A stretch of DNA of 64,000 bases, taken from Marinoscillum sp. MHG1-6 (GTDB lineage Bacteria > Bacteroidota > Bacteroidia > Cytophagales > Cyclobacteriaceae). The stretch's first letter is position 1. Each line of letters starts with the position of its first letter. The notes below the pieces were generated by a model. That model saw nothing but the letters and a program-made list of their open reading frames with translations. It made no database searches and was not told the origin of the DNA. Where the stretch lies: positions 434,001 to 498,000 of the forward strand of contig NZ_JAMZMI010000004.1 in assembly GCF_024714475.1 (NCBI RefSeq), given 5' to 3'. A program made the position numbers and the translations under genes. Below, in pieces: positions 1-64,000 of this stretch.

Positions 1-916
1 TACAGTGAAATACGATGTTATCCTTCCCAATAAAATGGACCAGTTTGGTGTCATCTGATTTCCAATATGGCTCCCAATCCTTGCCAGTAGCCGCAGCCCA
101 ATCTTTTGTTGCCGAGATGTACCCAATCGGTGCATCAAACCACACATATAATACCTTTCCTTCAGCCCCTTCTACCGGAACCGGAATTCCCCAATCAAGG
201 TCACGGGTCATCGGACGTGGTTTTAGTCCCCCATCCAGCCAGCTTTTGCATTGACCGGCAACATTGGGCTTCCATTCTTTATGGTCTTCCAGTATCCATT
301 TTCTCAGCCAGTCCTCATACTGATCTAATGGAAAGTACCAGTGCTTCGTAGCTTTTAAGACAGGCGCCTCACCACTCAACATGGACTTCGGGTTGATCAA
401 TTCTGATGGACTAAGTGTAGAACCACAGCTTTCACATTGATCCCCGTAGGCTTCCGGAAACGAACAAGTCGGACAGGTTCCTTTGATATATCTGTCTGCC
501 AGGAACTGATTTTCCTTGGGATCAAAGAATTGTTCGGATGACTGCTCCAAAAACTTACCATTTTCATAGAGCTTCTGGAAATACTCAGATGCAGTCTCAT
601 GGTGAGTTTTAGAAGTTGTGCGGGAGTAGATATCAAAACTGATCCCAAATTTTTCAAAAGACGTTTTGATCTGTTCGTGATATTGATCCACCACTTGTTG
701 AGGTGTTTTGCCCTCCTTTCTAGCCTTTAGGGTGATCGCCACGCCATGCTCATCTGAGCCACAAATGAACGCTACATCGTTTCCTCTCAACCTCAAATAC
801 CTCGCATAGATATCAGCAGGAACATATACTCCTGCCAAATGTCCAATATGAACGGGGCCATTAGCATATGGTAGTGCTGAAGTAATCGTATATCTCTTGA
901 AATTTTTGTCTGACAT
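1..916 (-). CDS. metG: Methionyl-tRNA synthetase, N-terminal part (truncated by window edge)
   Basis: Class I aminoacyl-tRNA synthetase that charges tRNA-Met in the cytoplasm. Reading the minus strand from the ATG at 914-916 gives [20 protein letters not shown], followed by the class I signature HIGH at residues 23-26. A zinc-knuckle insert with CPTC and CESC pairs comes next, then the VWFDAPIGY segment near residue 280. About 305 residues are visible. The KMSKS loop, anticodon-binding domain and any C-terminal tRNA-binding domain lie beyond position 1. No other gene is coupled to it; about 200 bases separate its start from the divergent M61 peptidase. The identification is certain for the visible part. 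Confidence 0.97.
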
Positions 917-1113
917 GTTACTGATTTATTGTGGCGCAAATATAGAAAGAATGATGAGGCAAGAAGCTTGTCAAAGTTTTCATTTTGGGCTTTTTAGAAT
1001 GACAACTACACCTATATTTACCACTGAAGCGATGTGCTCGCCTTTAAAATAAAAGAGGAAGCACCGAGTTAAATAGGTACGTTTCCCTAAAAACAAGTAA
1101 TAATTAACAAGAT

Positions 1114-2982
1114 ATGATGATCAAAAACTCATTAGGTCTGATGCTACTATTGTGTACGTTTATGGGCATTGCCCAAACTACTGATTCTTATAAAGTAGAA
1201 ATCGACCTCACCGCCGCAAAGGACGATAAAGTACCTGTAACCATTTACCCGCCACAATCTGATAGTGAATTTATAGAATATCATATGTCCAAGGTGGTTC
1301 CGGGAACCTACAGCATTTCAGACTTTGGTCGCTTTGTAACTGATCTTACAGCCACTGATGCCAATGGAAATTCCCTGAGTGTGGAACAAGTATCAACTAA
1401 CAGGTGGAAAATTGAGAATTCAGGCAAACTGACTAAAATATCCTATCTGGTAAATGATTCAAGAGATGAATGCGAGGGATATACTTCTGATGGGGAAAAT
1501 GTAGTTTTTGATCCGGGAGGAACCGATATCAACGAAGAGAAACAGCTTTTCGTGATGAATACTTTTGGGTTTATTGGATATGTCGATGGCATGAAAATGA
1601 ATCCTTACGAGGTCGCCATTACACACAGACCGGAAATATATGGTGCTTCGGCCCTCAAAAAATCGACTAACTCAGACACAGTGGATACTTTCACTGCAGC
1701 TGATTTCAATTTCCTTGCGGACGGACCTATTCTCTACTGCATGCCGGATACGGTCAGCAGACAGATCTCCAATGCCAACATTAGTGTCTCTGTCTTTTCA
1801 CCAAATGGCATTTTGACCGCAAAAGATGTGATGGATAACATTTACGATCTGATGGTAGCTCAAACAGATTACCTGGGCGGTGAGCTACCTGTCGATCGTT
1901 ACTCCTACCTGATCATCTTGTTTGATGACATGACTTTGACCGGCTCATATGGAGCCCTCGAACATTCGTATTCTTCCCTTTACTTCTTACCTGAAAGAGC
2001 GGGTGATAGAATCAGTGGGATTGTTAGGGACGTGGCGTCTCACGAATTCTTTCACATCGTAACACCTTTAAATATCCACGCCGAGCAAATTGGCAACTTC
2101 AACTATATCGAGCCGGAGATGTCAGAACACCTTTGGTTGTACGAAGGGGTGACAGAGTATAGCTCTATGCATGTTCAGGTTAAATACGGCCTTAATTCCC
2201 CTGAAAAGTTTATCGCTGAAATAGCAGAGAAAATGGAAGGCGCTGATCGCTACCCTGCCGATGTTTCTTTTACAGAGATGAGCCGTAGAATACTGGAACC
2301 TGAATTTGAGCCCATGTACGGCAACGTATATCAAAAAGGAGCCCTGATCGGTATGTGCCTCGATCTTTATATCCTGAAATACAGTAATGGTGAAAAAGAC
2401 CTCCAGTGGCTCATGAGACAGCTGGCTAAAAAGTACGGTAAGGAGGTGAGTTTCAAAGACGAAGAACTGTTCGCAGATATCACCGATCTAACCTATCCGG
2501 AAGTTGGTGAATTCCTAAAAACATATGTAGCTGGCAAAGAGCCTCTACCATTCGAGGAAGTGCTCTCCTGGGCTGGCATCGAGTATACAGCGCCAACTCA
2601 AACCAAGGTAATCACCGCTGGAAACATCGCGCTTGGATTGAATGGAGATAATCAGATTATCATTACGAGCACCGACCAAATGAATGAGTTTGGTGAGGCC
2701 ATGGGATACAAAGAGGGTGACATCCTCATGAGTATCAAAGGCATGGAGGTTACGCTTCAGAATGCTGGTGAAGTGTTTGGAAATTATAAGGAAAACACTT
2801 TTGCCGGGGATAAGGTAATTGCAGTAGTTGGTCGTGAGAACAAAAAAGGCAAGGTGAAAAAGAAAAAGCTCAAGGCGAAAGCCATGGCCGTAGATGCGAT
2901 GAGTGGTTACGAAGTCTCATTTATGGAGGATCCTTCGGAGGACCAACAGGCCCTGCTAGATGCATGGATTACCGCAGACTAA
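1114..2982 (+). CDS. Secreted M61-family metallopeptidase with C-terminal PDZ-like region
   Basis: A 622-residue predicted zinc aminopeptidase of the M61 (glycyl aminopeptidase-like) family. A signal peptide ending near AQTT suggests export to the periplasm or surface. The N-terminal beta domain is followed by the catalytic domain, with HEFFH at residues 310-314 and the downstream LWLYEGVTEY segment (glutamates 344 and 348), which carries the third zinc ligand of the family. The C-terminus (about 500-600) resembles a PDZ domain, including a GYKEGDILMSIKG stretch. A strong hairpin terminator follows. A shorter paralogue without the PDZ part lies on the other side of the pbpC/alpha-2-macroglobulin pair. 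The start at 1114 keeps a full signal peptide; the adjacent ATG at 1117 is equally possible. Family assignment is firm, substrate unknown. Confidence 0.88.
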   Translation: MMIKNSLGLMLLLCTFMGIAQTTDSYKVEIDLTAAKDDKVPVTIYPPQSDSEFIEYHMSKVVPGTYSISDFGRFVTDLTATDANGNSLSVEQVSTNRWKIENSGKLTKISYLVNDSRDECEGYTSDGENVVFDPGGTDINEEKQLFVMNTFGFIGYVDGMKMNPYEVAITHRPEIYGASALKKSTNSDTVDTFTAADFNFLADGPILYCMPDTVSRQISNANISVSVFSPNGILTAKDVMDNIYDLMVAQTDYLGGELPVDRYSYLIILFDDMTLTGSYGALEHSYSSLYFLPERAGDRISGIVRDVASHEFFHIVTPLNIHAEQIGNFNYIEPEMSEHLWLYEGVTEYSSMHVQVKYGLNSPEKFIAEIAEKMEGADRYPADVSFTEMSRRILEPEFEPMYGNVYQKGALIGMCLDLYILKYSNGEKDLQWLMRQLAKKYGKEVSFKDEELFADITDLTYPEVGEFLKTYVAGKEPLPFEEVLSWAGIEYTAPTQTKVITAGNIALGLNGDNQIIITSTDQMNEFGEAMGYKEGDILMSIKGMEVTLQNAGEVFGNYKENTFAGDKVIAVVGRENKKGKVKKKKLKAKAMAVDAMSGYEVSFMEDPSEDQQALLDAWITAD

Positions 2983-3004
2983 ATAAGAATTCTAAATAGA
3001 TCCA

Positions 3005-3030
3005 AAGCCACTCCAAAGAGTGGCTTTTTT
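3005..3030 (+). terminator. Rho-independent terminator after the M61 peptidase
   Basis: A 9-bp perfect stem AAGCCACTC / GAGTGGCTT with a CAAA loop is followed by a T run. It lies 22 bases past the stop of the plus-strand peptidase gene and separates it from the convergent pbpC gene. Confidence 0.9.
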
Positions 3031-3037
3031 ATTTCCC

Positions 3038-5335
3038 TCAATTGATAATGACCGAAAAACCAACTTCATCTCTATTGCCTTCAGAATCAACCACAGCTAA
3101 TTGGTGAGCTCCGGCCTTCAACTTTAGCGGTAAGGAAGGTTTTCTGATCGTACTTCCCAAAAACTCATCATCCAGGTACCAAAATACCTCACGATCTGGA
3201 AATTGGGTTGCCAGACGGCTCACGACAGGTTGATAGCTCCCATCAAAATCTTTTGTAACAAACAGGTTGGCATGATCCAGTGGATAGATGATTTTCAACA
3301 CGTCTCTTTCTTGTCGCACCGGACATTTCGGGTTATGTGGTGGAATAGCTTCTACAATACCGCCATTTTTCCATAGATAATAATTCACATCAGGAGGATA
3401 GCGCAATACGTTTTGCTCAACATGGTGTTCACCCCAACATCTTGAGCAGACGATGTAGCGTTCGCTTTCATCCAGTATGCGTTTTTCGTGAAAGGGACAT
3501 ATCCGCATGGGTTTCATATTTACAGGAACTCGGGAAAGTTCGACATTAGCACAATTAGGATTAGCATAGAACCCCGTCTCACTACAAATTTTCACCTCAG
3601 TGAAATCCTCCTCATCTGATTCAAACCATCTCTTATCCTCAGACTCAGGAAGGATATTCAAAATATTGAATAACAAAGGACCTGCACTTCGCATGCCCGA
3701 TAACCCTTTATTGGATTCTCCATTAAAATTACCCACCCAAACCACTATGGTCCAGTCGGGAGTAGCGCCAACTGCCCACGCGTCCTTGTGCCCATAACTT
3801 GTTCCGGTTTTCCATGCTATAGGTTTTTGATTGCCGTATCGTTTCCAGTAAAACTCCAACCCAGGCCTGATCAACTCTTTCATTTCTTCTAATATCAGGT
3901 TACTGGCACCCGAGCTAATCAACAGACGATGGCTTTCATTTTCATTACCTTTTAAGTAGGTTATATCTGAAAACATCCCTCCTTTAGCCAGACCACTGTA
4001 CAGCTTCGCCATATCCCATGGTGTCACCTCTGATCCTCCTAAAATCAGGGGAAGACCGTAATCATCTGCCGTTCGGAATAAGGTCTGCACCCCTGCCGAT
4101 TCCAGCAGGTTGTAGAATTTGGTAAGACCATACATATTGAGAAGTCGAACGGCTGGGATATTGAGCGAGTAAATGAGCGCCTTAGATGCAGGAATAATCC
4201 CGGAAAATTGCTCACTGGCATTGTTTGGAGAAAAGCTCTCAAAATAGGTTGGAACGTCCTTGATCAAGGTATTGGGAAGAATCAAACCTTCATCAATAGC
4301 CGCAGCATACAAAAAGGGCTTCAATATTGAACCTGAGGATCGTTGCGAAGTTACTCCGTCTACCCTGCCCTGATTTTCAAGGTCATCAAAATTCTGACTT
4401 CCAACATAACTGGCTACCTCTCCTGTTTTATTATTTACAACAAGCGCACAGGCATTCATGATCCCCATCTGCTGAAGTTGGGCAGCATGCTGCTTTAGGA
4501 AGAAATTAGTTTCATATTGAATGGACTGGTCAATGGTGGTATAAACAACCGGCAATTCATTTTCCAGATGTATTCTTTCGGTTAGATGAGGGGCCGCCAG
4601 TGGAAAGGGAATGATTTCAGAAGGAATAGGCTCCAGTAATGACAATTCAAAAGTTTCCTGATCAATTTCACGCTTTGCTAATAGCTTGCTCAGCAATTGA
4701 TCTCTTTTTGCTTTTAGCCCCTCATTGTTTTTGCCTGGGAAAATCAATCCCGGAGCATTGGGAAGGACTGCCAAAGTAGCCGCCTGGGCCCAGGAAAGCT
4801 GATCGGGTTTCTTCTCAAAATAGCGAAATGAGGCCGCCGAAAAACCTCGAATATTACTTCCATAAGGTGCATGGGTCAGGTACTCCCTGAGTATTTCTTC
4901 TTTGGAGTATTGTGCTTCCAGGCGTATTGCAAGCACGATTTCAATCAGTTTCTGAAACAGCGTACGAGCCTCATCCTCCATCATTCTGGCCACCTGCATG
5001 GTAATAGTACTTCCACCACTCACCACCTTTTGATGTTTAGCATTAAGGTATGCAGCTCTAAGAATGGCTATAGGATTCACTCCGGGGTGGTAATCAAAAT
5101 ACTGATCCTCATAGGTTAATACCGCTGTCCGAAGATTTGCTGGAATTTCGGAATCCAATTGTGGCGGCAGACACCACTGTTTGTCCGAGTTCAGAAATAC
5201 CCTGAGAAACGTGCTGTCCTTTGCCAATATTACCTGACTGTAGTCTCTGCTGATTCGCAGAGAAACAGGCCAAAATAAAGCAGCAAGGGTCCATACTATC
5301 AATATGGACCCAACAAGAAACGCTCGTTTCTTCAT
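3038..5335 (-). CDS. pbpC: Penicillin-binding protein 1C (bifunctional glycosyltransferase/transpeptidase)
   Basis: A 765-residue class A PBP. An N-terminal membrane anchor (about 5-25) precedes a GT51 glycosyltransferase domain with EDQYFDYHPG (catalytic Glu76) and the STITMQ motif (109-114). The transpeptidase domain has the active-site SILK (Ser336-Lys339), SLN (390-392) and KTGT (509-512). The C-terminal part, with several cysteines (CSRCWGEH), matches the domain added in PBP1C proteins. The protein polymerises and cross-links peptidoglycan on the periplasmic face. Its ATG overlaps the stop of the upstream alpha-2-macroglobulin gene by one base (TAATG), so translation is coupled. This pbpC-yfhM pairing is widely conserved and is thought to tie cell-wall repair to protease defence. 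Confidence 0.95.
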   Translation of the reverse strand: MKKRAFLVGSILIVWTLAALFWPVSLRISRDYSQVILAKDSTFLRVFLNSDKQWCLPPQLDSEIPANLRTAVLTYEDQYFDYHPGVNPIAILRAAYLNAKHQKVVSGGSTITMQVARMMEDEARTLFQKLIEIVLAIRLEAQYSKEEILREYLTHAPYGSNIRGFSAASFRYFEKKPDQLSWAQAATLAVLPNAPGLIFPGKNNEGLKAKRDQLLSKLLAKREIDQETFELSLLEPIPSEIIPFPLAAPHLTERIHLENELPVVYTTIDQSIQYETNFFLKQHAAQLQQMGIMNACALVVNNKTGEVASYVGSQNFDDLENQGRVDGVTSQRSSGSILKPFLYAAAIDEGLILPNTLIKDVPTYFESFSPNNASEQFSGIIPASKALIYSLNIPAVRLLNMYGLTKFYNLLESAGVQTLFRTADDYGLPLILGGSEVTPWDMAKLYSGLAKGGMFSDITYLKGNENESHRLLISSGASNLILEEMKELIRPGLEFYWKRYGNQKPIAWKTGTSYGHKDAWAVGATPDWTIVVWVGNFNGESNKGLSGMRSAGPLLFNILNILPESEDKRWFESDEEDFTEVKICSETGFYANPNCANVELSRVPVNMKPMRICPFHEKRILDESERYIVCSRCWGEHHVEQNVLRYPPDVNYYLWKNGGIVEAIPPHNPKCPVRQERDVLKIIYPLDHANLFVTKDFDGSYQPVVSRLATQFPDREVFWYLDDEFLGSTIRKPSLPLKLKAGAHQLAVVDSEGNRDEVGFSVIIN

Positions 5336-8300
5336 TATTCACTCTTTATCACCCGTGCCTGACGTGTCGCTTCGGTAGCCAGATAGTCATTGTTGTACAT
5401 CGCCTCGCATCTTGCACCCGGCATCTGATAAGAACCCTGTGTGATGACGTTAATTTTCACTACAAAATCCAGCTTGGCTTTGTTTAAATCAAAGAACCAC
5501 ATGATTCGGTCATCCCTGATATCAAGGTATTCCTCAAATCCCATATTCCAGCGAGACATCCACTCCGGCATCACCGCATTGGAAAGCCTGGTATTCTCAA
5601 TCTCCCAACCAGATGGAAGGATCTGAACCAAAGCCATTTCATCAATATCCGGAACGACGCTGATATTTTTCACCGAGTACTTTCCGTAAATCGTACTCCC
5701 AACCTTAAGCTGAGAGATATCAACGTTTTCTCCATCCTCGTTGAACCAGTCGACATCCAATTGAATGTTCTTATTACTCTCTTTGGTGTCATCTTTTAAA
5801 GGCACTCCATTGGATGATAAGGTAGCATACATTTGCGACACATTCACTCCTTCATCTAACGTCAGTTTAAGTTCTCCGCCATACCCTTCATTGATATAAA
5901 GCTGATACTTATTGACCGATTTGATTGTTTCTGAGGTACCATTTGGCAACTGCACCTTTCCTTCAACAATGAGATCATCACTTACTGAAATACCTGCGAA
6001 TTCAAAATAATTACCTATTCCGAGTAGCATTTGACCCAATGTCTGAGTCGAGTACCAGTATCTGTCGCACAGGACTTTAGCGAGACGCTTTGCAAGCAGA
6101 GCAGCATCATCTCCTCTTTCAAAAATGACAAGGCATCGAAGTATAATTCCTAAATCCCTTTTGCCCGAACCATAAGTGTAGGCAAACTCATTATATTCTT
6201 CAACCTCCATGCTAATCGTTTCTACTAAATCCCGGATCTTATCCTCCGCACCGGCCAATTTATACGCAGTCACAAGTTGCCATTTCTGCACGCTATTCAT
6301 GTCATTGTAATTATTCTGCTTTAGTAAGTTCATCTCACTTAAAGGGGCCTTTCCGGCCAGGGCAAGTACATAACATCTGTTTACACGGGTCATCAGGTAT
6401 TTCTTTTCATTGCTGCTCTTTCTTGTTTGTCTTTCCAGATACCGAACAATCCCATCATACATGGCATCAGGCACTACGTACCCTTGTTTTCTGGCTTCTA
6501 TGAGGAACTGGCCGGCATAGTTGCTCCCCCATTCAGAAGCCTCTTCGCCTCCTGGCCAATAGCTAAAACCACCATCATTGAGCTGAAACAACCTTAACCG
6601 ATCAATACCGGCACTGATGTTCTTATCTATTTCCTTCAGTCGATCTGTCTGCCCTTTGAACATATTCTTCAGTGCCAACTGAGGGAAAACAGATGAAGTG
6701 GTTTGTTCGATACAGCCATATGGGTACCGAATCAACCAGTCTAACCTGGACATAAAATCCATGTTTGGAAACACAGATAGATGCAATCGCGCATTGTTCG
6801 TTCCATCTAATCCTACTTTCGGTACCGTAAAAGCGATCGTTTCACCGGGCTTAATGATCTTCTCTTCACTACGATAGTCTCTAGTCGCCGAAGGTGAAAC
6901 AGGTACATCAGCTTCGAAGAAGCTCTGAGCACTTGCCGCTTGACCCATGATGACAATTTTTCCCTGTCCGATTGCTGACTTGACTTTCACCTTGAAATGG
7001 AACAACTGATCGTCCACATCAGTGAATGAGTGCTTTATATTTCTTTCTCCAATGACCTCGAGCGGCCCTTCTGTATCCATGGTGATATTCACCGCACCAA
7101 GCCCTTTTTTCATGGCAAAGACATTTACAGGAACAGTAAACTCATCTCCGGGTTTCAAGGCCCTGGGAATGGTTGGCTGGATAATCAGGTCACTGGTCAC
7201 TGGAACAGTTTTTTCTGCCGAGCCAAACGCATTGCCTTTGGCGGAGACAACCATTACACGCACGGATCCGACATAGTTAGGCATGGTGAAGCTGACAGTG
7301 GCTTTGCCTTTGGCATCAGTCATGAGTGGCCCCTTGAACAGGCACACAGGTTTAAACCTCTTTTTCTTCTCAAAGGGGTCAACCTGAGATTCGCGGTAGT
7401 CCATATCTCCTCCTATAGAGAAGGTCTTGAAGACATCACCAGCGTTCGCTCCTATCACGTGACCAAAGAGGTCGTAAGTAGTTACATCCAGACGGATCTT
7501 TTTGAAAAACTCCTTCCATGGGTCGGGTGTCCTGAAACCCGTGATATCTAGCAACCCTTCGTCGACCACCGCCACAGTGAATTGAGTCTGGTCACCACTC
7601 AAATTGCTGATATTGATATCAAATTTCTTTTTCGGCTCAAGCTCATCCGGCATATCAATAACAAGATCTTGTTTGGTGGATGGATCAACAACCTTCAATG
7701 GTAAAATACCAAACACCCGAATCGGTCGATCATTGACCGTTTGGGCATGGTCCTGCAAGACTGTTACCGTTACATATACATTTGGAGACATAGATTCTAA
7801 AATCTTCAGCTTGACAGTCATGTCCTCTTTGTCCTCCGGAGTGATCCACTGGTCATGAAGAATTCGATCACCCTGCTCTACAGTAAGCAAGACGTTCCCT
7901 TGCCTTGGTGAGGGAAAGGAAATTGTGGCCGTTTCACCAACATTGTATGACGCTTTATCACTTCGCAAAGCCAAAGTACCGGCATTCTCATCCCCGGTTG
8001 GGATACCTCCATAAGGATAGGCACTTACAAATACACTAGAGATATGCCCCGTTGGATTGGAGGCGTCCTGTACTTCAATTAGATATTGCCCACTTTGTTG
8101 TGGGAAAAACGGAACCGAGGTAAAAGGCTTCCCGGATCTGATGGCCCCTTCTTCCACCAGATAAGAATGCTTGTCCGACTTATATCTCAATTTAAATTCT
8201 CTGAAACTATCATATTGATACCACCAGTATTTATTGTTCCGGTAGATTCTGTAAACCAAATCTTTTCCTGAAACCAACTCCCCATTGTGATCCAGTAATA

Positions 8301-10767
8301 CTACTTTGATATCCTGTTTTGCGCCCAGCTTGGTGTATCGAACTTCCCGATCAATCCCTACATAGTGGGAGAAAGGATGCAGCGTCAGATAAGACCATGC
8401 ATCATTTGGACGACCGCCTTCCTGTTGTACCGAAGCCATCAATTTGACTCTCAGCGGTGAAGGAGCCTGATTTAGATTGGGTACGTTCCAAACTACTTTA
8501 GCCTTTCCTTCGCTATCCAAAGCACCTGACTTGATTTTGGTTCGGATGTCCTGAAATTCAATGTATTGATTAAAAAACGAGTAGTCAGTGAATTTGGCAA
8601 ACGGTTCGGAGACATCAAAGACCTCTACTTCAGTCTCATAGGGTAGCCCTTTCGCTGAAGCACCAAATAGGTATCGACTCTCTACTTCAAACTCCAATTG
8701 CTTGTTTTCAGGCAAAATGGTTTTCAAAGCGGGTATCACCTTCACCTTAAGCTTGTTGGCCACCACTGTTTCCACCTTCAGGGTGTGATAAAAATGCTTG
8801 TTACCTACCCTGATTCGCACGCTCCAGTTACCTGTGGGAGCATTTAAATCTGTTCCAAAATTGAAATTATAATAACCGTCGCGAGCCGCTTTAGCAGTGG
8901 TTTCATAGATAAGTGTCCCTTCCGGATTGTACAGCCAAAAATCCGCGGGTATATTGTTGCCACCCGATCCATCCTTGTATCGGACAATACAAGATACGTT
9001 GACCGAATCACCGGGACGATAAACTCCTCGTTCTGTGTAAATATATGCTCTGGTCTTTAGCGAGCTCGGACTGATTCCCCCGACATCATAGCCGGAGTTA
9101 CTCCACTCCATCTCATAGGGCTTGATGACACTCATCTGACCATTCTTTTCTGCCTGAATTAGCTGGACATACGAACTGGCACGAATAGTTGCCATTCCCT
9201 TGTCATTGGTAGTAGCATAATAGTTATCATCATACCTTGTGGCCTTCACCCTCACTCCCGGCATTGGAGCCCCGGTTCTAAGATCCGTTGTGTAAATCCT
9301 GTAGGAGTCATTATCATATCTTTTGGCTAATAGGCCAATATCAGTAATGGTCACAGGTTTATATATCTGACCATTTTTTTGAATGTAGCTCAAACGGTCT
9401 TCCTTGACAGGCACGAGCACATCTTTTGGGTTGAAATTGATCCTGATCAGGTAAAGACCATTGGAGAACTCCTTCAGCACATTTTCCAACGAAAGGTTAT
9501 GGAGCAACCAGGTGTTTTTCTCTCCACCAATTTCAAAGGTCTGGTTATAGACGATAGCCCCTACGGAAGAAATGTAGGTATTATCAAATTCACTGTTTCT
9601 TTTCTTAGAGCTATTGAGTGATTCATTTTTGAAAAATCGATCCGTATTATTCGAAAGGACCTTTTTTACCTCCACGTGCACCCTCTTCAAGTTGGTAGTA
9701 AGAAACTGAAGGTTCTTGTCGTTGCTGGTAGGCATGAATATTCCATCACTCGCAAATTCTACCTGCGGATTAATATCCGGGAAAGTAACAGTAGCCTGAT
9801 ATGGCTCTTCAGTCTTAGTAGCCCATTTACTCTTGACACCTGACTCAACTTTCACCTCATAGCTGGTACCAAATCGAAAATCACCATCCAAAAGCACATA
9901 TTTCCCCATTTTTTGAAGCTTAAAATCGACCTCCGGATTGGTAGAAATAAAACCATCAATGGATTGATTGGCATCCAGTTGATCTGAAAATTTGATCATG
10001 ATTTTCGGATGTTTGCCCTGGTCATCCTTTTCAACAGCGCTAATTCTAAGCTTGTCCAGAGGCACCACTTTTACCTCTCTTTCCAGGCCTTCCTCAAGAT
10101 TCAGGTCTCCTCTGTCTATTTTAAAAAGATACCTTGCTTCGCTATCCTTTCTTTCAATCGGCTTGCTGACGAAGCTGAAGCTTTTATCTCCCTCCTGATT
10201 CCAATCCAATACCTCTCCATCCAAAGAGGCAGCTTTTGATACCTTTTCAATATCGGTTTTCAGGCCAAATTCCATCTTACCTTTATAGATCAATTGCTTT
10301 GGATTATTGGGGTTCAACAGTTCTAAATCACCCGAAAAAGACACAATCTCCTGTCCCTGAACATAAAATTTGAGATCTACGGGATCAAGTGTATTCCCCT
10401 CTATCACTTTGGATAAATCCAGCTTACCTGTGTAGTTGACCCTCGACTGAAACGATTCATCCGCCTGGAACTGTAGCACATTCGTTTCAACCCAGGTCAC
10501 CTTGCCCGAAACCGCGGGAGAAAATGTAAACGGACTCTCTACCGCTTTATTTAATTGATCCTCGGATACTGAATACTCCACGAAAGACACTTTGATAGGT
10601 GAATTTGGTGGGATGGTACCAGTGGTGATATAATCAACCACGGCTGCCACCTCCGGAGAATATTGAATCTCCGTATTGTCCGGCTTCTCGTTGCTTTTGT
10701 TTCCGGAACATGAAATGAAAAATGACAAGATGATGAGTAGGAAGGTGAATTGAAAATGGCTACGCAT
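5335..10767 (-). CDS. yfhM: Bacterial alpha-2-macroglobulin family lipoprotein
   Basis: An 1810-residue lipoprotein with a signal peptide ending in FISC, so it is predicted to be lipid-anchored. Bacterial alpha-2-macroglobulins trap proteases through a large multi-MG-domain scaffold. The sequence keeps the thioester signature as CIEQ (Cys1352-Gln1355) in YPYGCIEQTTSS, which starts the alpha-helical thioester domain (about 1330-1620). The bait and MG domains occupy the N-terminal two thirds, including a segment YIYTERGVYRPGDSV typical of MG-type macroglobulins near residue 575. It is the first gene of a two-gene operon with pbpC, joined by overlapping stop and start codons. The reactive Cys and Gln are intact, so the protein is expected to be functional. 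Confidence 0.95.
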   Translation of the reverse strand: MRSHFQFTFLLIILSFFISCSGNKSNEKPDNTEIQYSPEVAAVVDYITTGTIPPNSPIKVSFVEYSVSEDQLNKAVESPFTFSPAVSGKVTWVETNVLQFQADESFQSRVNYTGKLDLSKVIEGNTLDPVDLKFYVQGQEIVSFSGDLELLNPNNPKQLIYKGKMEFGLKTDIEKVSKAASLDGEVLDWNQEGDKSFSFVSKPIERKDSEARYLFKIDRGDLNLEEGLEREVKVVPLDKLRISAVEKDDQGKHPKIMIKFSDQLDANQSIDGFISTNPEVDFKLQKMGKYVLLDGDFRFGTSYEVKVESGVKSKWATKTEEPYQATVTFPDINPQVEFASDGIFMPTSNDKNLQFLTTNLKRVHVEVKKVLSNNTDRFFKNESLNSSKKRNSEFDNTYISSVGAIVYNQTFEIGGEKNTWLLHNLSLENVLKEFSNGLYLIRINFNPKDVLVPVKEDRLSYIQKNGQIYKPVTITDIGLLAKRYDNDSYRIYTTDLRTGAPMPGVRVKATRYDDNYYATTNDKGMATIRASSYVQLIQAEKNGQMSVIKPYEMEWSNSGYDVGGISPSSLKTRAYIYTERGVYRPGDSVNVSCIVRYKDGSGGNNIPADFWLYNPEGTLIYETTAKAARDGYYNFNFGTDLNAPTGNWSVRIRVGNKHFYHTLKVETVVANKLKVKVIPALKTILPENKQLEFEVESRYLFGASAKGLPYETEVEVFDVSEPFAKFTDYSFFNQYIEFQDIRTKIKSGALDSEGKAKVVWNVPNLNQAPSPLRVKLMASVQQEGGRPNDAWSYLTLHPFSHYVGIDREVRYTKLGAKQDIKVVLLDHNGELVSGKDLVYRIYRNNKYWWYQYDSFREFKLRYKSDKHSYLVEEGAIRSGKPFTSVPFFPQQSGQYLIEVQDASNPTGHISSVFVSAYPYGGIPTGDENAGTLALRSDKASYNVGETATISFPSPRQGNVLLTVEQGDRILHDQWITPEDKEDMTVKLKILESMSPNVYVTVTVLQDHAQTVNDRPIRVFGILPLKVVDPSTKQDLVIDMPDELEPKKKFDINISNLSGDQTQFTVAVVDEGLLDITGFRTPDPWKEFFKKIRLDVTTYDLFGHVIGANAGDVFKTFSIGGDMDYRESQVDPFEKKKRFKPVCLFKGPLMTDAKGKATVSFTMPNYVGSVRVMVVSAKGNAFGSAEKTVPVTSDLIIQPTIPRALKPGDEFTVPVNVFAMKKGLGAVNITMDTEGPLEVIGERNIKHSFTDVDDQLFHFKVKVKSAIGQGKIVIMGQAASAQSFFEADVPVSPSATRDYRSEEKIIKPGETIAFTVPKVGLDGTNNARLHLSVFPNMDFMSRLDWLIRYPYGCIEQTTSSVFPQLALKNMFKGQTDRLKEIDKNISAGIDRLRLFQLNDGGFSYWPGGEEASEWGSNYAGQFLIEARKQGYVVPDAMYDGIVRYLERQTRKSSNEKKYLMTRVNRCYVLALAGKAPLSEMNLLKQNNYNDMNSVQKWQLVTAYKLAGAEDKIRDLVETISMEVEEYNEFAYTYGSGKRDLGIILRCLVIFERGDDAALLAKRLAKVLCDRYWYSTQTLGQMLLGIGNYFEFAGISVSDDLIVEGKVQLPNGTSETIKSVNKYQLYINEGYGGELKLTLDEGVNVSQMYATLSSNGVPLKDDTKESNKNIQLDVDWFNEDGENVDISQLKVGSTIYGKYSVKNISVVPDIDEMALVQILPSGWEIENTRLSNAVMPEWMSRWNMGFEEYLDIRDDRIMWFFDLNKAKLDFVVKINVITQGSYQMPGARCEAMYNNDYLATEATRQARVIKSE

Positions 10768-11099
10768 AATTTAGTTAGGGGTTAAAATATTAAGCCCGGA
10801 AAAATAGACAATTAAAGCATTAGAACAGTGTAAGTGAAATTAAAACTTTACCTGCATGGATCTGCTTGTAATCAAGCAATGAACAAGATCTCTTTTAAAG
10901 GCACTTTTACCCTCAAAAATCTGTTTCGAGAAAGGAACATTGATGGCTATATAATTGCACATTTAGAGACTGAAAAAAGACAGTTCAGAACATGTTATCA
11001 CTATTATTCAGAGCTGATATATGTCATGTTTTTTAAATAGAGGTTTATATAACTTATTGATATTCAGTATGAAAAATTTAACGTTAACAAATTTCGATC
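10768..11099. other. Intergenic region, divergent promoters expected
   Basis: About 330 bases separate the divergent alpha-2-macroglobulin gene and the zinc-ribbon membrane protein gene. A 68-codon open frame at 10834-11040 has no family resemblance, an odd composition and no ribosome binding site. I see no repeat or RNA gene. Promoters for both flanking genes must lie here, but no clean TAnnTTTG box was found. Confidence 0.5.
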
Positions 11100-11912
11100 A
11101 TGGAAGTTTTTGATCAAAGTGCCCTAAAGACTGTATTGATGTTTGGGGATTTGATGATATCCTTATCCATATTCACATTTTTAGGCTATGCGGTACAGGT
11201 AATCAGTTTCAGATCCAGAACTGACAAGTACAAATTCGTTTCTGAAAAGGAAAGCGGAGCCCTCAAAGTAACTGCCGTTCTTTTGGCAGGAAGTATCTCA
11301 TTTTACTCCTTCGTATTAATGGGATTGTCAATTAATATTTCTGAAACTTATCAATACTTTTTTGTAGGCCTCTTCGGGCTGATAGTTGGGTCAACACTGG
11401 GGTATGGTCTTTGGTCCTTTCTTTCCTTCTACCACCCATTTATCCTGGAAAAAAGACTGAAAGACATTCGATTCCATCCGATGAACTCTCCTGTTACAGG
11501 CAAACCCATGATGTTATTGAATGAAACTCAGGAAGACGCCCATTTATCGCAAGAGATGATTGAAGAGGAAGACAACTTCTCAGTGGATTATGATGTATGG
11601 GTAGATGAAGAATCTGATTTCAAGGTGATCGAAAGATACAACACCCGGTTTCACCCTCAGATATGTGAAAGTTGTAATTTCAGAACGCTCACAGAAAAAA
11701 AACAGGAAATTATTGAACAGCCACAACTGCATCAGAAAGGAGTTCTCCGTAAACACTATGAGTGCTCTTATTGCGGACATAGGGAGCATAAGGATGTAGA
11801 AATAGCTAGCTGGGATGAAGAAAGTAAATACACCATGTATGAAAAAGACATTGTTGAAATTCCGGCTAACAAAATATCCAAATCAGAAACAGAAGAAGCA
11901 GAAATGTATTAA
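11100..11912 (+). CDS. Membrane protein with C-terminal four-cysteine zinc-ribbon-like domain
   Basis: A 270-residue protein I cannot assign to a named family. Three hydrophobic segments (about 13-35, 54-78 and 83-108) are followed by a hydrophilic, acidic domain. That domain carries two CxxC pairs, CESC (189-192) and CSYC (222-225), spaced like a zinc ribbon. The segment between them (about 30 residues) recalls the zinc-knuckle of Bacteroidota TPM/YgcG-type proteins, but no TPM domain is present. It stands alone, divergent from the alpha-2-macroglobulin operon and convergent with the second M61 peptidase. An envelope role is only a guess. Confidence 0.75.
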   Translation: MEVFDQSALKTVLMFGDLMISLSIFTFLGYAVQVISFRSRTDKYKFVSEKESGALKVTAVLLAGSISFYSFVLMGLSINISETYQYFFVGLFGLIVGSTLGYGLWSFLSFYHPFILEKRLKDIRFHPMNSPVTGKPMMLLNETQEDAHLSQEMIEEEDNFSVDYDVWVDEESDFKVIERYNTRFHPQICESCNFRTLTEKKQEIIEQPQLHQKGVLRKHYECSYCGHREHKDVEIASWDEESKYTMYEKDIVEIPANKISKSETEEAEMY

Positions 11913-11942
11913 ACACCTAAGGCAACTCCAACGACAAGTAGA

Positions 11943-13469
11943 TTACCTTCTTGTCATATTGGTCGTCCACGCTTTGTACATTTTCGCCTGATCTTTGGTC
12001 ATATCCTCCATTGGGGTGATAATAAGGCCTTTTTTTCGAGGCTCCCTGAAGCTCACCCCTACCTTCGCCAGGTATGTCTTATGAGGTAGAGGCTGGTTGT
12101 CCAGTACATAACTATCAAAGAAATCCCGAATTTCAGGATAGGTCATTTTTACCACCTCATCGATAAAGGTCTCCTCCGAAACAGGGTTTCCTTTTCCATA
12201 TTTATCCACTAAATCAAGTATAAGTTCGCGCAGACCGTATTTTCCCTCTGATAATTCGAGCAGTCTTATATCTAACAATCCAGCTACCAATGATCCTCGA
12301 TAATAGATGTTAGCGTATTGCTTCGCACCCGTAGTGAAAGATTCCTCCGCGATTTTCTTAAGGCTCCAGGTCTTATCGAAATGCTTTTCATCAACCTTGA
12401 TCTTAAAATTGATGGAATTATCCAGGTAGTCCTGAACCGAAATCACCCCACCCCTCATCAGTAACATGTTAGAGGCCCATTCTGTCACACCTTCATAAAG
12501 CCACAGGTGCAAAGACGGCGTTGGAGAGACAAAATTGAACTTCTCAACCACCTCACTATGAATGTTAAGCGGCGTCACAATATGAAAAAATTCGTGAGAA
12601 GCAATGTCGGTTACCGCGCTCATGAAGGCACCGTTCGGATCCTTTTCAGCCATCACATATTCCGAGCTATAGCTATGCTCCCAAGCTCCTGTGGTTCCGG
12701 GCGGATTAGGCTCAAAGTGATAGAGAAAAGTGTATTGATCCACCGGAAGTTTTATCAGGAACTTTTGTGCCGCTCCCAACATATCCATCATATTCTTCAA
12801 TAACATGGTAGAGGTAATCTTATCATTGGCCGAGTAGGTGAAAATTCGAATCGGTGTATCGGAAAGTGACGTATCCGCATAAGTCAGTTTACCCATAAGT
12901 ATGGGACTGTCAACTGCATGATCAAAACTATTGGCATAGAATACACCATTTTCAAATTTCAGCGCCGTACCCACATCCCAGCCCTGTCTACCTGCAATGG
13001 TCAAAGCAATCGGGCTGGATTGAAGACCATTAAAGTACCCCAGAAAAACATGCGTATTGAGTAAGGCATGATCTTTTTCTAGAGAAGATCCACACATCAG
13101 GTAGATTGGTAATTCATCCACACGGGTGTCAAAGGTCTCCGCAACAGAATAAGTCACTTTTGAAATAAGTTCAGGTTTGGAAATTTTGAATTGGTTGATT
13201 GACTGTCGTTTAACCTCAAGCTCTTTGCCCTTCTTATCAAATGCTTTAAAGTCACTCACATATCTCCCAATATTCATAGTTTGATAGGTACCAGGTGCCG
13301 TAGCAGCAAACTGAAATACATCATTTTCGCCCGTCAACCCTTCCTCCGGCTCCAAACTGACATATATCGTATCTAAATTGGAACGTACATCTACCGAATA
13401 TTTCATCACCGGCTGAGCTACAAGAGATAGCGACCCAACCAAACATAGCAACCAAACAAACTGCTTCAT
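11943..13469 (-). CDS. Secreted M61-family metallopeptidase, short form without PDZ
   Basis: A 508-residue predicted exported zinc aminopeptidase. The signal peptide ends near LVAQP. The catalytic HEFFH lies at residues 292-296, followed by IVTPLNIHSE and the LHLWLYEGVTEWAS segment with the third zinc ligand. It aligns along its length with the M61 protein at 1114-2982 (shared HEFFHIVTPLNIH and LWLYEGVTE) but stops after the catalytic and helical part, so it lacks the PDZ-like domain. The two are divergent paralogues rather than a recent duplication. The final residues (MYKAWTTN) echo the C-terminus of the longer copy (LLDAWITAD). Substrate unknown. Confidence 0.87.
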   Translation of the reverse strand: MKQFVWLLCLVGSLSLVAQPVMKYSVDVRSNLDTIYVSLEPEEGLTGENDVFQFAATAPGTYQTMNIGRYVSDFKAFDKKGKELEVKRQSINQFKISKPELISKVTYSVAETFDTRVDELPIYLMCGSSLEKDHALLNTHVFLGYFNGLQSSPIALTIAGRQGWDVGTALKFENGVFYANSFDHAVDSPILMGKLTYADTSLSDTPIRIFTYSANDKITSTMLLKNMMDMLGAAQKFLIKLPVDQYTFLYHFEPNPPGTTGAWEHSYSSEYVMAEKDPNGAFMSAVTDIASHEFFHIVTPLNIHSEVVEKFNFVSPTPSLHLWLYEGVTEWASNMLLMRGGVISVQDYLDNSINFKIKVDEKHFDKTWSLKKIAEESFTTGAKQYANIYYRGSLVAGLLDIRLLELSEGKYGLRELILDLVDKYGKGNPVSEETFIDEVVKMTYPEIRDFFDSYVLDNQPLPHKTYLAKVGVSFREPRKKGLIITPMEDMTKDQAKMYKAWTTNMTRR

Positions 13470-13645
13470 TTCTTTAATTAATGTTGTTTCTCTTTTTACG
13501 CATTTGTAAAATAGGCATACCCTTTAATTTGACGGGTGGTAGAATAGCCAGATTAACGCCATTAGTGCGGTATTGCCCTCCCAATTATTGTTAAAACCCC
13601 AAACGTTCTGAACGATATTGAAAAAGAGATGCGTTACTTTGCTAT

Positions 13646-14425
13646 ATGATCAGGTATTTACTGACTATAGCTACACTTGTCGCCATTGGTTATACAGCCA
13701 GGGCCCAGTATTCGATTGCAGGACGCGTATTAAACGAACAAGGAGATGAAATTGGTTTCACTCACGTTTTTAACAAATCCAGTGGTCTGGGAAAGGTGGC
13801 TGACATCAATGGTAAGTTCAATTTACTGGCCAACAAGGGAGATACAATCCAATTTTCCTTTGTAGGCTACAAAAACCATGAAGTAATCATTACCCCTATT
13901 CATCTTGCAAATTATATGCAGGTAGTGCTTCCAGAAGACCCCGTTATCCTCCCTTCTGTTACCATATACGCCGATCCCTATTACAAAGTGCCCTTGAACA
14001 TGCAGGGTCCGCCAATGTATTTAAGAGGAATCAGTGTCGATGAAGATAAACCTGCCATTCAACCCGGTCAAATTACCTATGGAACCAGTCCGGGACCCGG
14101 TGGCATTCCGGGTGGTGGTGTCACACTCAATGGCCCTATTACTTATTTTAGTAAAGGTGAAAGAGAAAAGCGTAAGGCCGCTGAGATAGTTGAGGAGGAC
14201 GCGAAGGTGATCACCTATTCTCAGTTTGTAGCAGAAGATTCTATTAAGCAACGCCTCATGAAACTTTATGCCCTGGATAGTACCGAGTATGATATGATCA
14301 TTGTAAGGCTCAACAATCAATACCCGGGAATTGCCAAAGCCAGCACGCCTGAGGAAGTCTGGCATTGGATGCTAAGGTTCTTCAACCAGACAGTCCCCGT
14401 TGTCAGGGCCTTTCAAATGCATTAG
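13646..14425 (+). CDS. Secreted carboxypeptidase-regulatory-like domain protein
   Basis: A 259-residue exported protein with a signal peptide (MIRYLLTIATLVAIGYTARAQ). It is followed by a carboxypeptidase D regulatory-like beta-sandwich (about 22-105), recognised from YSIAGRVLNEQGDEIGFTHV and the later DTIQFSFVGYKNHEV. This module usually sits at the N-terminus of TonB-dependent receptors, but here no barrel follows. The remainder contains a glycine/proline-rich stretch (about 148-165) and a helical tail. Such stand-alone proteins are common in Bacteroidota and mostly uncharacterised. Its stop overlaps the stop of the convergent glucanotransferase gene. Confidence 0.8.
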   Translation: MIRYLLTIATLVAIGYTARAQYSIAGRVLNEQGDEIGFTHVFNKSSGLGKVADINGKFNLLANKGDTIQFSFVGYKNHEVIITPIHLANYMQVVLPEDPVILPSVTIYADPYYKVPLNMQGPPMYLRGISVDEDKPAIQPGQITYGTSPGPGGIPGGGVTLNGPITYFSKGEREKRKAAEIVEEDAKVITYSQFVAEDSIKQRLMKLYALDSTEYDMIIVRLNNQYPGIAKASTPEEVWHWMLRFFNQTVPVVRAFQMH

Positions 14426-17151
14426 TAATCTGTAAAGCGCCCGTTTGACTCCACCAGACCTGACAGGTTCCCATTGAATTTATCAGCTTCCAGCAGCTCC
14501 TCAATATTGATATGTAATCGATACCTCCAGTAATGCGGAACAATCGCCGGGACATTGATACGTTCCTCCATCGCATTCCCCCTTTTCAAGTCATCGCTCA
14601 TGGCCAGGATATCCTGTATCGGGAATACTGCCAGCATAGCCGGAGACGCCAGGTGCTGTCTCACCGTTTCATAAGCCACCCATGCTTCACATCGCTTCGG
14701 TGCTATACCGTGAAAATGAAGGATGTTATTGAAGAACCTTTGGGATAGCTCAGAATCCTCTAACCACCATTCTCTCAAATTCGATACATCATGACTTCCT
14801 GTACTTGTGACGTACATCCATGGAATATCTGCAGGCTGCCAAAATTCTCTGGCGTCATTTGGCATACGCTGGATCGCCAGACTCAGGATTTGCAGTTCAT
14901 CCATCACGCCCGGTACACAAGCCGGAACCATTCCAAGGTCTTCTCCACAAATGAGCATGTTAGTGGCACGTTTTAACATGGGCAATTTTCGCAACGCACT
15001 CTCCCTCCAAAAATGATTATGCCGATGATAGAAATAGTCGTTATGTAGCTCAAACAATTGATGCCTCGTCATTGGGTCGAGATGTGCAAATGAGGAAGTT
15101 TGATGTAGAGAGATCCGGGGATTGAAGCTCCCCTTTTGCTTGTCCGATTCGAAAAATAACACCTCTCCCGGCAGGCTGTAAAGTGGTAGTCTTAGGCTGT
15201 TGAAAAAAGGAGCTTTTCCCGGTTCCGTTTCAACCAACTTATCAAGTCTATTACAGATACCTACTTGTGTTGAAAATTCAGGCTTTAAATCGAATTGATT
15301 GTTTTCCCTTTCTATAAGGAAATTTTTCTTGATCCAATCGGTGTGCTCAGCGAACAGATAGTCCAGTAGATCTTCTGAAATATAGGGCTTACAAAAACGA
15401 TCATAATTCCAAGATATGCCTCGGGATTCGATCTCTGAAATACTGTATGGAAGGGCAGGACTGAAGTGCCCCATGATCCCCTGAATGGCGTGCTTTGGCA
15501 TCTCCCAGATTCTGAAAAACCCAAGGATATGATCGATGCGAAACACGTCGAAATAATCCGCCATTTTCTTCATCCTGCTGATCCACCAACGGTAGCCTCC
15601 CGCCTCCATCGCCTCCCAGTTGTAAGTAGGGAATCCCCAGTTCTGACCGACAACGGAGAAGTCATCCGGAGGTGCCCCCGTCTGTGTATCCATATTGAAA
15701 AGATGCGGCCATCGCCATGCATCCACACTATGTCTGAAGATCCCGATCGGGATGTCGCCCTTCAACACCACCCCATGTTGTCTGGCATATTCAGTTGCTT
15801 CCTTTAGCTGTTGATCCAGGTGATATTGGATGTAATAATGGATGGCAATGTCCTCATAATGATCCTGTCCGGGCTGGGCAAATTCGATCAATTGCTCGTC
15901 AGTCATCTGCGCATATTCACCCCACTGTGAAAAGTCGGCCGTTTTGAATTTATCACGTAAAAAAGAAAAAACTGCATAAGCGATTATCCAACTTATATTT
16001 TGGGTTATAAAACCATTTAACTCTTTAGAATTCAGGAACTTTATCTTCACTTCATCAAAGTGATACTTAAAGAATTTGGACTTCAATTTCATCACCCCCT
16101 CATAATCAAGCTGTGCACGCTGATTCAATCGCTCTGCTTCCTCATTGATACTCTTTTGAAGTTTTTTATCCTTCAAGTCACCGATCTTTTTCATACTCGC
16201 ATAGATCGGATGAAGTGCATGAACAGAAATGCTCGCGTAAGGATAAGAGTCTTTCCAGGTATGGGTGGCCACTGTATCATTTACCGGCAATACCTGTATA
16301 ATTTTCATGTTGGTCTTCACTGCCCAATCTACCAGCTTAGGGATGTCAGCAAACTCTCCTACTCCTGCTCCACTTTCAGAGCGAATAGAAAAAACGGGGA
16401 TGGCAAATCCTGCTCCCTTCCATGGATCCGAGGGATAAGAAAAATACTCATCGTTGATCGCCACTTGTTCTGAGTCAAGCATTTCATCTGATAGTTCCAC
16501 CACTCGATTACCCCCGGTTTCCCAAGTAGCTATGCGGCCGGTTTCCGCATTCACAATGACGTACTTATATTCAATTCTGGAAGGCTGTTTTGGAAGATCA
16601 AGAGTGTAATCCCAAATGGGGTAATTGGGATCATTCAAATGTCTTACCTTTCCTTCTGACCACTCTCCCAACTCCGGGGTATTTCCCATTATTCCCACCA
16701 GGTAATTTGGACCTACACGAGGGGCTCTCAGTGTGATAGAAACTGTGAGGTTTTTCGAAGCCTTTCCAGACTTTTTGGAGGTCTTTTTCTTGCTGGATTT
16801 TCTGTTAAAAAAAGCCTTGTAAAATGGAGATGAATGTAACAGGTTTTCGGGCGAATCGGAGTATCGGAAATGATCCCTTAAATACAGGCTTTCAGTGTCC
16901 GACATTTTAACCGTTCGGGCTTCGCCAAACTCACTCCATGATTCAGACTCAGACCTGACCTCATAGTAATAAATCAGGCCGGCACCATTCCTTAAATCAC
17001 CACTTCCCTTCCAGCGGCCGTCCTGCCAAAACAACTCAATCACCAGCTCCTGGTGTTGCGCTGCTTTTTTAATAATTACAAAGACCCGCTCTCCCGGTTG
17101 GGTCTTTACCTGCAAATCAAACCATACCTTCATAGGATTAAATCTCTTCAT
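14422..17151 (-). CDS. malQ: 4-alpha-glucanotransferase (GH77) with two N-terminal starch-binding modules
   Basis: A 909-residue disproportionating enzyme that transfers alpha-1,4-glucan segments between maltooligosaccharides or glycogen chains. Two CBM20-like modules occupy about 1-105 and 125-235 (GNTPELGEWSEGKVRHLNDP is characteristic). The GH77 barrel has FRIDH with nucleophile Asp540, CGEDLG with acid/base Glu737 and the later SHD motif. A long helical insertion lies between about 335 and 475. Two CBM20 modules plus an inserted GH77 match plant cytosolic DPE2 and its bacteroidete relatives rather than the shorter E. coli MalQ. No signal peptide is present, so it is cytoplasmic. The alternative start MKVWFD at residue 7 is possible. 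Confidence 0.94.
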   Translation of the reverse strand: MKRFNPMKVWFDLQVKTQPGERVFVIIKKAAQHQELVIELFWQDGRWKGSGDLRNGAGLIYYYEVRSESESWSEFGEARTVKMSDTESLYLRDHFRYSDSPENLLHSSPFYKAFFNRKSSKKKTSKKSGKASKNLTVSITLRAPRVGPNYLVGIMGNTPELGEWSEGKVRHLNDPNYPIWDYTLDLPKQPSRIEYKYVIVNAETGRIATWETGGNRVVELSDEMLDSEQVAINDEYFSYPSDPWKGAGFAIPVFSIRSESGAGVGEFADIPKLVDWAVKTNMKIIQVLPVNDTVATHTWKDSYPYASISVHALHPIYASMKKIGDLKDKKLQKSINEEAERLNQRAQLDYEGVMKLKSKFFKYHFDEVKIKFLNSKELNGFITQNISWIIAYAVFSFLRDKFKTADFSQWGEYAQMTDEQLIEFAQPGQDHYEDIAIHYYIQYHLDQQLKEATEYARQHGVVLKGDIPIGIFRHSVDAWRWPHLFNMDTQTGAPPDDFSVVGQNWGFPTYNWEAMEAGGYRWWISRMKKMADYFDVFRIDHILGFFRIWEMPKHAIQGIMGHFSPALPYSISEIESRGISWNYDRFCKPYISEDLLDYLFAEHTDWIKKNFLIERENNQFDLKPEFSTQVGICNRLDKLVETEPGKAPFFNSLRLPLYSLPGEVLFFESDKQKGSFNPRISLHQTSSFAHLDPMTRHQLFELHNDYFYHRHNHFWRESALRKLPMLKRATNMLICGEDLGMVPACVPGVMDELQILSLAIQRMPNDAREFWQPADIPWMYVTSTGSHDVSNLREWWLEDSELSQRFFNNILHFHGIAPKRCEAWVAYETVRQHLASPAMLAVFPIQDILAMSDDLKRGNAMEERINVPAIVPHYWRYRLHINIEELLEADKFNGNLSGLVESNGRFTDY

Positions 17152-17310
17152 TAGATCAGAATAATACCAGCACTTAACAAGGAATAAAATTGAGGCTGCA
17201 AATTTCCTAATATCACCTCAAAACCGACCATCTTGTTTAGAATCATTTAAAATTCCTCTATCACTCATTCACAATATTAAATTGGGCGGGCGACTATTGC
17301 TTCCAAATGA

Positions 17311-17318
17311 TATATTTG
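17311..17318 (+). promoter_or_regulatory. Bacteroidota -7 promoter element before fbaA
   Basis: TATATTTG matches the TAnnTTTG consensus of the primary sigma factor of Bacteroidota. Transcription would start near 17325 and give a leader of about 25 bases before the aldolase start. No convincing -33 TTTG at the usual spacing was found. Confidence 0.5.
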
Positions 17319-17349
17319 CAGGAAATCAAGTGAATTAAAATAACTAGGC

Positions 17350-18414
17350 ATGAAATTTAAACCAGGAGTCCTAACAGGTCAGGACGCAACAGATCTTCTC
17401 AACTACGCCAATGAGAACAACTTCGCCCTACCTGCGGTGAACTGTATTGGTACCAACACCATCAACGCAGTACTAGAAACTGCTAAAGAGGTAAATTCCC
17501 CAGTCATCATCCAATTCTCTAATGGAGGTGCTGCTTTCATAGCGGGTAAAGGACTTAGCAATGATGGCCAGGCTGCAGCTGTAGCCGGTGCTGTTAGTGG
17601 CGCACAACACGTACACCAAATGGCGGAAAAATATGGTGTTCCTGTAATCCTACACACAGATCACGCGGCTAAAAAACTATTGCCGTGGATAGATGGCATG
17701 CTAGATGCCAACGAAAAGCATTTTGCAGAAACCGGCTCTTCTCTTTTCAGCTCGCATATGATCGACTTGTCTGAGGAGCCTCTTGAAGAAAACATTGATA
17801 TCTGCAAGAAGTACCTTGAGCGTATGGCTAAAATGGGTATGACTCTTGAAATCGAGCTTGGGGTAACAGGAGGTGAAGAAGATGGTGTAGATAACACAGA
17901 CATCGACAGCTCAAAGCTTTACACACAGCCTGAAGAAGTATCTTATGCTTATGAAGAGCTTAAAAAGATCAGTCCAAACTTTACTGTTGCCGCTGCATTC
18001 GGTAATGTTCACGGAGTTTATAAGCCAGGTAATGTGAAGTTGACGCCGATCATCCTTAAAAACTCTCAGGATTACATCCAGGAGAAATTCGGAACAGGTA
18101 AAAACCCTGTAAACTTTGTATTCCACGGTGGATCGGGATCAAGCAGAGAAGAGATCAGAGAAGCTATCGAGTATGGTGCAATCAAAATGAACATCGATAC
18201 TGATACTCAATGGGCATTCTGGAGTGGAATCCTAAACTTCTACCAATCAAAAGAAGGATATCTACAAGGACAGATCGGAAACCCTGAAGGTGAAGATTCT
18301 CCTAATAAGAAATTCTACGATCCTCGAGTATGGCTAAGAGAAGCTGAGAAAAGCTTCGTTACTCGTCTGAAAGTGGCGTTCGAAGATTTGAACAACATCG
18401 GAACAAACGCTTAA
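17350..18414 (+). CDS. fbaA: Class II fructose-bisphosphate aldolase
   Basis: A 354-residue cytoplasmic, metal-dependent aldolase that interconverts fructose-1,6-bisphosphate with DHAP and glyceraldehyde-3-phosphate in glycolysis and gluconeogenesis. It is of the type IIA seen in E. coli FbaA. The active-site stretch LHTDHAAKK carries the proton-abstracting Asp104 and zinc ligand His105. The phosphate-binding HGGSGSSREEI loop and NIDTDTQWAFW are intact, and the length is normal. It has its own promoter and a strong terminator, so it is monocistronic. Codon use looks more uniform than in its neighbours, as expected for a highly expressed gene. Confidence 0.97.
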   Translation: MKFKPGVLTGQDATDLLNYANENNFALPAVNCIGTNTINAVLETAKEVNSPVIIQFSNGGAAFIAGKGLSNDGQAAAVAGAVSGAQHVHQMAEKYGVPVILHTDHAAKKLLPWIDGMLDANEKHFAETGSSLFSSHMIDLSEEPLEENIDICKKYLERMAKMGMTLEIELGVTGGEEDGVDNTDIDSSKLYTQPEEVSYAYEELKKISPNFTVAAAFGNVHGVYKPGNVKLTPIILKNSQDYIQEKFGTGKNPVNFVFHGGSGSSREEIREAIEYGAIKMNIDTDTQWAFWSGILNFYQSKEGYLQGQIGNPEGEDSPNKKFYDPRVWLREAEKSFVTRLKVAFEDLNNIGTNA

Positions 18415-18438
18415 AATCGTAGCAAACTTTATTTTTTT

Positions 18439-18470
18439 AAAGCCCTGACCCACATCAGGGCTTTTCTTTT
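18439..18470 (+). terminator. Rho-independent terminator after fbaA
   Basis: A perfect 10-bp stem AAAGCCCTGA / TCAGGGCTTT with a six-base loop, followed by a T-rich tail. It starts 25 bases past the aldolase stop. Confidence 0.9.
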
Positions 18471-18508
18471 ACCCTTAGGGTTTATAATTTTCTTGCTTAA
18501 TCTTTCCT

Positions 18509-20230
18509 ATGCGCCCGATCATCTACCAAATCTTCACTCGCCTCTTTGGCAATACCAACACCACCAATAAGGAATGGGGCACAGTTGAGGAAAATGGCGT
18601 CGGGAAATTCAATGACATCACGGAGAAGGCCCTTAAGGAAATCAAAAAAATGGGGATCACCCATATCTGGTACACCGGAGTGATCGAACATGCCCTACTG
18701 ACAGATTACACTGAATATGGAGTGGCTTTGGATGATGCTGATGTGGTAAAAGGACGTGCAGGCTCGCCTTATGCGATCAAAGACTACTATGATGTGAATC
18801 CCGACCTGGCTTCGTTTGTTCCGGACCGGATGGAGGAATTTAGGAAATTGGTTACCCGCACCCATAAACATGGGATGAAAGTCATCATAGATTTTGTCCC
18901 GAACCACCTGGCACGTGGCTACCAGTCGGACAACAAACCGGAAGGTGTACCTGATTTTGGGGAGAATGATGACGAAACCAAAGCTTTCGCCCCCAACAAT
19001 AACTTTTACTACTTGCCTAAGCATGGGTTTGTGGTACCTGAAGAATATGCGGAGTTAACAAAAATCAACTTTCCGAATAAGGACGGCTTTTACAAAGAGT
19101 TTCCAGCTAAAGCCACAGGGAACGATGTGTTCTCCGCAAAGCCCTCAATCAATGATTGGTTTGAGACCATCAAATTGAATTATGGGGTGGATTATGTCCA
19201 TGGTCACAAATCTTACTTTGACCCAATCCCGGATACCTGGCTGAAGATGCGCGACATCTTGTTGTTTTGGGCCAAAAAAGGAGTAGATGGATTTCGTTGT
19301 GACATGGCTGAAATGGTGCCGGTAGCATTCTGGAAATGGATCACAGCAGAAATCAAATCAGCACACCCGGACATCATATTCCTTGGAGAAACTTATAAAC
19401 CGGAGGAATACCGTCATTACATTCATGATGGTGGGTTTGACTACCTCTATGATAAGGTCGAGCTCTATGATACCTTAAAGTATATCGTGCAGGGACATGC
19501 CAATACGGATAGCATTACGAGCGTTTGGCAGTCTCAAGAGGATATTTCAACGCACATGCTCCGCTTTCTTGAAAACCATGATGAACAGCGCATTGCTTCC
19601 AGGTTCTTTGCAGGAGATATGCGTAAAGGCATCCCTATGATGGCCGCAACCTCATTTATGCATACAGGTCCTGTCTTGATGTATTTTGGACAGGAGGTTG
19701 GAGAAGCAGCTTATGGAGCCAGTGGTTTCTCGGGGGATGATGGGCGTACCACCATCTTTGACTATTACAGCGTACCCGAATTTGTGAAATGGGTTAACAA
19801 TGGGGCTTTCGACGGCGGCATGCTATCTACGGATCAAAAGTGGCTCAGACAAAAATACATTGACATCCTTACAGCCTGTAATGACTTACCTGCTATCAAG
19901 GAAGGGGCTTTTTACGACTTGCACTACTACAATCGCAATGAGGATTATGAAGGCTACAGCGATCGGGTTTATGTCTTTATCCGACATTGTGAGGAGCAAA
20001 AGCTTTTGATCCTGATCAACTTCAGTGACTACCTGCAAACGGCTAACATCAAAATTCCTGAAGTTGCCTGGGGACAGTATGGACTCAACACAGATAAAAT
20101 CGAGGTTATTGGTGAGGAGCATTTTGTGATCGATAAATCATCCACGTTCGATCATAAGGGTACTGACTCCCAGCTTTCCTTCAACCTTCGGGCTTGCAAC
20201 TACAATATCTACGAGCTTAGAGAGGCATGA
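18509..20230 (+). CDS. Cytoplasmic GH13 alpha-amylase family enzyme
   Basis: A 573-residue alpha-glucan hydrolase or transferase without signal peptide. The GH13 catalytic triad is intact: Asp265 in DGFRCDMAEM, Glu294 in FLGETYK and Asp358 in ENHDEQR, with FVPNHLARGYQ as conserved region I. It is the first gene of a three-gene operon; its last four bases (ATGA) overlap the next GH13 start. Together with malQ on the other side of fbaA, it suggests intracellular breakdown of maltodextrin or glycogen. The exact subfamily and product cannot be read from sequence. Confidence 0.9.
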   Translation: MRPIIYQIFTRLFGNTNTTNKEWGTVEENGVGKFNDITEKALKEIKKMGITHIWYTGVIEHALLTDYTEYGVALDDADVVKGRAGSPYAIKDYYDVNPDLASFVPDRMEEFRKLVTRTHKHGMKVIIDFVPNHLARGYQSDNKPEGVPDFGENDDETKAFAPNNNFYYLPKHGFVVPEEYAELTKINFPNKDGFYKEFPAKATGNDVFSAKPSINDWFETIKLNYGVDYVHGHKSYFDPIPDTWLKMRDILLFWAKKGVDGFRCDMAEMVPVAFWKWITAEIKSAHPDIIFLGETYKPEEYRHYIHDGGFDYLYDKVELYDTLKYIVQGHANTDSITSVWQSQEDISTHMLRFLENHDEQRIASRFFAGDMRKGIPMMAATSFMHTGPVLMYFGQEVGEAAYGASGFSGDDGRTTIFDYYSVPEFVKWVNNGAFDGGMLSTDQKWLRQKYIDILTACNDLPAIKEGAFYDLHYYNRNEDYEGYSDRVYVFIRHCEEQKLLILINFSDYLQTANIKIPEVAWGQYGLNTDKIEVIGEEHFVIDKSSTFDHKGTDSQLSFNLRACNYNIYELREA

Positions 20231-21696
20231 AGTGGCCACTCTCTTCGATCTATGAGGTTTTTGTAAGGTCCTTTGCGGATGGAAATGAAGATGGAATTGG
20301 GGACCTCCCCGGACTGAGGGATCAACTGGACTATATTGTTGGCCTTGGCTGTGACGCCCTGTGGCTCACCCCGTTCCACCCCTCTCCTTCCTACCATAAA
20401 TATGATGTCACCAACTATTTCGATGTTGACCCGGAATATGGTTCAATCGCAGATTTTGAAGACCTCATTAAAGAAGCTCATGAAAAGGATCTTAAAGTAA
20501 TCATGGACCTCGTCGTCAATCACTGCTCCCGGGAACATCTTTGGTTTCAAAGCGCTTTGAAAGGTGATCCTGAGTTCCGCAATTACTTTATCTGGAAACC
20601 GAAAAATGCTTTTAAAAGCAAAAAACAACGAAGAAAAGGAAAGAGTGGCGACAGTGACAATACAGTCATCTGGCATGAAATTGATGGACATTCCGATCTT
20701 TTTTATGCCTACTTCTGGGAGGGCATGCCTAATCTCAACTACGACAATCCTGCGGTCAGGAATCAGGTTTTCGAAATTGGTAGATTCTGGCTGGAGAAGG
20801 GAGTGGATGGGTTTAGGCTGGATGCGGCTATGCATCTTTACCCGGATGATCAGGTTGATGACACCGTAGCATTCTGGACGGAATTCAAAAAGGAAATGCA
20901 GCAGGTCAACCCAAAGGTATTTCTGTTAGGCGAAGTATGGAAAGACCTGGAGACCCAATCTAAATTCAAGGAGTGCTTCTCCTCCCTTTTCAGCTTTGAC
21001 CTGAGCTATTCGATACTTGAATCGGTCAAAAGAGGCCTTATCGCCTCCGCCCACGTAAGTAAGGATGCCTGGAAGGCCGAAGACCGTGGCTCCCCTGCCG
21101 AGATCTACAATGAAGGTATCGCTCCAAACCCGGGTTTTATACAAAGTACTTTCCTTTCCAACCATGACCAGGAACGTGTAGTATCTTTTTTAAAAAATAA
21201 TATTCACAAGGCCAAGCTTGCCGCTTCTATCCTCCTCACGCTACCCGGCATTCCTGTGGTTTACTATGGCGAAGAAATTGGCCTGAAGGGCAAAAAACCG
21301 GATGAATATCTTCGGGAACCTTATCCATGGTGCAACCAATACCAAACGGACTGGATGCAACCGAAGTACAATAAACAGCCAAAACCTGAGGTCGCAGCTC
21401 TGCTAAAGGATCATTACAAAACCTTATTGAAGTTTCGCAACCAATATCCTGAATGGGCAGGCAGCGAAGTCGTGCCCATAGATTTGAAAGACCCTGAGTT
21501 GTTTGCCTTTCAGATTCCCATGGTTGACGAGGAATTACAGATTATTCATAACCTATCTGATGAGGCCAAGCCCCTTGAGCTACCTTATGGGATGACACCA
21601 ATCTTTTACACGTGTGGTTTGGAAAACATGGAGATAAATGAGTTTTTTACCATTCAATCGTACAGCTCAATAATATTCAAACCCAACACCCCATGA
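20227..21696 (+). CDS. GH13 alpha-glucosidase / trehalose-synthase-like enzyme
   Basis: A 489-residue cytoplasmic GH13 enzyme. The N-terminus (SIYEVFVRSFADGNEDGIGD) is typical of the oligo-1,6-glucosidase, trehalose synthase and alpha-glucosidase group. The triad is Asp199 (GFRLDAAMH), Glu236 (LLGEVW) and Asp314 (SNHDQERV), with DLVVNHCS as region I. It overlaps the preceding GH13 gene and the following dehydrogenase gene by ATGA, so all three are translationally coupled. It probably releases glucose from short alpha-glucosides produced by the upstream enzyme; trehalose synthase activity cannot be excluded. Confidence 0.88.
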   Translation: MKWPLSSIYEVFVRSFADGNEDGIGDLPGLRDQLDYIVGLGCDALWLTPFHPSPSYHKYDVTNYFDVDPEYGSIADFEDLIKEAHEKDLKVIMDLVVNHCSREHLWFQSALKGDPEFRNYFIWKPKNAFKSKKQRRKGKSGDSDNTVIWHEIDGHSDLFYAYFWEGMPNLNYDNPAVRNQVFEIGRFWLEKGVDGFRLDAAMHLYPDDQVDDTVAFWTEFKKEMQQVNPKVFLLGEVWKDLETQSKFKECFSSLFSFDLSYSILESVKRGLIASAHVSKDAWKAEDRGSPAEIYNEGIAPNPGFIQSTFLSNHDQERVVSFLKNNIHKAKLAASILLTLPGIPVVYYGEEIGLKGKKPDEYLREPYPWCNQYQTDWMQPKYNKQPKPEVAALLKDHYKTLLKFRNQYPEWAGSEVVPIDLKDPELFAFQIPMVDEELQIIHNLSDEAKPLELPYGMTPIFYTCGLENMEINEFFTIQSYSSIIFKPNTP

Positions 21697-22583
21697 AAAA
21701 CATTACCGTGGTCGGATCCGGAACAATGGGCAATGGCATCGCCCACGTCTTTGCACAATATGGCTATCAGGTAAGCCTGGTAGACATTGCAGAAGAGGCA
21801 CTGATCAATGCCCTCAAAACGATTGAAAAGAACCTGCAACGGCAATTAAAGAAAGAACTGATCACCCAGGAGGTCGCAGATAAGACCACACAAGCGATTC
21901 AGACGAGCACGAACCTCGCCGAATCAGTGAAAAATGCGGATCTGGTCGTCGAAGCAGCCAGTGAGCAATTTGAGATCAAGAAGAAGATTTTTGAAGCCAT
22001 TGATCAGGCTGCACCTGCTAATGCGATACTGGCCAGCAACACCTCCTCTATCTCCATCACCAAAATAGCTGCGGTAACAAATCGCCCTGATCAGGTGATC
22101 GGGATGCATTTTATGAACCCGGTTCCGGTGATGAAGCTCGTGGAAGTAATCCGGGGTTATGCGACCAGCAATAAAACTACGCAGACCATCATGGAGGTGA
22201 GCAAGAAGCTGGAAAAGGTACCTGTGGAAGTCAACGACTATCCTGGCTTTGTGGCCAACCGAATCCTGATGCCGATGATCAACGAGGCCATTTATGCCCT
22301 GTATGAAGGGGTATCCGGAGTGGAAGAAATTGATACGGTCATGAAATTGGGCATGGCACATCCGATGGGGCCACTGCAATTAGCTGATTTCATTGGACTG
22401 GATGTTTGTTTGTCTATCCTTAATGTCCTTCTCGATGGCTTTGGTAATCCAAAATATGCCCCTTGCCCCTTACTGGTAAATATGGTCACGGCGGGATACA
22501 AAGGGGTCAAATCCGGTGAAGGTTTCTATCAGTATACTCCTGGCACTAAAGACCTGGTGGTCAGTCCGAGGTTTAGTAGGTAA
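21693..22583 (+). CDS. 3-hydroxyacyl-CoA (3-hydroxybutyryl-CoA) dehydrogenase
   Basis: A 296-residue NAD-dependent dehydrogenase acting on 3-hydroxyacyl-CoA in fatty-acid oxidation or butanoate-type metabolism. The Rossmann GSGTMGNGIAHVFAQ is at the N-terminus. The catalytic region GMHFMNPVPVMKLVE and the C-terminal helical domain (DYPGFVANRILMPMINEA) are intact, and the length is typical of Hbd/PaaH. The start codon overlaps the stop of the upstream GH13 gene. This operon partner is unexpected for glucan enzymes and may simply reflect shared carbon-storage physiology. An imperfect inverted repeat follows its stop. Confidence 0.92.
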   Translation: MKNITVVGSGTMGNGIAHVFAQYGYQVSLVDIAEEALINALKTIEKNLQRQLKKELITQEVADKTTQAIQTSTNLAESVKNADLVVEAASEQFEIKKKIFEAIDQAAPANAILASNTSSISITKIAAVTNRPDQVIGMHFMNPVPVMKLVEVIRGYATSNKTTQTIMEVSKKLEKVPVEVNDYPGFVANRILMPMINEAIYALYEGVSGVEEIDTVMKLGMAHPMGPLQLADFIGLDVCLSILNVLLDGFGNPKYAPCPLLVNMVTAGYKGVKSGEGFYQYTPGTKDLVVSPRFSR

Positions 22584-22600
22584 GGTGGAATTAGGATAAC

Positions 22601-22695
22601 CTAATCCCCCTGCCCCCTTTCAAAAAGGAGATCTTCTAATCTTTCCATTCAAAAATTCCCCATTTAAAAGGGGTGGCTGAAAGCCGGGGGATTAG
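22601..22695. repeat. MITE-like imperfect inverted repeat (CTAATCCCCC ends)
   Basis: The element starts with CTAATCCCCC (22601-22610) and ends with its exact complement GGGGGATTAG (22686-22695). Internal CCCCTTT and AAAAGGGG tracts also face each other. It lies between the convergent dehydrogenase and endonuclease-like genes. Similar CCCC/GGGG palindromes are scattered in many Bacteroidota genomes, but copy number here is unknown. Confidence 0.7.
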
Positions 22696-22709
22696 AACGT
22701 CACCATGAG

Positions 22710-23564
22710 CTACCTAAAGGAAGCCAGCACCGGCCTGTGATCAGAAACAAGTATGCTATAATCATTGATGCAGTTTTCAGGCAAGATCACCTCTGTCATT
22801 CTCAGCTTATGAAAGAGTTCATCGGTGATCAGGATGTGGTCCAAATGACTGGGCCAGGAAGGGTAACTCATCTCCGTCAGATGTCGGTCCGCAAATTGAT
22901 AGTTCGTTGAGTCATTAATGAAATTCTCAAAGGGGGTTCCGGATTCAAGGTCATCATTAAAATCCCCGGTCACAATGACCGCCTGATCGGATAGCTCTTC
23001 ATCGATGTATTGCTTCAATGCCTCACTAGCCAATTTCCTTCTTTCCAACCCATCACCACAACATTTTAAATGCACAATAAGAAGAGTAAATTCAAGACCA
23101 CTGACATGAGTGGCATCCAGTCTTACCACCTGCCTGGGAAAAGCATTGGCATCACCTTCAAACAATAAGGTTGATTCGCTAAGTGAGGTGAATGCAGACT
23201 CCTTATAGATGAACCCAACCTCCAGGTTATACCTCACATTCGAATAATGGGCGGAATACATTTCCAGCCCATTGCCCAAATCCACAAACGCCACCGTATC
23301 CGAAATCTCCTGAACGGCAATGAGGTCGGCATCCAAATCAGCAATCAATGTTTTCACGAGGTCTTTGGTATTGACATCCTGAGGAAAATCCTGAATGTTC
23401 CATGTCGCGATGTTGAGTTCGTTGTTATAGTAAGCAGGATAGCAAGCGGAAATATCTTTCCCCGGATCAGTCTTTAGACCTATCTCTTCCTCCATTTCCA
23501 AATCCGGTTCCCTTTCAAACTGACAACAGCATAGCAATGCCAAGAGTCCTATTAAATATTTCAT
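22710..23564 (-). CDS. Endonuclease/exonuclease/phosphatase-fold lipoprotein
   Basis: A 284-residue protein of the DNase I-like (EEP) superfamily. The motifs ATWNIQDFP, AVQEI, VTGDFND and the terminal SDHRPV supply the expected metal and phosphate-binding Asn, Glu, Asp and His. The start at 23564 gives a short lipoprotein signal, MKYLIGLLALLCCCQ. An upstream in-frame start would add 31 residues that break the signal. The protein is predicted to be anchored in the envelope and to cleave a nucleic acid, phosphoinositide-like or other phosphodiester substrate; phosphate scavenging is plausible. It is convergent with the dehydrogenase operon and divergent from the transporter. Confidence 0.85.
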   Translation of the reverse strand: MKYLIGLLALLCCCQFEREPDLEMEEEIGLKTDPGKDISACYPAYYNNELNIATWNIQDFPQDVNTKDLVKTLIADLDADLIAVQEISDTVAFVDLGNGLEMYSAHYSNVRYNLEVGFIYKESAFTSLSESTLLFEGDANAFPRQVVRLDATHVSGLEFTLLIVHLKCCGDGLERRKLASEALKQYIDEELSDQAVIVTGDFNDDLESGTPFENFINDSTNYQFADRHLTEMSYPSWPSHLDHILITDELFHKLRMTEVILPENCINDYSILVSDHRPVLASFR

Positions 23565-23738
23565 AGCCTGCAAAACTAATCTTCTCAACCATTCAGTTAT
23601 ACAATATTTTAATATTTCAACAGTAATGGTTTTATTCAGGTGATGATAAAGGCTCATGACTAAAAGCGATCAATTATGACATGATCTAAATCAGGGTATG
23701 GGGTGACCCCTCGTCCCACCGACCCTATTACCTATATT

Positions 23739-23746
23739 TATTTTTG
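23739..23746 (+). promoter_or_regulatory. Bacteroidota -7 promoter element before the DASS transporter
   Basis: TATTTTTG fits TAnnTTTG and lies 21 bases before the ATG at 23768. It overlaps a TTG that would otherwise extend the gene by eight codons, which argues for the ATG start. Confidence 0.45.
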
Positions 23747-23767
23747 CTCCAGACCAAAAACACTATC

Positions 23768-25264
23768 ATGCTTAAGGATATCACTGCAACCGCCAAGAAA
23801 ATATTGCTCCAGAATGAGCGATATCAATACCTCCGAAGAAAATTAAAAGCGCATGCCACCGCCATCAAGATCATTGGTTGCCTTGTGCTGCCATTACTCA
23901 TCATCTTCCTCCCCGCGGAGTGGACTTTAACAGATAGCCTGACGGTTACCCAACACCGGACCGTATTCATTTTTGCTTTAGCCGCCATCTTCTGGATTCT
24001 GGAACCAATCCCCATCTTTGCGACCTCAGTATTGGTCATACTACTGGAGCTCATCCTGATTTCTGATAGTGGACTTAACCTTCCAGAAGCTACTGAAGCA
24101 GGTGAAAAAGTAGGTGTGATCCTTAGCTACAAAGCTATTTTGGGAACCTTCGCCAGCCCCATCATCTTTCTTTTCCTTGGGGGGTTCTTCCTGGCCATTT
24201 CCGCCACGAAATATGGTCTGGACCAGGTAATGGCCAAGACTTTCATCAAGCCCTTTGGCACAAACCCTAAAATGGTGATGCTCGGTTTGATGATCGTGAC
24301 GGCCGTATTTTCCATGTTCATGAGTAATACGGCTACTACTGCCATGATGCTGTCAATACTCATGCCTGTACTGGCTGCTTTACCTGAGCAGGACAAAGGG
24401 CGTACGGCTTTCATTCTCTGCATCCCTGTAGCCGCAAACGTCGGTGGTCTCGGTACCCCTATCGGCACGCCGCCCAACGCCCTGGCGATGAAATACCTGA
24501 TGGACTTTGATATCACCTTTAGCAAATGGATGCTTATGGGTGTGCCCGCTGTGATCATTCTGGTAGCATTGGGCTGGACCTTGCTGAACGTCTTTTTTCC
24601 TACGGACAGCAAGGAGATCAAAGTACAGATCTCCACTTCCAACAAGCTGGGTAGAAAGTCCTTCATTGTGTATGCTACTTTCAGTCTCACGGTATTACTG
24701 TGGTTGACAGACTTTATTCATGGGATGAACTCCTATGTGGTGGCTTTTATTCCCGTGGTAGTCTTTCTGAGCTTAAACATACTTGGAAAGGAAGACCTCA
24801 AGTTGATCTCCTGGGATGTACTCTGGCTGGTTTCCGGTGGTCTGGCACTGGGTCTGGCCCTCGAAAAAACAGGTCTCGCACAAGCGATCATCAACGGAAT
24901 CCCTTTTGGAGAGATGAACCTGTACGTCATCTTCATTATTGCGGCATTCGTAGGGCTGCTGATCGCCAACTTTATGTCGAATACGGCCACAGCCAACCTC
25001 ATGCTCCCACTGATCGCTATTGTGGGCAGTTCCCTCAGCGGCCTTGAAGGACTCGGAGGTAGCAAAACCCTGATCCTGTCAACGACCCTGTGTATATCAC
25101 TAGGCATGGCCCTCCCTATCAGTACTCCGCCCAATGCGCTGGCCTACAGCACCGGACTCATCAGCACCAAACATATGTCCCGTGTAGGTGTTCTTATGGG
25201 ACTGATCGGTATGGTCATCGTTTTTGGAATTCTTTACCTGGATCAAATCATTGGCATTATCTGA
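23768..25264 (+). CDS. DASS/SLC13-type sodium:dicarboxylate or sulfate symporter
   Basis: A 498-residue polytopic inner-membrane carrier of the divalent anion:sodium symporter family (VcINDY/SLC13). The two inverted halves each carry the substrate and sodium-binding SNT signature (MSNTATTAMML and MSNTATANLML), each followed by a TPPNALA stretch, which is the family hallmark. Likely substrates are succinate, malate, citrate or sulfate. ATG at 23768 is preferred over an upstream TTG because of the promoter box. An outer-membrane porin gene starts two bases after its stop, implying a dedicated uptake route across both membranes. Confidence 0.92.
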   Translation: MLKDITATAKKILLQNERYQYLRRKLKAHATAIKIIGCLVLPLLIIFLPAEWTLTDSLTVTQHRTVFIFALAAIFWILEPIPIFATSVLVILLELILISDSGLNLPEATEAGEKVGVILSYKAILGTFASPIIFLFLGGFFLAISATKYGLDQVMAKTFIKPFGTNPKMVMLGLMIVTAVFSMFMSNTATTAMMLSILMPVLAALPEQDKGRTAFILCIPVAANVGGLGTPIGTPPNALAMKYLMDFDITFSKWMLMGVPAVIILVALGWTLLNVFFPTDSKEIKVQISTSNKLGRKSFIVYATFSLTVLLWLTDFIHGMNSYVVAFIPVVVFLSLNILGKEDLKLISWDVLWLVSGGLALGLALEKTGLAQAIINGIPFGEMNLYVIFIIAAFVGLLIANFMSNTATANLMLPLIAIVGSSLSGLEGLGGSKTLILSTTLCISLGMALPISTPPNALAYSTGLISTKHMSRVGVLMGLIGMVIVFGILYLDQIIGII

Positions 25265-25265
25265 T

Positions 25266-26489
25266 ATGAAAAAGCTACTCCTAACACTCTTTGCACTGGC
25301 CACAACCTCCTTCATCACCCTCGCCCAGGAAGGCCCAACTTTTTATGCCGGACTACAGATCTGGATGCGATACACCGATTTAAATCCGGGTTCGGCCATT
25401 GGTACAGAGGAAAGCGACGAAGCGCTGGATTTCAGCATCAGACGTTACCGTCTGGGGGTAAAGGGGAACCCTTACGACTACCTCAGCTACAATATCCAGA
25501 TCGGACACAACAACCTTAGCCGCTATGCCAAGGATCAACCTCCGAAATTACTGGACGCCTACGTGAGCTATCACTACTTCCCCAACCATAGCGTCACCGT
25601 AGGGAAACATGCCTGGACAGGATTATCGCGGTATGCGGCGCCTTCCACCTTTGCTGCGGTGGGTGCTGATATCAACTATGCCGCTACCATTGCACTGAAT
25701 TTGCATGATGATTTCTTCAGAAGACTGGGTGTGGCTTTACATGGTGACATTAATGACCTGAATTACCGACTGGTGTTTTCCAAACCCTTTAGCTATAAGG
25801 CACCGCCATTGAGCAATTATGCACAGTTCTCGGATCAGCCGACCTCCCTGAATGTCAGCGGGTACTTCAAATACCAGTTCCTGGATCATGAGTCCCAATC
25901 TTCGGCCTTTAGCCCGTGGACGTATCATGGAAAGAAAGAGCTCTTCAACATCGGGGCGGGCTGGACGTACCAACATGAAGCCACGCAATCGCTGAGTACA
26001 CTCAATGATACGGTAATTCATGCGATGAAATCTTTTGCAGTCGATGTGTACTATGAGCGCCCTTCCGGTAAGCTAGTCTGGACTTCTTATTTATCCTTCC
26101 TTAATCACCATTTGGGAAAAGAGTTTATCCGATATATCGGTGCCAACAATCCTTCCAATGGGGTGGTCAATACCCTTTCGCTAAACGGAAAAGGAAACAG
26201 CTTCCCTGAGGCTGGATCCGGACAGATCATATTATTCCAGTTGGCTGCTCTTAAGCAACTAACGAAAAATGCAATCCAGCCCAACCTGATGATCGAATAC
26301 GCTCGGTTTAAGGCCCTTGATGACCCGATGGTCTTGTTTGAAGGTGGGGTGAATTACATCCTTGACGGACACAAATCCAAAATCTCCTTAGGCTATCAAA
26401 ACCGCCCTGTATTCACTGATGACGGCACCGGAGCGAAGGAAAGCGACCGAAGACATATGGTGGTGTTGCAGTATCAGTTGAGGATATAG
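25266..26489 (+). CDS. Outer-membrane porin (phosphate-selective porin-like beta-barrel)
   Basis: A 407-residue exported protein with signal peptide MKKLLLTLFALATTSFITLAQ. The mature part is rich in alternating aromatic and polar strands and ends with the barrel-closing VVLQYQLRI. The pattern FSIRRYRLGVKG and a later KISLGYQNRP resemble OprO/OprP-like porins of Bacteroidota. It is cotranscribed with the DASS carrier (start two bases after its stop), so it probably passes the same anion through the outer membrane. An in-frame ATG at 25224 lies inside the carrier gene and would bury the signal peptide, so 25266 is chosen. Confidence 0.82.
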   Translation: MKKLLLTLFALATTSFITLAQEGPTFYAGLQIWMRYTDLNPGSAIGTEESDEALDFSIRRYRLGVKGNPYDYLSYNIQIGHNNLSRYAKDQPPKLLDAYVSYHYFPNHSVTVGKHAWTGLSRYAAPSTFAAVGADINYAATIALNLHDDFFRRLGVALHGDINDLNYRLVFSKPFSYKAPPLSNYAQFSDQPTSLNVSGYFKYQFLDHESQSSAFSPWTYHGKKELFNIGAGWTYQHEATQSLSTLNDTVIHAMKSFAVDVYYERPSGKLVWTSYLSFLNHHLGKEFIRYIGANNPSNGVVNTLSLNGKGNSFPEAGSGQIILFQLAALKQLTKNAIQPNLMIEYARFKALDDPMVLFEGGVNYILDGHKSKISLGYQNRPVFTDDGTGAKESDRRHMVVLQYQLRI

Positions 26490-26697
26490 CATAGAAGTAT
26501 ATATTAATTACCTCCCTGTTGTTTTAAGTGTTCAGCTTTCAGCGTCACTTAAAATGACTGATGATCACTTTCGCCCTTGACAGTTTTATGACCTAAATGA
26601 ATTCTTTACCATAGTAATGTTATTGGAGACAGCTCAACAACGGCTCAAGGATTACCATATTTTTGATAGAGCCAAACGCTATTGTTGTTTTCGGTCT

Positions 26698-26716
26698 TAG
26701 CGGACGCTACGACCAG
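26698..26716. repeat. Short dispersed motif AGCGGAC, copy 1
   Basis: TAGCGGACGCTACGACCAG is related to AAGCGGACCACTGCGCCAG at 27135-27153 and AAGCGGACGCTTGCGCCAG at 42733-42751. All three lie in gene-free stretches beside other repeats. Confidence 0.55.
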
Positions 26717-26726
26717 TGGTGAGAAC

Positions 26727-26859
26727 GTCATTGCGAACGTAGTGAAGCAATCTTTCCCAATCAAAAGAAAAGATTGCTTTAGTCGGGTTTCTCTATTTCT
26801 TATTATCAGTTACCGGTCGCCCCAACGCGCAAACCCTTCGCGGGAAGACTCGCGATGGC
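26727..26859. repeat. Composite palindromic repeat of the GTCATTGCGA type
   Basis: The outer ends GTCATTGCGA (26727-26736) and TCGCGATGGC (26850-26859) are imperfect complements. Inside is a perfect 11-bp hairpin AAGCAATCTTT (26745-26755) / AAAGATTGCTT (26769-26779). Elements with GTCATTGCGA...GAAGCAATCT arms are a common small mobile-like repeat in many bacteria. This copy looks worn at its right end. Confidence 0.75.
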
Positions 26860-27038
26860 CAGGATTAGCAGTCTCAGGACATGGTTTGATACGGTTCATA
26901 CATTAACCTTATTCCTTTCCGTGTTCGGAGACACTCGTACTCATCTTAGCTTCAAAGTGTCCTGAAGAACACTTCGAAGAACTGGGTTGCTGACAGATCA
27001 TGAACGATTGTCGGGTGGTCATTTGTCATTTTCTCATG

Positions 27039-27071
27039 GTCAGGAATGATTGCAGGACAGTCAGGAATGAT
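27039..27071. repeat. 12-base direct repeat GTCAGGAATGAT
   Basis: Two exact copies (27039-27050 and 27060-27071) are spaced 21 bases apart. They recall the CAGGAAT arm of the hairpin at 42567-42587, so they may be debris of the same family. Confidence 0.5.
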
Positions 27072-27134
27072 ACTACTCCTTACGCGAGGCAAGTGAAAAC
27101 AGCTGTGGATTGCTGATACTTCAAAGAGTGGCAC

Positions 27135-27153
27135 AAGCGGACCACTGCGCCAG
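27135..27153. repeat. Short dispersed motif AGCGGAC, copy 2
   Basis: AAGCGGACCACTGCGCCAG, the second of three related 19-base copies in the window (others at 26698 and 42733). Confidence 0.55.
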
Positions 27154-27274
27154 CTAAATTCTGAAGTTAAGTCCCTCCAGGATTGACCTTACATGATTCT
27201 GCTAGCGCCAAAGATGCTCTGCGAGAATGCCTTTAGAGCAGGTAGGTGGGGCCGCGTAGGCCCGTCGAAGCGAA

Positions 27275-27344
27275 TGTCACCTTGAGCTTGTCGAAGCATG
27301 GACATTTTACGAATAAAAATGATTTCTCCTCCGTCGAAATGACA
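27275..27344. repeat. Palindromic repeat of the CTTGAGCTTGTCGAAG type
   Basis: TGTCACCTTGAGCTTGTCGA begins at 27275, and CCGTCGAAATGACA closes the element on the right, so TGTCA and TGACA face each other. Sequences with CTGAGCTTGTCGAAG are widespread intergenic repeats in bacteria. It precedes the membrane-protein gene at 27428. Confidence 0.65.
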
Positions 27345-27427
27345 ATTTATATAGGCCTAACTTAACAACGTTGAACACGTGTATGAAACTGAAGGCTTGA
27401 TATTAAGAATTACGAATTTTGAATGGC

Positions 27428-28225
27428 ATGAATCAAAAGAGGAATATTGCTATTAATTCCACAATTCTCTATGTGATAGCATTTATGCTTACCTCAGTTC
27501 TTCACGAGTTGGCACATGCTCTTGCCGGTATTTTTTACAATACTCAACCTGTCCTGCATCATAACTATGTAGAACAACTTACAACTCATCATATGTCCGC
27601 ACTACAACTCGCCACAGTAGCGCTGGCAGGCCCCATAATGAGTTTAACTCAGGGATTAGTTGCCGGTTGGGTATATTTTCAATCACCCAAACAGGGCCTG
27701 TTCAGGCTTTTTATTTTGTGGTTTTCCATTTTAGGCATGTTTAACTTTTTGGGATACCTAATGACCGGGCCTGTTTTTCACAACGGTGACATTGGCAAAG
27801 CGCTGGCCCTTTTTAATACTCCGATGTGGATGCAAATCTTTATCGCAATTCTTGGGGCTGCCCTCCTCTTGCTGGTCGCATATCATCTAACGCGACCATT
27901 TCTACAATTTAGCTTCAAGGAGGAATGGGTAAACTCAGCGTCATCCAGAAAGAATTTCTCCTTATACATCATGATTCTACCCTGGTTATTTGGTTCAGCT
28001 ATTATGACACTTTTATACTTACCTGTAGTGGCCATTGTCAGTATTATTTATCCATTCACCAGCGGAATGGTCTTCATTTTTCCATGGCAGAATGCAAGAA
28101 GAATTGTTAATGTTCCGGTATCAGATAATAGTAACCCGGGACAAGTGTCATATTTCACCTTAATATGCCTAATTCTATTGGTACTGGTGTTCAGACTCAT
28201 TCTACAGCCAGGGATACCCATTTAA
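27428..28225 (+). CDS. Polytopic membrane protein with HELAH motif (M50-like)
   Basis: A 265-residue, very hydrophobic protein with about six membrane segments. The first contains HELAH (His26-Glu27-His30), the zinc-binding HExxH of intramembrane site-2-type proteases. A nearby LAGPIMS stretch resembles the conserved AGP region of M50-like proteins. The usual NPxxG/LDG third-ligand motif is not seen, so it may be a divergent or inactive relative. ATG at 27428 is chosen over a TTG nine bases upstream. It follows the repeat-rich gap and precedes the methyltransferase and FAD oxidase genes on the same strand, with a 193-base gap, so cotranscription is uncertain. Confidence 0.75.
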   Translation: MNQKRNIAINSTILYVIAFMLTSVLHELAHALAGIFYNTQPVLHHNYVEQLTTHHMSALQLATVALAGPIMSLTQGLVAGWVYFQSPKQGLFRLFILWFSILGMFNFLGYLMTGPVFHNGDIGKALALFNTPMWMQIFIAILGAALLLLVAYHLTRPFLQFSFKEEWVNSASSRKNFSLYIMILPWLFGSAIMTLLYLPVVAIVSIIYPFTSGMVFIFPWQNARRIVNVPVSDNSNPGQVSYFTLICLILLVLVFRLILQPGIPI

Positions 28226-28418
28226 TGAAACGGTTTTTAACACCTGACTGAAATGAAATATATCAGAGTCCCTGCCGTGACTCTCAAGGCGTGAAAGTCC
28301 GCGTTTCAAATGCCCGCCAGCAAACTGATTTTTCCGCTATTCCCAGACTGAAAATAACACTACCTCTCCACTATGATCTGCAAGTGTATTATATTCGGTA
28401 CTCTTCATTAATCAGATT

Positions 28419-29360
28419 ATGAACAGAAAAAAATTCATTCTATCTCTCGGATGGTTGTTTACTTCCGTTGCGGTATTCCCATCCCAGCTGATCAAATCGA
28501 TTACCAACAACTACGGTAACTTCAAAGCCATCTATTTAAACAGCGAATTAAAAAATGAATTTTTCAATTTTCTGAAAAATGTATTTAGCCTTTACCCGGA
28601 AAAGGATATTCATCAGTTGATTTCGGATGCAACAGCAGCTAATAACACTGACCAGGATATATACCTGGAGGCCCAATATAAACTGGATGAGATCACTCCA
28701 TGCTTTTCCCTTTTCACCAACAAACTCCCATCGCTATTCAAGCAAAAAGATGAAATGGCTAAGCAAACAGTGGCGTTGCTTGGTGAAGACACCACCTATA
28801 ACGGATACCTGGAAATTGGTTCTTTGGGCAGATATCTCGATTATTTGGAAGAAAAGGTGAACATCATCGGCAATCGTTACTATGCGGATGGAAAGGAACC
28901 CGGCTATTCTATTACAGAAATGGTGGACAGAGGGCAAATAGCTATTGGAGCAGAATACATCCCAATGGCTGATTATCGCACCGAATATTCCAAACTAATA
29001 GACAATGAAAGCCTTGATCTGGTTACAGTATATATCGGATTTCATCATTGTCCTATTGATCTGCGCAAAACATTTATTTCTTCCATTCGCGATACGCTAC
29101 GCGTTGGGGGGAAACTGATTTTAAGAGACCACGACTGTAATACGGAAGCTCAAAAAACGATGGTGGCTTTGGCTCATGATGTGTTTAACATGGGAACCAA
29201 AGAATCATGGGATTACAACAGCAAAGAAGTCCGCAACTTCTATTCACTTGAGTTCATCTGCAAATTTGTGGAAGATATTGGATTCAAGTTCGATAAACGG
29301 ACCCTGTTTCAGGAAGGTGATCCCACCAAAAATGCGTTAATGATGTTCACCAAAGTTTAA
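28419..29360 (+). CDS. SAM-dependent methyltransferase-like protein with hydrophobic N-terminus
   Basis: A 313-residue protein. Residues 6-26 are hydrophobic (FILSLGWLFTSVAVFPSQLI) and could be a signal or anchor, which is unusual for a methyltransferase. The class I methyltransferase core lies at about 125-260, with YLEIGSLGRY as the SAM-binding glycine motif, LDLVTVYIGFHH as motif IV and LRVGGKLILRDHD as the post-I strand typical of Methyltransf_11. Its stop is 17 bases from the start of the FAD oxidase gene, so the two are probably one transcript. Substrate unknown. Confidence 0.78.
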   Translation: MNRKKFILSLGWLFTSVAVFPSQLIKSITNNYGNFKAIYLNSELKNEFFNFLKNVFSLYPEKDIHQLISDATAANNTDQDIYLEAQYKLDEITPCFSLFTNKLPSLFKQKDEMAKQTVALLGEDTTYNGYLEIGSLGRYLDYLEEKVNIIGNRYYADGKEPGYSITEMVDRGQIAIGAEYIPMADYRTEYSKLIDNESLDLVTVYIGFHHCPIDLRKTFISSIRDTLRVGGKLILRDHDCNTEAQKTMVALAHDVFNMGTKESWDYNSKEVRNFYSLEFICKFVEDIGFKFDKRTLFQEGDPTKNALMMFTKV

Positions 29361-29377
29361 TCTCTCCCGGCTTACGA

Positions 29378-31894
29378 ATGACAAAATCAAAAGCTGTCTT
29401 CAGGTTCATCTTTTCTCTATTCGGAAAGGTGCTGAAATTTCTATTCCGACTAATGGGAAAATGTACGTGGCTTATCCATAGGAAAAAGCGTTATTTCATT
29501 CCATTTTATGCATTTACAGGGTATGTATTGTTGGTTGTTCTGGTTATTTGGTTTTCCGGTGATCCGGATTTCGAAAAAACCCTTCCCGACAAACGACTAA
29601 ACGATATAACTCAGCTAAATCCGATACAAGTTGCAAAAGAGATTAGACCACATTCTATCAATGATATTGTGGAAGCCATTCGATCTACCTCGGGACCGAT
29701 TTCTATAGGAGGTGGCAGATTTAGTATGGGTGGACAGACCGGCTATGAAAATAGTCTGCACCTTGACATGCGAGCATTTAATGGGGTACTGCACCTTGAC
29801 AAAGAAAAGAAGCAGGTAACCGTTCAGTCCGGTATCATTTGGAGAGATCTACAAAATGTGATAGACAAGGAAAACCTTTCTGTCAAAATTATGCAGACCT
29901 ATGCCAATTTTACGGTTGGCGGCTCTATCTCCGTAAACTGCCATGGCCGGTACATTGGTCATGGGCCGATCATATCATCGGTTTTAGCTTTGAAAATAGT
30001 TACGGCTTCAGGAGATGTAATTACCGCCAGCAGGACAGAGAATGAAGAAGTGTTCAAGGCCACAGTTGGTGGCTACGGCGGCATTGGGGTGATTGCAGAA
30101 GCTACATTGCAGTTAGTAGACAATGTTAAAGTAGAGCGACAAACCAAACTGGTTGATGTAGCCGATTACAATGAGTTTTTCCAAAACAATATCAGGAAGG
30201 ACACCAGTATAATCTTTCAAAATGGAGACCTCTACCCTCCTGACTTCGACGTAATCAACAATGTTTCATGGAAGACAACCCATAAGGAGCTAACCGATAC
30301 GACCCGGGTTACGCCCGAGGGCATCAACTATTGGATTGAACCCAAACTGGTTGAAATAGCCTCATGGGGAGACTTTGGTAAATGGGCTCGTAGAATGTTT
30401 GTTGATCCTGCCTTTTACAACAAGGAAAAAGTTGTCTGGAGAAATAAGGAAGCAAGCTATGATGTAGCAGAGCTAGAACCAGCATCGAGGGAAGAGTACA
30501 CCTATGTTTTACAGGAGTATTTCATTCCGGTAAACAACATTCAGTCGTTCATTCCAAAAATGAAGGCTGTTTACGATAAATATGATGTAAATGTGATCAA
30601 TGTCTCACTGCGCCATGCATATCCGGACAAGGAATCATACCTTTCATGGGCCGACGAGGAGGTTTTTGCTTTCGTGATCTACTACAAACAAGGCACTGAT
30701 GTTGAATCCCGAGCCAATGTAAAACGGTGGACTATAGAAATGACGGATGCTATTTTAAGTGAAAACGGAAAGTGGTATCTACCTTATCAACCTCATGCAA
30801 CCATCAAACAATTTGCGCAGGGTTTCCCGAATTCTGTTAAATACTTTGAGGTGAAAAACAGGATGGACAGCATGCAGCGCTTCAATAATAAACTGCTTGA
30901 CAAATACAATCCTTACCTAACGGGGCAAATTGAAAAAGAAAGAGAGGACATAAAAGGGTATTTCCGTGATGAAGAACAAACGGTGCTCACCGTTCCGGAA
31001 TGGTACCTGGTCTTTAACCCAAAGGAATATGCAGACTTCCTGGAAGCTGGTAATAACCCTTCTGACTTTCCCTTTCTTGCCTCAATTGATGAATACTGGA
31101 AGCTTTATGACCGCTCTCTTATACTGGTTTCTGAGGCCTACCCCAAAAACAATGAATATCATACGATGCTCCAGGTGATAGGTGTAAGCATTACCATGGA
31201 GTACGCGGCAAAAATGATCTATGAAAACACTATTGGCAAATTGTTTAGCTGGTTTGCTGGCAATTCTATTTCAGAAAAGGAACAAACCATTATTGATGCT
31301 CAGAGAGCTTATAGTGACTTTATTTACCATACAGCCTGGTATGAATTCGAATTCCTGCCATGGATAGGAAAAGTATGGAAAGCTTCAAGTACCCGGGATG
31401 CCAGTTGGTTGCGCAAATGGGAACGAACCTTGTTTTTCACATTTGAATATGTATTCAAGGCCGGTTACGCTCAGTTAATTGAATGGGCAGCTGAGGCTAG
31501 CTACGAAGAGCCCGTAACCAACATTTATTTGATGGTATCTACTGAAGAAAACATGGCTATCTCAGATGAAATCAAGGTAATTAACGAACAAGGAAGCAAA
31601 AAGCTGATAGGTATAACACGTTGGGGTGCATTTACCAACACAATTCTGGACCTATGTGAAAAGGAAATAACAATCCATGAAATTGGAGGTAATGACGAGA
31701 TCGTAGTTTCTATATTGATGGATAAATCTCAGCAGTTAAATTTCAAAAATATAGAACCACTTTATGAATCGAAGGTGGTCACCAGCGACCATCTGATGCG
31801 GCTGGTATGCATACTTCCCGTCAATGAATTATTACCATTTATTCGCCATGCAGGTAGGAATTCTATTGAAGTAGAACACGTGTTCGACTATTAG
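29378..31894 (+). CDS. Membrane-anchored FAD-binding oxidase fused to an unrecognised C-terminal domain
   Basis: An 838-residue protein. A basic N-terminus leads into a membrane helix (about 40-60). The FAD-binding PCMH-type domain (VAO superfamily) spans about 75-260, with the PP-loop SIGGGRFSMGGQ and TVGGSISVNCHGRYIGHGPI (His189 near the flavin). A substrate-binding domain continues to about 525. From about 530 on (after the acidic EREDIKGYFRDEEQ) runs some 300 residues that I do not recognise, tryptophan-rich with TVPEWYLVFNPKEY at the start. The architecture is longer than usual sugar-lactone or alditol oxidases (about 420-600 residues). The upstream methyltransferase gene is 17 bases away. 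Confidence 0.8.
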   Translation: MTKSKAVFRFIFSLFGKVLKFLFRLMGKCTWLIHRKKRYFIPFYAFTGYVLLVVLVIWFSGDPDFEKTLPDKRLNDITQLNPIQVAKEIRPHSINDIVEAIRSTSGPISIGGGRFSMGGQTGYENSLHLDMRAFNGVLHLDKEKKQVTVQSGIIWRDLQNVIDKENLSVKIMQTYANFTVGGSISVNCHGRYIGHGPIISSVLALKIVTASGDVITASRTENEEVFKATVGGYGGIGVIAEATLQLVDNVKVERQTKLVDVADYNEFFQNNIRKDTSIIFQNGDLYPPDFDVINNVSWKTTHKELTDTTRVTPEGINYWIEPKLVEIASWGDFGKWARRMFVDPAFYNKEKVVWRNKEASYDVAELEPASREEYTYVLQEYFIPVNNIQSFIPKMKAVYDKYDVNVINVSLRHAYPDKESYLSWADEEVFAFVIYYKQGTDVESRANVKRWTIEMTDAILSENGKWYLPYQPHATIKQFAQGFPNSVKYFEVKNRMDSMQRFNNKLLDKYNPYLTGQIEKEREDIKGYFRDEEQTVLTVPEWYLVFNPKEYADFLEAGNNPSDFPFLASIDEYWKLYDRSLILVSEAYPKNNEYHTMLQVIGVSITMEYAAKMIYENTIGKLFSWFAGNSISEKEQTIIDAQRAYSDFIYHTAWYEFEFLPWIGKVWKASSTRDASWLRKWERTLFFTFEYVFKAGYAQLIEWAAEASYEEPVTNIYLMVSTEENMAISDEIKVINEQGSKKLIGITRWGAFTNTILDLCEKEITIHEIGGNDEIVVSILMDKSQQLNFKNIEPLYESKVVTSDHLMRLVCILPVNELLPFIRHAGRNSIEVEHVFDY

Positions 31895-32064
31895 AGACAC
31901 CAGCTATCAAAAGGATTTTCCTTATGCAGGCTCCTCTCCCTTCTGAATGCCAGTTTGTTATTGCCTTCTGAAACTATATAATTTTCAATTTAGCTTCAGC
32001 TGCACTCTTCAAACATGTGCTAACCCAATTGTACGATCTACCAAAGACACAATCCCTTTCATTG

Positions 32065-32598
32065 TCAAAAAGAATAGCCCATTCCCAGGTTGAGTAAAAG
32101 AGGAAATGATCCCGAACTTGTTGCATTTGGATCACTGATTTGTTCGCTAACCATCAAGCCAAATCCCAATTCTCCCCTGAAATACACGCTACGGCCCGAT
32201 CTATATCCCAGCTTAAGGTTCACTTTATGTTCTGTAACATTTACGTCTTTATTATAAAACAAAGCCCAAAAGGAACCCTCGGTCAATTGGGCAAAATTGA
32301 CCGTCATCGAGGTAAGCCCGTAACCCAGATGCCCATAAAACCCCTTGCCCGGTTTTGAAAAATATAAATTCGCACCTATAGTGGCATACATATATTCCAT
32401 ACCACTTGTAGGAGCAAAATAGGACCCATCAACAGCTGCCGCCAATTTTTGCTCCATCAAAGGGGTTAAATACTCCAGGCTGAGAGCTGCAACTTCAGGC
32501 ACTCCAACCTTAATCCCTACCCTGAATGGGCGCTCCTGAGCATTGACTTGACATGAAATGGAAAGGAAAAGAAGGATTACGGTGAATGTTCGGAACAT
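32065..32598 (-). CDS. Small outer-membrane beta-barrel-like protein
   Basis: A 177-residue exported protein: signal peptide (FLSISCQVNAQ), then alternating strands with glycine-rich turns (VGIKVGVPEVAALSLEYL, FRGELGFGLMV). It ends with GMGYSF, whose terminal Phe is typical of proteins assembled by BamA. I cannot place it in a named family. Translation could also start four codons upstream at 32610. It is the second of two minus-strand envelope genes, separated from the lipoprotein gene by a strong hairpin. Confidence 0.7.
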   Translation of the reverse strand: MFRTFTVILLFLSISCQVNAQERPFRVGIKVGVPEVAALSLEYLTPLMEQKLAAAVDGSYFAPTSGMEYMYATIGANLYFSKPGKGFYGHLGYGLTSMTVNFAQLTEGSFWALFYNKDVNVTEHKVNLKLGYRSGRSVYFRGELGFGLMVSEQISDPNATSSGSFPLLLNLGMGYSF

Positions 32599-32617
32599 GA
32601 CAGAGTGCATAGAGGTT

Positions 32618-32644
32618 TAAAGGAACGCATTTGAAATGCGTTCC
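32618..32644 (-). terminator. Perfect hairpin after the lipoprotein gene
   Basis: A 10-bp perfect stem GGAACGCATT / AATGCGTTCC with a three-base loop, followed on the minus strand by CCTTTAAA. It lies between the two minus-strand genes. The short T tract makes it a moderate terminator. Confidence 0.55.
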
Positions 32645-32655
32645 AACTTAGTGCT

Positions 32656-33213
32656 TTATTGCATCTCCTGCATCTTCTTCATGATCTCAGCCAGTCGTGG
32701 ACGCAACAGCTCCAGGTCATCATCATTAATCATGCTTCGATATTGTTCCCATTGAGTAGAGATCATTTCCTTGTAGGAGGCCTGTTGCTCCTCCGGAAGT
32801 GCATTGACCTGCTCTTCCATCACGAGATAACTGGTACCCATCGAGATCGCCATGAATTTCTGGCCGAAGTCTTTATCCCATCCATATTTTTTGACCACTT
32901 CGATTACCTCATCCGATTTGAACATGGCATCCAAGGTTTGACCGGGGCCATCCATCCCTCTGTTCAGACTTTCTCCCAAAGCTTCAAAATCCGCTGCCAT
33001 AGGCTTGATGGTTTCCAGGTAACGATCAATATCCGCATTTGAAAGGACACTACTAGAGCCGGCATCCCCGCCCATCGCCTCGTTGATTTCCTCCATCGCC
33101 TCTTCGCCTTCAGCCATTACTTCATCCTGGTCCTTATCTGACTCAGATTTTTGATTGCTGCACGAGGCGAGCACAAAGACTAAGATGAAACATAAATAGA
33201 TTGGTGATTTCAT
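32656..33213 (-). CDS. Lipoprotein of unknown function, acidic and helical
   Basis: A 185-residue lipoprotein with signal MKSPIYLCFILVFVLASCSN (lipobox LASC). An acidic, low-complexity linker (about 25-55, rich in Glu, Asp and Met) leads to a helical domain containing DLELLRPRLAEIMKKMQEMQ at the C-terminus. No family was recognised. It is probably anchored in the inner leaflet of the outer membrane, as is usual for Bacteroidota lipoproteins. Confidence 0.75.
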   Translation of the reverse strand: MKSPIYLCFILVFVLASCSNQKSESDKDQDEVMAEGEEAMEEINEAMGGDAGSSSVLSNADIDRYLETIKPMAADFEALGESLNRGMDGPGQTLDAMFKSDEVIEVVKKYGWDKDFGQKFMAISMGTSYLVMEEQVNALPEEQQASYKEMISTQWEQYRSMINDDDLELLRPRLAEIMKKMQEMQ

Positions 33214-33382
33214 AATTTTTTGTTTTTAGGTTAGTTGATGAAGTTACGAAAATCAGTTATTGGAAGCAATAACTGTTTGACTCTGATAAATAATGTCTTA
33301 TGCCGTAGAATGATTGTCGCTATCATTACCACCATTTCTTCGTACGTTTACTACCCAGAGCAACAAACCAGAAGCATACTCA

Positions 33383-34141
33383 GTGAAGAGATTGATAATA
33401 TTAACCCTGTGCCTAATATTAGGCAGTTTAGTCGCTGCACAAACCCGAGTAGAAAAACCCATTCAAATACACTTAAATGCCAGTGGCGTGTTTCTAAGGA
33501 CCCTCGGGAATACTTTGGCAGACAGTGAGGTTGATGAATTGATCGTGAAGGATTGGGGATGGCCAGGCATCACTATTGGATATCATTTAAACCCACGTCT
33601 CCACGTTGGATATGCCTTTCAGCCCAACAGGAATTTAGTTTTAAAGGAACCCTGGACCTTTGGTGAAGATGTAAAAGACGGAAACATTGTCGTTGATCAT
33701 AATACCGGAACTGCCCACAGCCTGGAAGGCAGGTACTTTCCATTCAAATTTGACCTTTATGCGGCCGTATTTTTAACTCACGTTACAAAGGCAAAGTATA
33801 ACATGGATTTTGACATGATAAATACTACTATGGTCATCGGACAAAATTCATACGCTACCGACATATATGCCGAATGGAATTTCAAATCCCTCTCCACCAT
33901 AGGGATTGGATTAGGATATAACTTCGTTCACAGAAGCGGTCTTTCTTTTGACATTGGACTGGGAGTACCAATAGCTCTAAGTGCTCCCTTTCACAGGAAC
34001 ATTTCACTGCAATCCATTCAGGGCGTGACGATTGACCAGACGGATTTAGAAAGTGCGAAAAGAAGAATTGAAGATGAGATGTTCTTCTTTCCTATACAAT
34101 TTCACTTCAATCTTGGCTACAATCTTCCATGGAATAAATGA
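33383..34141 (+). CDS. Exported beta-barrel-like protein (GTG start)
   Basis: A 252-residue exported protein. The GTG at 33383 gives a clean signal peptide (VKRLIILTLCLILGSLVAAQ); an upstream TTG would put 23 unrelated residues in front. The mature protein alternates aromatic strands (ITIGYHLNPRLHVGYAFQPN, IGIGLGYNFVHRSG) and ends in FHFNLGYNLPWNK, consistent with an outer-membrane barrel. Its last four bases (ATGA) overlap the start of the acetyltransferase gene. Family unknown. Confidence 0.72.
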   Translation: MKRLIILTLCLILGSLVAAQTRVEKPIQIHLNASGVFLRTLGNTLADSEVDELIVKDWGWPGITIGYHLNPRLHVGYAFQPNRNLVLKEPWTFGEDVKDGNIVVDHNTGTAHSLEGRYFPFKFDLYAAVFLTHVTKAKYNMDFDMINTTMVIGQNSYATDIYAEWNFKSLSTIGIGLGYNFVHRSGLSFDIGLGVPIALSAPFHRNISLQSIQGVTIDQTDLESAKRRIEDEMFFFPIQFHFNLGYNLPWNK

Positions 34142-34764
34142 CCTTCCCGAAAAACTCGAAATTCTTCCCAATGAATACCCAAATCCTAAATACTCCCATT
34201 ACCCTCGAAAACGAACGGGTTTTGCTACTGCCTTTTGAGCATGCAAGGAATGATGAATTGAAGGGAATCATCTTTGATGAAAGGATTTGGAAATATATGG
34301 GCATTTCCATGAAGACCGAAAAGGACTTTGACAGCTACGTAGCCAACACGCTAGTTGATAAATGTAATGGCCTCTGCTATCCATTTTTAGTGATCGACAA
34401 ACTCAACGATCGGGTGTCGGGCAGTACACGATACGGATATATCAATCGGGCCAGCGAGAAATGTGAGATCGGCTGGACATGGTACGGCATTGAGTTTCAG
34501 GGAACGGGATTAAACAAGGCCTGTAAATTCGAACTATTAAATTTTGGGTTCGAAACCATCAGGTTCCGACGCATACAATTCAGCGCAGACGAGGACAACC
34601 TCAGATCACAAAAAGCCATCGCAAAATTAGGAGCACAACAAGAAGGGATTTTCAGAAACAACTATATCGACTCAAATGGTGAAAGTCGAAATGATGTGTA
34701 CTTCAGCATCATCAGAGAAGATTGGGACTCAGTCAAAAAAGAAAGATTTCAGGAGTTTGGATAA
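34138..34764 (+). CDS. GNAT-family N-acetyltransferase (RimJ/RimL type)
   Basis: A 208-residue cytoplasmic acetyltransferase with the layout of ribosomal-protein or small-molecule N-acetyltransferases. NTPITLENERVLLLPFEH opens the fold, CEIGWTWYGIEFQGTGLNKA corresponds to the acetyl-CoA-binding region, and RIQFSADEDNLRSQKAIAKL to the final helix. The ATG at 34138 overlaps the upstream stop; a second ATG at 34171 fits the family start better and is equally likely. Substrate unknown. Confidence 0.85.
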   Translation: MTFPKNSKFFPMNTQILNTPITLENERVLLLPFEHARNDELKGIIFDERIWKYMGISMKTEKDFDSYVANTLVDKCNGLCYPFLVIDKLNDRVSGSTRYGYINRASEKCEIGWTWYGIEFQGTGLNKACKFELLNFGFETIRFRRIQFSADEDNLRSQKAIAKLGAQQEGIFRNNYIDSNGESRNDVYFSIIREDWDSVKKERFQEFG

Positions 34765-34875
34765 CCACCGAATTTATTACCCCTTATTGCCCTCTTCGCT
34801 CCCAGAAAAATTCCTGACCAAAATCATACGATAAGTACATGAATTTAACGATATTAATACCTATTCGTTCATGCT

Positions 34876-35697
34876 ATGATCATTCTGGTTGCCACCGATT
34901 TCTCCCCCGCTGCCAATAACGCAGTTGATTACGCAGCACATCTCGCACAGACGACTGATTCGGAATTAATTCTTTTCAATGTATTTAAGCTGAATATTCA
35001 CGCAAGTAACTCTCTGGCATCAACTTCCAGCATCGATAATCTTATAAGAAAAAGTGAAAACGAACTGATCAGGCAATCCAGAGACTTACAAGAAAGTCAT
35101 AAAATCAAGGTGAGCTGGGAATTAAAAAAAGATGACACCATAGGAAGCCTGAAACAGTACATGAAAACACATTGGGTGGACCTGGTAGTCATGGGAATAG
35201 AAAGTAACCTCATCGAGTACAAACTATTTGGAAATACGACCACCTCTGCTATTCACCTGATGCAGTTTCCATTGTTGGTCGTCCCTAATGAAATTCCCTT
35301 CGCAGGCATCAATAAGATCATGTTAGCCTGCGACTTGTCCTACTTAAAAGAGGACTTTGAGTTAGGTGTACTCAAGCAGCTAACCAGGTGTTTTAAGTCG
35401 CAGCTTCAGGTTTTCCATGTTTTCACTCATCGGACAGAAAAACAACGAGATGAAGAATTAGAAAGGTTTCTTGAAGGAGTCCTTCATGGTATTGATCATA
35501 CCTATGGTTATGCATACAACCACAAGGTAGGTGACGGCATCAGGGAAGGTCTTGACCAGTTTCCAGCAGATTTATTGGTCATGATACCCCATAAGCTCCG
35601 TTTTTTTGAATACCTTTTGAAAGGAAGCAAAACGGATCGAATGACTGTAAGAACCCGAACTCCCCTCCTGGTAATTCCGAATGAAAGAGTGATGTGA
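34876..35697 (+). CDS. Tandem universal stress protein
   Basis: A 273-residue protein made of two UspA-like domains (about 1-138 and 145-273). The first begins with ILVATDFSPAANNAVDYA and ends in LLVVPNE. The second begins with INKIMLACDLS and ends in RTRTPLLVIPNE. Members bind ATP or AMP and act in stress tolerance or ion-transport control. Tandem Usp proteins are frequent in Bacteroidota. It has a free-standing position and no partner gene. Confidence 0.9.
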   Translation: MIILVATDFSPAANNAVDYAAHLAQTTDSELILFNVFKLNIHASNSLASTSSIDNLIRKSENELIRQSRDLQESHKIKVSWELKKDDTIGSLKQYMKTHWVDLVVMGIESNLIEYKLFGNTTTSAIHLMQFPLLVVPNEIPFAGINKIMLACDLSYLKEDFELGVLKQLTRCFKSQLQVFHVFTHRTEKQRDEELERFLEGVLHGIDHTYGYAYNHKVGDGIREGLDQFPADLLVMIPHKLRFFEYLLKGSKTDRMTVRTRTPLLVIPNERVM

Positions 35698-35752
35698 TTA
35701 GTACCTGCTTCCAGAAACGATAATGTCTCCTACTCCTATTAGGAACCCTATA

Positions 35753-36574
35753 CTATTTCACTCCCACTCCTAATGTCGCACTATTTTTTAAAGTAATCGG
35801 GCCATCACCAAAACGCTCCGACACAATTTTGAACAAGGCCTCCTGTATCTTCAACTGCCCATCATCACCTAGTTGATCAAACAACATCTGTATTGGCGGA
35901 GCACCTGACGTTAACATCGACCAGATCTCATTCCTGGTAGGAAGTATGAGCTCACGAGTCACATATTCCGTTGTCACCTCCCGGAAACCTGCTGCTTTGA
36001 ACTCCTCTCGGAATCTATCCAGATCGGCAAGATTAAATACAGGTGGTGGAGATGGCGGCTTCGGAAAGTCCGGAATAGCACGACCGATAGCTTCAAAGAA
36101 AATAGCAAATGCCTCAAATCTGTCCGGTGTTGACCAACCACTGACCACGGCCTTATGTCCGGGTTTAAGTACCCGATACAGTTCTTTAAAACCCTTATTT
36201 CTATCGGGGAAAAACATCAATCCAAAACTGCATAAAGCACCATCAAAACGGTCACTGTCTACTTCCAGGTTTTGGCCATCCATTAACGCCGTTTCCACGT
36301 TTTGAACACCCACTTCTACTGCTCTGGATTCCAGTACTTCCAGCATAGGCGGAGAAAAATCAGTAGCCAAAACTGATTTTACGCGTCGGGACAAAGGAAG
36401 CGTCATAGCTCCTGAACCCGCAGCTACCTCAATAACATTGCTCTCTTTTGAGACTTCTAACCGATCTAGAAATTCTGAGACGTAAAGATCCATCAATCGA
36501 GGTGCAACTTCGGTGGCATAGCCTCTGCTGGCCTTGCCCCAGTTTTCTGGCGTATCAATCGTAGGTTTTGACAT
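35753..36574 (-). CDS. Class I SAM-dependent methyltransferase (UbiE/Methyltransf_11 type)
   Basis: A 273-residue cytoplasmic methyltransferase. The SAM-binding motif I is VIEVAAGSGAMTLPL, followed by ATDFSPPMLEVL (motif II), a DGALCSFGLMFFPD motif IV and LKPGHKAVVSGW after it. The N-terminus (PENWGKASRGYATEVAP) is typical of ubiquinone- or small-molecule methyltransferases. It stands alone between convergent and divergent genes. Substrate cannot be assigned. Confidence 0.88.
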   Translation of the reverse strand: MSKPTIDTPENWGKASRGYATEVAPRLMDLYVSEFLDRLEVSKESNVIEVAAGSGAMTLPLSRRVKSVLATDFSPPMLEVLESRAVEVGVQNVETALMDGQNLEVDSDRFDGALCSFGLMFFPDRNKGFKELYRVLKPGHKAVVSGWSTPDRFEAFAIFFEAIGRAIPDFPKPPSPPPVFNLADLDRFREEFKAAGFREVTTEYVTRELILPTRNEIWSMLTSGAPPIQMLFDQLGDDGQLKIQEALFKIVSERFGDGPITLKNSATLGVGVK

Positions 36575-36719
36575 AATAATGGGGTGATTAGTCTATTTGT
36601 AAGATAATCATTTGATCTCTGACCTGTAGAACATACCGCCTGATACGGCAAATCCAATACTAAAACTTTCTCTATGGATATTACCTTGATCCAGGTAACT
36701 GTTTTGAGTAAATTTAGTA

Positions 36720-38435
36720 GTGAACTCTGAAGAAAAGCCAAAAGCCAATATTCCAAAAGCGTTCCTGGTCTATTTCGGAACTGCCTGGTTGTTCATTGAA
36801 GCTTTCAACTTTGTTGTACAGTGGTACAATCTGGAATCGAGCTACCTCGACATTATCATCATACTGGTATTGTTTGGGCTGCCGAGCGTTCTTATTCATG
36901 AGTGGTTCAATCAGCAATTCACACGGAAAGCGCTCATGCTTCATGCATTAAACATTACGCTGGCGATAACCGTGGTAAGTTTCAATCAAGCCTTTCCCGA
37001 TAAAATCAACCCCACCAAGCTGCGGCTTTTAGAGTTTAAAAAAAATCAAAAAAAATTGGCTCAGACCATCAACTCCATCGCTATTCTGCCACTGGAAAAC
37101 ATGACCAATGATACTTCTCAGATTTACCTAGTAAATGGTATCCATGATGAAATCATTAGTCAAATGGGAATAATCAGCGGCATCAGGGTCGTATCCAGAA
37201 CATCAGCAATGAACTACAAGGATACCCAGAAGCGTCTCAATGAAATTGCCGGGGATCTGCATGTAGATGCAATCATTGAAGGTTCTGTACTACCTACGGA
37301 ACCCGACAAGATCAAGGTTCAACTTAGACTCATAGGCAATATGCCTGACGAGATACAACTCTGGTCAAAATCCTATGAGCTGGAAAAAAGAAAAGTACTC
37401 AACCTGTACGCTACCATTGCCAAAAACATCGCAACAGAAATAAACCTTGCCTTATCGCCGGATGAAAAAGAGCAACTTGAAGAAACCAGAACTGTTGATC
37501 CCAAATGCTATGAGTTATATCTCCGAGGTAAAGTGAATTTGGCCTTCCTGACTCTGACCAGTATTGAGAACGCGGAGCAATACTTTTTAAAATCCATTGA
37601 AATCGACCCTGATTTTGGACCTTCATATGCAGGATTGGCTGGTATCTGGGTAGCGAGAAAGCAATTATATAGCGAAACCTACCCTCATAATCTCACTAAC
37701 CCTAAAATTGATGCCTATATCAAAAAATCCTTTGAACTGGATAGTATGGATGCGGAAGTCTGGCGATGGTATGCTTCAAAACTGGCTTATGACTTTGACT
37801 GGCAAGGCTGTAATCAGGCTATGGAAAAGTGCCTTGAGTTGAATCCCAGCTTTGCTGAAGCTCATGCCTTTTATGCCCACTTTTTAATGATGCAAAATAA
37901 ATGGGAAGAGGCCTGGCGTCAAATAATTAAGGCAAAGGAACTAGACCCTTTAAACCCATTGGTGAAATTCTTTCAGGATGTTATGTACATCCATTCAGGT
38001 AATTGGGATGAATTGAATATGAAACCTCCCTACATGGCACCTTTGATGCAATTCAGTATGTACGCTGATCTGGGCAAATCCGACAGCTCTATTTTGGCAT
38101 TGAAACTTACGCTGGAAGCCAGAGGCTTTGACGAGCTTTCGAACAACCTGGCAGCGCTATATGAAGAAACAAATGACTATAAAACGTCATTAAACATGGT
38201 GGGTGATTCACTGGTTTCGCTGGGTGACTCCTCTAGTATCCAGGGTCCTGGGCTATTGCTCATCTATCTCTATGCAGATAACGTAGAGAAATCCTTGAGC
38301 CAATTGGAAAAAATGTATATCGTCAGAGATCCTGACCTACCCTATTTTGCCATAAAAGGTCCTCATAAAAAAGAATGGTTCATGAATCACCCCAGATACA
38401 TAGCCATCATGAAACATATCAACCTGATGGAGTAA
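36720..38435 (+). CDS. Membrane TolB_N-like/TPR protein lacking a DNA-binding or cyclase domain
   Basis: A 571-residue protein starting at GTG. Three hydrophobic helices (about 14-36, 42-63, 71-92) are followed by a TolB/FlgO-like alpha-beta domain (about 115-225) with SIAILPLENMTNDTSQIYLV and ADAIIEG-like VDAIIEGSVL. TPR repeats then run to about 480 (for example YFLKSIEIDPDFGPSYAGLA). The same TolB_N-TPR half is normally fused to a winged helix or an adenylate cyclase; here membrane helices replace it. It may be an anchored scaffold or sensor. The start is supported by lack of an in-frame ATG upstream of the first membrane helix. Confidence 0.82.
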   Translation: MNSEEKPKANIPKAFLVYFGTAWLFIEAFNFVVQWYNLESSYLDIIIILVLFGLPSVLIHEWFNQQFTRKALMLHALNITLAITVVSFNQAFPDKINPTKLRLLEFKKNQKKLAQTINSIAILPLENMTNDTSQIYLVNGIHDEIISQMGIISGIRVVSRTSAMNYKDTQKRLNEIAGDLHVDAIIEGSVLPTEPDKIKVQLRLIGNMPDEIQLWSKSYELEKRKVLNLYATIAKNIATEINLALSPDEKEQLEETRTVDPKCYELYLRGKVNLAFLTLTSIENAEQYFLKSIEIDPDFGPSYAGLAGIWVARKQLYSETYPHNLTNPKIDAYIKKSFELDSMDAEVWRWYASKLAYDFDWQGCNQAMEKCLELNPSFAEAHAFYAHFLMMQNKWEEAWRQIIKAKELDPLNPLVKFFQDVMYIHSGNWDELNMKPPYMAPLMQFSMYADLGKSDSSILALKLTLEARGFDELSNNLAALYEETNDYKTSLNMVGDSLVSLGDSSSIQGPGLLLIYLYADNVEKSLSQLEKMYIVRDPDLPYFAIKGPHKKEWFMNHPRYIAIMKHINLME

Positions 38436-38455
38436 TAGAGGGACAGTTAAGACTG

Positions 38456-38752
38456 CTAATCGGCCCGTTCAACATTTTCAATGGCAATCTCCATTTTTTC
38501 ATCCATCACATCGGAACCTTTCCCATCCAATGTGGCGGAACGCCAATTTGGTTTTTCCGTTACTGCTTTTAGAAGATCTGAAACCTCAAATTCCTGAACG
38601 TTTCCATCCGGCCCTTTTATGACCACCACGTACAAATTTTTACTGACCTCGTAGGTATAAAGGACTTCTCCTTCAGGTAAATCAGGTGTTTGAGCCTTTG
38701 TAAAAAATATGATTCCGATAAGACAGACAGCGAGGCATAGGACCTTTTTCAT
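38456..38752 (-). CDS. Small exported protein of unknown function
   Basis: A 98-residue protein with signal peptide MKKVLCLAVCLIGIIFFTKAQ. The rest is a short, charged domain (about 25-98) beginning TPDLPEGEVLYTYEV. No family recognised. It is convergent with the TPR protein gene and upstream of nothing on its own strand. Confidence 0.65.
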   Translation of the reverse strand: MKKVLCLAVCLIGIIFFTKAQTPDLPEGEVLYTYEVSKNLYVVVIKGPDGNVQEFEVSDLLKAVTEKPNWRSATLDGKGSDVMDEKMEIAIENVERAD

Positions 38753-38826
38753 AGCTCTTCATTTAGTTACCACAGTATAAAAATACTCAATATCTAAAGC
38801 GTCCGCAACACAGCAGGCAGTCATGC

Positions 38827-38851
38827 AAAAAAAGGCACCCCTTGAGGTGCC
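38827..38851 (-). terminator. Rho-independent terminator after qorB
   Basis: On the minus strand, GGCACC and GGTGCC pair around a six-base loop (TCAAGG) and are followed by seven Ts. It lies 27 bases past the qorB stop. Confidence 0.88.
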
Positions 38852-38877
38852 ATTTTCATTGCCTTTAAATTCGTCAA

Positions 38878-39717
38878 TTAATTCAACGCAGTCTTTACCA
38901 CCTCAGATAGCGGCGTTGTAGAATGTCCGATTAGTTCAGAGAGTGTTTTGCCTTCGTCATACAAATCCCCTTTGGATGCACTCACATCCCAACTCGCTAT
39001 AGCATCCGCAAAGCCATCGGGCAATCCAAAGCTCTTAAGTGCCTGGCTGTAGTCTGCTTCTGGAAGGTTTTGATAAGCAATCACCTTTCCGCTCTGTTTG
39101 GAAGTCTCTTCCGCCAACTCTGTTAATGTATACGCTTCGTCGCCGGAGAGCTCGTATGTTTTACCCTCGTGACCGGCACTTGTCAAAACCACAGCTGCAG
39201 CCTCTGCAAAGTCTGCTCTACCGGCCGATGAGATTCTACCATCACCCGCACTACCAATAAGCGCTCCTGCTTCAACAGCACCGGACAATGAACCCGTGTA
39301 ATTCTCCGTGTACCACCCATTTCTCAAAATGGTGAATGAAATACCCGACTCTTTCAGCAAGTTTTCGGTAGTCAGGTGCTCCTGAGCTAAATTAATCGTA
39401 GAGGTATCTGCCCTCAACAGACTGGTATAAACAATCCATTTCACACCGGCCTCCTTAGCAGCGTTGATCACATTCTTGTGCTGTCTTGCACGTTGACCAA
39501 TCTCATTTCCTGAAATCAACAAAAGACTATCTACTCCCACTAAAGCCTCGGCCAATTGATCAGGCTTTTCATAGTCAAAAGCTCTTGCCTCAATTCCATC
39601 CACCTTTTCAGGAGAGCGTACCATCGCCACCAGGCTGGATGCGTCAGTTCTCTTTTTCAATTGCTCTACTACTAAAGTTCCTAGTTGTCCGGTTGCCCCG
39701 GTAATTCCGATTTTCAT
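38878..39717 (-). CDS. qorB: NAD(P)H:quinone oxidoreductase of the QorB/NmrA type
   Basis: A 279-residue NmrA-like SDR enzyme. Its sequence runs parallel to E. coli QorB (YtfG) throughout: ITGATGQLG at the cofactor site, LLLISGNEIGQRA, VKWIVYTSLLRADTS, ILRNGWYTENY and KSFGLPDGFADAI. It reduces quinones or senses the NADPH/NADP ratio in the cytoplasm. The upstream neighbour is an Rrf2 regulator on the same strand, and both genes carry the same palindrome before their starts, so qorB is probably under its control. Expression is closed by a strong terminator. Confidence 0.93.
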   Translation of the reverse strand: MKIGITGATGQLGTLVVEQLKKRTDASSLVAMVRSPEKVDGIEARAFDYEKPDQLAEALVGVDSLLLISGNEIGQRARQHKNVINAAKEAGVKWIVYTSLLRADTSTINLAQEHLTTENLLKESGISFTILRNGWYTENYTGSLSGAVEAGALIGSAGDGRISSAGRADFAEAAAVVLTSAGHEGKTYELSGDEAYTLTELAEETSKQSGKVIAYQNLPEADYSQALKSFGLPDGFADAIASWDVSASKGDLYDEGKTLSELIGHSTTPLSEVVKTALN

Positions 39718-39734
39718 AAGTTTTATATTTTAAG

Positions 39735-39753
39735 TGTAATAATTTTTGTTACA
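39735..39753 (-). promoter_or_regulatory. Putative Rrf2 operator upstream of qorB
   Basis: The palindrome TGTAA-N9-TTACA lies 18 bases before the qorB start, in TGTAATAATTTTTGTTACA. The same arms with the same nine-base spacer occur before the regulator gene (40214-40232), which points to a shared binding site. Confidence 0.7.
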
Positions 39754-39771
39754 TTAATGGTCAAAAAAAAG

Positions 39772-40182
39772 TCAGTGAAACTCTGACACAAAATCTGCCA
39801 GTGTTTTGCCACTTAATTCCCTGACTACCGAGTTATCAATACCCGTAAACAGCACATCCAACTTTTCGTTGATATCCTTGCCAATGGGACATTTCGGATT
39901 GGGTTGGTTATTCTTTTTACCCAAAACATTTGAATTCTTAATGGCCAGATAGATGGCATCCATGGTAATGTCCTCACTGCCAACTGCCAGCGTGAAGCCA
40001 CCTTCCTTACCCTTTCGACTCAAAACCAATCCTGCATCATTTAAAACCCCAAGCTCTTTACGAACAATGACAGGGTGTATGTTAATGCTACCTGCAATCC
40101 AGTCAGAGCTTAACCACTCTCCTTTTGCATCGGCAAGAAGAGTTAATATATGAAGTGCTGTAGCGAATCTTGTATTACTCAT
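39772..40182 (-). CDS. Rrf2-family transcriptional regulator (YwnA-like, no Fe-S cysteines)
   Basis: A 136-residue winged-helix repressor. The N-terminal helix-turn-helix (RFATALHILTLLADAKGEWL, then SSDWIAGSINIHPVIVRKEL) and the wing GLVLSRKGKEGGFTLA match the Rrf2 family. Only one cysteine is present (in NPKCPIG), so the three-cysteine iron-sulfur site of IscR/NsrR is absent. It is more like YwnA or CymR-type members that sense other signals. The adjacent qorB gene and duplicated palindrome suggest it regulates itself and qorB, perhaps in response to quinone or electrophile stress. Confidence 0.92.
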   Translation of the reverse strand: MSNTRFATALHILTLLADAKGEWLSSDWIAGSINIHPVIVRKELGVLNDAGLVLSRKGKEGGFTLAVGSEDITMDAIYLAIKNSNVLGKKNNQPNPKCPIGKDINEKLDVLFTGIDNSVVRELSGKTLADFVSEFH

Positions 40183-40213
40183 AATTGACTCAAAATTACC
40201 TCTTTTTACTTAA

Positions 40214-40232
40214 TGTAATAAAAAATGTTACA
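40214..40232 (-). promoter_or_regulatory. Putative Rrf2 operator upstream of the regulator gene
   Basis: TGTAATAAAAAATGTTACA is a palindrome with arms TGTAA and TTACA and a nine-base spacer, 31 bases before the rrf2 start. It matches the site before qorB at the arms, in spacing and in the AT-rich spacer, consistent with autoregulation. Confidence 0.7.
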
Positions 40233-40317
40233 TTTAATTTTACTTTTTTCATTTACGATCAAAAATTAGGGCCATGACGTGAAAAATAAACATTATTGAA
40301 CCAGGTAAGTCAGGGCC

Positions 40318-40356
40318 AAAAAAAAGGAGGCTGACCATTACTGATCAAGCCTCCTT
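40318..40356 (-). terminator. Terminator after the DUF4861 gene
   Basis: A 9-bp perfect stem AAGGAGGCT / AGCCTCCTT (as written on the plus strand) closes a 15-base loop. On the minus strand it is followed by eight Ts. It lies about 105 bases past the DUF4861 stop. Confidence 0.8.
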
Positions 40357-40461
40357 CAAATCTTTCGGAGCTCTTCTCTAATGCAGGGCTTTTCAGCCCG
40401 CAACGACTCCCTTTACACGACCCTGGTACACTTACTCCGGTCGGGTAAGCTGGTCATCCCA

Positions 40462-41655
40462 TCAAGGTTTATCGATATTTACCTTCACAGGATTGTCTAC
40501 TATTTCTTTCTGATTTGCCAGCATTTGAAGCCAATCTTCCTTTGTGGTCACCTGTCCGCTTTCGGTCCAGGCGAAACCTGCGTAATAGGTCAGTGTGGTT
40601 AGTGTCGAATCGGTCAGGACAATCAACTGACTCTGATCCGGAACTTCTGTTCTGAAGTCAAAAGCTTTAATCACGACCGTAGGATCTATCACAATTCCTT
40701 CCCCAACCTGAGAACCCTTTATTGGCTCCCAATGGCTGTAATAACCCAGCTCACCATTGAGGTCAACCTCACCCTCCTTCTCATGCAATGTGATACCAAT
40801 TGTATAGTTTGGAACTGGTTGATCCGAGGAAAGACTGATTTCGTACTTCGAAAAATTAGAACCTAAATCAAGGGTAATTCTTTTGGTTTCTTTCACCCCA
40901 TATTCACTCCACGGTGCATAATCCAGTTCAAAAACAGTCCTGAGTGGCCCAATAGCAATTGTGCGGTAAGCGGCAAAGTTCTTTGAAGTGAGCAGCGTGT
41001 CATCTGCCCAAACTCCTGTCCCACCGGTACCACGGCTTTTGCCAACGTGGTAAGGATCATACCCCTCGCCATGATCAATATGATAGTACCCACCTTCTTT
41101 CAGGTTACCTTCATACCAACTGTCGATGATCGAGTAGTTGACCTTTTTAAGCCAAAGATCTATCCCACTCGAAAGCGTACCTCCCGGTATATTTTCTTCA
41201 ATCATTCGCTGCGCTTCAGGGCCAAAGGTTCTGAAGGCCACCTTGTCATTTTCCCAGGTGTAATCATCTGTGCGCTCAGGAACAAATCTCGAGTAGGTAG
41301 TAGATTCAGAGGTCGGTTGAAGAGTGCTACCTCCTTCCTGCCAATATATCCGAATGTCCTTTTTCTCACCAGCCGTAAGACCAGTCAAAAACAAAAGTTC
41401 ATCCATAGTACTGTCCTGATCATTATCCACCCACTGTGTTCGCAACTTCTCTTGCGTTAACACGTCCTCCACCAGGATATCATCCAAATTGCTAATGACA
41501 GAAATGTCTCCCAGTTGCTCTATTGAAATTCCAACCACTGCGGCTAATCGATCTACAGCTGCAGGATTCTCTATGGTAAATGTTCTGTCCAGTCCATTCT
41601 TTGAGGCGCACGAAGCCAAAAAGGCCAAACCCAAGACAATGCTAATTCTTTTCAT
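40462..41655 (-). CDS. DUF4861 family lipoprotein
   Basis: A 397-residue lipoprotein with signal MKRISIVLGLAFLASCAS (lipobox). It matches the DUF4861 layout: an N-terminal beta-sandwich (FTIENPAAVDRLAAVV), a short acidic DNDQDSTMDELLFL repeat and the conserved YHIDHGEGYDPYHVGKSRG segment near residue 195. DUF4861 proteins occur in polysaccharide-utilisation loci of Bacteroidota and are thought to act on carbohydrates. Here no such locus surrounds it. Probably lipid-anchored. Confidence 0.86.
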   Translation of the reverse strand: MKRISIVLGLAFLASCASKNGLDRTFTIENPAAVDRLAAVVGISIEQLGDISVISNLDDILVEDVLTQEKLRTQWVDNDQDSTMDELLFLTGLTAGEKKDIRIYWQEGGSTLQPTSESTTYSRFVPERTDDYTWENDKVAFRTFGPEAQRMIEENIPGGTLSSGIDLWLKKVNYSIIDSWYEGNLKEGGYYHIDHGEGYDPYHVGKSRGTGGTGVWADDTLLTSKNFAAYRTIAIGPLRTVFELDYAPWSEYGVKETKRITLDLGSNFSKYEISLSSDQPVPNYTIGITLHEKEGEVDLNGELGYYSHWEPIKGSQVGEGIVIDPTVVIKAFDFRTEVPDQSQLIVLTDSTLTTLTYYAGFAWTESGQVTTKEDWLQMLANQKEIVDNPVKVNIDKP

Positions 41656-41808
41656 TTTTTAAGGTTTTGATAAGTAGTCCAATCCCTAAAGTTGTTTAAG
41701 AATTGATCCAATTTCAACAATTGAATTTTTCCCTTCAAGTATAGTGTATTGATCAATATTAGACCTCACCTGGTGAAATAGATCATTGAACCGCACTCAC
41801 TTTCAATG

Positions 41809-41916
41809 ACAGGATTTGATTCTTTTTACCTGGAAAGTAGTGGTCAGGCCATCCTTGACCGTGAGTTCCAGCAGGGTGTTGCCTTCCGCTTGATACAATA
41901 AGGATCCAGACGGACA
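41809..41916 (-). pseudogene. Coding-like in-frame extension after the DUF4440 stop
   Basis: Directly after the TGA of the DUF4440 lipoprotein, in the same frame, 35 sense codons remain open before the next stop. They read CPSGSLLYQAEGNTLLELTV and continue KDGLTTTFQVKRIKSCH. The alternating, strand-like pattern (LLELTVKDGLTTTFQVKRI) looks like the end of a beta-sheet domain. It could be the tail of an ancestral longer protein cut off by a stop mutation, or the leftover of another gene. Confidence 0.45.
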
Positions 41917-42435
41917 TCATTTTTCCTCATCCATCATGCTTAAAGGAAGGCTCGTATTCCATATGTTGCTGCAGATCTTCCAGTCGCCATTTACCTTAGT
42001 CCAAATATTGATGTACTTGCCCCGGTCAGTTACACCATCTTCGCCAAACCGTAAGAAGTAGGTACCTTCATCAATGAGATAATCTTCATTCCCATAGAAA
42101 GTAATCGTCTCTTCCGTAAATTCCTGAATTTCATAGTTTACCCATTCAGTATTAAGCAGGGCAATTGCCTCTTTCCCAACCACAATCTCTGAATTCGGTG
42201 GGAAATACCTTGCATCATTAGAAACAATGTTGTTGAGATAGGCTGTATCCTTCAATATATGCGCCTCTGTAAAGCGCTTTGTCTTTTCCTGAATAATACC
42301 TCGTGCTTCATTCAAATCAAATGCGGAAGCACTTTGATCATCAGTTTCTCCTGATGAACTTTTATCGTCTGTACAGCGGGAGAAAAAGATCACGGCAAAG
42401 ATCAATGTCAGAATAGGCATTAAAATCCGTCTCAT
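41917..42435 (-). CDS. DUF4440/SnoaL-like lipoprotein
   Basis: A 172-residue lipoprotein (signal ending FFSRC) whose mature domain fits the DUF4440/NTF2-like fold: a helical start (LNEARGIIQEKTKRFTEAHI), the DTAYLNNIVSNDARYFPPNS stretch, and strands ending GKYINIWTKVNGDWKICSNI. Such proteins are often ketosteroid-isomerase-like with unknown substrate. The gene lies upstream, on the same strand, of the DUF4861 lipoprotein gene about 260 bases away. An open frame continues past the stop. Confidence 0.85.
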   Translation of the reverse strand: MRRILMPILTLIFAVIFFSRCTDDKSSSGETDDQSASAFDLNEARGIIQEKTKRFTEAHILKDTAYLNNIVSNDARYFPPNSEIVVGKEAIALLNTEWVNYEIQEFTEETITFYGNEDYLIDEGTYFLRFGEDGVTDRGKYINIWTKVNGDWKICSNIWNTSLPLSMMDEEK

Positions 42436-42506
42436 TTTAATTGCTTTAGGGTTTCATAAAAAAACCATCCTTTTATCTGATTGTGCCTCAAAACCCATAT
42501 GAATAT

Positions 42507-42543
42507 AACCCGACTATCACCAGATTGCAACTGGTAGCGGGTT
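42507..42543. repeat. REP-like double-stem hairpin
   Basis: AACCCG (42507-42512) pairs with CGGGTT (42538-42543), and inside it ACCAG (42519-42523) pairs with CTGGT (42531-42535). The form is that of a small extragenic palindrome. No T tract follows, so it is not a simple terminator. Confidence 0.55.
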
Positions 42544-42566
42544 CTAGAGAACAAAATTAGGTTGTC

Positions 42567-42587
42567 ATTCCTGACTGGTTCAGGAAT
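42567..42587. repeat. ATTCCTGA inverted repeat
   Basis: ATTCCTGA and TCAGGAAT form a perfect 8-bp stem with a five-base loop, preceded by GTC and followed by CCC. GTCATTCCTG...CAGGAATCC is a widespread intergenic repeat type. Confidence 0.6.
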
Positions 42588-42732
42588 CCCATAATATTAA
42601 TGATAAGAGCTTCATAGCTGGCCCAAGTGCCCACTTGTGCTTGCAATATGACCGGTATCTTCCTTCCGTCAACTGAGTGATTTCAAGAAAAATTAGGACC
42701 GCCTGGTATCTATGCTATTGAATAATAGACAT

Positions 42733-42751
42733 AAGCGGACGCTTGCGCCAG
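42733..42751. repeat. Short dispersed motif AGCGGAC, copy 3
   Basis: AAGCGGACGCTTGCGCCAG shares its ends with copies at 26698 and 27135 and is the most symmetrical of the three. Confidence 0.55.
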
Positions 42752-42854
42752 AGCTTTCAACCAATTGGTATCCGGATCTCAAAAAACTTTGTCTCAACCT
42801 TCAAACCTTCAGAGTTAGTAAGTCATATCTCAGTTGAAGGAGCCTTAAAATATA

Positions 42855-43955
42855 TTACCTGATCGGAGCTGCTACAAAGTACTTTTTAATCTCCTTATAT
42901 GGGATGACAGACCATTCGGGATTATTACATGATCTTTTAACCCCGGGAAAAACAGCTCCCATGTAGATTCCTTTATCCTTCAAATGCCATATTGGCTGTT
43001 GCCAGGCCTGTGAAATATTGTAATCACATGGGGTAATTGAAGTAAATTTTTCCGGATAACACCTTTTTAATATATCAACGATGGCCGAACCGAACACATT
43101 TCTCCTATAACTGAACCAATCTGAAGAATTAGGTCTGGGCGCTGTGCCCTCTCCCAAATAAACAATGTCTTCTAATGTTAAAACCTGAGCCGATATAATA
43201 TTCAAAGTAACAAACTCAGACTCTTTATTATTTTTTTGGCTAAAACAGCTTGATTGAGTAATCTTTTCATAACTAACATAATTGTCATTCAGAAAATGAA
43301 TGACAAACTCCACCCCATAACTACCCACAAAACCAAGCGTTCCACATTCCAAAAAACTTTCTACCTCAAGTATGTGAAGGGTTTGTAGCTTCTTATTTAT
43401 CGCTGCAGTGCTTACAGCATTTTTGGGATCACTTATTCGAAAGGCTGTTATACCCGATACTGGTTCCCTAAGCCATATCAGGCGAAATCCTTTATGCCTC
43501 GAAACCTCCACCTCCTCAAACTTCAGGTTACTCGTCCTCAAATAACCATAGAGATTTAACGTTTTCAACAATTCCTGACTTTCGTATTGGTGATTAACTT
43601 TTGATTCAACGATAGGCTTCAACTGAATATTCAAAGTGTCTGCGCCACCGATCAACTGCCCCTCCCATTTTCCATCAGGCAAGTGTTTTATAAGGATACT
43701 CTGGGTGTGCTTATCTTTTAACTCCTTGGCACTTTCGAAATGGAACTGTGTTGAGTCAAACTTACCTTTGAAGAAGTGATTCAGCTTTTCATCCTGATAG
43801 AAATATTTCAGGTAAACAGCTTCTTGAAAATGATCTATCTGAACACCAACCTGACGACTACCTATGGTTCCTTGTAGGTAATATGTAGGTTCCAGATGGG
43901 CAAATGCTGTACATAAACAACCTAAAAAGAGGACAAGAAAACTGCTGCTTTTCAC
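42855..43955 (-). CDS. Exported protein of unknown function
   Basis: A 366-residue protein with signal peptide (MKSSSFLVLFLGCLCTAFA). The N-terminal 120 residues form a beta-rich domain (YYLQGTIGSRQVGVQIDHF). A second part (about 140-360) contains FVGSYGVEFVIHFLNDNYVS and a C-terminal region with several cysteines. I recognise no family. The base composition is more AT-rich than in neighbouring genes. Reading frame and signal peptide support a real gene. Confidence 0.7.
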   Translation of the reverse strand: MKSSSFLVLFLGCLCTAFAHLEPTYYLQGTIGSRQVGVQIDHFQEAVYLKYFYQDEKLNHFFKGKFDSTQFHFESAKELKDKHTQSILIKHLPDGKWEGQLIGGADTLNIQLKPIVESKVNHQYESQELLKTLNLYGYLRTSNLKFEEVEVSRHKGFRLIWLREPVSGITAFRISDPKNAVSTAAINKKLQTLHILEVESFLECGTLGFVGSYGVEFVIHFLNDNYVSYEKITQSSCFSQKNNKESEFVTLNIISAQVLTLEDIVYLGEGTAPRPNSSDWFSYRRNVFGSAIVDILKRCYPEKFTSITPCDYNISQAWQQPIWHLKDKGIYMGAVFPGVKRSCNNPEWSVIPYKEIKKYFVAAPIR

Positions 43956-44060
43956 AATATTACTTTTGAAATTTCATAATTCACGTTCACCATATTCCAA
44001 ACACCAACCTTTAATACATTTATAATGGCACAAGGTGCTTTAGGTCAGGAGAGCAAGGTT

Positions 44061-44183
44061 ATGATATTTTACGTAAATACAATTATGGAAATTAACTCGA
44101 TTACGAGCTTTAAAAAGCGAAACCACTTCGCAATAAATCTCCCCGACGCGTTAGTTGAAGATGAGAAACGACTATCGATGTAA
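44061..44183 (+). CDS. Possible 40-residue small protein
   Basis: An open frame MIFYVNTIMEINSITSFKKR and on to DEKRLSM, with a second in-frame ATG at 44085. It lies just before a strong hairpin next to the tRNA gene. There is no family match and the ribosome binding site is weak, so it may be chance. Confidence 0.25.
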   Translation: MIFYVNTIMEINSITSFKKRNHFAINLPDALVEDEKRLSM

Positions 44184-44184
44184 C

Positions 44185-44215
44185 AAAAAAAGGTCAGCTG
44201 ATTAGCTGACCTTTT
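44185..44215 (-). terminator. Terminator of the initiator tRNA gene
   Basis: A perfect 12-bp stem AAAAGGTCAGCT / AGCTGACCTTTT around a GATT loop. On the minus strand it is followed by seven Ts, eight bases after the tRNA 3' end. It could also end the short plus-strand frame. Confidence 0.88.
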
Positions 44216-44222
44216 GGCTCTG

Positions 44223-44295
<73 letters not shown>

Positions 44296-44397
44296 CTGTT
44301 AGGAGTGCAAAAGTAGTATAACTCTTTACACATCCAAAACATTACAACAAAATATCAAAAGAAATTACTCCCGTATCGTTAAGGTCTTTTCAAAAAC

Positions 44398-45300
44398 ATG
44401 GATATTGCAGCAGAAATGAAGAATATTGATCAATTTAAAGCTGGCTTTGTGACCATCATGGGAAAACCCAATGTGGGCAAGTCCAGTCTTATGAACCGAC
44501 TGACTGGTGAGCGACTATCCATCATCAGCAACCGTGCACAAACTACTCGTCACAGAATTTTTGGGATTATCACCAAGGACGAATACCAAATCGTCTATTC
44601 AGATACTCCGGGGACCATCGATCCCAGTTACAAACTACAGGAGAAGATGATGAACTTCGTCAAAGCTTCTCTCGAAGACGCGGACATTATCCTTTATGTG
44701 GTAGAACTCGGTGAAAAGTTCGACAATCCAGATTGGTTACAATTAGCCCGACAATCGGGCATACCAATCCTCTTCATTATTAATAAGACAGATCTTGGGA
44801 AAGGATCACAGGTTGAGGATAAAATGGCTTACTGGAAAGAACAAATTCCCGACTTTGAACCCATTGCCGTATCGGCGGTCACCGGTGATAACACTGACCT
44901 GCTCGAGCAGGCCATCATTGATCTACTCCCCCATCACCCACCCTATTTTCCGGAAGACGAACTAACGGATAAAACTGAGCGTTTCATTGCTTCCGAAATC
45001 ATACGGGAGAAGATCTTCCTACAGTACAAACAAGAGATTCCCTACAGTTCTGAAGTAGTTGTCAGCAGTTTCAAGGAAGATGAAAAGATTATAAGGCTTA
45101 GGGCAGAAATCTACGTAGAGCGCGACAGTCAAAAAGGGATTCTTGTTGGAAAGAAGGGTGAATCCATTAAAAACCTGGGAATTGAATCGCGAAAAGAGCT
45201 GGAGTCATTTTTCGGAAAACAGGTACATCTGGAAACCTTCGTTAAAGTGGAAAAAGACTGGCGCAAGAATGACCGAAAGCTTGCCAGATTCGGTTACTAA
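44398..45300 (+). CDS. era: GTPase Era
   Basis: A 300-residue ribosome-assembly GTPase that binds the 3' end of 16S rRNA. The G domain has G1 GKPNVGKSS, G3 DTPG, G4 NKTD and the SAVTGDN G5 region. The C-terminal KH domain (about 205-295) contains GILVGKKGESIKNLG. Length and motif order are normal. It is followed after 125 bases by der, which has its own promoter box. Cytoplasmic, associated with the small ribosomal subunit. Confidence 0.97.
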   Translation: MDIAAEMKNIDQFKAGFVTIMGKPNVGKSSLMNRLTGERLSIISNRAQTTRHRIFGIITKDEYQIVYSDTPGTIDPSYKLQEKMMNFVKASLEDADIILYVVELGEKFDNPDWLQLARQSGIPILFIINKTDLGKGSQVEDKMAYWKEQIPDFEPIAVSAVTGDNTDLLEQAIIDLLPHHPPYFPEDELTDKTERFIASEIIREKIFLQYKQEIPYSSEVVVSSFKEDEKIIRLRAEIYVERDSQKGILVGKKGESIKNLGIESRKELESFFGKQVHLETFVKVEKDWRKNDRKLARFGY

Positions 45301-45388
45301 AATCGCGTGAACTAATCTTTTCCCTCTTCAGTTTAATGCCGATATGGTTTGCTGCAGATTTGCTCCTGCACCAAAGCAAACAAATGCG

Positions 45389-45396
45389 TAGTTTTG
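45389..45396 (+). promoter_or_regulatory. Bacteroidota -7 promoter element before der
   Basis: TAGTTTTG fits TAnnTTTG, 29 bases before the GTG start of der. It suggests that der and the following SprT-like gene form a unit apart from era. Confidence 0.45.
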
Positions 45397-45425
45397 CACT
45401 TTCAAAAATTCACTAGGAAGTAACC

Positions 45426-46736
45426 GTGGGAAATATAGTAGCGATTGTAGGGAGACCAAACGTAGGAAAATCCACCCTTTTTAACAGGCTGATCGAAAGG
45501 AAGCAAGCCATCATGGATAATGAGTCCGGCGTTACCCGTGACCGTCATTATGGTTTTGCGCAATGGCGTGACCAGTTTTTCACGGTCATTGACACTGGTG
45601 GATACGTAGAAGGGTCGGAAGATATTTTTGAAGGTGCTATCAGATCCCAGGTGAAAGAGGCACTCGAAGAAGCGAACGTGGTGCTCTTCATGGTTGACTG
45701 CCACACGGGTATGCATGGTTTGGATGCAGATTTTGCCAATGTTGTACGCGAGATCAAAAAGCCTGTAATCATTTGTGCCAACAAGGCTGACACTACGGAG
45801 AAAGCCTACATGTCGCACGAGTTTTATGCACTTGGACTACCCGGTGAAATATACCCAATCGCCGCAGCGGATGGTTCCGGTACAGGTGAATTGCTGGATG
45901 AAGTGATCAAGCATTTTGAAGAGGAAAAGGAAGAAGAAAACACTGAAGGTTTACCTAGAATTGCGATTTTGGGAAGACCTAATGTGGGAAAATCGTCTTT
46001 CCTGAATGCCCTGCTTGGGAAAGAAAGAACGATCGTAACCAATATAGCGGGAACTACCCGTGATGCGGTAGATAGCCGCTACCAACTATTTGGAAAGGAC
46101 TTCATTCTTACAGACACAGCTGGTATTCGAAAAAAGGCCAAGGTTCACGAAGACATTGAGTTCTATTCTGTTTTGAGAGCCATTCAGGCACTTCAGGACT
46201 CCGACGTTTGTATCATTGTCATTGATGCACAAAATGGCGTGGAATCACAGGATATGAACATCATTAGCCTGGCACATAAATACAAAAAAGGGCTGGTCAT
46301 CATGGTCAACAAATGGGACCTGATTGAAAAGGAAACCAATACGGCGCGTGACTTTCAAAAGGAAATTGAAAACAAACTGGGGGTATTCAGCTATGCCCCC
46401 GTCATCTTCACCAGTGTGCTTAATAAGCAACGGATCTTCCAAACCATAGAGCTTGCCCTCAAAGTATCAGAAAACAAAAACAAAAAAATATCAACCTCGA
46501 AACTCAACGACATTATGCTCAAGGAGATCGAACATAACCCACCACCTGCGGTTCGAGGTAAATACATCAAAATCAAGTACATCACTCAGTTGCCTACCCC
46601 AAGTCCCACGTTCGCATTCTTCTGCAACTATCCCAAGGATATCCGGGAGTCATATGAAAGGTTTTTAGTCAACAAGCTAAGGGAGCACTTTGGCTTCGAA
46701 GGGGTCAACATCAAAGCCGTATTTAGGAAAAAATAG
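45426..46736 (+). CDS. der: Ribosome biogenesis GTPase Der (EngA)
   Basis: A 436-residue protein with two consecutive G domains. The first has GRPNVGKSTLFNRL, DTGG and ANKAD; the second GRPNVGKSSFLNAL, DTAG and NKWD. A C-terminal KH-like domain (about 350-436, EHNPPPAVRGKYIKIKY) follows. It is essential for maturation of the large ribosomal subunit. Translation starts at GTG (45426), immediately before GNIVAIVG. Its stop TAG shares one base with the GTG start of the SprT-like gene, so the two are coupled. Confidence 0.97.
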   Translation: MGNIVAIVGRPNVGKSTLFNRLIERKQAIMDNESGVTRDRHYGFAQWRDQFFTVIDTGGYVEGSEDIFEGAIRSQVKEALEEANVVLFMVDCHTGMHGLDADFANVVREIKKPVIICANKADTTEKAYMSHEFYALGLPGEIYPIAAADGSGTGELLDEVIKHFEEEKEEENTEGLPRIAILGRPNVGKSSFLNALLGKERTIVTNIAGTTRDAVDSRYQLFGKDFILTDTAGIRKKAKVHEDIEFYSVLRAIQALQDSDVCIIVIDAQNGVESQDMNIISLAHKYKKGLVIMVNKWDLIEKETNTARDFQKEIENKLGVFSYAPVIFTSVLNKQRIFQTIELALKVSENKNKKISTSKLNDIMLKEIEHNPPPAVRGKYIKIKYITQLPTPSPTFAFFCNYPKDIRESYERFLVNKLREHFGFEGVNIKAVFRKK

Positions 46737-47338
46737 TGAAGGGAAGCTGTGAGGACATATTTGGCAAGTTTGTCCCTCCTGCGGCGGTTAGTTACTGCTG
46801 CAAACTCTACAACTATTTTGGGTTTGAATTCAAGATCAAGAAAAGTCGCCAAACCAAACTGGGAGACTTTAGATTTAATGCCCAAACGAAAAAGTATACC
46901 ATTACCATCAACAATGACCTGAACCCGTATGCATTTCTGGTCACCTATATTCACGAGGTTGCCCACCATGTCACCTATATAGAAAATGGCAGGAAGGTCA
47001 ACCCCCATGGGTCAGAATGGAAGCTGAATTATAAAAAGGCCATGCAGCCGGTACTTAATGAACAGGTTTTTCCTCCCAAAATATTGTTGGCACTTCAGAA
47101 TTATTTTAAAAACCCAAAAGCCAGTAGCTGCTCTGATCCCGTACTATACAATGTCTTAAGAGAGTTTGATGGACCAACCGACTCCATCCCATTGAGCAAG
47201 GTCAACATCGGTGAAGTTTTCACCTTTAAAGAAAAGACTTATCGGAAATTAGAAAAACGACGAACCAGAAGTGTTTGTATGGAAATGAGCTCTGGAAGAA
47301 AATACCTCATTGCGGAAATTGCCTCTGTTTCTAAATAG
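46736..47338 (+). CDS. SprT-like zinc metalloprotein
   Basis: A 200-residue protein with a SprT-like domain: HEVAHH (His73-Glu74-His77) and the downstream NPHGSEWKLNY, where the histidine is the third zinc ligand. Eukaryotic Spartan proteins with this fold cleave DNA-protein crosslinks; bacterial members are little studied. It starts at GTG, overlapping the stop of der by one base. Compared with E. coli SprT it has a longer C-terminal part (FTFKEKTYRKLEKRRTRSVC) that may bind nucleic acid. Confidence 0.85.
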   Translation: MKGSCEDIFGKFVPPAAVSYCCKLYNYFGFEFKIKKSRQTKLGDFRFNAQTKKYTITINNDLNPYAFLVTYIHEVAHHVTYIENGRKVNPHGSEWKLNYKKAMQPVLNEQVFPPKILLALQNYFKNPKASSCSDPVLYNVLREFDGPTDSIPLSKVNIGEVFTFKEKTYRKLEKRRTRSVCMEMSSGRKYLIAEIASVSK

Positions 47339-47456
47339 CTCATAAATATTGGGGATTGGTTTCATCATTCTCTCCAAAATATTAAATTGACCTAGCAACT
47401 ATAGACCATTCAAATGACACTCCAACCCGTCATTAGAATGATTATTTCAACCAGGT

Positions 47457-48284
47457 ATGTCAAATAATATTGCTATCTATAACTTTAAGGGAGGTGTCGG
47501 AAAGACCACGTCCGCACTGAATATTGGCTATAACTGGTCCAGGTTATTTAAGGTCTTGCTCATCGACGCGGACCCCCAATGTAATCTCACCAATTCATTA
47601 GCTCCCCTTAAGAAAGCCACCGCTCCTACACTACACGATATTTTTAGGCAACTACTGCATGATCAAAGAGTAGAGATCAAACCTTTTGAAATTCATCCTT
47701 ATTTACATCTTATACCCGGTGATTATCGAATGTCAGAAGTAGAATCCCATCAACAATTTGTTCATGAGGGGTACGAGATCGTCCGCAAACTCCTTTTAAA
47801 TCTCAATAAAGACTACGACCTAGTACTCATAGATTGCCCAACCCATTTCGGCTTCTATCTCAAATCAATACTTCAAAACATCAATAGCATCTTAATTCCG
47901 AATGTTGCCGACGCATTCTCGATCACAGGTGCAGAAACACTGGTCAATCATCTCAAATCGATTGAAAACATAAAACAAATCAATATTTTGGGTATGTTTT
48001 TCAATATGTACAGGAATGACAGGATCCAAAACAGGAAAGTTTTTGAATATACACAGGAGCTCTTTGGAAACATCCTTTTGGATACTACGATTAGCACTTC
48101 CATTAAGCTCCGAGAGGCCACTAGTCAGGGGCTTCCGATATCCAGTTATCTACCTGATCATAAAATCAGCAAACAATTTTCGGAACTGAGCGAAGAGTTA
48201 CTTACCAAACTTTTTGAACAAAAAGCCTTCAACCCCGATGAGATAAATGCTGCGATTCGTAAATTGAGTCAAATCAAGGATTAA
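47457..48284 (+). CDS. ParA/Soj-type ATPase without a ParB partner
   Basis: A 275-residue member of the ParA/MinD superfamily. The deviant Walker A KGGVGKTTSALN is at residues 10-21, Walker A' LLIDADPQCNLTNSL follows, and Walker B is LVLIDCPTHFGFYL. No ParB gene or parS-like repeat is adjacent. Such orphan ParA-like ATPases position protein complexes or DNA. It shares neither operon nor overlap with neighbours. Confidence 0.88.
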   Translation: MSNNIAIYNFKGGVGKTTSALNIGYNWSRLFKVLLIDADPQCNLTNSLAPLKKATAPTLHDIFRQLLHDQRVEIKPFEIHPYLHLIPGDYRMSEVESHQQFVHEGYEIVRKLLLNLNKDYDLVLIDCPTHFGFYLKSILQNINSILIPNVADAFSITGAETLVNHLKSIENIKQINILGMFFNMYRNDRIQNRKVFEYTQELFGNILLDTTISTSIKLREATSQGLPISSYLPDHKISKQFSELSEELLTKLFEQKAFNPDEINAAIRKLSQIKD

Positions 48285-48426
48285 CGGACATTTATCTCAA
48301 AACGAGAAGTTATTTTTCATTTTGATGTTTTCTAATTTTTGGAATCATGCATTCAACGTGAATTTCAAAACAGCAACAAATTGGACCGATTTTGGGTTAA
48401 ATAATCGAACTTAAATAGAAACCTAT

Positions 48427-49113
48427 ATGATCACTATGAAATCAATTAAATCATCCATCTCTATACTCTGTTTACTGGTAGCTGCTGCTATTTTCTTTCA
48501 GGGTTGTAAAGCATCGAATACCGTAAAAGGTGCTGCCATCGGAACTGCTGCGGGTGGTGCGTTAGGAGCCGTCATTGGAAAAGCTGCCGGTAACAATACA
48601 GCCGCCGGAGCCATCATTGGAGCAGCTGTCGGAGGAACTACTGGTGCCATCATCGGAAGACACATGGACAAACAGGCGGAAGAGCTTCGTGAGGATTTAG
48701 ATGGAGCTACTGTTGAGCGTGTTGGTGAAGGTATCAAAATCACCTTCTCTTCAGGACTTCTTTTTGATGTCAACTCTTACACCATCAAAGAGAGCACCAA
48801 ACAGAACCTTAATGAGTTGTCTGAAACACTTAACAAGTACGAAGACACGAACATCCTGATTGAGGGTCATACGGATGCTTCAGGTTCTGATAGTTACAAT
48901 CAACAACTTTCAGAGCAACGTGCCAATTCAGTTTCCGGTTACCTTATCGGTCAGCAAGTGGATGTAGCCAGAATATCTACCATGGGTTACGGCGAGTCTC
49001 AGCCTATTGCAGATAATGAAACTGAGGCTGGAAGAGCAGCGAACAGACGCGTAGAGGTAGCTATCTTCGCCAATGAAAAGATGAAGAAAATGGCAGAAAA
49101 AGGAGAACTCTAA
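48427..49113 (+). CDS. OmpA-family lipoprotein with glycine-zipper domain (YiaD-like)
   Basis: A 228-residue lipoprotein: signal ending FFQGC, then a glycine-zipper region (about 35-80, GAAIGTAAGGALGAVIGKAA and a later AAVGGTTGAIIGRHM), and an OmpA C-terminal peptidoglycan-binding domain (about 100-228) with ILIEGHTDASGSDSYN and AANRRVEVAIF. It links the outer membrane to the cell wall. A start nine bases later (48436) is equally possible. A strong terminator follows. Confidence 0.92.
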   Translation: MITMKSIKSSISILCLLVAAAIFFQGCKASNTVKGAAIGTAAGGALGAVIGKAAGNNTAAGAIIGAAVGGTTGAIIGRHMDKQAEELREDLDGATVERVGEGIKITFSSGLLFDVNSYTIKESTKQNLNELSETLNKYEDTNILIEGHTDASGSDSYNQQLSEQRANSVSGYLIGQQVDVARISTMGYGESQPIADNETEAGRAANRRVEVAIFANEKMKKMAEKGEL

Positions 49114-49132
49114 TTGTCATCAAACCATTATT

Positions 49133-49160
49133 AAAAGCCCGGTTTATTCGGGCTTTTTTT
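49133..49160 (+). terminator. Terminator after the OmpA lipoprotein
   Basis: AAAGCCCG / CGGGCTTT with a seven-base loop, followed by a T run. Its end overlaps the last bases of the convergent gene at 49159. Confidence 0.9.
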
Positions 49161-49728
49161 ATGCCGGTAACCTTCTTTGCATAAGGTTATTTACTATTTC
49201 AAAGACTACCATTGGGGTCATGGTACGCCAGTTGATCATCTGTAGCTGCCCACCGAAATTCACATATTGATCTATCGCGTAAACGGCCATCTCAGATTCT
49301 ATAAAATCCCGAAAATTCAAGGCAACAATCCATCCGTCTTCCACTTCTTCAAACCATTCTTCATAGTAGCAATCATCGCTCCCATGAAAATTGAGTATGT
49401 TCTCCCCTATCAAAATGAATCTGGTTATTCCTAGACCAAGAAAATGCTCAATAATGTTGCGCTTGAGATGCATGATGTCATTATTGAGTGCATCATTCCA
49501 CTCACCCAAAAACTCAATGATGATGTACCCTTCATGATAGTTTACATAAAGAACTTTTAAATAGAGAGTCTCAGAACCAAAAAAATCCCATCCCGGATCT
49601 ATGTAGTATCCGTAAATATTCTCTGAATACAGATCGTAATTATACTCCTTACCGAAAAAAGGAGAGTTCGGGTCTTCAGCTGAATCATAAAATTTCAGCC
49701 ATCGGGAATATGGTTCGATCTGATGCAC
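49159..49728 (-). CDS. Conserved hypothetical cytoplasmic protein
   Basis: A 189-residue soluble protein, rich in aromatic and acidic residues (DPNSPFFGKEYNYDLYSENI, YYEEWFEEVEDGWIVALNF). It lacks a signal peptide and membrane helices. I recognise no named family; its length and lack of frameshifts support a real gene. It lies between the OmpA terminator and the terminator of the TonB receptor. Confidence 0.75.
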   Translation of the reverse strand: MHQIEPYSRWLKFYDSAEDPNSPFFGKEYNYDLYSENIYGYYIDPGWDFFGSETLYLKVLYVNYHEGYIIIEFLGEWNDALNNDIMHLKRNIIEHFLGLGITRFILIGENILNFHGSDDCYYEEWFEEVEDGWIVALNFRDFIESEMAVYAIDQYVNFGGQLQMINWRTMTPMVVFEIVNNLMQRRLPA

Positions 49729-49739
49729 AGCACAAAATT

Positions 49740-49764
49740 AAAAAAGGGGCTCGAAGGCCCCTTT
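49740..49764 (-). terminator. Terminator after the TonB-dependent receptor
   Basis: On the minus strand, AAAGGGGC and GCCCCTTT pair around a six-base loop and are followed by further Ts. It lies 21 bases past the receptor stop. Confidence 0.85.
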
Positions 49765-49784
49765 GAAAGTTCAATTAATATTAT

Positions 49785-52700
49785 TTATTCAAAAATATAC
49801 CGGATTCCCAGTTGCATCTGCCAACGGGAACTCAAGACTCCGGAATCATCAAAATCTCCATAATAAGGCTTATTCTTCTCAAATTCCTGGAAGGAATAGA
49901 CAGGGATATTGGTACCCGTCTGAAAGCCTTCAAAGTTTAATGGAGTGTAACCATCTTCCAGGTCGTAATTATACCTTTTCCCCCAGTTTTTGCTAAGCAG
50001 ATTCGTGAAATTGAAGATATCGAGCGAGAGTTGTAGGGTGTTACGTTTTCCATTTTCCATCTCGATATAGAAATCCTGCAGCACCCTCACGTCTATGATA
50101 TGCTCAAAGGGTGTCCGGTTCTGATTTCTTTCAATGTATTCCCCTCTTTTTGATTTCAGGTAATCATCACTTTCTATAAATGCATCCAAAGCAGCCCATT
50201 GAGCAGCGGAAGTAGCCCCATCTGCCAGAACTACCTGATCTAATCCGGAGTCATATGCTCCGAAAACGATCTCAGTTGCGTCCTTCGGAATGTACAACAA
50301 CTCCCTGTTTCGTGAGTCTTCACCGGTGAGCTCATCTCCATCCCCATAAACGTAGCTATAGTTATTGCCTGATTGCCCCTCATAAATCAAAGAGATCGTA
50401 GACTTCATGAATCCCAGGTATTCCTTTCTGTATGTGACATTCGCCAGAATACGATGGCCCTGAGCAAAGTCTGATCTACCCAATTGGGTCCAAAAATTCC
50501 TGCCATTGATCGCATGTAAGCCCCGCCACTGTGAGGAGTTCTGAGAAGAGGTACCATCATACACCGTCCAGGCATCACCATACGCATAGGAAACGGATGT
50601 CGAGATTCCTGTTTGAAACTCTTTCGATAAGGTGGTAGAAACATTATAGGTGTATCCTTTATTGGTGTTACTTCCAAGAAGTACTCTACCGTAGGTTCCA
50701 TCTACATCATCATAACCTGTCAGACGATCATCCGGGGTACCTTCCAGCCGGGTTGTAGGTATGGTCACATTGACATTTTGGTAATAAACATTATTCACAA
50801 ACTTGCTATAAAGCCCTTCGACCGTACCAATGATCCCTCCGGGCAATTTTGCATCTGCAGCCAGATTCACTTTCATAACCTGAGGTATCTTAAAGTCTTT
50901 GGCAAACATGTCCACACTTCCTGATGGCTGGGTAGCTCCAACGGCTATATTCCGTGTCTGATTCAGGGCATCAGGATTGAAAGTAGTAGTAGAACCAAAA
51001 GCAGCGGCCTCAAAATCAAAACCCGTATTCAAACCGGTGTTGTTATAAGCAGCTCCCGGCCATACAAGTGGAATTCTACTTGTAAAGAGACCTACACCTC
51101 CCCTAACCTGTACATTTTGGTCTCCATTGACATCATAATTGAAACCCAATCTTGGCGACCATGATATTTGTGGATCAATGAAGCTCCCTGGTGCCGCGCC
51201 CTTCAGGTCATACGTACCCGAAGTGACGATAGCAGAGGTTTCAAACTCAGAATTTGTAGGAGTATTCTCAAAAATATTGATATCCGCTCTCAGTCCTAAA
51301 GTCAATCTGAGCTTTTCATTAGCCTGAAATTCATCCTGCACATAAAGCCCAAACTGTGAAGCAGTAAACTTTGCTGCAGCACCATCCCCTGCATCCCCAA
51401 GCCTTGGGTCATTTAGTGCGTAGCTGAATTGATACAGTGGAACCGTCAGGTTGTTGTAAAAATCATCCAGGAAAGAGGTTCCTTGCACACCATAACCGAA
51501 TTGAGTGCTGTAGCTGTAATCTCCGTAGTTAAACGGAATGAAAAGGTTTAGTGTCTTGTAGAATTCGGCATTCGCGCCAATTAAGAAGGTATGTCGGCCT
51601 CTATACAATTCAAAATTATCATTGATAGTAATGATATCCTGATGTAATAAGTTGGCCGTAGAGAATGGCTCCGAACCAAAGAAAATTCCCCCTCTGCCAT
51701 CATCAATAAATACTGAAGGGAAAGGGTCTCCAAATGGATCTCGATCATCTCGAACAAATGTCGCCCCCACAGTAAGATGGTTCGACATGGAATTTCCAAT
51801 CATGGATTTCAGCTCCAGCGCTGATGAATTGGTAGTAGACACTACATACTCTGATCCATTTTTGAACTGAATGCTGGAAGCAGAAGACCTTCTGGCTTCA
51901 AGATTTTCAGCACGGGTATAAGAATGTCTGACAGTTAGCTTATGTTGTTTGCCCAGGTTAAAATCAAATCGTCCTAAGATTTTATCACTATTGAGAAAAG
52001 CAGTGTTATTCAGGTAAGAGCCCGGATTGTATCCATAATTGGTTTTCAAATAATTTGACAAGCCGTCAATATCCGATTGTGTAATGTCTCCATTGTAATT
52101 TTCAAAACTAAACGGCTGAGGAGTTTCATCTCGTTGAAACTCAGCATTCAAAAAGAAAAAGGCTTTGTTTTTAACAAGCGGACCACCTACTCTCACACCA
52201 TAGGTTTGGGCGGAAAATTCAGCCAGCTTTTCTCTCTCAATGATATCTTTTTGTCCCTTCTCAAAAGGTGTTTTCCCTGCCAGGTTTTCGTTTCGAAAGA
52301 AGTAGTACGTTGAACCTTCAAATTCATTCGTTCCACTTCTGGTCACCGCATTAATAGAACCTCCGGCAAACCCGGATTGCCTCACATCATAAGGCGCCAC
52401 GGATATTGTAAATTGTTCAATCGCATCCAGCGAAATCGGCGATACCCCCGTCTGTCCACCATTGGTTCCACTCGCCGCCAATCCGAAAACATCGTTATTT
52501 ACAGCCCCATCGATGTAGATGGCGTTGTATCTGTTATTCATACCGCCGATGGATATTTCCAAACCATCCCCTCCTTCTTCAATGGTAGCCTGAGGATTGA
52601 ACCTGGCAAAATCACCTATCGAACGTCCCACCGTAGGGATTTCGTTAATCTTTGAAGTTCCGAGATGTGTCTCTGCTCCTGTCTTAGTACCTGAAAAAGC

Positions 52701-53099
52701 ATCTCCTACACCCGCTGAAACGATGACTTCCTGCAACTGAGTAGCTGACTCCTGCAAAACGACATTCAAATTATAGGCCTGACCCAACGATAAAGCAATA
52801 CCCTCTTTGGTTTGTGTTTCAAACCCAACAAAAGAGATGGTAATTGTGTATGGCCCACCTACTTTCAATGCAGGAAGCCTGTAGAAGCCATCAAAATCGG
52901 TAATATTTCCCCATTCCGTACCGGTTGGTTCATGGACGGCTATCACCGTAGCACCAATCAATGCCTCCCCCTGATCATCGACTATCCTTCCCCTCATTGA
53001 AGCAGTGGTCGTACCCTGCGCATAGGCTGCTAAAGACAATAAAGCCAGCGTCCCGGCCATCAACAGTCTTCCAAGTAAATATTTAGTCATAGTAGTCAT
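49785..53099 (-). CDS. Oar-like TonB-dependent outer-membrane receptor
   Basis: An 1104-residue outer-membrane transporter. A signal peptide (LALLSLAAYAQG) is followed by a carboxypeptidase-regulatory-like domain (about 33-115, MRGRIVDDQGEALIGATVIA). The plug domain includes VSAGVGDAFSGTKTGAE and IGGMNNRYNAIYIDGAVNND. The long 22-strand barrel ends in LGIRYIFE. The plug and barrel pattern matches the Oar family, whose founding member from Myxococcus is an adhesion/surface protein. Substrate unknown; no SusD partner or TonB box assignment is possible. Translation might start at 53090 instead of 53099. Confidence 0.93.
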   Translation of the reverse strand: MTTMTKYLLGRLLMAGTLALLSLAAYAQGTTTASMRGRIVDDQGEALIGATVIAVHEPTGTEWGNITDFDGFYRLPALKVGGPYTITISFVGFETQTKEGIALSLGQAYNLNVVLQESATQLQEVIVSAGVGDAFSGTKTGAETHLGTSKINEIPTVGRSIGDFARFNPQATIEEGGDGLEISIGGMNNRYNAIYIDGAVNNDVFGLAASGTNGGQTGVSPISLDAIEQFTISVAPYDVRQSGFAGGSINAVTRSGTNEFEGSTYYFFRNENLAGKTPFEKGQKDIIEREKLAEFSAQTYGVRVGGPLVKNKAFFFLNAEFQRDETPQPFSFENYNGDITQSDIDGLSNYLKTNYGYNPGSYLNNTAFLNSDKILGRFDFNLGKQHKLTVRHSYTRAENLEARRSSASSIQFKNGSEYVVSTTNSSALELKSMIGNSMSNHLTVGATFVRDDRDPFGDPFPSVFIDDGRGGIFFGSEPFSTANLLHQDIITINDNFELYRGRHTFLIGANAEFYKTLNLFIPFNYGDYSYSTQFGYGVQGTSFLDDFYNNLTVPLYQFSYALNDPRLGDAGDGAAAKFTASQFGLYVQDEFQANEKLRLTLGLRADINIFENTPTNSEFETSAIVTSGTYDLKGAAPGSFIDPQISWSPRLGFNYDVNGDQNVQVRGGVGLFTSRIPLVWPGAAYNNTGLNTGFDFEAAAFGSTTTFNPDALNQTRNIAVGATQPSGSVDMFAKDFKIPQVMKVNLAADAKLPGGIIGTVEGLYSKFVNNVYYQNVNVTIPTTRLEGTPDDRLTGYDDVDGTYGRVLLGSNTNKGYTYNVSTTLSKEFQTGISTSVSYAYGDAWTVYDGTSSQNSSQWRGLHAINGRNFWTQLGRSDFAQGHRILANVTYRKEYLGFMKSTISLIYEGQSGNNYSYVYGDGDELTGEDSRNRELLYIPKDATEIVFGAYDSGLDQVVLADGATSAAQWAALDAFIESDDYLKSKRGEYIERNQNRTPFEHIIDVRVLQDFYIEMENGKRNTLQLSLDIFNFTNLLSKNWGKRYNYDLEDGYTPLNFEGFQTGTNIPVYSFQEFEKNKPYYGDFDDSGVLSSRWQMQLGIRYIFE

Positions 53100-53113
53100 T
53101 CAGGTTAGTCATC

Positions 53114-53121
53114 CAAAAATA
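53114..53121 (-). promoter_or_regulatory. Possible -7 promoter element before the TonB receptor
   Basis: On the minus strand TATTTTTG fits TAnnTTTG. It lies only 14 bases before the first ATG (53099), and 23 before the in-frame ATG at 53090. This would favour the later start. Confidence 0.3.
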
Positions 53122-53547
53122 ACCTTGATTCTCATTTAATCTGATTTTCAAATAATTAATTTTCAAGCATTTAGTTAACACTGAGTTAACGAAACTCTCA
53201 ATTACTTAACAAAAACGCATAGGAAGGTTTGGATCATTGTAATCCACTACCCTCACTTGATGAGACGATGAATCATGATTTCGAAATCCTTAAGAAAACG
53301 TTTGAAATATTGCGGGCTACTCTTGGATCAAGCAATAAAGTTGTGGGGAGATTATATTCATCAGTCAAATCCACTAGCAGAAATGTAGAGTTGATTACAT
53401 CTCTTCATTGTATATGATTGCCCTATTTACATTCCCCTTAAAATTACGCTAGTCATGCCATGACTGACTAGAGGGCTAATAGAATTCATGTCATGACTTT
53501 TTAAACAAATTCTTCCTACCTATCATGGAGGTCTTCGGCATTGAAGG

Positions 53548-53664
53548 AATTCCGATCAGAAATTCAAATATTGGAATGCCCATTTTTGAATCCGTTGTTT
53601 GAGTCCCGATAACATCGGGATGAGTTTCGGATTCATTACCTATTGAATTTGAATTTCCGGAATT
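53548..53664. repeat. Long imperfect inverted repeat centred on TCCCGAT
   Basis: Four nested pairs face the centre: AATTCCG (53548) with CGGAATT (ends 53664), AAATTCAAAT (53560) with ATTTGAATTT (ends 53656), GAATCCG (53588) with CGGATTC (ends 53634), and TCCCGAT / ATCGGGA (53604-53620). The structure would fold into a long interrupted hairpin. It lies downstream of murQ and upstream of the receptor. Confidence 0.75.
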
Positions 53665-53777
53665 ACTTCACAGCCTTGATTTTTGGCTTCCGTTTGCATC
53701 AAGGCAAATGGAAGGGGTGTTCAACCTTGGGAGCAAATGTAGGAAAAGGGATATCCCACAGGTTTTCGGACTGATCC

Positions 53778-54590
53778 CTACTTTTTGGCTTGAGCAAGGA
53801 CCGCCCGAACTGAGCCATGTGTTTTCAATAACGATCGGGCTTCTTCTTCTGAAATATTCAATTCGGCCATGATCATGCGAGCTCCCCTGAACTCCAGTTT
53901 TTGATTGCTCAGTTGCATGTCCACCATTTTATTTCCCCTGATCCTTCCTAACTTGATCATTACGGAAGTGGAAAGCATATTCAGCACCATTTTTTGGGCC
54001 GTTCCTGATTTCATTCTGGTACTTCCGGTAATGAACTCCGGCCCAACAGCCACCTCAATAGCATACTCACAGGCCTGCCCAATCTTCGACCCGGGACTAC
54101 AGGTAATAGCCCCGGTGAGTAAACCTTCCTCTCGCGCCTTCTGAATACCTCCAAGGACATAGGGAGTACTACCGGATGCGGCCAACCCTACAATACTATC
54201 CAGTGAACCAATGCTGTATGCTTCTAAATCTTCCCAGGCCTTTTCTGTATCATCTTCGGCAAATTCGACAGCTTTTCGAATAGCACCATCTCCGCCTGCT
54301 ATGACGCCAACCACAAGTTCATCTGACACGCCAAATGTAGGTGGGCATTCAGAAGCATCCACCACACCCAACCTGCCACTGGTTCCAGAGCCAATGTAAA
54401 ACAATCGCCCTCCATGTTTCATCCTTTCAGCAACGGCATCCACCAGCACAGCAATCTGTGGAAGGCATTGTTGAACCGCCAGAGCAACTTTAGCATCCTC
54501 CTGATTAATGGATTGCAATATTTCTTGCGTAGACATATTTTCAATGTCATTGTAAAGAGAACTATGTTCGGTCGAGGGGAGTTTATCCAT
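53778..54590 (-). CDS. murQ: N-acetylmuramic acid 6-phosphate etherase
   Basis: A 270-residue cytoplasmic lyase that removes the lactyl ether from MurNAc-6-phosphate to give GlcNAc-6-phosphate in cell-wall recycling. The SIS domain carries YIGSGTSGRLGVVDASECPP (with the catalytic Glu) and ITGSTRMKSGTAQKMVLNML, the family signature. The start at 54590 lies eight bases inside the preceding kinase gene, so the two are coupled. It is the last gene of the minus-strand operon. Confidence 0.96.
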   Translation of the reverse strand: MDKLPSTEHSSLYNDIENMSTQEILQSINQEDAKVALAVQQCLPQIAVLVDAVAERMKHGGRLFYIGSGTSGRLGVVDASECPPTFGVSDELVVGVIAGGDGAIRKAVEFAEDDTEKAWEDLEAYSIGSLDSIVGLAASGSTPYVLGGIQKAREEGLLTGAITCSPGSKIGQACEYAIEVAVGPEFITGSTRMKSGTAQKMVLNMLSTSVMIKLGRIRGNKMVDMQLSNQKLEFRGARMIMAELNISEEEARSLLKTHGSVRAVLAQAKK

Positions 54591-55422
54591 ATTGTTGGTG
54601 ATATTTGATCAGATCATCCATTGGTGACTGCAGCACCATGTCGATATATAAGTCTTTTTCGGAGCCTACCTTCCTCAACATCTCATCAAAATGATGAGCG
54701 ATAGACCCTGTGAAACGCCATTTAAGATCCATTAACCTTGGATCATTGTTATACATACTCTTAAAAAACATCCTAAGTCCGTCATAGACCATCTGGTAAA
54801 CATACGGATGTTTTTGCTGCATACTTAGAAACTCGCAAAAGCCGGCTATAACACGGTTAGGGTGATCCTCTTTATAGGCTATATCCAATGCCCTCAATTC
54901 ATCAAAATCAGGAAACTTGAAAAGGAAAGCCTTTTTAACTTCCTCAGGAACCTGTCCCCTCAATAAGGCTGCAATAAAGGTTTTCGCCAGATAAAATCCG
55001 CTCCCCTCATCTCCCAACACATACCCCAGGGATGGAACACGCCTCACAATTTCTCCATCAACACACTCTCCCAGGGCAGCACCTGTTCCCAACACACCAA
55101 TCATCCCATGTTCCTTTCCAAAGGCTGCACGCGCTGAGGCGGTAAGGTCTGATCGTACATGTATCTCACTATCACTGAAAATAGATTTGAGAATTCCCTT
55201 AACTACCTCTGCCCGATCTTCTGAAGCAACACCGGCTCCATAAAAATGAAGGGTATCTATTTCAGAAATCCAATCTGCAAACTTCTGAACAACCTCCTTT
55301 TCAAACTGAATGAAGGTTCCGGAGTTTGGGTTCCAGCCGACCGTATTCAGAAGCTTTATCCCATCAGGACTTAAAAGGCACCAATCCGCCTGTGTGGCTC
55401 CTGCATCTACTATTAGCTTCAT
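54583..55422 (-). CDS. BadF/BadG-type sugar kinase, probable MurNAc/GlcNAc kinase
   Basis: A 279-residue ATPase of the BadF/BadG/BcrA family (ASKHA fold). The N-terminus LIVDAGATQADWCLL is the phosphate-1 loop, MIGVLGTGAALGECVDG is phosphate-2, and SLGYVLGDEGSGFYLAKTFI is the hallmark of N-acetylglucosamine kinase-type members. The gene overlaps murQ by eight bases and the upstream cytochrome b5-like gene by four. This context suggests it phosphorylates MurNAc (MurK-like) so that MurQ can act. The activity is inferred, not shown. Confidence 0.85.
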   Translation of the reverse strand: MKLIVDAGATQADWCLLSPDGIKLLNTVGWNPNSGTFIQFEKEVVQKFADWISEIDTLHFYGAGVASEDRAEVVKGILKSIFSDSEIHVRSDLTASARAAFGKEHGMIGVLGTGAALGECVDGEIVRRVPSLGYVLGDEGSGFYLAKTFIAALLRGQVPEEVKKAFLFKFPDFDELRALDIAYKEDHPNRVIAGFCEFLSMQQKHPYVYQMVYDGLRMFFKSMYNNDPRLMDLKWRFTGSIAHHFDEMLRKVGSEKDLYIDMVLQSPMDDLIKYHQQYG

Positions 55423-55649
55423 GGGATCAATTCTCCTATTTGTTCAAATTTCTCAAATACTCTTTCGGTATGAGGTGCGTCCGGTAACTCATCGGTAAGG
55501 TCCTGCCCAGCCCAATGCTCATAATGCTTACCTTCTCTCCATAATCGACTTTTGGTCACATCATATATGCGACCCTGATAGGCGATCCATACTTCTTCTC
55601 GATCTGACCCATTCCTGAGCGCTAACTGGGATTTTGTGATCTGCCTCAT
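55419..55649 (-). CDS. Small cytochrome b5-like heme/steroid-binding protein
   Basis: A 76-residue protein made of a single cytochrome b5-type domain. The pattern VWIAYQGRIYDVTKSRLWRE, GKHYEHWAGQDLTDELPDAPH and a final EVFEKFEQIGEL-like stretch are characteristic. His residues in GKHYEHWAGQ and DAPH are candidates for heme ligands. No membrane anchor or signal peptide is present, so it is soluble. It overlaps mutS2 upstream and the sugar kinase downstream by four bases each, tying it into the operon. Its role there is unknown. Confidence 0.88.
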   Translation of the reverse strand: MRQITKSQLALRNGSDREEVWIAYQGRIYDVTKSRLWREGKHYEHWAGQDLTDELPDAPHTERVFEKFEQIGELIP

Positions 55650-58021
55650 TTGAACGTCACTATCGTTATGCCACTTCCTCCAAAATCCACATGTTCATCC
55701 ACAGCCGACGCAACGCTTTGATGTCGCCTCAGGTGATTTCTCACTAACTCCCTCAATACACCATGCCCCTTGCCGTGCAATATCCTTACCTGATCGGTTC
55801 CAAGCATCAAAGCCTGGTCGATGTACTCATCCACTTTTCCCAGTGCCTCTTCTGCTCTCACCCCCCTAATATCCAGTTCTCCATTAAATTTCGACATCTT
55901 CTCCAGCATATTGACACCTCCAACCCTACTCGATTTCTTCTTTTCTCCCGAAGAAGCAGATTTGCTGGTTTTTTCTAATTTCTTGAGATCAATGAAGGAA
56001 ATGATATTTCCAAAACGCACCTGCGCCTGCTTGCCTTTTAGGTGCATCACTTCACCGGCAGTATCCTGACCGATGATCGTTACCGCATCACCAGGTTTGA
56101 TCTCCGCCTTCTTAGCCGCCTTGGGCTCTCGCTCCTCCAGACGTTGCTTTTTAAAGGCTTCCAGCCCCTCTCTTGCCTTCCTGGTCTGTTCTTTATCTGC
56201 CTTTTGTTCCTTGATCTGGCGTATGGTGCCTTCAATTTTCTTGTTGGCTTCAGCTAATATCTGACGAGCCTCGTTCTTGGCTTTTTTAAGGATATCTTTT
56301 CGCTCCTCCTGCACCATTTTTCTCACCTCCTCATAATCCTTTCGGATCTCAAAGATCTCTTTTTCGCTCTTCTCTGCCTTCTTATTGAGTTGACGATACT
56401 TGTTTCGTTCCTTTTCCAGATCATTCAGCAAAAACTCATAATCAACCTGGTGACTACCGATCTTGGTTTTCGCATCTTCAATCAGGAGTTTAGGGAGTCC
56501 GATCTTTTTTGCAATTTCAAAAGCGAAGGAACTTCCCGGCTTGCCTATTTCCAGTTCAAATAAGGGCTCCAACTCTGCTACATCATATTTCATGGCTCCA
56601 TTGATCACCCCCATATTGTTTTCAGCAAATTTTTTAAGGTTTTGATAGTGCGTGGTCACCACTCCAAAGGCCTTTTTTCGATGCAATTCGTTTAGGATAG
56701 ACTCGGCAATGGCACCACCAAACTGAGGCTCGGTCCCTGTACCAAACTCATCTATCAGGAACAAGCTATCTCTGTCAGCCATTTCATTGAAATACTTCAT
56801 GGCTGTAAGGTGAGAACTGTAGGTACTTAAGTCGTTTTCAAGTGACTGAGTATCTCCTATATCCAGAAAAACACTTCTGAAAATTCCAAATTCAGACCTT
56901 TCATCTACCGGCACCATGAATCCGCACTGAAACATATACTGGATCAGGCCAACTGTTTTAAGTGCTACGGATTTACCCCCGGCATTTGGTCCGGAGATAA
57001 CCAGGATGCGATTTTCCTGCCGATTGAGTCTCAAAGAAAGTGGTATGGTCGGCTTTCCACTGGCATTATGAGATAACCACAATAAGGGGTGTCGAGCTTC
57101 CATCCAGTGTACCACCGGATATTTCTGCGTTTTTGGTTTGACGGCCTCTATCTCTTGTGAAAAAACAGCTTTGGCATGTATAAAATCCAATAAACCAAGA
57201 AAAAAAGTACCCTTCTCAATATCCTTTAAGGAAGACCTTAATAAATCGGTCAGCCTTGTAAGGATTCTTGCAATCTCCCGACGTTCCTGATAGAGTAATT
57301 CCCTAACCTCATTGTTCAACTGAAGGGTATCAGTTGGTTCCAAATAGACTGTTTGACCGGTAGAGGATTCATCATGGACAAACCCCTGGATTCTGCGCTT
57401 ATTCTCAGCCCTAATTGGAATCACCAATCGACCTTCTCGAATGGTCACAATACTATCTTCGTCAGTCAGCTTATCATGTATCGCCTTCTTAAGAATCTTG
57501 TTGATAGCTGTTCGAACCTCTCTTTCCTTTTTGACAAGTAGATTGCGAATTGCTTCAAGTTCGGGACTGGCATTATCTCTCACCAGACCTCTTTCATCTA
57601 CGATTCGGTCTATCTCATTGATCAGGTTCTGATCGGAAATAAAGCCAAGCGTAAGCTTAAATAGTTCAGGTGATTGGGTTTGACGTTTTTTGAGGAACTG
57701 AGTCCACTCATACAACGTACGAAGTGTGGATTTAATAATCCCAAATTCTTCCGCCTGGAGAAATACTCCGGCAACTTTAGAGCGCTTCAAAAAGGCTCTG
57801 ATGTCCATGAATTCCCTCGAAGGCACATTTTCTCCTCCGGAAAGAATTTGAAGCATTTCATCCGTCTGGTTCAACCAGAGCATGACCTCATCTAATTTCG
57901 ATGACGGCTTCACGCGGCTGACATACTCTTCTCCGGCCGGGGTATGGCATTTCTGCCTCACCATTTCCAGCACCTGATCAAACCCTAACTTATTCTCGTA
58001 ATCCTTGGGGAATATCAGCAT
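55646..58021 (-). CDS. mutS2: DNA mismatch-repair-like endonuclease MutS2
   Basis: A 791-residue ATPase that resolves branched or stalled nucleic-acid structures and, in some bacteria, collided ribosomes. The core domain leads to Walker A GPNAGGKS (Lys350 at the P-loop), DIGDTQSLENDLSTYSSHL and LFLIDEFGTGTEP (Walker B). A coiled-coil/KOW-like linker (about 515-690) and a C-terminal Smr domain (about 712-791) with LDIRGVRAEEAL and ILHGKGHGVLRE follow. The start is three bases after the DUF4296 gene. The architecture is complete. Confidence 0.96.
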   Translation of the reverse strand: MLIFPKDYENKLGFDQVLEMVRQKCHTPAGEEYVSRVKPSSKLDEVMLWLNQTDEMLQILSGGENVPSREFMDIRAFLKRSKVAGVFLQAEEFGIIKSTLRTLYEWTQFLKKRQTQSPELFKLTLGFISDQNLINEIDRIVDERGLVRDNASPELEAIRNLLVKKEREVRTAINKILKKAIHDKLTDEDSIVTIREGRLVIPIRAENKRRIQGFVHDESSTGQTVYLEPTDTLQLNNEVRELLYQERREIARILTRLTDLLRSSLKDIEKGTFFLGLLDFIHAKAVFSQEIEAVKPKTQKYPVVHWMEARHPLLWLSHNASGKPTIPLSLRLNRQENRILVISGPNAGGKSVALKTVGLIQYMFQCGFMVPVDERSEFGIFRSVFLDIGDTQSLENDLSTYSSHLTAMKYFNEMADRDSLFLIDEFGTGTEPQFGGAIAESILNELHRKKAFGVVTTHYQNLKKFAENNMGVINGAMKYDVAELEPLFELEIGKPGSSFAFEIAKKIGLPKLLIEDAKTKIGSHQVDYEFLLNDLEKERNKYRQLNKKAEKSEKEIFEIRKDYEEVRKMVQEERKDILKKAKNEARQILAEANKKIEGTIRQIKEQKADKEQTRKAREGLEAFKKQRLEEREPKAAKKAEIKPGDAVTIIGQDTAGEVMHLKGKQAQVRFGNIISFIDLKKLEKTSKSASSGEKKKSSRVGGVNMLEKMSKFNGELDIRGVRAEEALGKVDEYIDQALMLGTDQVRILHGKGHGVLRELVRNHLRRHQSVASAVDEHVDFGGSGITIVTFK

Positions 58022-58024
58022 AAA

Positions 58025-58387
58025 CTATTTTAACGTCGATCTTTTCTCTCTACTCAGCAAAGTGTCTACTACCTCATTGTACACCTTCTCAAATTTCTTT
58101 GGATTGGAAAAGTAGTGCTTTAAACTATTCTCGTACTGCTCAGGTGAGATATTCAAACTATCCAACAACATAGTTTCATAGTGCTGATAAAGCTTTTCAG
58201 CCGAATCACTTTTAAGGTACAATTTATAAATCTTAGCTTCCAAAATATGAACTTCGGTCATTACCCTTGCCATCTCAGATTTACTCAACACTTCACCGTA
58301 ATCTTCCGTATTGTTTTGAGAGCAACCAAGAAGCAGCAATAGACCTATAACAAGTATTTTCTTCACAGGATTCTTTTCATGATACAA
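58025..58387 (-). CDS. DUF4296 lipoprotein
   Basis: A 120-residue lipoprotein with signal ending LLLLGC. The mature part LSKSEMARVMTEVHILEAKI followed by a helix with FEKVYNEVVDTLLSREK fits DUF4296, a small helical family restricted to Bacteroidota. The start could be the ATG at 58387 or a GTG at 58366 (VKKILVIGLLLLLGC), which makes a tighter signal. It is the first gene of the operon with mutS2, cytochrome b5-like, kinase and murQ. It is divergent from the DUF58 cluster. Confidence 0.85.
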   Translation of the reverse strand: MYHEKNPVKKILVIGLLLLLGCSQNNTEDYGEVLSKSEMARVMTEVHILEAKIYKLYLKSDSAEKLYQHYETMLLDSLNISPEQYENSLKHYFSNPKKFEKVYNEVVDTLLSREKRSTLK

Positions 58388-58481
58388 GATACATGACAGT
58401 TGATTTTCAAATGTCTAAAAATTCAGAACGAGGTTTTCACACATTTTAACATGTCAAACCTCCAAAACTGTTCAATTGATA

Positions 58482-58489
58482 TATTTTTG
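58482..58489 (+). promoter_or_regulatory. Bacteroidota -7 promoter element before the DUF58 cluster
   Basis: TATTTTTG fits TAnnTTTG and lies 19 bases before the DUF58 start, implying a short leader. It marks the DUF58 gene as first in its transcript. Confidence 0.42.
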
Positions 58490-58508
58490 AATCCCAAAAT
58501 TACTCCGC

Positions 58509-59393
58509 ATGAAGGATATCCTCAAAAAGCTCCGTAAATATGAGATCAGAATCCGAAAGGCGATCAACTCGCAGATGCAAGGGGACTTTCATTCTATCTT
58601 CAAAGGATCCGGTTTGGAGTTCGACGATGTGCGTTCTTACCAGTACGGGGATGACATTCGAACTATCGACTGGAACGTAAGCGCAAAGGGGCATGGAACC
58701 TTTGTGAAAACCTATATCGAGGAAAAGGAACAAACTGTACTTTTTGTGCTGGATGTGTCTGCATCTCAGGAAATTGGCGAAGAAGGCAACCAGAAAATTG
58801 ACCTTGGAAAAGAGTTGGCTGCGCTATTGTCTATGTCGGCCATCAAGGAAAGTAGTCAGGTTGGGTTGTTATGCTTTTCGGACCAAAAGGAAAAATTCAT
58901 CAAGCCGGCTAAAGGGTCCAAACACATGTATCAAATTCTTTCGGGAATATTTAACCTCAAGCCCAAATCCCGAAAAACTAATCTGGATTTAGCTATCAGA
59001 ACAACGCTGAGCTTGCTTAGGAAAAGAGCCGTGATCTTCCTTATTTCTGATTTCATCGATGAAGGTTTTGAACATAGCATGAAAGGTTTGGCAAGGAAGC
59101 ATGACCTTGTTGTCATTCAACTAAAAGACAAGCGAGAAAGCGCCATGCCCGGACTGGGTATCATTCCTTTATTTGAAAAAGAATCCGGAAAAACCGTATG
59201 GATCAATTCTTCCTCCGGTGACTTTAGAAATACTTTCAACAATACGAACAAGAAAAATAGTGATCAACTCGAAAGTTTTTGTAGCAGAAATGATGTGAAC
59301 TACGTTTCCATCGAGACGGGTGAAGATTATGTCCCGAAACTTATCAGGATGTTTAGACATAGAAATAAATCGAGTATTCAACGTGCGAAATAA
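58509..59393 (+). CDS. DUF58 (MoxR-associated) protein
   Basis: A 294-residue protein of the DUF58 family, which has a VWA-like fold. The conserved SGLEFDDVRSYQYGDDIRTI and DWNVSAKG, followed by VLFVLDVSASQ, are the family hallmarks. DUF58 proteins usually act with a MoxR AAA+ ATPase in the Bat/aerotolerance type clusters that assemble or stress-protect envelope proteins. No moxR gene lies in this cluster here. The gene overlaps the next one by 11 bases. Confidence 0.92.
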   Translation: MKDILKKLRKYEIRIRKAINSQMQGDFHSIFKGSGLEFDDVRSYQYGDDIRTIDWNVSAKGHGTFVKTYIEEKEQTVLFVLDVSASQEIGEEGNQKIDLGKELAALLSMSAIKESSQVGLLCFSDQKEKFIKPAKGSKHMYQILSGIFNLKPKSRKTNLDLAIRTTLSLLRKRAVIFLISDFIDEGFEHSMKGLARKHDLVVIQLKDKRESAMPGLGIIPLFEKESGKTVWINSSSGDFRNTFNNTNKKNSDQLESFCSRNDVNYVSIETGEDYVPKLIRMFRHRNKSSIQRAK

Positions 59394-60279
59394 CCTACTC
59401 CTCTTTTTATTGGTGTTGCTTTCTCTGAACTGCTTTTCGCAAAAGCTGGAAGTCAGAGGTGGTTTTGTTCAGGATCATTTCGAGCTGGGGGACGAAGTGC
59501 AGTATTATCTGACTGCCACCTATCCTGACCACATGAACCTGTTCTTTCCCGACAGCACCTACAACTTTTCCCCTTTTGAGTATTCTGCAAAGAACTATTA
59601 CCCTTCTAAAAGGCTACCTTCAGGCCAGGTTTATGACACAGCGATCTATACCCTTCAATGCTACGAAATAGACCCTTCTCAGGGGCTCAGCGTGCCTGTG
59701 ATCATCCTTTCACCTAAAGGGGACAGCACCAAAATATTTACTAAAGCGGATACCATCTTATTCTACGAACTGGCACCAGTGGTGACTGACACCACCAGCC
59801 TCCGCACCAACGTGGCCTACACAGAGGTGGATACCCTATTCAATTTTCCGCTTTTGTGGATCTCCCTGGGAGTGGTGGTTGTGTTAGCACTGGTCACATT
59901 CCTGATCTTTGGCAAGAAAATCAGGAGGATTCTCAAACTCAAAAAATTGAAAAAGGACTACATCCGCTTTTCAGAAGAACTCACTCAATACATCCGTACA
60001 TTAAAAGAAAACCCTGATAAAATTACGGCTGAAAGAGCCCTTGTGTCCTGGAAAAATTTTTCAGAGCGGCTGGAAGACAAACCTTACTCCAGAATGACTA
60101 CCAGGGAAATTCTTGGCTTTGGCTACACAGCAGAATTAGACGAGCCGCTTAGAGGCATTGACAAATGCATTTATGGAGGCGCTACAGACAAAGAGCTGTA
60201 TCGACATTTTCAGAGTATTGAGGACTTTACTCAACATAGATATACAATAACAGTAGACGAGATCAAAAACAGCAAATAG
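59383..60279 (+). CDS. Exported protein with single transmembrane helix, Bat-cluster type
   Basis: A 298-residue protein. The GTG at 59383 gives a proper signal peptide (VRNNLLLFLLVLLSLNCFSQ); an upstream GTG at 59320 would place non-signal residues in front. A beta-rich extracytoplasmic part (about 22-160) precedes one membrane helix (about 165-190), followed by a basic, helical cytoplasmic tail. It has the layout of BatD/DUF4381-like proteins, but the family is not certain. It overlaps DUF58 by 11 bases and is separated from the VWA gene by one base, so all three form an operon. Confidence 0.78.
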   Translation: MRNNLLLFLLVLLSLNCFSQKLEVRGGFVQDHFELGDEVQYYLTATYPDHMNLFFPDSTYNFSPFEYSAKNYYPSKRLPSGQVYDTAIYTLQCYEIDPSQGLSVPVIILSPKGDSTKIFTKADTILFYELAPVVTDTTSLRTNVAYTEVDTLFNFPLLWISLGVVVVLALVTFLIFGKKIRRILKLKKLKKDYIRFSEELTQYIRTLKENPDKITAERALVSWKNFSERLEDKPYSRMTTREILGFGYTAELDEPLRGIDKCIYGGATDKELYRHFQSIEDFTQHRYTITVDEIKNSK

Positions 60280-60280
60280 A

Positions 60281-61321
60281 ATGGTATTGGCAGATTCTAT
60301 GTTTTCACTTCGATGGTTCCGACCTGAAACACTACAATCATTTGATTGGGAGGCTCCTTTCTGGTTTTACCTGATCCCGGTAGCAATTCTCATCTTACTG
60401 ATCCGCTGGTTGGTTATTCAAAAACTGACCCGGAAAATGCCGATTGCATTGATCAAAAAGGATATCAAAAACGATCCAATTAGCATATTAAGGTTTCTAC
60501 CACCGCTGCTTTTTGCATTAAGTCTGCTATTAATAATTGTGGCTCTGGCCCGGCCTCAATCCACCAATGAGCAGGTGGAACAGTGGAGTGAAGGAATTGA
60601 TATCATGCTGGTCATAGATATTTCTCAATCTATGGAACTACAGGATTTTGAACCCAACCGCCTTCAGGCCGCTAAGGAAGTGGCCGAAAACTTCGTGAAA
60701 GGCCGTTTTCAAGACCGTATTGGATTGGTCGTATTCTCAGGAGACGCTTATTCCCGTGCTCCTTTGACTACAGATTATGACTTGCTCAACAACTACATTG
60801 ATGAAATTGAATTTGATCTAATCGAAAACCGTGGAACGGCCATAGGCAGTGCCATAGCCGTGGGCACCAATCGCCTCAGGGAATCAAATTCTAAATCACG
60901 CGTTATGATTCTTTTGAGTGACGGTGAAAATACCGCCGGCAATATTGACCCAATTACCGCGGCGAAGCTTGCCCAGGCTTACAATATCAAGATCTATACA
61001 ATTGCCATCGGTAAAGAAGGTCGGGTACCTTTCGGGCGAGATCCATTTGGCCGGGTTCGGTACGTGGAGAACAATCTGGATGAAACCACCCTTAGAGAGA
61101 TTGCCAAAATTGGAAGTGGTAACTTTTATCGTGTAACCGACAAGTCCGCTTTGGAGCAGGTATTCTCACAGATAGACCAACTTGAGAAAGCTGAGATCAA
61201 AGAATCCCGATACAAGGACACTACCGATTTCTATCTCATTTATTTAAAATGGGCTATTCTTCTCCTTCTATGCTGGCTTTTGCTAAAGTCTACTTTCATG
61301 ACGAATGCCCTTTCTGATTAA
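60281..61321 (+). CDS. BatA-like von Willebrand factor A membrane protein
   Basis: A 346-residue protein with membrane helices near both ends (about 28-45, 68-90 and 318-340) around a VWA domain. The metal-adhesion site DISQS is at residues 113-117, with a downstream LTTDYDLLN and LLSDGENTAGN completing the MIDAS set. BatA/BatB proteins occur with MoxR and DUF58 in aerotolerance operons of Bacteroidota. A start at residue 7 (MFSLRWFRPETL) is also possible. It ends the three-gene operon. Confidence 0.9.
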   Translation: MVLADSMFSLRWFRPETLQSFDWEAPFWFYLIPVAILILLIRWLVIQKLTRKMPIALIKKDIKNDPISILRFLPPLLFALSLLLIIVALARPQSTNEQVEQWSEGIDIMLVIDISQSMELQDFEPNRLQAAKEVAENFVKGRFQDRIGLVVFSGDAYSRAPLTTDYDLLNNYIDEIEFDLIENRGTAIGSAIAVGTNRLRESNSKSRVMILLSDGENTAGNIDPITAAKLAQAYNIKIYTIAIGKEGRVPFGRDPFGRVRYVENNLDETTLREIAKIGSGNFYRVTDKSALEQVFSQIDQLEKAEIKESRYKDTTDFYLIYLKWAILLLLCWLLLKSTFMTNALSD

Positions 61322-61397
61322 TCTGTATCATTAGCTACCTTGACATAAATCATTGATAATTAGCGCTTTTTTTCTTAAATAGAATAAAAAAAAGGCC

Positions 61398-62030
61398 ATG
61401 AAAAATAGATATATCGGGTATTTAGCATTTCTGATCTTCGCTTTTAGTTCATTTTACCTTGGCTCCAGAATTCACCTGACCTACGCATCACACCATTCAT
61501 CCTTGAGTGATGATAATATGGAAACCGATATGTACCTGCAAAACGCACGGTATTATATTCACGATAATGTCTTTGATCGAAGCACTTACCACATTGATCA
61601 GGCTAAAAAATCACTGAGACGATTGGAAGAGGATATTGACATAGAAAGTGGACAGGAGATAGAAGATGCCATCAACTCCCTGAATAAGATTGAAAGAGAG
61701 ATCGTTGAAAATAAGTTTGAACCTAGTGACATGAATAAGGCCTTTGCTAAAACTCTGGAGACCGTAGCACTGGCCGAGTTGAGAATTTCTGAGCGATATG
61801 CTGAATCCGCCAATTTAGATATTGCTCAGGTGGCCCTAAAATATGCTAAACTGCACCTTAGGAACGCCATGGAATACGAGCATCTGCCCAATAAAACTTA
61901 TGATCTGAAGGTTTATCAGCAAATTGACTCTCTAATCGAGTCACCGGAGATTTCACCCATAGAGATTTCAAACAAACTGGATGAAATGATCCGTGAAATG
62001 AATGAGATTATTGCTTTGAACGATAATTGA
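61398..62030 (+). CDS. Exported helical protein of unknown function
   Basis: A 210-residue protein with an N-terminal hydrophobic segment (about 6-25) that may be a signal or anchor. The rest is predicted to be almost entirely helical, with charged heptad-like stretches (KKSLRRLEEDIDIESGQEIE, AINSLNKIEREIVENKFEPS). No family recognised. It is separated by 76 bases from the VWA gene and may belong to the same transcript. The stop directly abuts the stop of the convergent LysE-type gene. Confidence 0.72.
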   Translation: MKNRYIGYLAFLIFAFSSFYLGSRIHLTYASHHSSLSDDNMETDMYLQNARYYIHDNVFDRSTYHIDQAKKSLRRLEEDIDIESGQEIEDAINSLNKIEREIVENKFEPSDMNKAFAKTLETVALAELRISERYAESANLDIAQVALKYAKLHLRNAMEYEHLPNKTYDLKVYQQIDSLIESPEISPIEISNKLDEMIREMNEIIALNDN

Positions 62031-62675
62031 TTATGGGATCATCGAAGTGACCTGCACTCCGTTTTCGAACAGGTAAAAAATTATTCGTATTCCAAATAGA
62101 ATAAGGATAAGTCCAACTGATCGGTTCATGATCAAAATAGACCTTGGAGTGATCACTGACCTTAGTCGATTGGCTAGAAAAGCCTTCGCCAGATCCATGG
62201 TCAGGATGGTAGTCAAGACTCCTGAAAAGAAAATTATTTGCTGATTAAGCGAGTAGTCGTGTTTTACACTAACAATGCCAATAATACCAATCCAAAACAG
62301 CAAGATAAATGGATTCAAACCATTCAGTAGTATCCCTTTTAGAATATACTTTAAATGGCCTGAGTCAATTTTACTATCAGATGTGACCTTATAAATTCGA
62401 GGTTTCCTATACCAGCTATAAATACCGTAAGCGATCAAAACTATAGTGCCGCCTATAGCAATCCACATCCTTACCCCGTCTCTCTCCAATAGAGACATGA
62501 GCCCAAACACGGAACAAGCAACGTAAATAATGTCACTCAGGGATATCCCCACTGCCAAAAAGATAGCCTTGCTCAGCCCTTTCTGAACGCTCGTCTGAAT
62601 CAGGGAAAAGAAACCCGGACCAAACGAAAAGATGAAAATCAACCCGAATATCAGCCCATTGATATATGGTGGCAT
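62031..62675 (-). CDS. LysE/RhtB-family translocator
   Basis: A 214-residue membrane protein with six predicted helices. The N-terminal GLIFGLIFIFSFGPGFFSLI and LSKAIFLAVGISLSDIIYVA match the LysE amino-acid exporter family, and GILLNGLNPFILLFWIGII is the conserved central region. Substrate is unknown, as usual for this family. Its stop abuts the stop of the previous gene with no spacer, so transcription must end inside it. Confidence 0.9.
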   Translation of the reverse strand: MPPYINGLIFGLIFIFSFGPGFFSLIQTSVQKGLSKAIFLAVGISLSDIIYVACSVFGLMSLLERDGVRMWIAIGGTIVLIAYGIYSWYRKPRIYKVTSDSKIDSGHLKYILKGILLNGLNPFILLFWIGIIGIVSVKHDYSLNQQIIFFSGVLTTILTMDLAKAFLANRLRSVITPRSILIMNRSVGLILILFGIRIIFYLFENGVQVTSMIP

Positions 62676-63029
62676 TAAACTCTGGTTAGGTGATGATGGT
62701 TTACCAAAATATACCTCTAATAATGTTAGAAGGCAAGATGTCCACTTATATGCCTCAAAGTCATGAGAATTCCGTAATCATCTTAGCGACGCAAACTTAA
62801 TAACATCCCTAATAAGTTTAAGCTATGTCAAGGTATTTGTATTCTGCTATCAACCAAATTAAAGACATCCCGGGTTCACTTTCATCGGTACCAAAACCTC
62901 AATAAATCACTTCATTTAAAAAGGATAATAATTACTGATTATCTACACGTTAGGAACTTATCGCAATTATTTGATGGCCGCAGCAAATCAATCACTCCTC
63001 CTTCTCTAAGATTAATTTTATTTTTGAGG
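62676..63029. other. Intergenic region before yggS
   Basis: About 350 bases between divergent genes. A 26-codon open frame at 62825-62905 (MSRYLYSAINQIKDIPGSLS) may be chance or a gene remnant. A TATTTTTG box at 63019-63026 sits only three bases before the yggS ATG, too close for a normal leader. Nothing else stands out. Confidence 0.5.
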
Positions 63030-63707
63030 ATGGTCGATATTAAACATAACATAGACTCAATATTAAGGGAAATTGATGGTCGCAATTGCACACTGATTGC
63101 AGTCAGCAAAACCAAGCCTAATGAGCTAATTCAGGAGGCATACAATAGCGGGCAAATTCACTTCGGAGAGAACAAAGTTCAGGAGCTTGCTGGCAAGTAT
63201 GAAATTTTACCTAAGGACATCAAGTGGCACATGATTGGTCATCTTCAGCGTAACAAGGTAAAGTATATTGCTCCCTTTGTTCATTTAATCCATTCTGTTG
63301 ACAGCGAGCGACTACTGAAAGCCATTGATAAAGAAGCGAGAAAGGCAGGACGTGTTATTGATTGTTTACTACAAGTTCACATCGCGGAAGAGAGCACCAA
63401 ATTTGGCTTCGATGAGGAAGAATTGTTATCCCTCCTTCACTCCGATGAGTTTGCCAATCTGAAGAATATCAATATCAAGGGGCTGATGGGCATGGCTACT
63501 TTTACAGAAGACCAAGAACAAATAAGAAGAGAGTTTTCAGGACTAAAAAAGCTTTTTGATAAGATCAAAAATGGAGTTTCAGTCGATAATATTTCCATGG
63601 ATGAATTATCAATGGGAATGAGCGGAGATTACATGATTGCCCTCGAATGCGGGTCTACCATGATACGTGTAGGAAGTTCAATATTTGGTGAGAGAAATTA
63701 TGCATAA
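63030..63707 (+). CDS. PLP homeostasis protein (YggS/PLPBP family)
   Basis: A 225-residue PLP-binding protein of the alanine-racemase-like fold. TLIAVSKTKPNELIQEAYNS contains the PLP lysine; FGENKVQEL, WHMIGHLQRNKV and LSMGMSGDYMIALECGSTMI follow in family order. It buffers pyridoxal phosphate and affects amino-acid metabolism. ATG at 63030 is preferred to a TTG six bases upstream. Its end overlaps the DUF423 start by eight bases. Confidence 0.94.
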   Translation: MVDIKHNIDSILREIDGRNCTLIAVSKTKPNELIQEAYNSGQIHFGENKVQELAGKYEILPKDIKWHMIGHLQRNKVKYIAPFVHLIHSVDSERLLKAIDKEARKAGRVIDCLLQVHIAEESTKFGFDEEELLSLLHSDEFANLKNINIKGLMGMATFTEDQEQIRREFSGLKKLFDKIKNGVSVDNISMDELSMGMSGDYMIALECGSTMIRVGSSIFGERNYA

Positions 63708-64000
63708 GAAAATATTAATTACGGGAGCTACTTTTTCATTCCTGGCAATTGCCATCGGTGCTTTCGGAGCTCATGGCCTCCATTCCATATTAGTGGCTTA
63801 CGATAGGGTCGGCACGTTTGAGACTGGAGTACTGTATCACATTATGCATGCCCTGGCGATTCTTATTGTGGGGCTTACGGAAACAAAAAAGCCGAGTAAC
63901 TATTTCCGTTACTCGGCCTGGATCTTTTCTATTGGTATTTTGATGTTTAGCGGTTCCCTTTACCTTCTTGCAACGCTTAATCTTCCTTTTTTAGGAATGA
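63700..64000 (+). CDS. DUF423 membrane protein, truncated by window edge
   Basis: The visible 100 residues read MHKKILITGATFSFLAIAIG, then AFGAHGL and YHIMHALAIL, which match the DUF423 family of small four-helix membrane proteins (YgdD-like). The start overlaps the last eight bases of yggS (ATGCATAA), so the pair is coupled. The C-terminus lies beyond position 64000. Function unknown. Confidence 0.88.
   Translation, partial: MHKKILITGATFSFLAIAIGAFGAHGLHSILVAYDRVGTFETGVLYHIMHALAILIVGLTETKKPSNYFRYSAWIFSIGILMFSGSLYLLATLNLPFLGM

Follow-up and report, generated by a model that had tools for sequence, protein, structure and literature searches.

A probable SifR-like quinone-stress switch with two operators in a Bacteroidota bacterium

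SifR (SPD_1448) of Streptococcus pneumoniae has been shown to sense quinones through a single reactive cysteine, which caps the N-terminal end of helix alpha5; the protein binds TGTAA-N9-TTACA and represses the quinone reductase YwnB, as described in the sections of PMC9218516 drawn on here. Replacing this cysteine by serine in itself disturbs DNA binding by SifR. In the Discussion of that paper, the members named for the SifR cluster are Firmicutes and a few Actinobacteria. Among the publications examined on Rrf2 and TGTAA, in the parts considered, only the SifR paper bears on a TGTAA-N9-TTACA operator. The regulator class, the operator and the logic of the unit described below are therefore already known from the SifR precedent. 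No reports on binding, transcription or quinones for any member of the Bacteroidota, and no publication naming both Rrf2 and qorB, were found in the literature searched.

Several other systems are close. HypR of Staphylococcus aureus has the same operator core but is a two-cysteine hypochlorite sensor (C33 and C99; same sections of PMC9218516). YwnA of Bacillus subtilis (1xd7) has a PNPKCP stretch like that of the regulator studied here, and its rrf2-type gene likewise shares an operon with a small reductase gene, ywnB; it differs in that the two regulators are 35% identical and the reductase here is a QorB. In E. coli, the same type of reductase (2zcu) is encoded by qorB, with an HxlR regulator on the divergent gene ytfH, and no TGTAA-N9-TTACA within one mismatch was found in the qorB-ytfH gap. 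RsrR of Streptomyces venezuelae, an Rrf2 protein, reportedly has an NmrA-family gene as its main target. RsrR is a 2Fe-2S regulator with the ligands E8, H12, C90 and C110 (according to the portion of PMC9218516 that treats it), whereas the regulator described here has one cysteine.

The locus in Marinoscillum shares with SifR/ywnB the Rrf2 fold, the cysteine at the alpha5 N-cap, the TGTAA-N9-TTACA palindrome and an NAD(P)H quinone reductase as the apparent target. SifR, in contrast, governs a dispersed regulon and does not adjoin ywnB, whereas here the regulator and a QorB form a local pair with two operators, in the Bacteroidota. The principle of the unit is thus known; what is new is the Bacteroidota branch, qorB as a target and the conserved second operator.

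The rrf2-qorB pair and its two palindromes

The window (the whole 64-kb stretch of DNA that was analysed) contains an rrf2-type repressor gene (39772..40182, minus strand, 136 aa) and, in tandem on the same strand, qorB (38878..39717, minus strand, 279 aa), an NmrA-like gene of the NAD(P)H:quinone reductase type. The rrf2 product matches the Pfam family Rrf2 (PF02082, E 3.8e-26), and its best solved relative by sequence search is B. subtilis YwnA (1xd7, E 1.3e-21). Foldseek returned 1ylf (E 4.5e-9) and 1xd7 (E 5.4e-9) as top matches, with prob 1.00, for a structure model of the monomer built from 16 relatives (mean pLDDT 89.5). The 35% identity to YwnA, taken from the structural alignment, suggests a subcluster separate from the SifR cluster of the sequence network (about 50% identity).

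The first-pass annotation had noticed a single cysteine and had argued from it against the Fe-S site of IscR and NsrR, and both readings hold. C98, within QPNPKCP, is the only cysteine of the regulator, whereas three cluster-ligating cysteines are needed (ligand sets in section 4 of PMC9218516), so an Fe-S sensor of the IscR or NsrR kind is excluded. In the structure model C98 caps helix alpha5, which begins right after it (residues 99-123), and the residue is invariant in 16 of 16 aligned sequences. The HxxPNPxC motif reads NNQPNPKC, with PNPxC kept and H replaced by N. The P-x-x-x-C wording is absent in nine of 117 loci, eight of them qorB-linked, with the cysteine still retained, and 25 of the 117 regulators have two or three cysteines. 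As judged by these features, the protein is a one-cysteine Rrf2 regulator of the YwnA/SifR type.

The genome has two Rrf2 genes in total. The other (G000:C24:13705-14082; L007 1495-1920) encodes several cysteines, unlike the C98 regulator. Read from the translations, the genes that follow it are hemerythrin/iron-sulphur-repair-like and cytochrome-like, an arrangement that resembles an NsrR-type unit.

The qorB product carries the Pfam domains NAD_binding_10 and NmrA and a Gly-rich NAD(P) motif, GATGQLG. Its best solved relative is E. coli YtfG/QorB (2zcu, E 4.5e-100), with residues 3-275 aligned on residues 2-279 of 2zcu. These matches place it in the QorB (YtfG) family of quinone reductases, and quinone reduction is the predicted activity.

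One palindrome precedes each gene, as first proposed, and TGTAA-N9-TTACA is present at both places. O1 (40214..40232, minus strand) reads TGTAACATTTTTTATTACA in gene direction and lies 31 bases upstream of rrf2; O2 (39735..39753, minus strand) reads TGTAACAAAAATTATTACA and lies within the 54-base gap between rrf2 and qorB. The first-pass annotation had given identical arms and spacers. The TGTAA/TTACA arms and the spacer length are indeed identical, but the spacer sequences differ in four of nine letters (gene direction); likewise, its 31 bases to rrf2 are correct, while the distance to qorB is 17 bases and not 18.

No other exact TGTAA-N9-TTACA occurs in the window, which on average had 0.10 sites, and never two, in 100 dinucleotide shuffles. 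In the whole genome (4,101,646 bases) the bare pattern occurs at five places, compared with eight for a reversed control pattern, so a lone bare match carries little weight. By rough arithmetic, the chance that two of five genome matches fall within 500 bases of each other is about 0.002. A fuller consensus derived from the relatives, TGTAAYW7RTTACA, finds O1 and O2 and nothing else in the genome at zero mismatches. Allowing up to two mismatches gives 15 places, fewer than the 29 of the control, and neither the bare pattern nor the fuller consensus points to a wider regulon in the 4.1-Mb genome. Two of the three remaining bare matches sit within unrelated genes (L001, L003). The third, TGTAATTATATGGTTTACA (L002 1501-1519 = G000:C11:854095-854113), lies 2 bases upstream of a predicted small lipoprotein gene and departs from the fuller consensus; chance and a third target of the regulator are both possible.

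Conservation of the sites among relatives

The sites were counted in 102 loci (L008-L011, L020-L037 and L065-L144), of which L065-L144 are the best 80 of 566 relatives from a public genome scan with one recognition-helix peptide pattern. O1 is exact in 94 of the 102 loci, O2 in 96 and both in 90 (the best 80 of 566 included), counts that are not independent because those 80 loci are mostly from Chryseobacterium. With near-copies collapsed at 90% identity, 75 of 86 loci have both sites exact, and at 80% identity 47 of 58 do; two pairs among the 102, L020/L085 and L097/L112, are at least 97% alike. Shuffling gives an expectation of 0.11 (O1) and 0.09 (O2) per 100 loci, and no exact site was found elsewhere in 415,734 flanking bases and the rrf2 genes of 100 loci. 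The first-pass annotation had tied its proposal to conservation of the arms in relatives: both sites are exact in 17 of the 19 rrf2-qorB loci, the present one included, the exceptions being L104, whose contig starts at rrf2, and L136, which has no O2.

Fifteen loci collected later, all ywnB-linked, bring the total to the 117 used above; two are equal to members of the 102, and several are at least 90% alike to counted ones. O1 is present with at most one mismatch in all 15 (13 exact) and O2 in 14 (seven exact). Within one mismatch, O2 was not found in L035 and L136 of the 102 or in L170 of the 15, and O1 was not found in L010, L011, L037 and L104. L010 and L104 were scored as lacking O1 with no start codon placed; L104 is cut, and L010 does have one-mismatch sites.

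The regulator itself has a scattered distribution: 21 of 395 genomes from the class and 36 of 395 from the phylum, own genome included in both cases, have a match at E 1e-20 or better. Nine more distant Rrf2 loci (L012-L019 and L038) stand outside the 102; seven served as outgroup, and L017 and L018 entered no analysis. An exact site is present in L012, L014 and L038 and a one-mismatch site in L015, L016 and L019, while the site of L017 lies inside the gene and none was found in L013 or L018. The distant Rrf2 genes of L016 and L019, with one-mismatch operators, stand ahead of genes for QorA-like dehydrogenases (checked with Pfam for L019). Judged by homology and by its sites, the conserved two-site rrf2 unit is a Bacteroidota branch of the SifR-type regulators.

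QorB matches at E 1e-40 occur in 25 of 395 genomes of the class, own included. The closest qorB orthologues (L040-L042, 58-65% identity) have no neighbouring rrf2, and no exact operator was found at these loci; the one-mismatch match of L040 lies inside the qorB gene. The 22 weaker matches (L043-L064, at most 42% identity) likewise have no relative of this rrf2 in the examined stretches, where no exact site was found; a one-mismatch match occurs in the stretches of six. The operator thus tracks rrf2 and not qorB in this sample. An HxlR gene adjoins qorB in L040 and L041, not in L042. An HxlR neighbour of qorB is also known from E. coli, where qorB diverges from ytfH (HxlR by Pfam), and the sequence supports the earlier proposal that qorB is wired differently in Marinoscillum.

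Promoter geometry at O1, the site behind rrf2 and the proposed switch

A sigma-A type -7 box, TAATTTTG (40191..40198, minus strand; consensus TAnnTTTG), lies 15 bases from O1, and the transcript start is predicted near 40186. The consensus and its position, -12 to -5, follow the part of PMC9723704 that describes them. No TTG -33 element was found at the usual distance from the -7 box in the O1 of this genome. O1 lies near -50 in 81 loci, and TAnnTTTG follows it in 78 of the 81 (4.6 expected), at a spacing of 12-17 bases in 77 of the 78 and of 13-14 bases in 61; a TTG lies inside O1, 17-22 bases before the box, in 65 of the 78. In 17 other loci O1 lies directly against the start codon. The box TAnnTTTG stops exactly 3 bases upstream of the start in ten of these; it does not end there in the other seven, and in four of the 17 it occurs behind O1 or in the gene. 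The fixed distance between O1 and the -7 box, together with the mostly internal -33 TTG, points to promoter occlusion as the likely mode of action of O1.

O2 is conserved despite the lack of a sigma-A -7 box nearby: TAnnTTTG follows it in one of 100 loci (2.0 expected) and precedes it in none (6.1 expected). A T8 tract (39763..39770, minus strand) separates the rrf2 stop codon from O2. T6 or longer is present at this place in 81 of 102 loci, compared with one of 101 after the stop codon of the following gene. By eye, 20 of the 21 remaining loci have an A-T tract instead, with an overlap between its A run and the stop codon. Neither O2 nor the tract is present in L136, and L035 keeps the tract without an O2 within one mismatch. 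A terminator hairpin before the T tract was considered and rejected. Across 47 non-redundant loci, stem energies are not better than those of synonymously recoded sequences (mean -0.87 vs -0.50; Wilcoxon p 0.56), and the 5-bp stem of the present locus (-3.9 kcal/mol) is equalled by 15% of its synonymous recodings; convincing-looking stems occur in a few loci (own -3.9, L037 -5.7, L141 -4.5). We therefore take the A/T tract for a DNA feature, since there is no conserved stem and 20 of the 21 non-T6 loci carry an A-T tract. Helical phasing of O1 and O2 was also discarded: the distances cluster at 445-457 and 473-484 bases, which proves nothing because the length of rrf2 is near constant.

We consider it probable that the pair is a local, SifR-like quinone-stress switch with two operators. 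The sequence itself shows the sites, their conservation, the -7 box geometry, the reductase family and a lone cysteine where SifR and YwnA have theirs; binding, reaction with quinones and derepression in this organism we infer by analogy with SifR. The reduced monothiol Rrf2 dimer would bind O1, covering the -33 region of the sole recognisable promoter, and also O2 ahead of qorB, keeping its own synthesis and that of QorB low. A quinone or similar electrophile would react with C98 at the alpha5 N-cap; the modified dimer would leave the DNA, and rrf2-qorB would be transcribed from the O1 promoter. QorB would then reduce the quinone with NAD(P)H and the switch would reset. O2 would act on readthrough, as a roadblock or through cooperative binding, rather than at a second promoter, a role for which we saw no precedent. 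The inducer could be another thiol-reactive agent. Several points speak against a quinone switch: the O1 of this genome lacks the TTG of 65 of 78 relatives, N replaces H in HxxPNPxC, nine of 117 loci lack the P-x-x-x-C wording, 25 of 117 regulators have more than one cysteine, and O1 or O2 was not found in the few loci named above.

A possible but less favoured reading is that O2 is the operator of a qorB-only promoter outside the usual sigma-A type, for which the A/T tract would be the upstream element, so that one repressor would serve two units. O2 lies near the second gene in nearly all loci, and the A/T tract, a run of T6 or more in 81 of 102 loci, lies about 10 bases before it. The ywnB operator of S. 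pneumoniae serves a gene separate from sifR (relevant part of PMC9218516) and flavobacteria have alternative sigma motifs (in the portion of PMC9723704 used here). This reading has to accommodate the near absence of TAnnTTTG around O2 (after it in 1/100, before it in 0/100), compared with 78/81 after O1, and little room for a promoter in L079, L083, L104, L107 and L111, where O2 ends 9-11 bases upstream of the start. Sensing of hypochlorous acid or another oxidant in the manner of HypR, instead of quinones, is unlikely. The operator core is common to HypR (from the part of PMC9218516 noted above) and the HypR NCBIfam model matches the regulator at E 2.8e-12, but the score is 46.8 bits against a cut-off of 180, HypR uses both C33 and C99 where the regulator has a single cysteine, and the neighbour is a gene of the quinone reductase type. 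We regard it as very improbable that the palindrome is no operator at all but a chance match or a repeat of a structural or terminator kind: the control-like rate of bare genome matches (5 vs 8) and the T8 tract after the rrf2 stop with its -3.9 kcal/mol stem would suit such a reading, but the position of the sites and the promoter geometry are conserved, and in the 47 loci the stems are no stronger than those of synonymous recodings (p 0.56).

The two-operator quinone switch would extend SifR-type quinone sensing, described for Gram-positive bacteria, to the Bacteroidota, and it supplies an operator and a promoter geometry that can be tested in this phylum.

Exchange of the gene behind O2

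The second gene behind O2 is qorB in 19 of the 102 loci, YwnB-like in 81 and of another kind in two (NmrA-like in L011, PNPOx-type in L037). The YwnB-like protein of L020 matches the pneumococcal YwnB structure 4r01 at E 1.3e-34 (4r01 is SpYwnB according to the part of PMC9218516 that lists it). QorB aligns with the L020 protein at the start of the Rossmann fold only (40% over 68 residues), and a YwnB-like query against this genome gave QorB itself as the single match (E 7.1e-6). In a midpoint-rooted regulator tree of 63 rows after thinning, in which near-copies cluster the labels, the 14 qorB-linked rows form one side of a branch (95/91). This branch lies within a group of 37 rows (97/94) that holds 23 ywnB-linked rows, and 17 more ywnB rows stand outside it. 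The topology fits a single replacement of ywnB by qorB. As far as gene content and the tree tell, the slot behind O2 is one that has been refilled, with qorB for one regulator clade and ywnB for most others.

One reductase, QorB, occurs next to regulators of two unrelated families, and regulators of one type precede different reductases. We tentatively raise the idea of a cassette with an exchangeable payload, doubtful as it is, in which rrf2 and O1 are joined to a promoterless O2 slot for quinone-handling genes and O2 serves as a roadblock, so that basal transcription would give the sensor and not the reductase. If about a hundred loci have indeed kept O2 as an operator without a promoter, the unit would be a clean system in which to study the purpose of repressor sites within operons.

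Some loci carry labels from outside the phylum. The closest relative of the pair among the best 80 of 566, L065 (PBTY01000044.1; Rrf2 71%, QorB 76%), is on a contig labelled Rickettsiales but falls together with Marinoscillum, so the assembly or contig may be mislabelled. An rrf2-ywnB unit with both operators is present in L141 (CP034120.1, Glaciecola), labelled as a gammaproteobacterium, which suggests transfer between phyla. Outside the Bacteroidota, seven plasmid matches were picked from 329 records, too few for a claim: no site was found near rrf2 in two Haloferax and one Treponema, exact sites lie near rrf2 in Niallia and in the archaeon Natronorubrum, and one-mismatch sites in two rhizobia. 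The sites of Natronorubrum, Niallia and the two rhizobia are those at L163 2048-2066, L158, L159 and L160, and the operator site may be much older than the Bacteroidota phylum.
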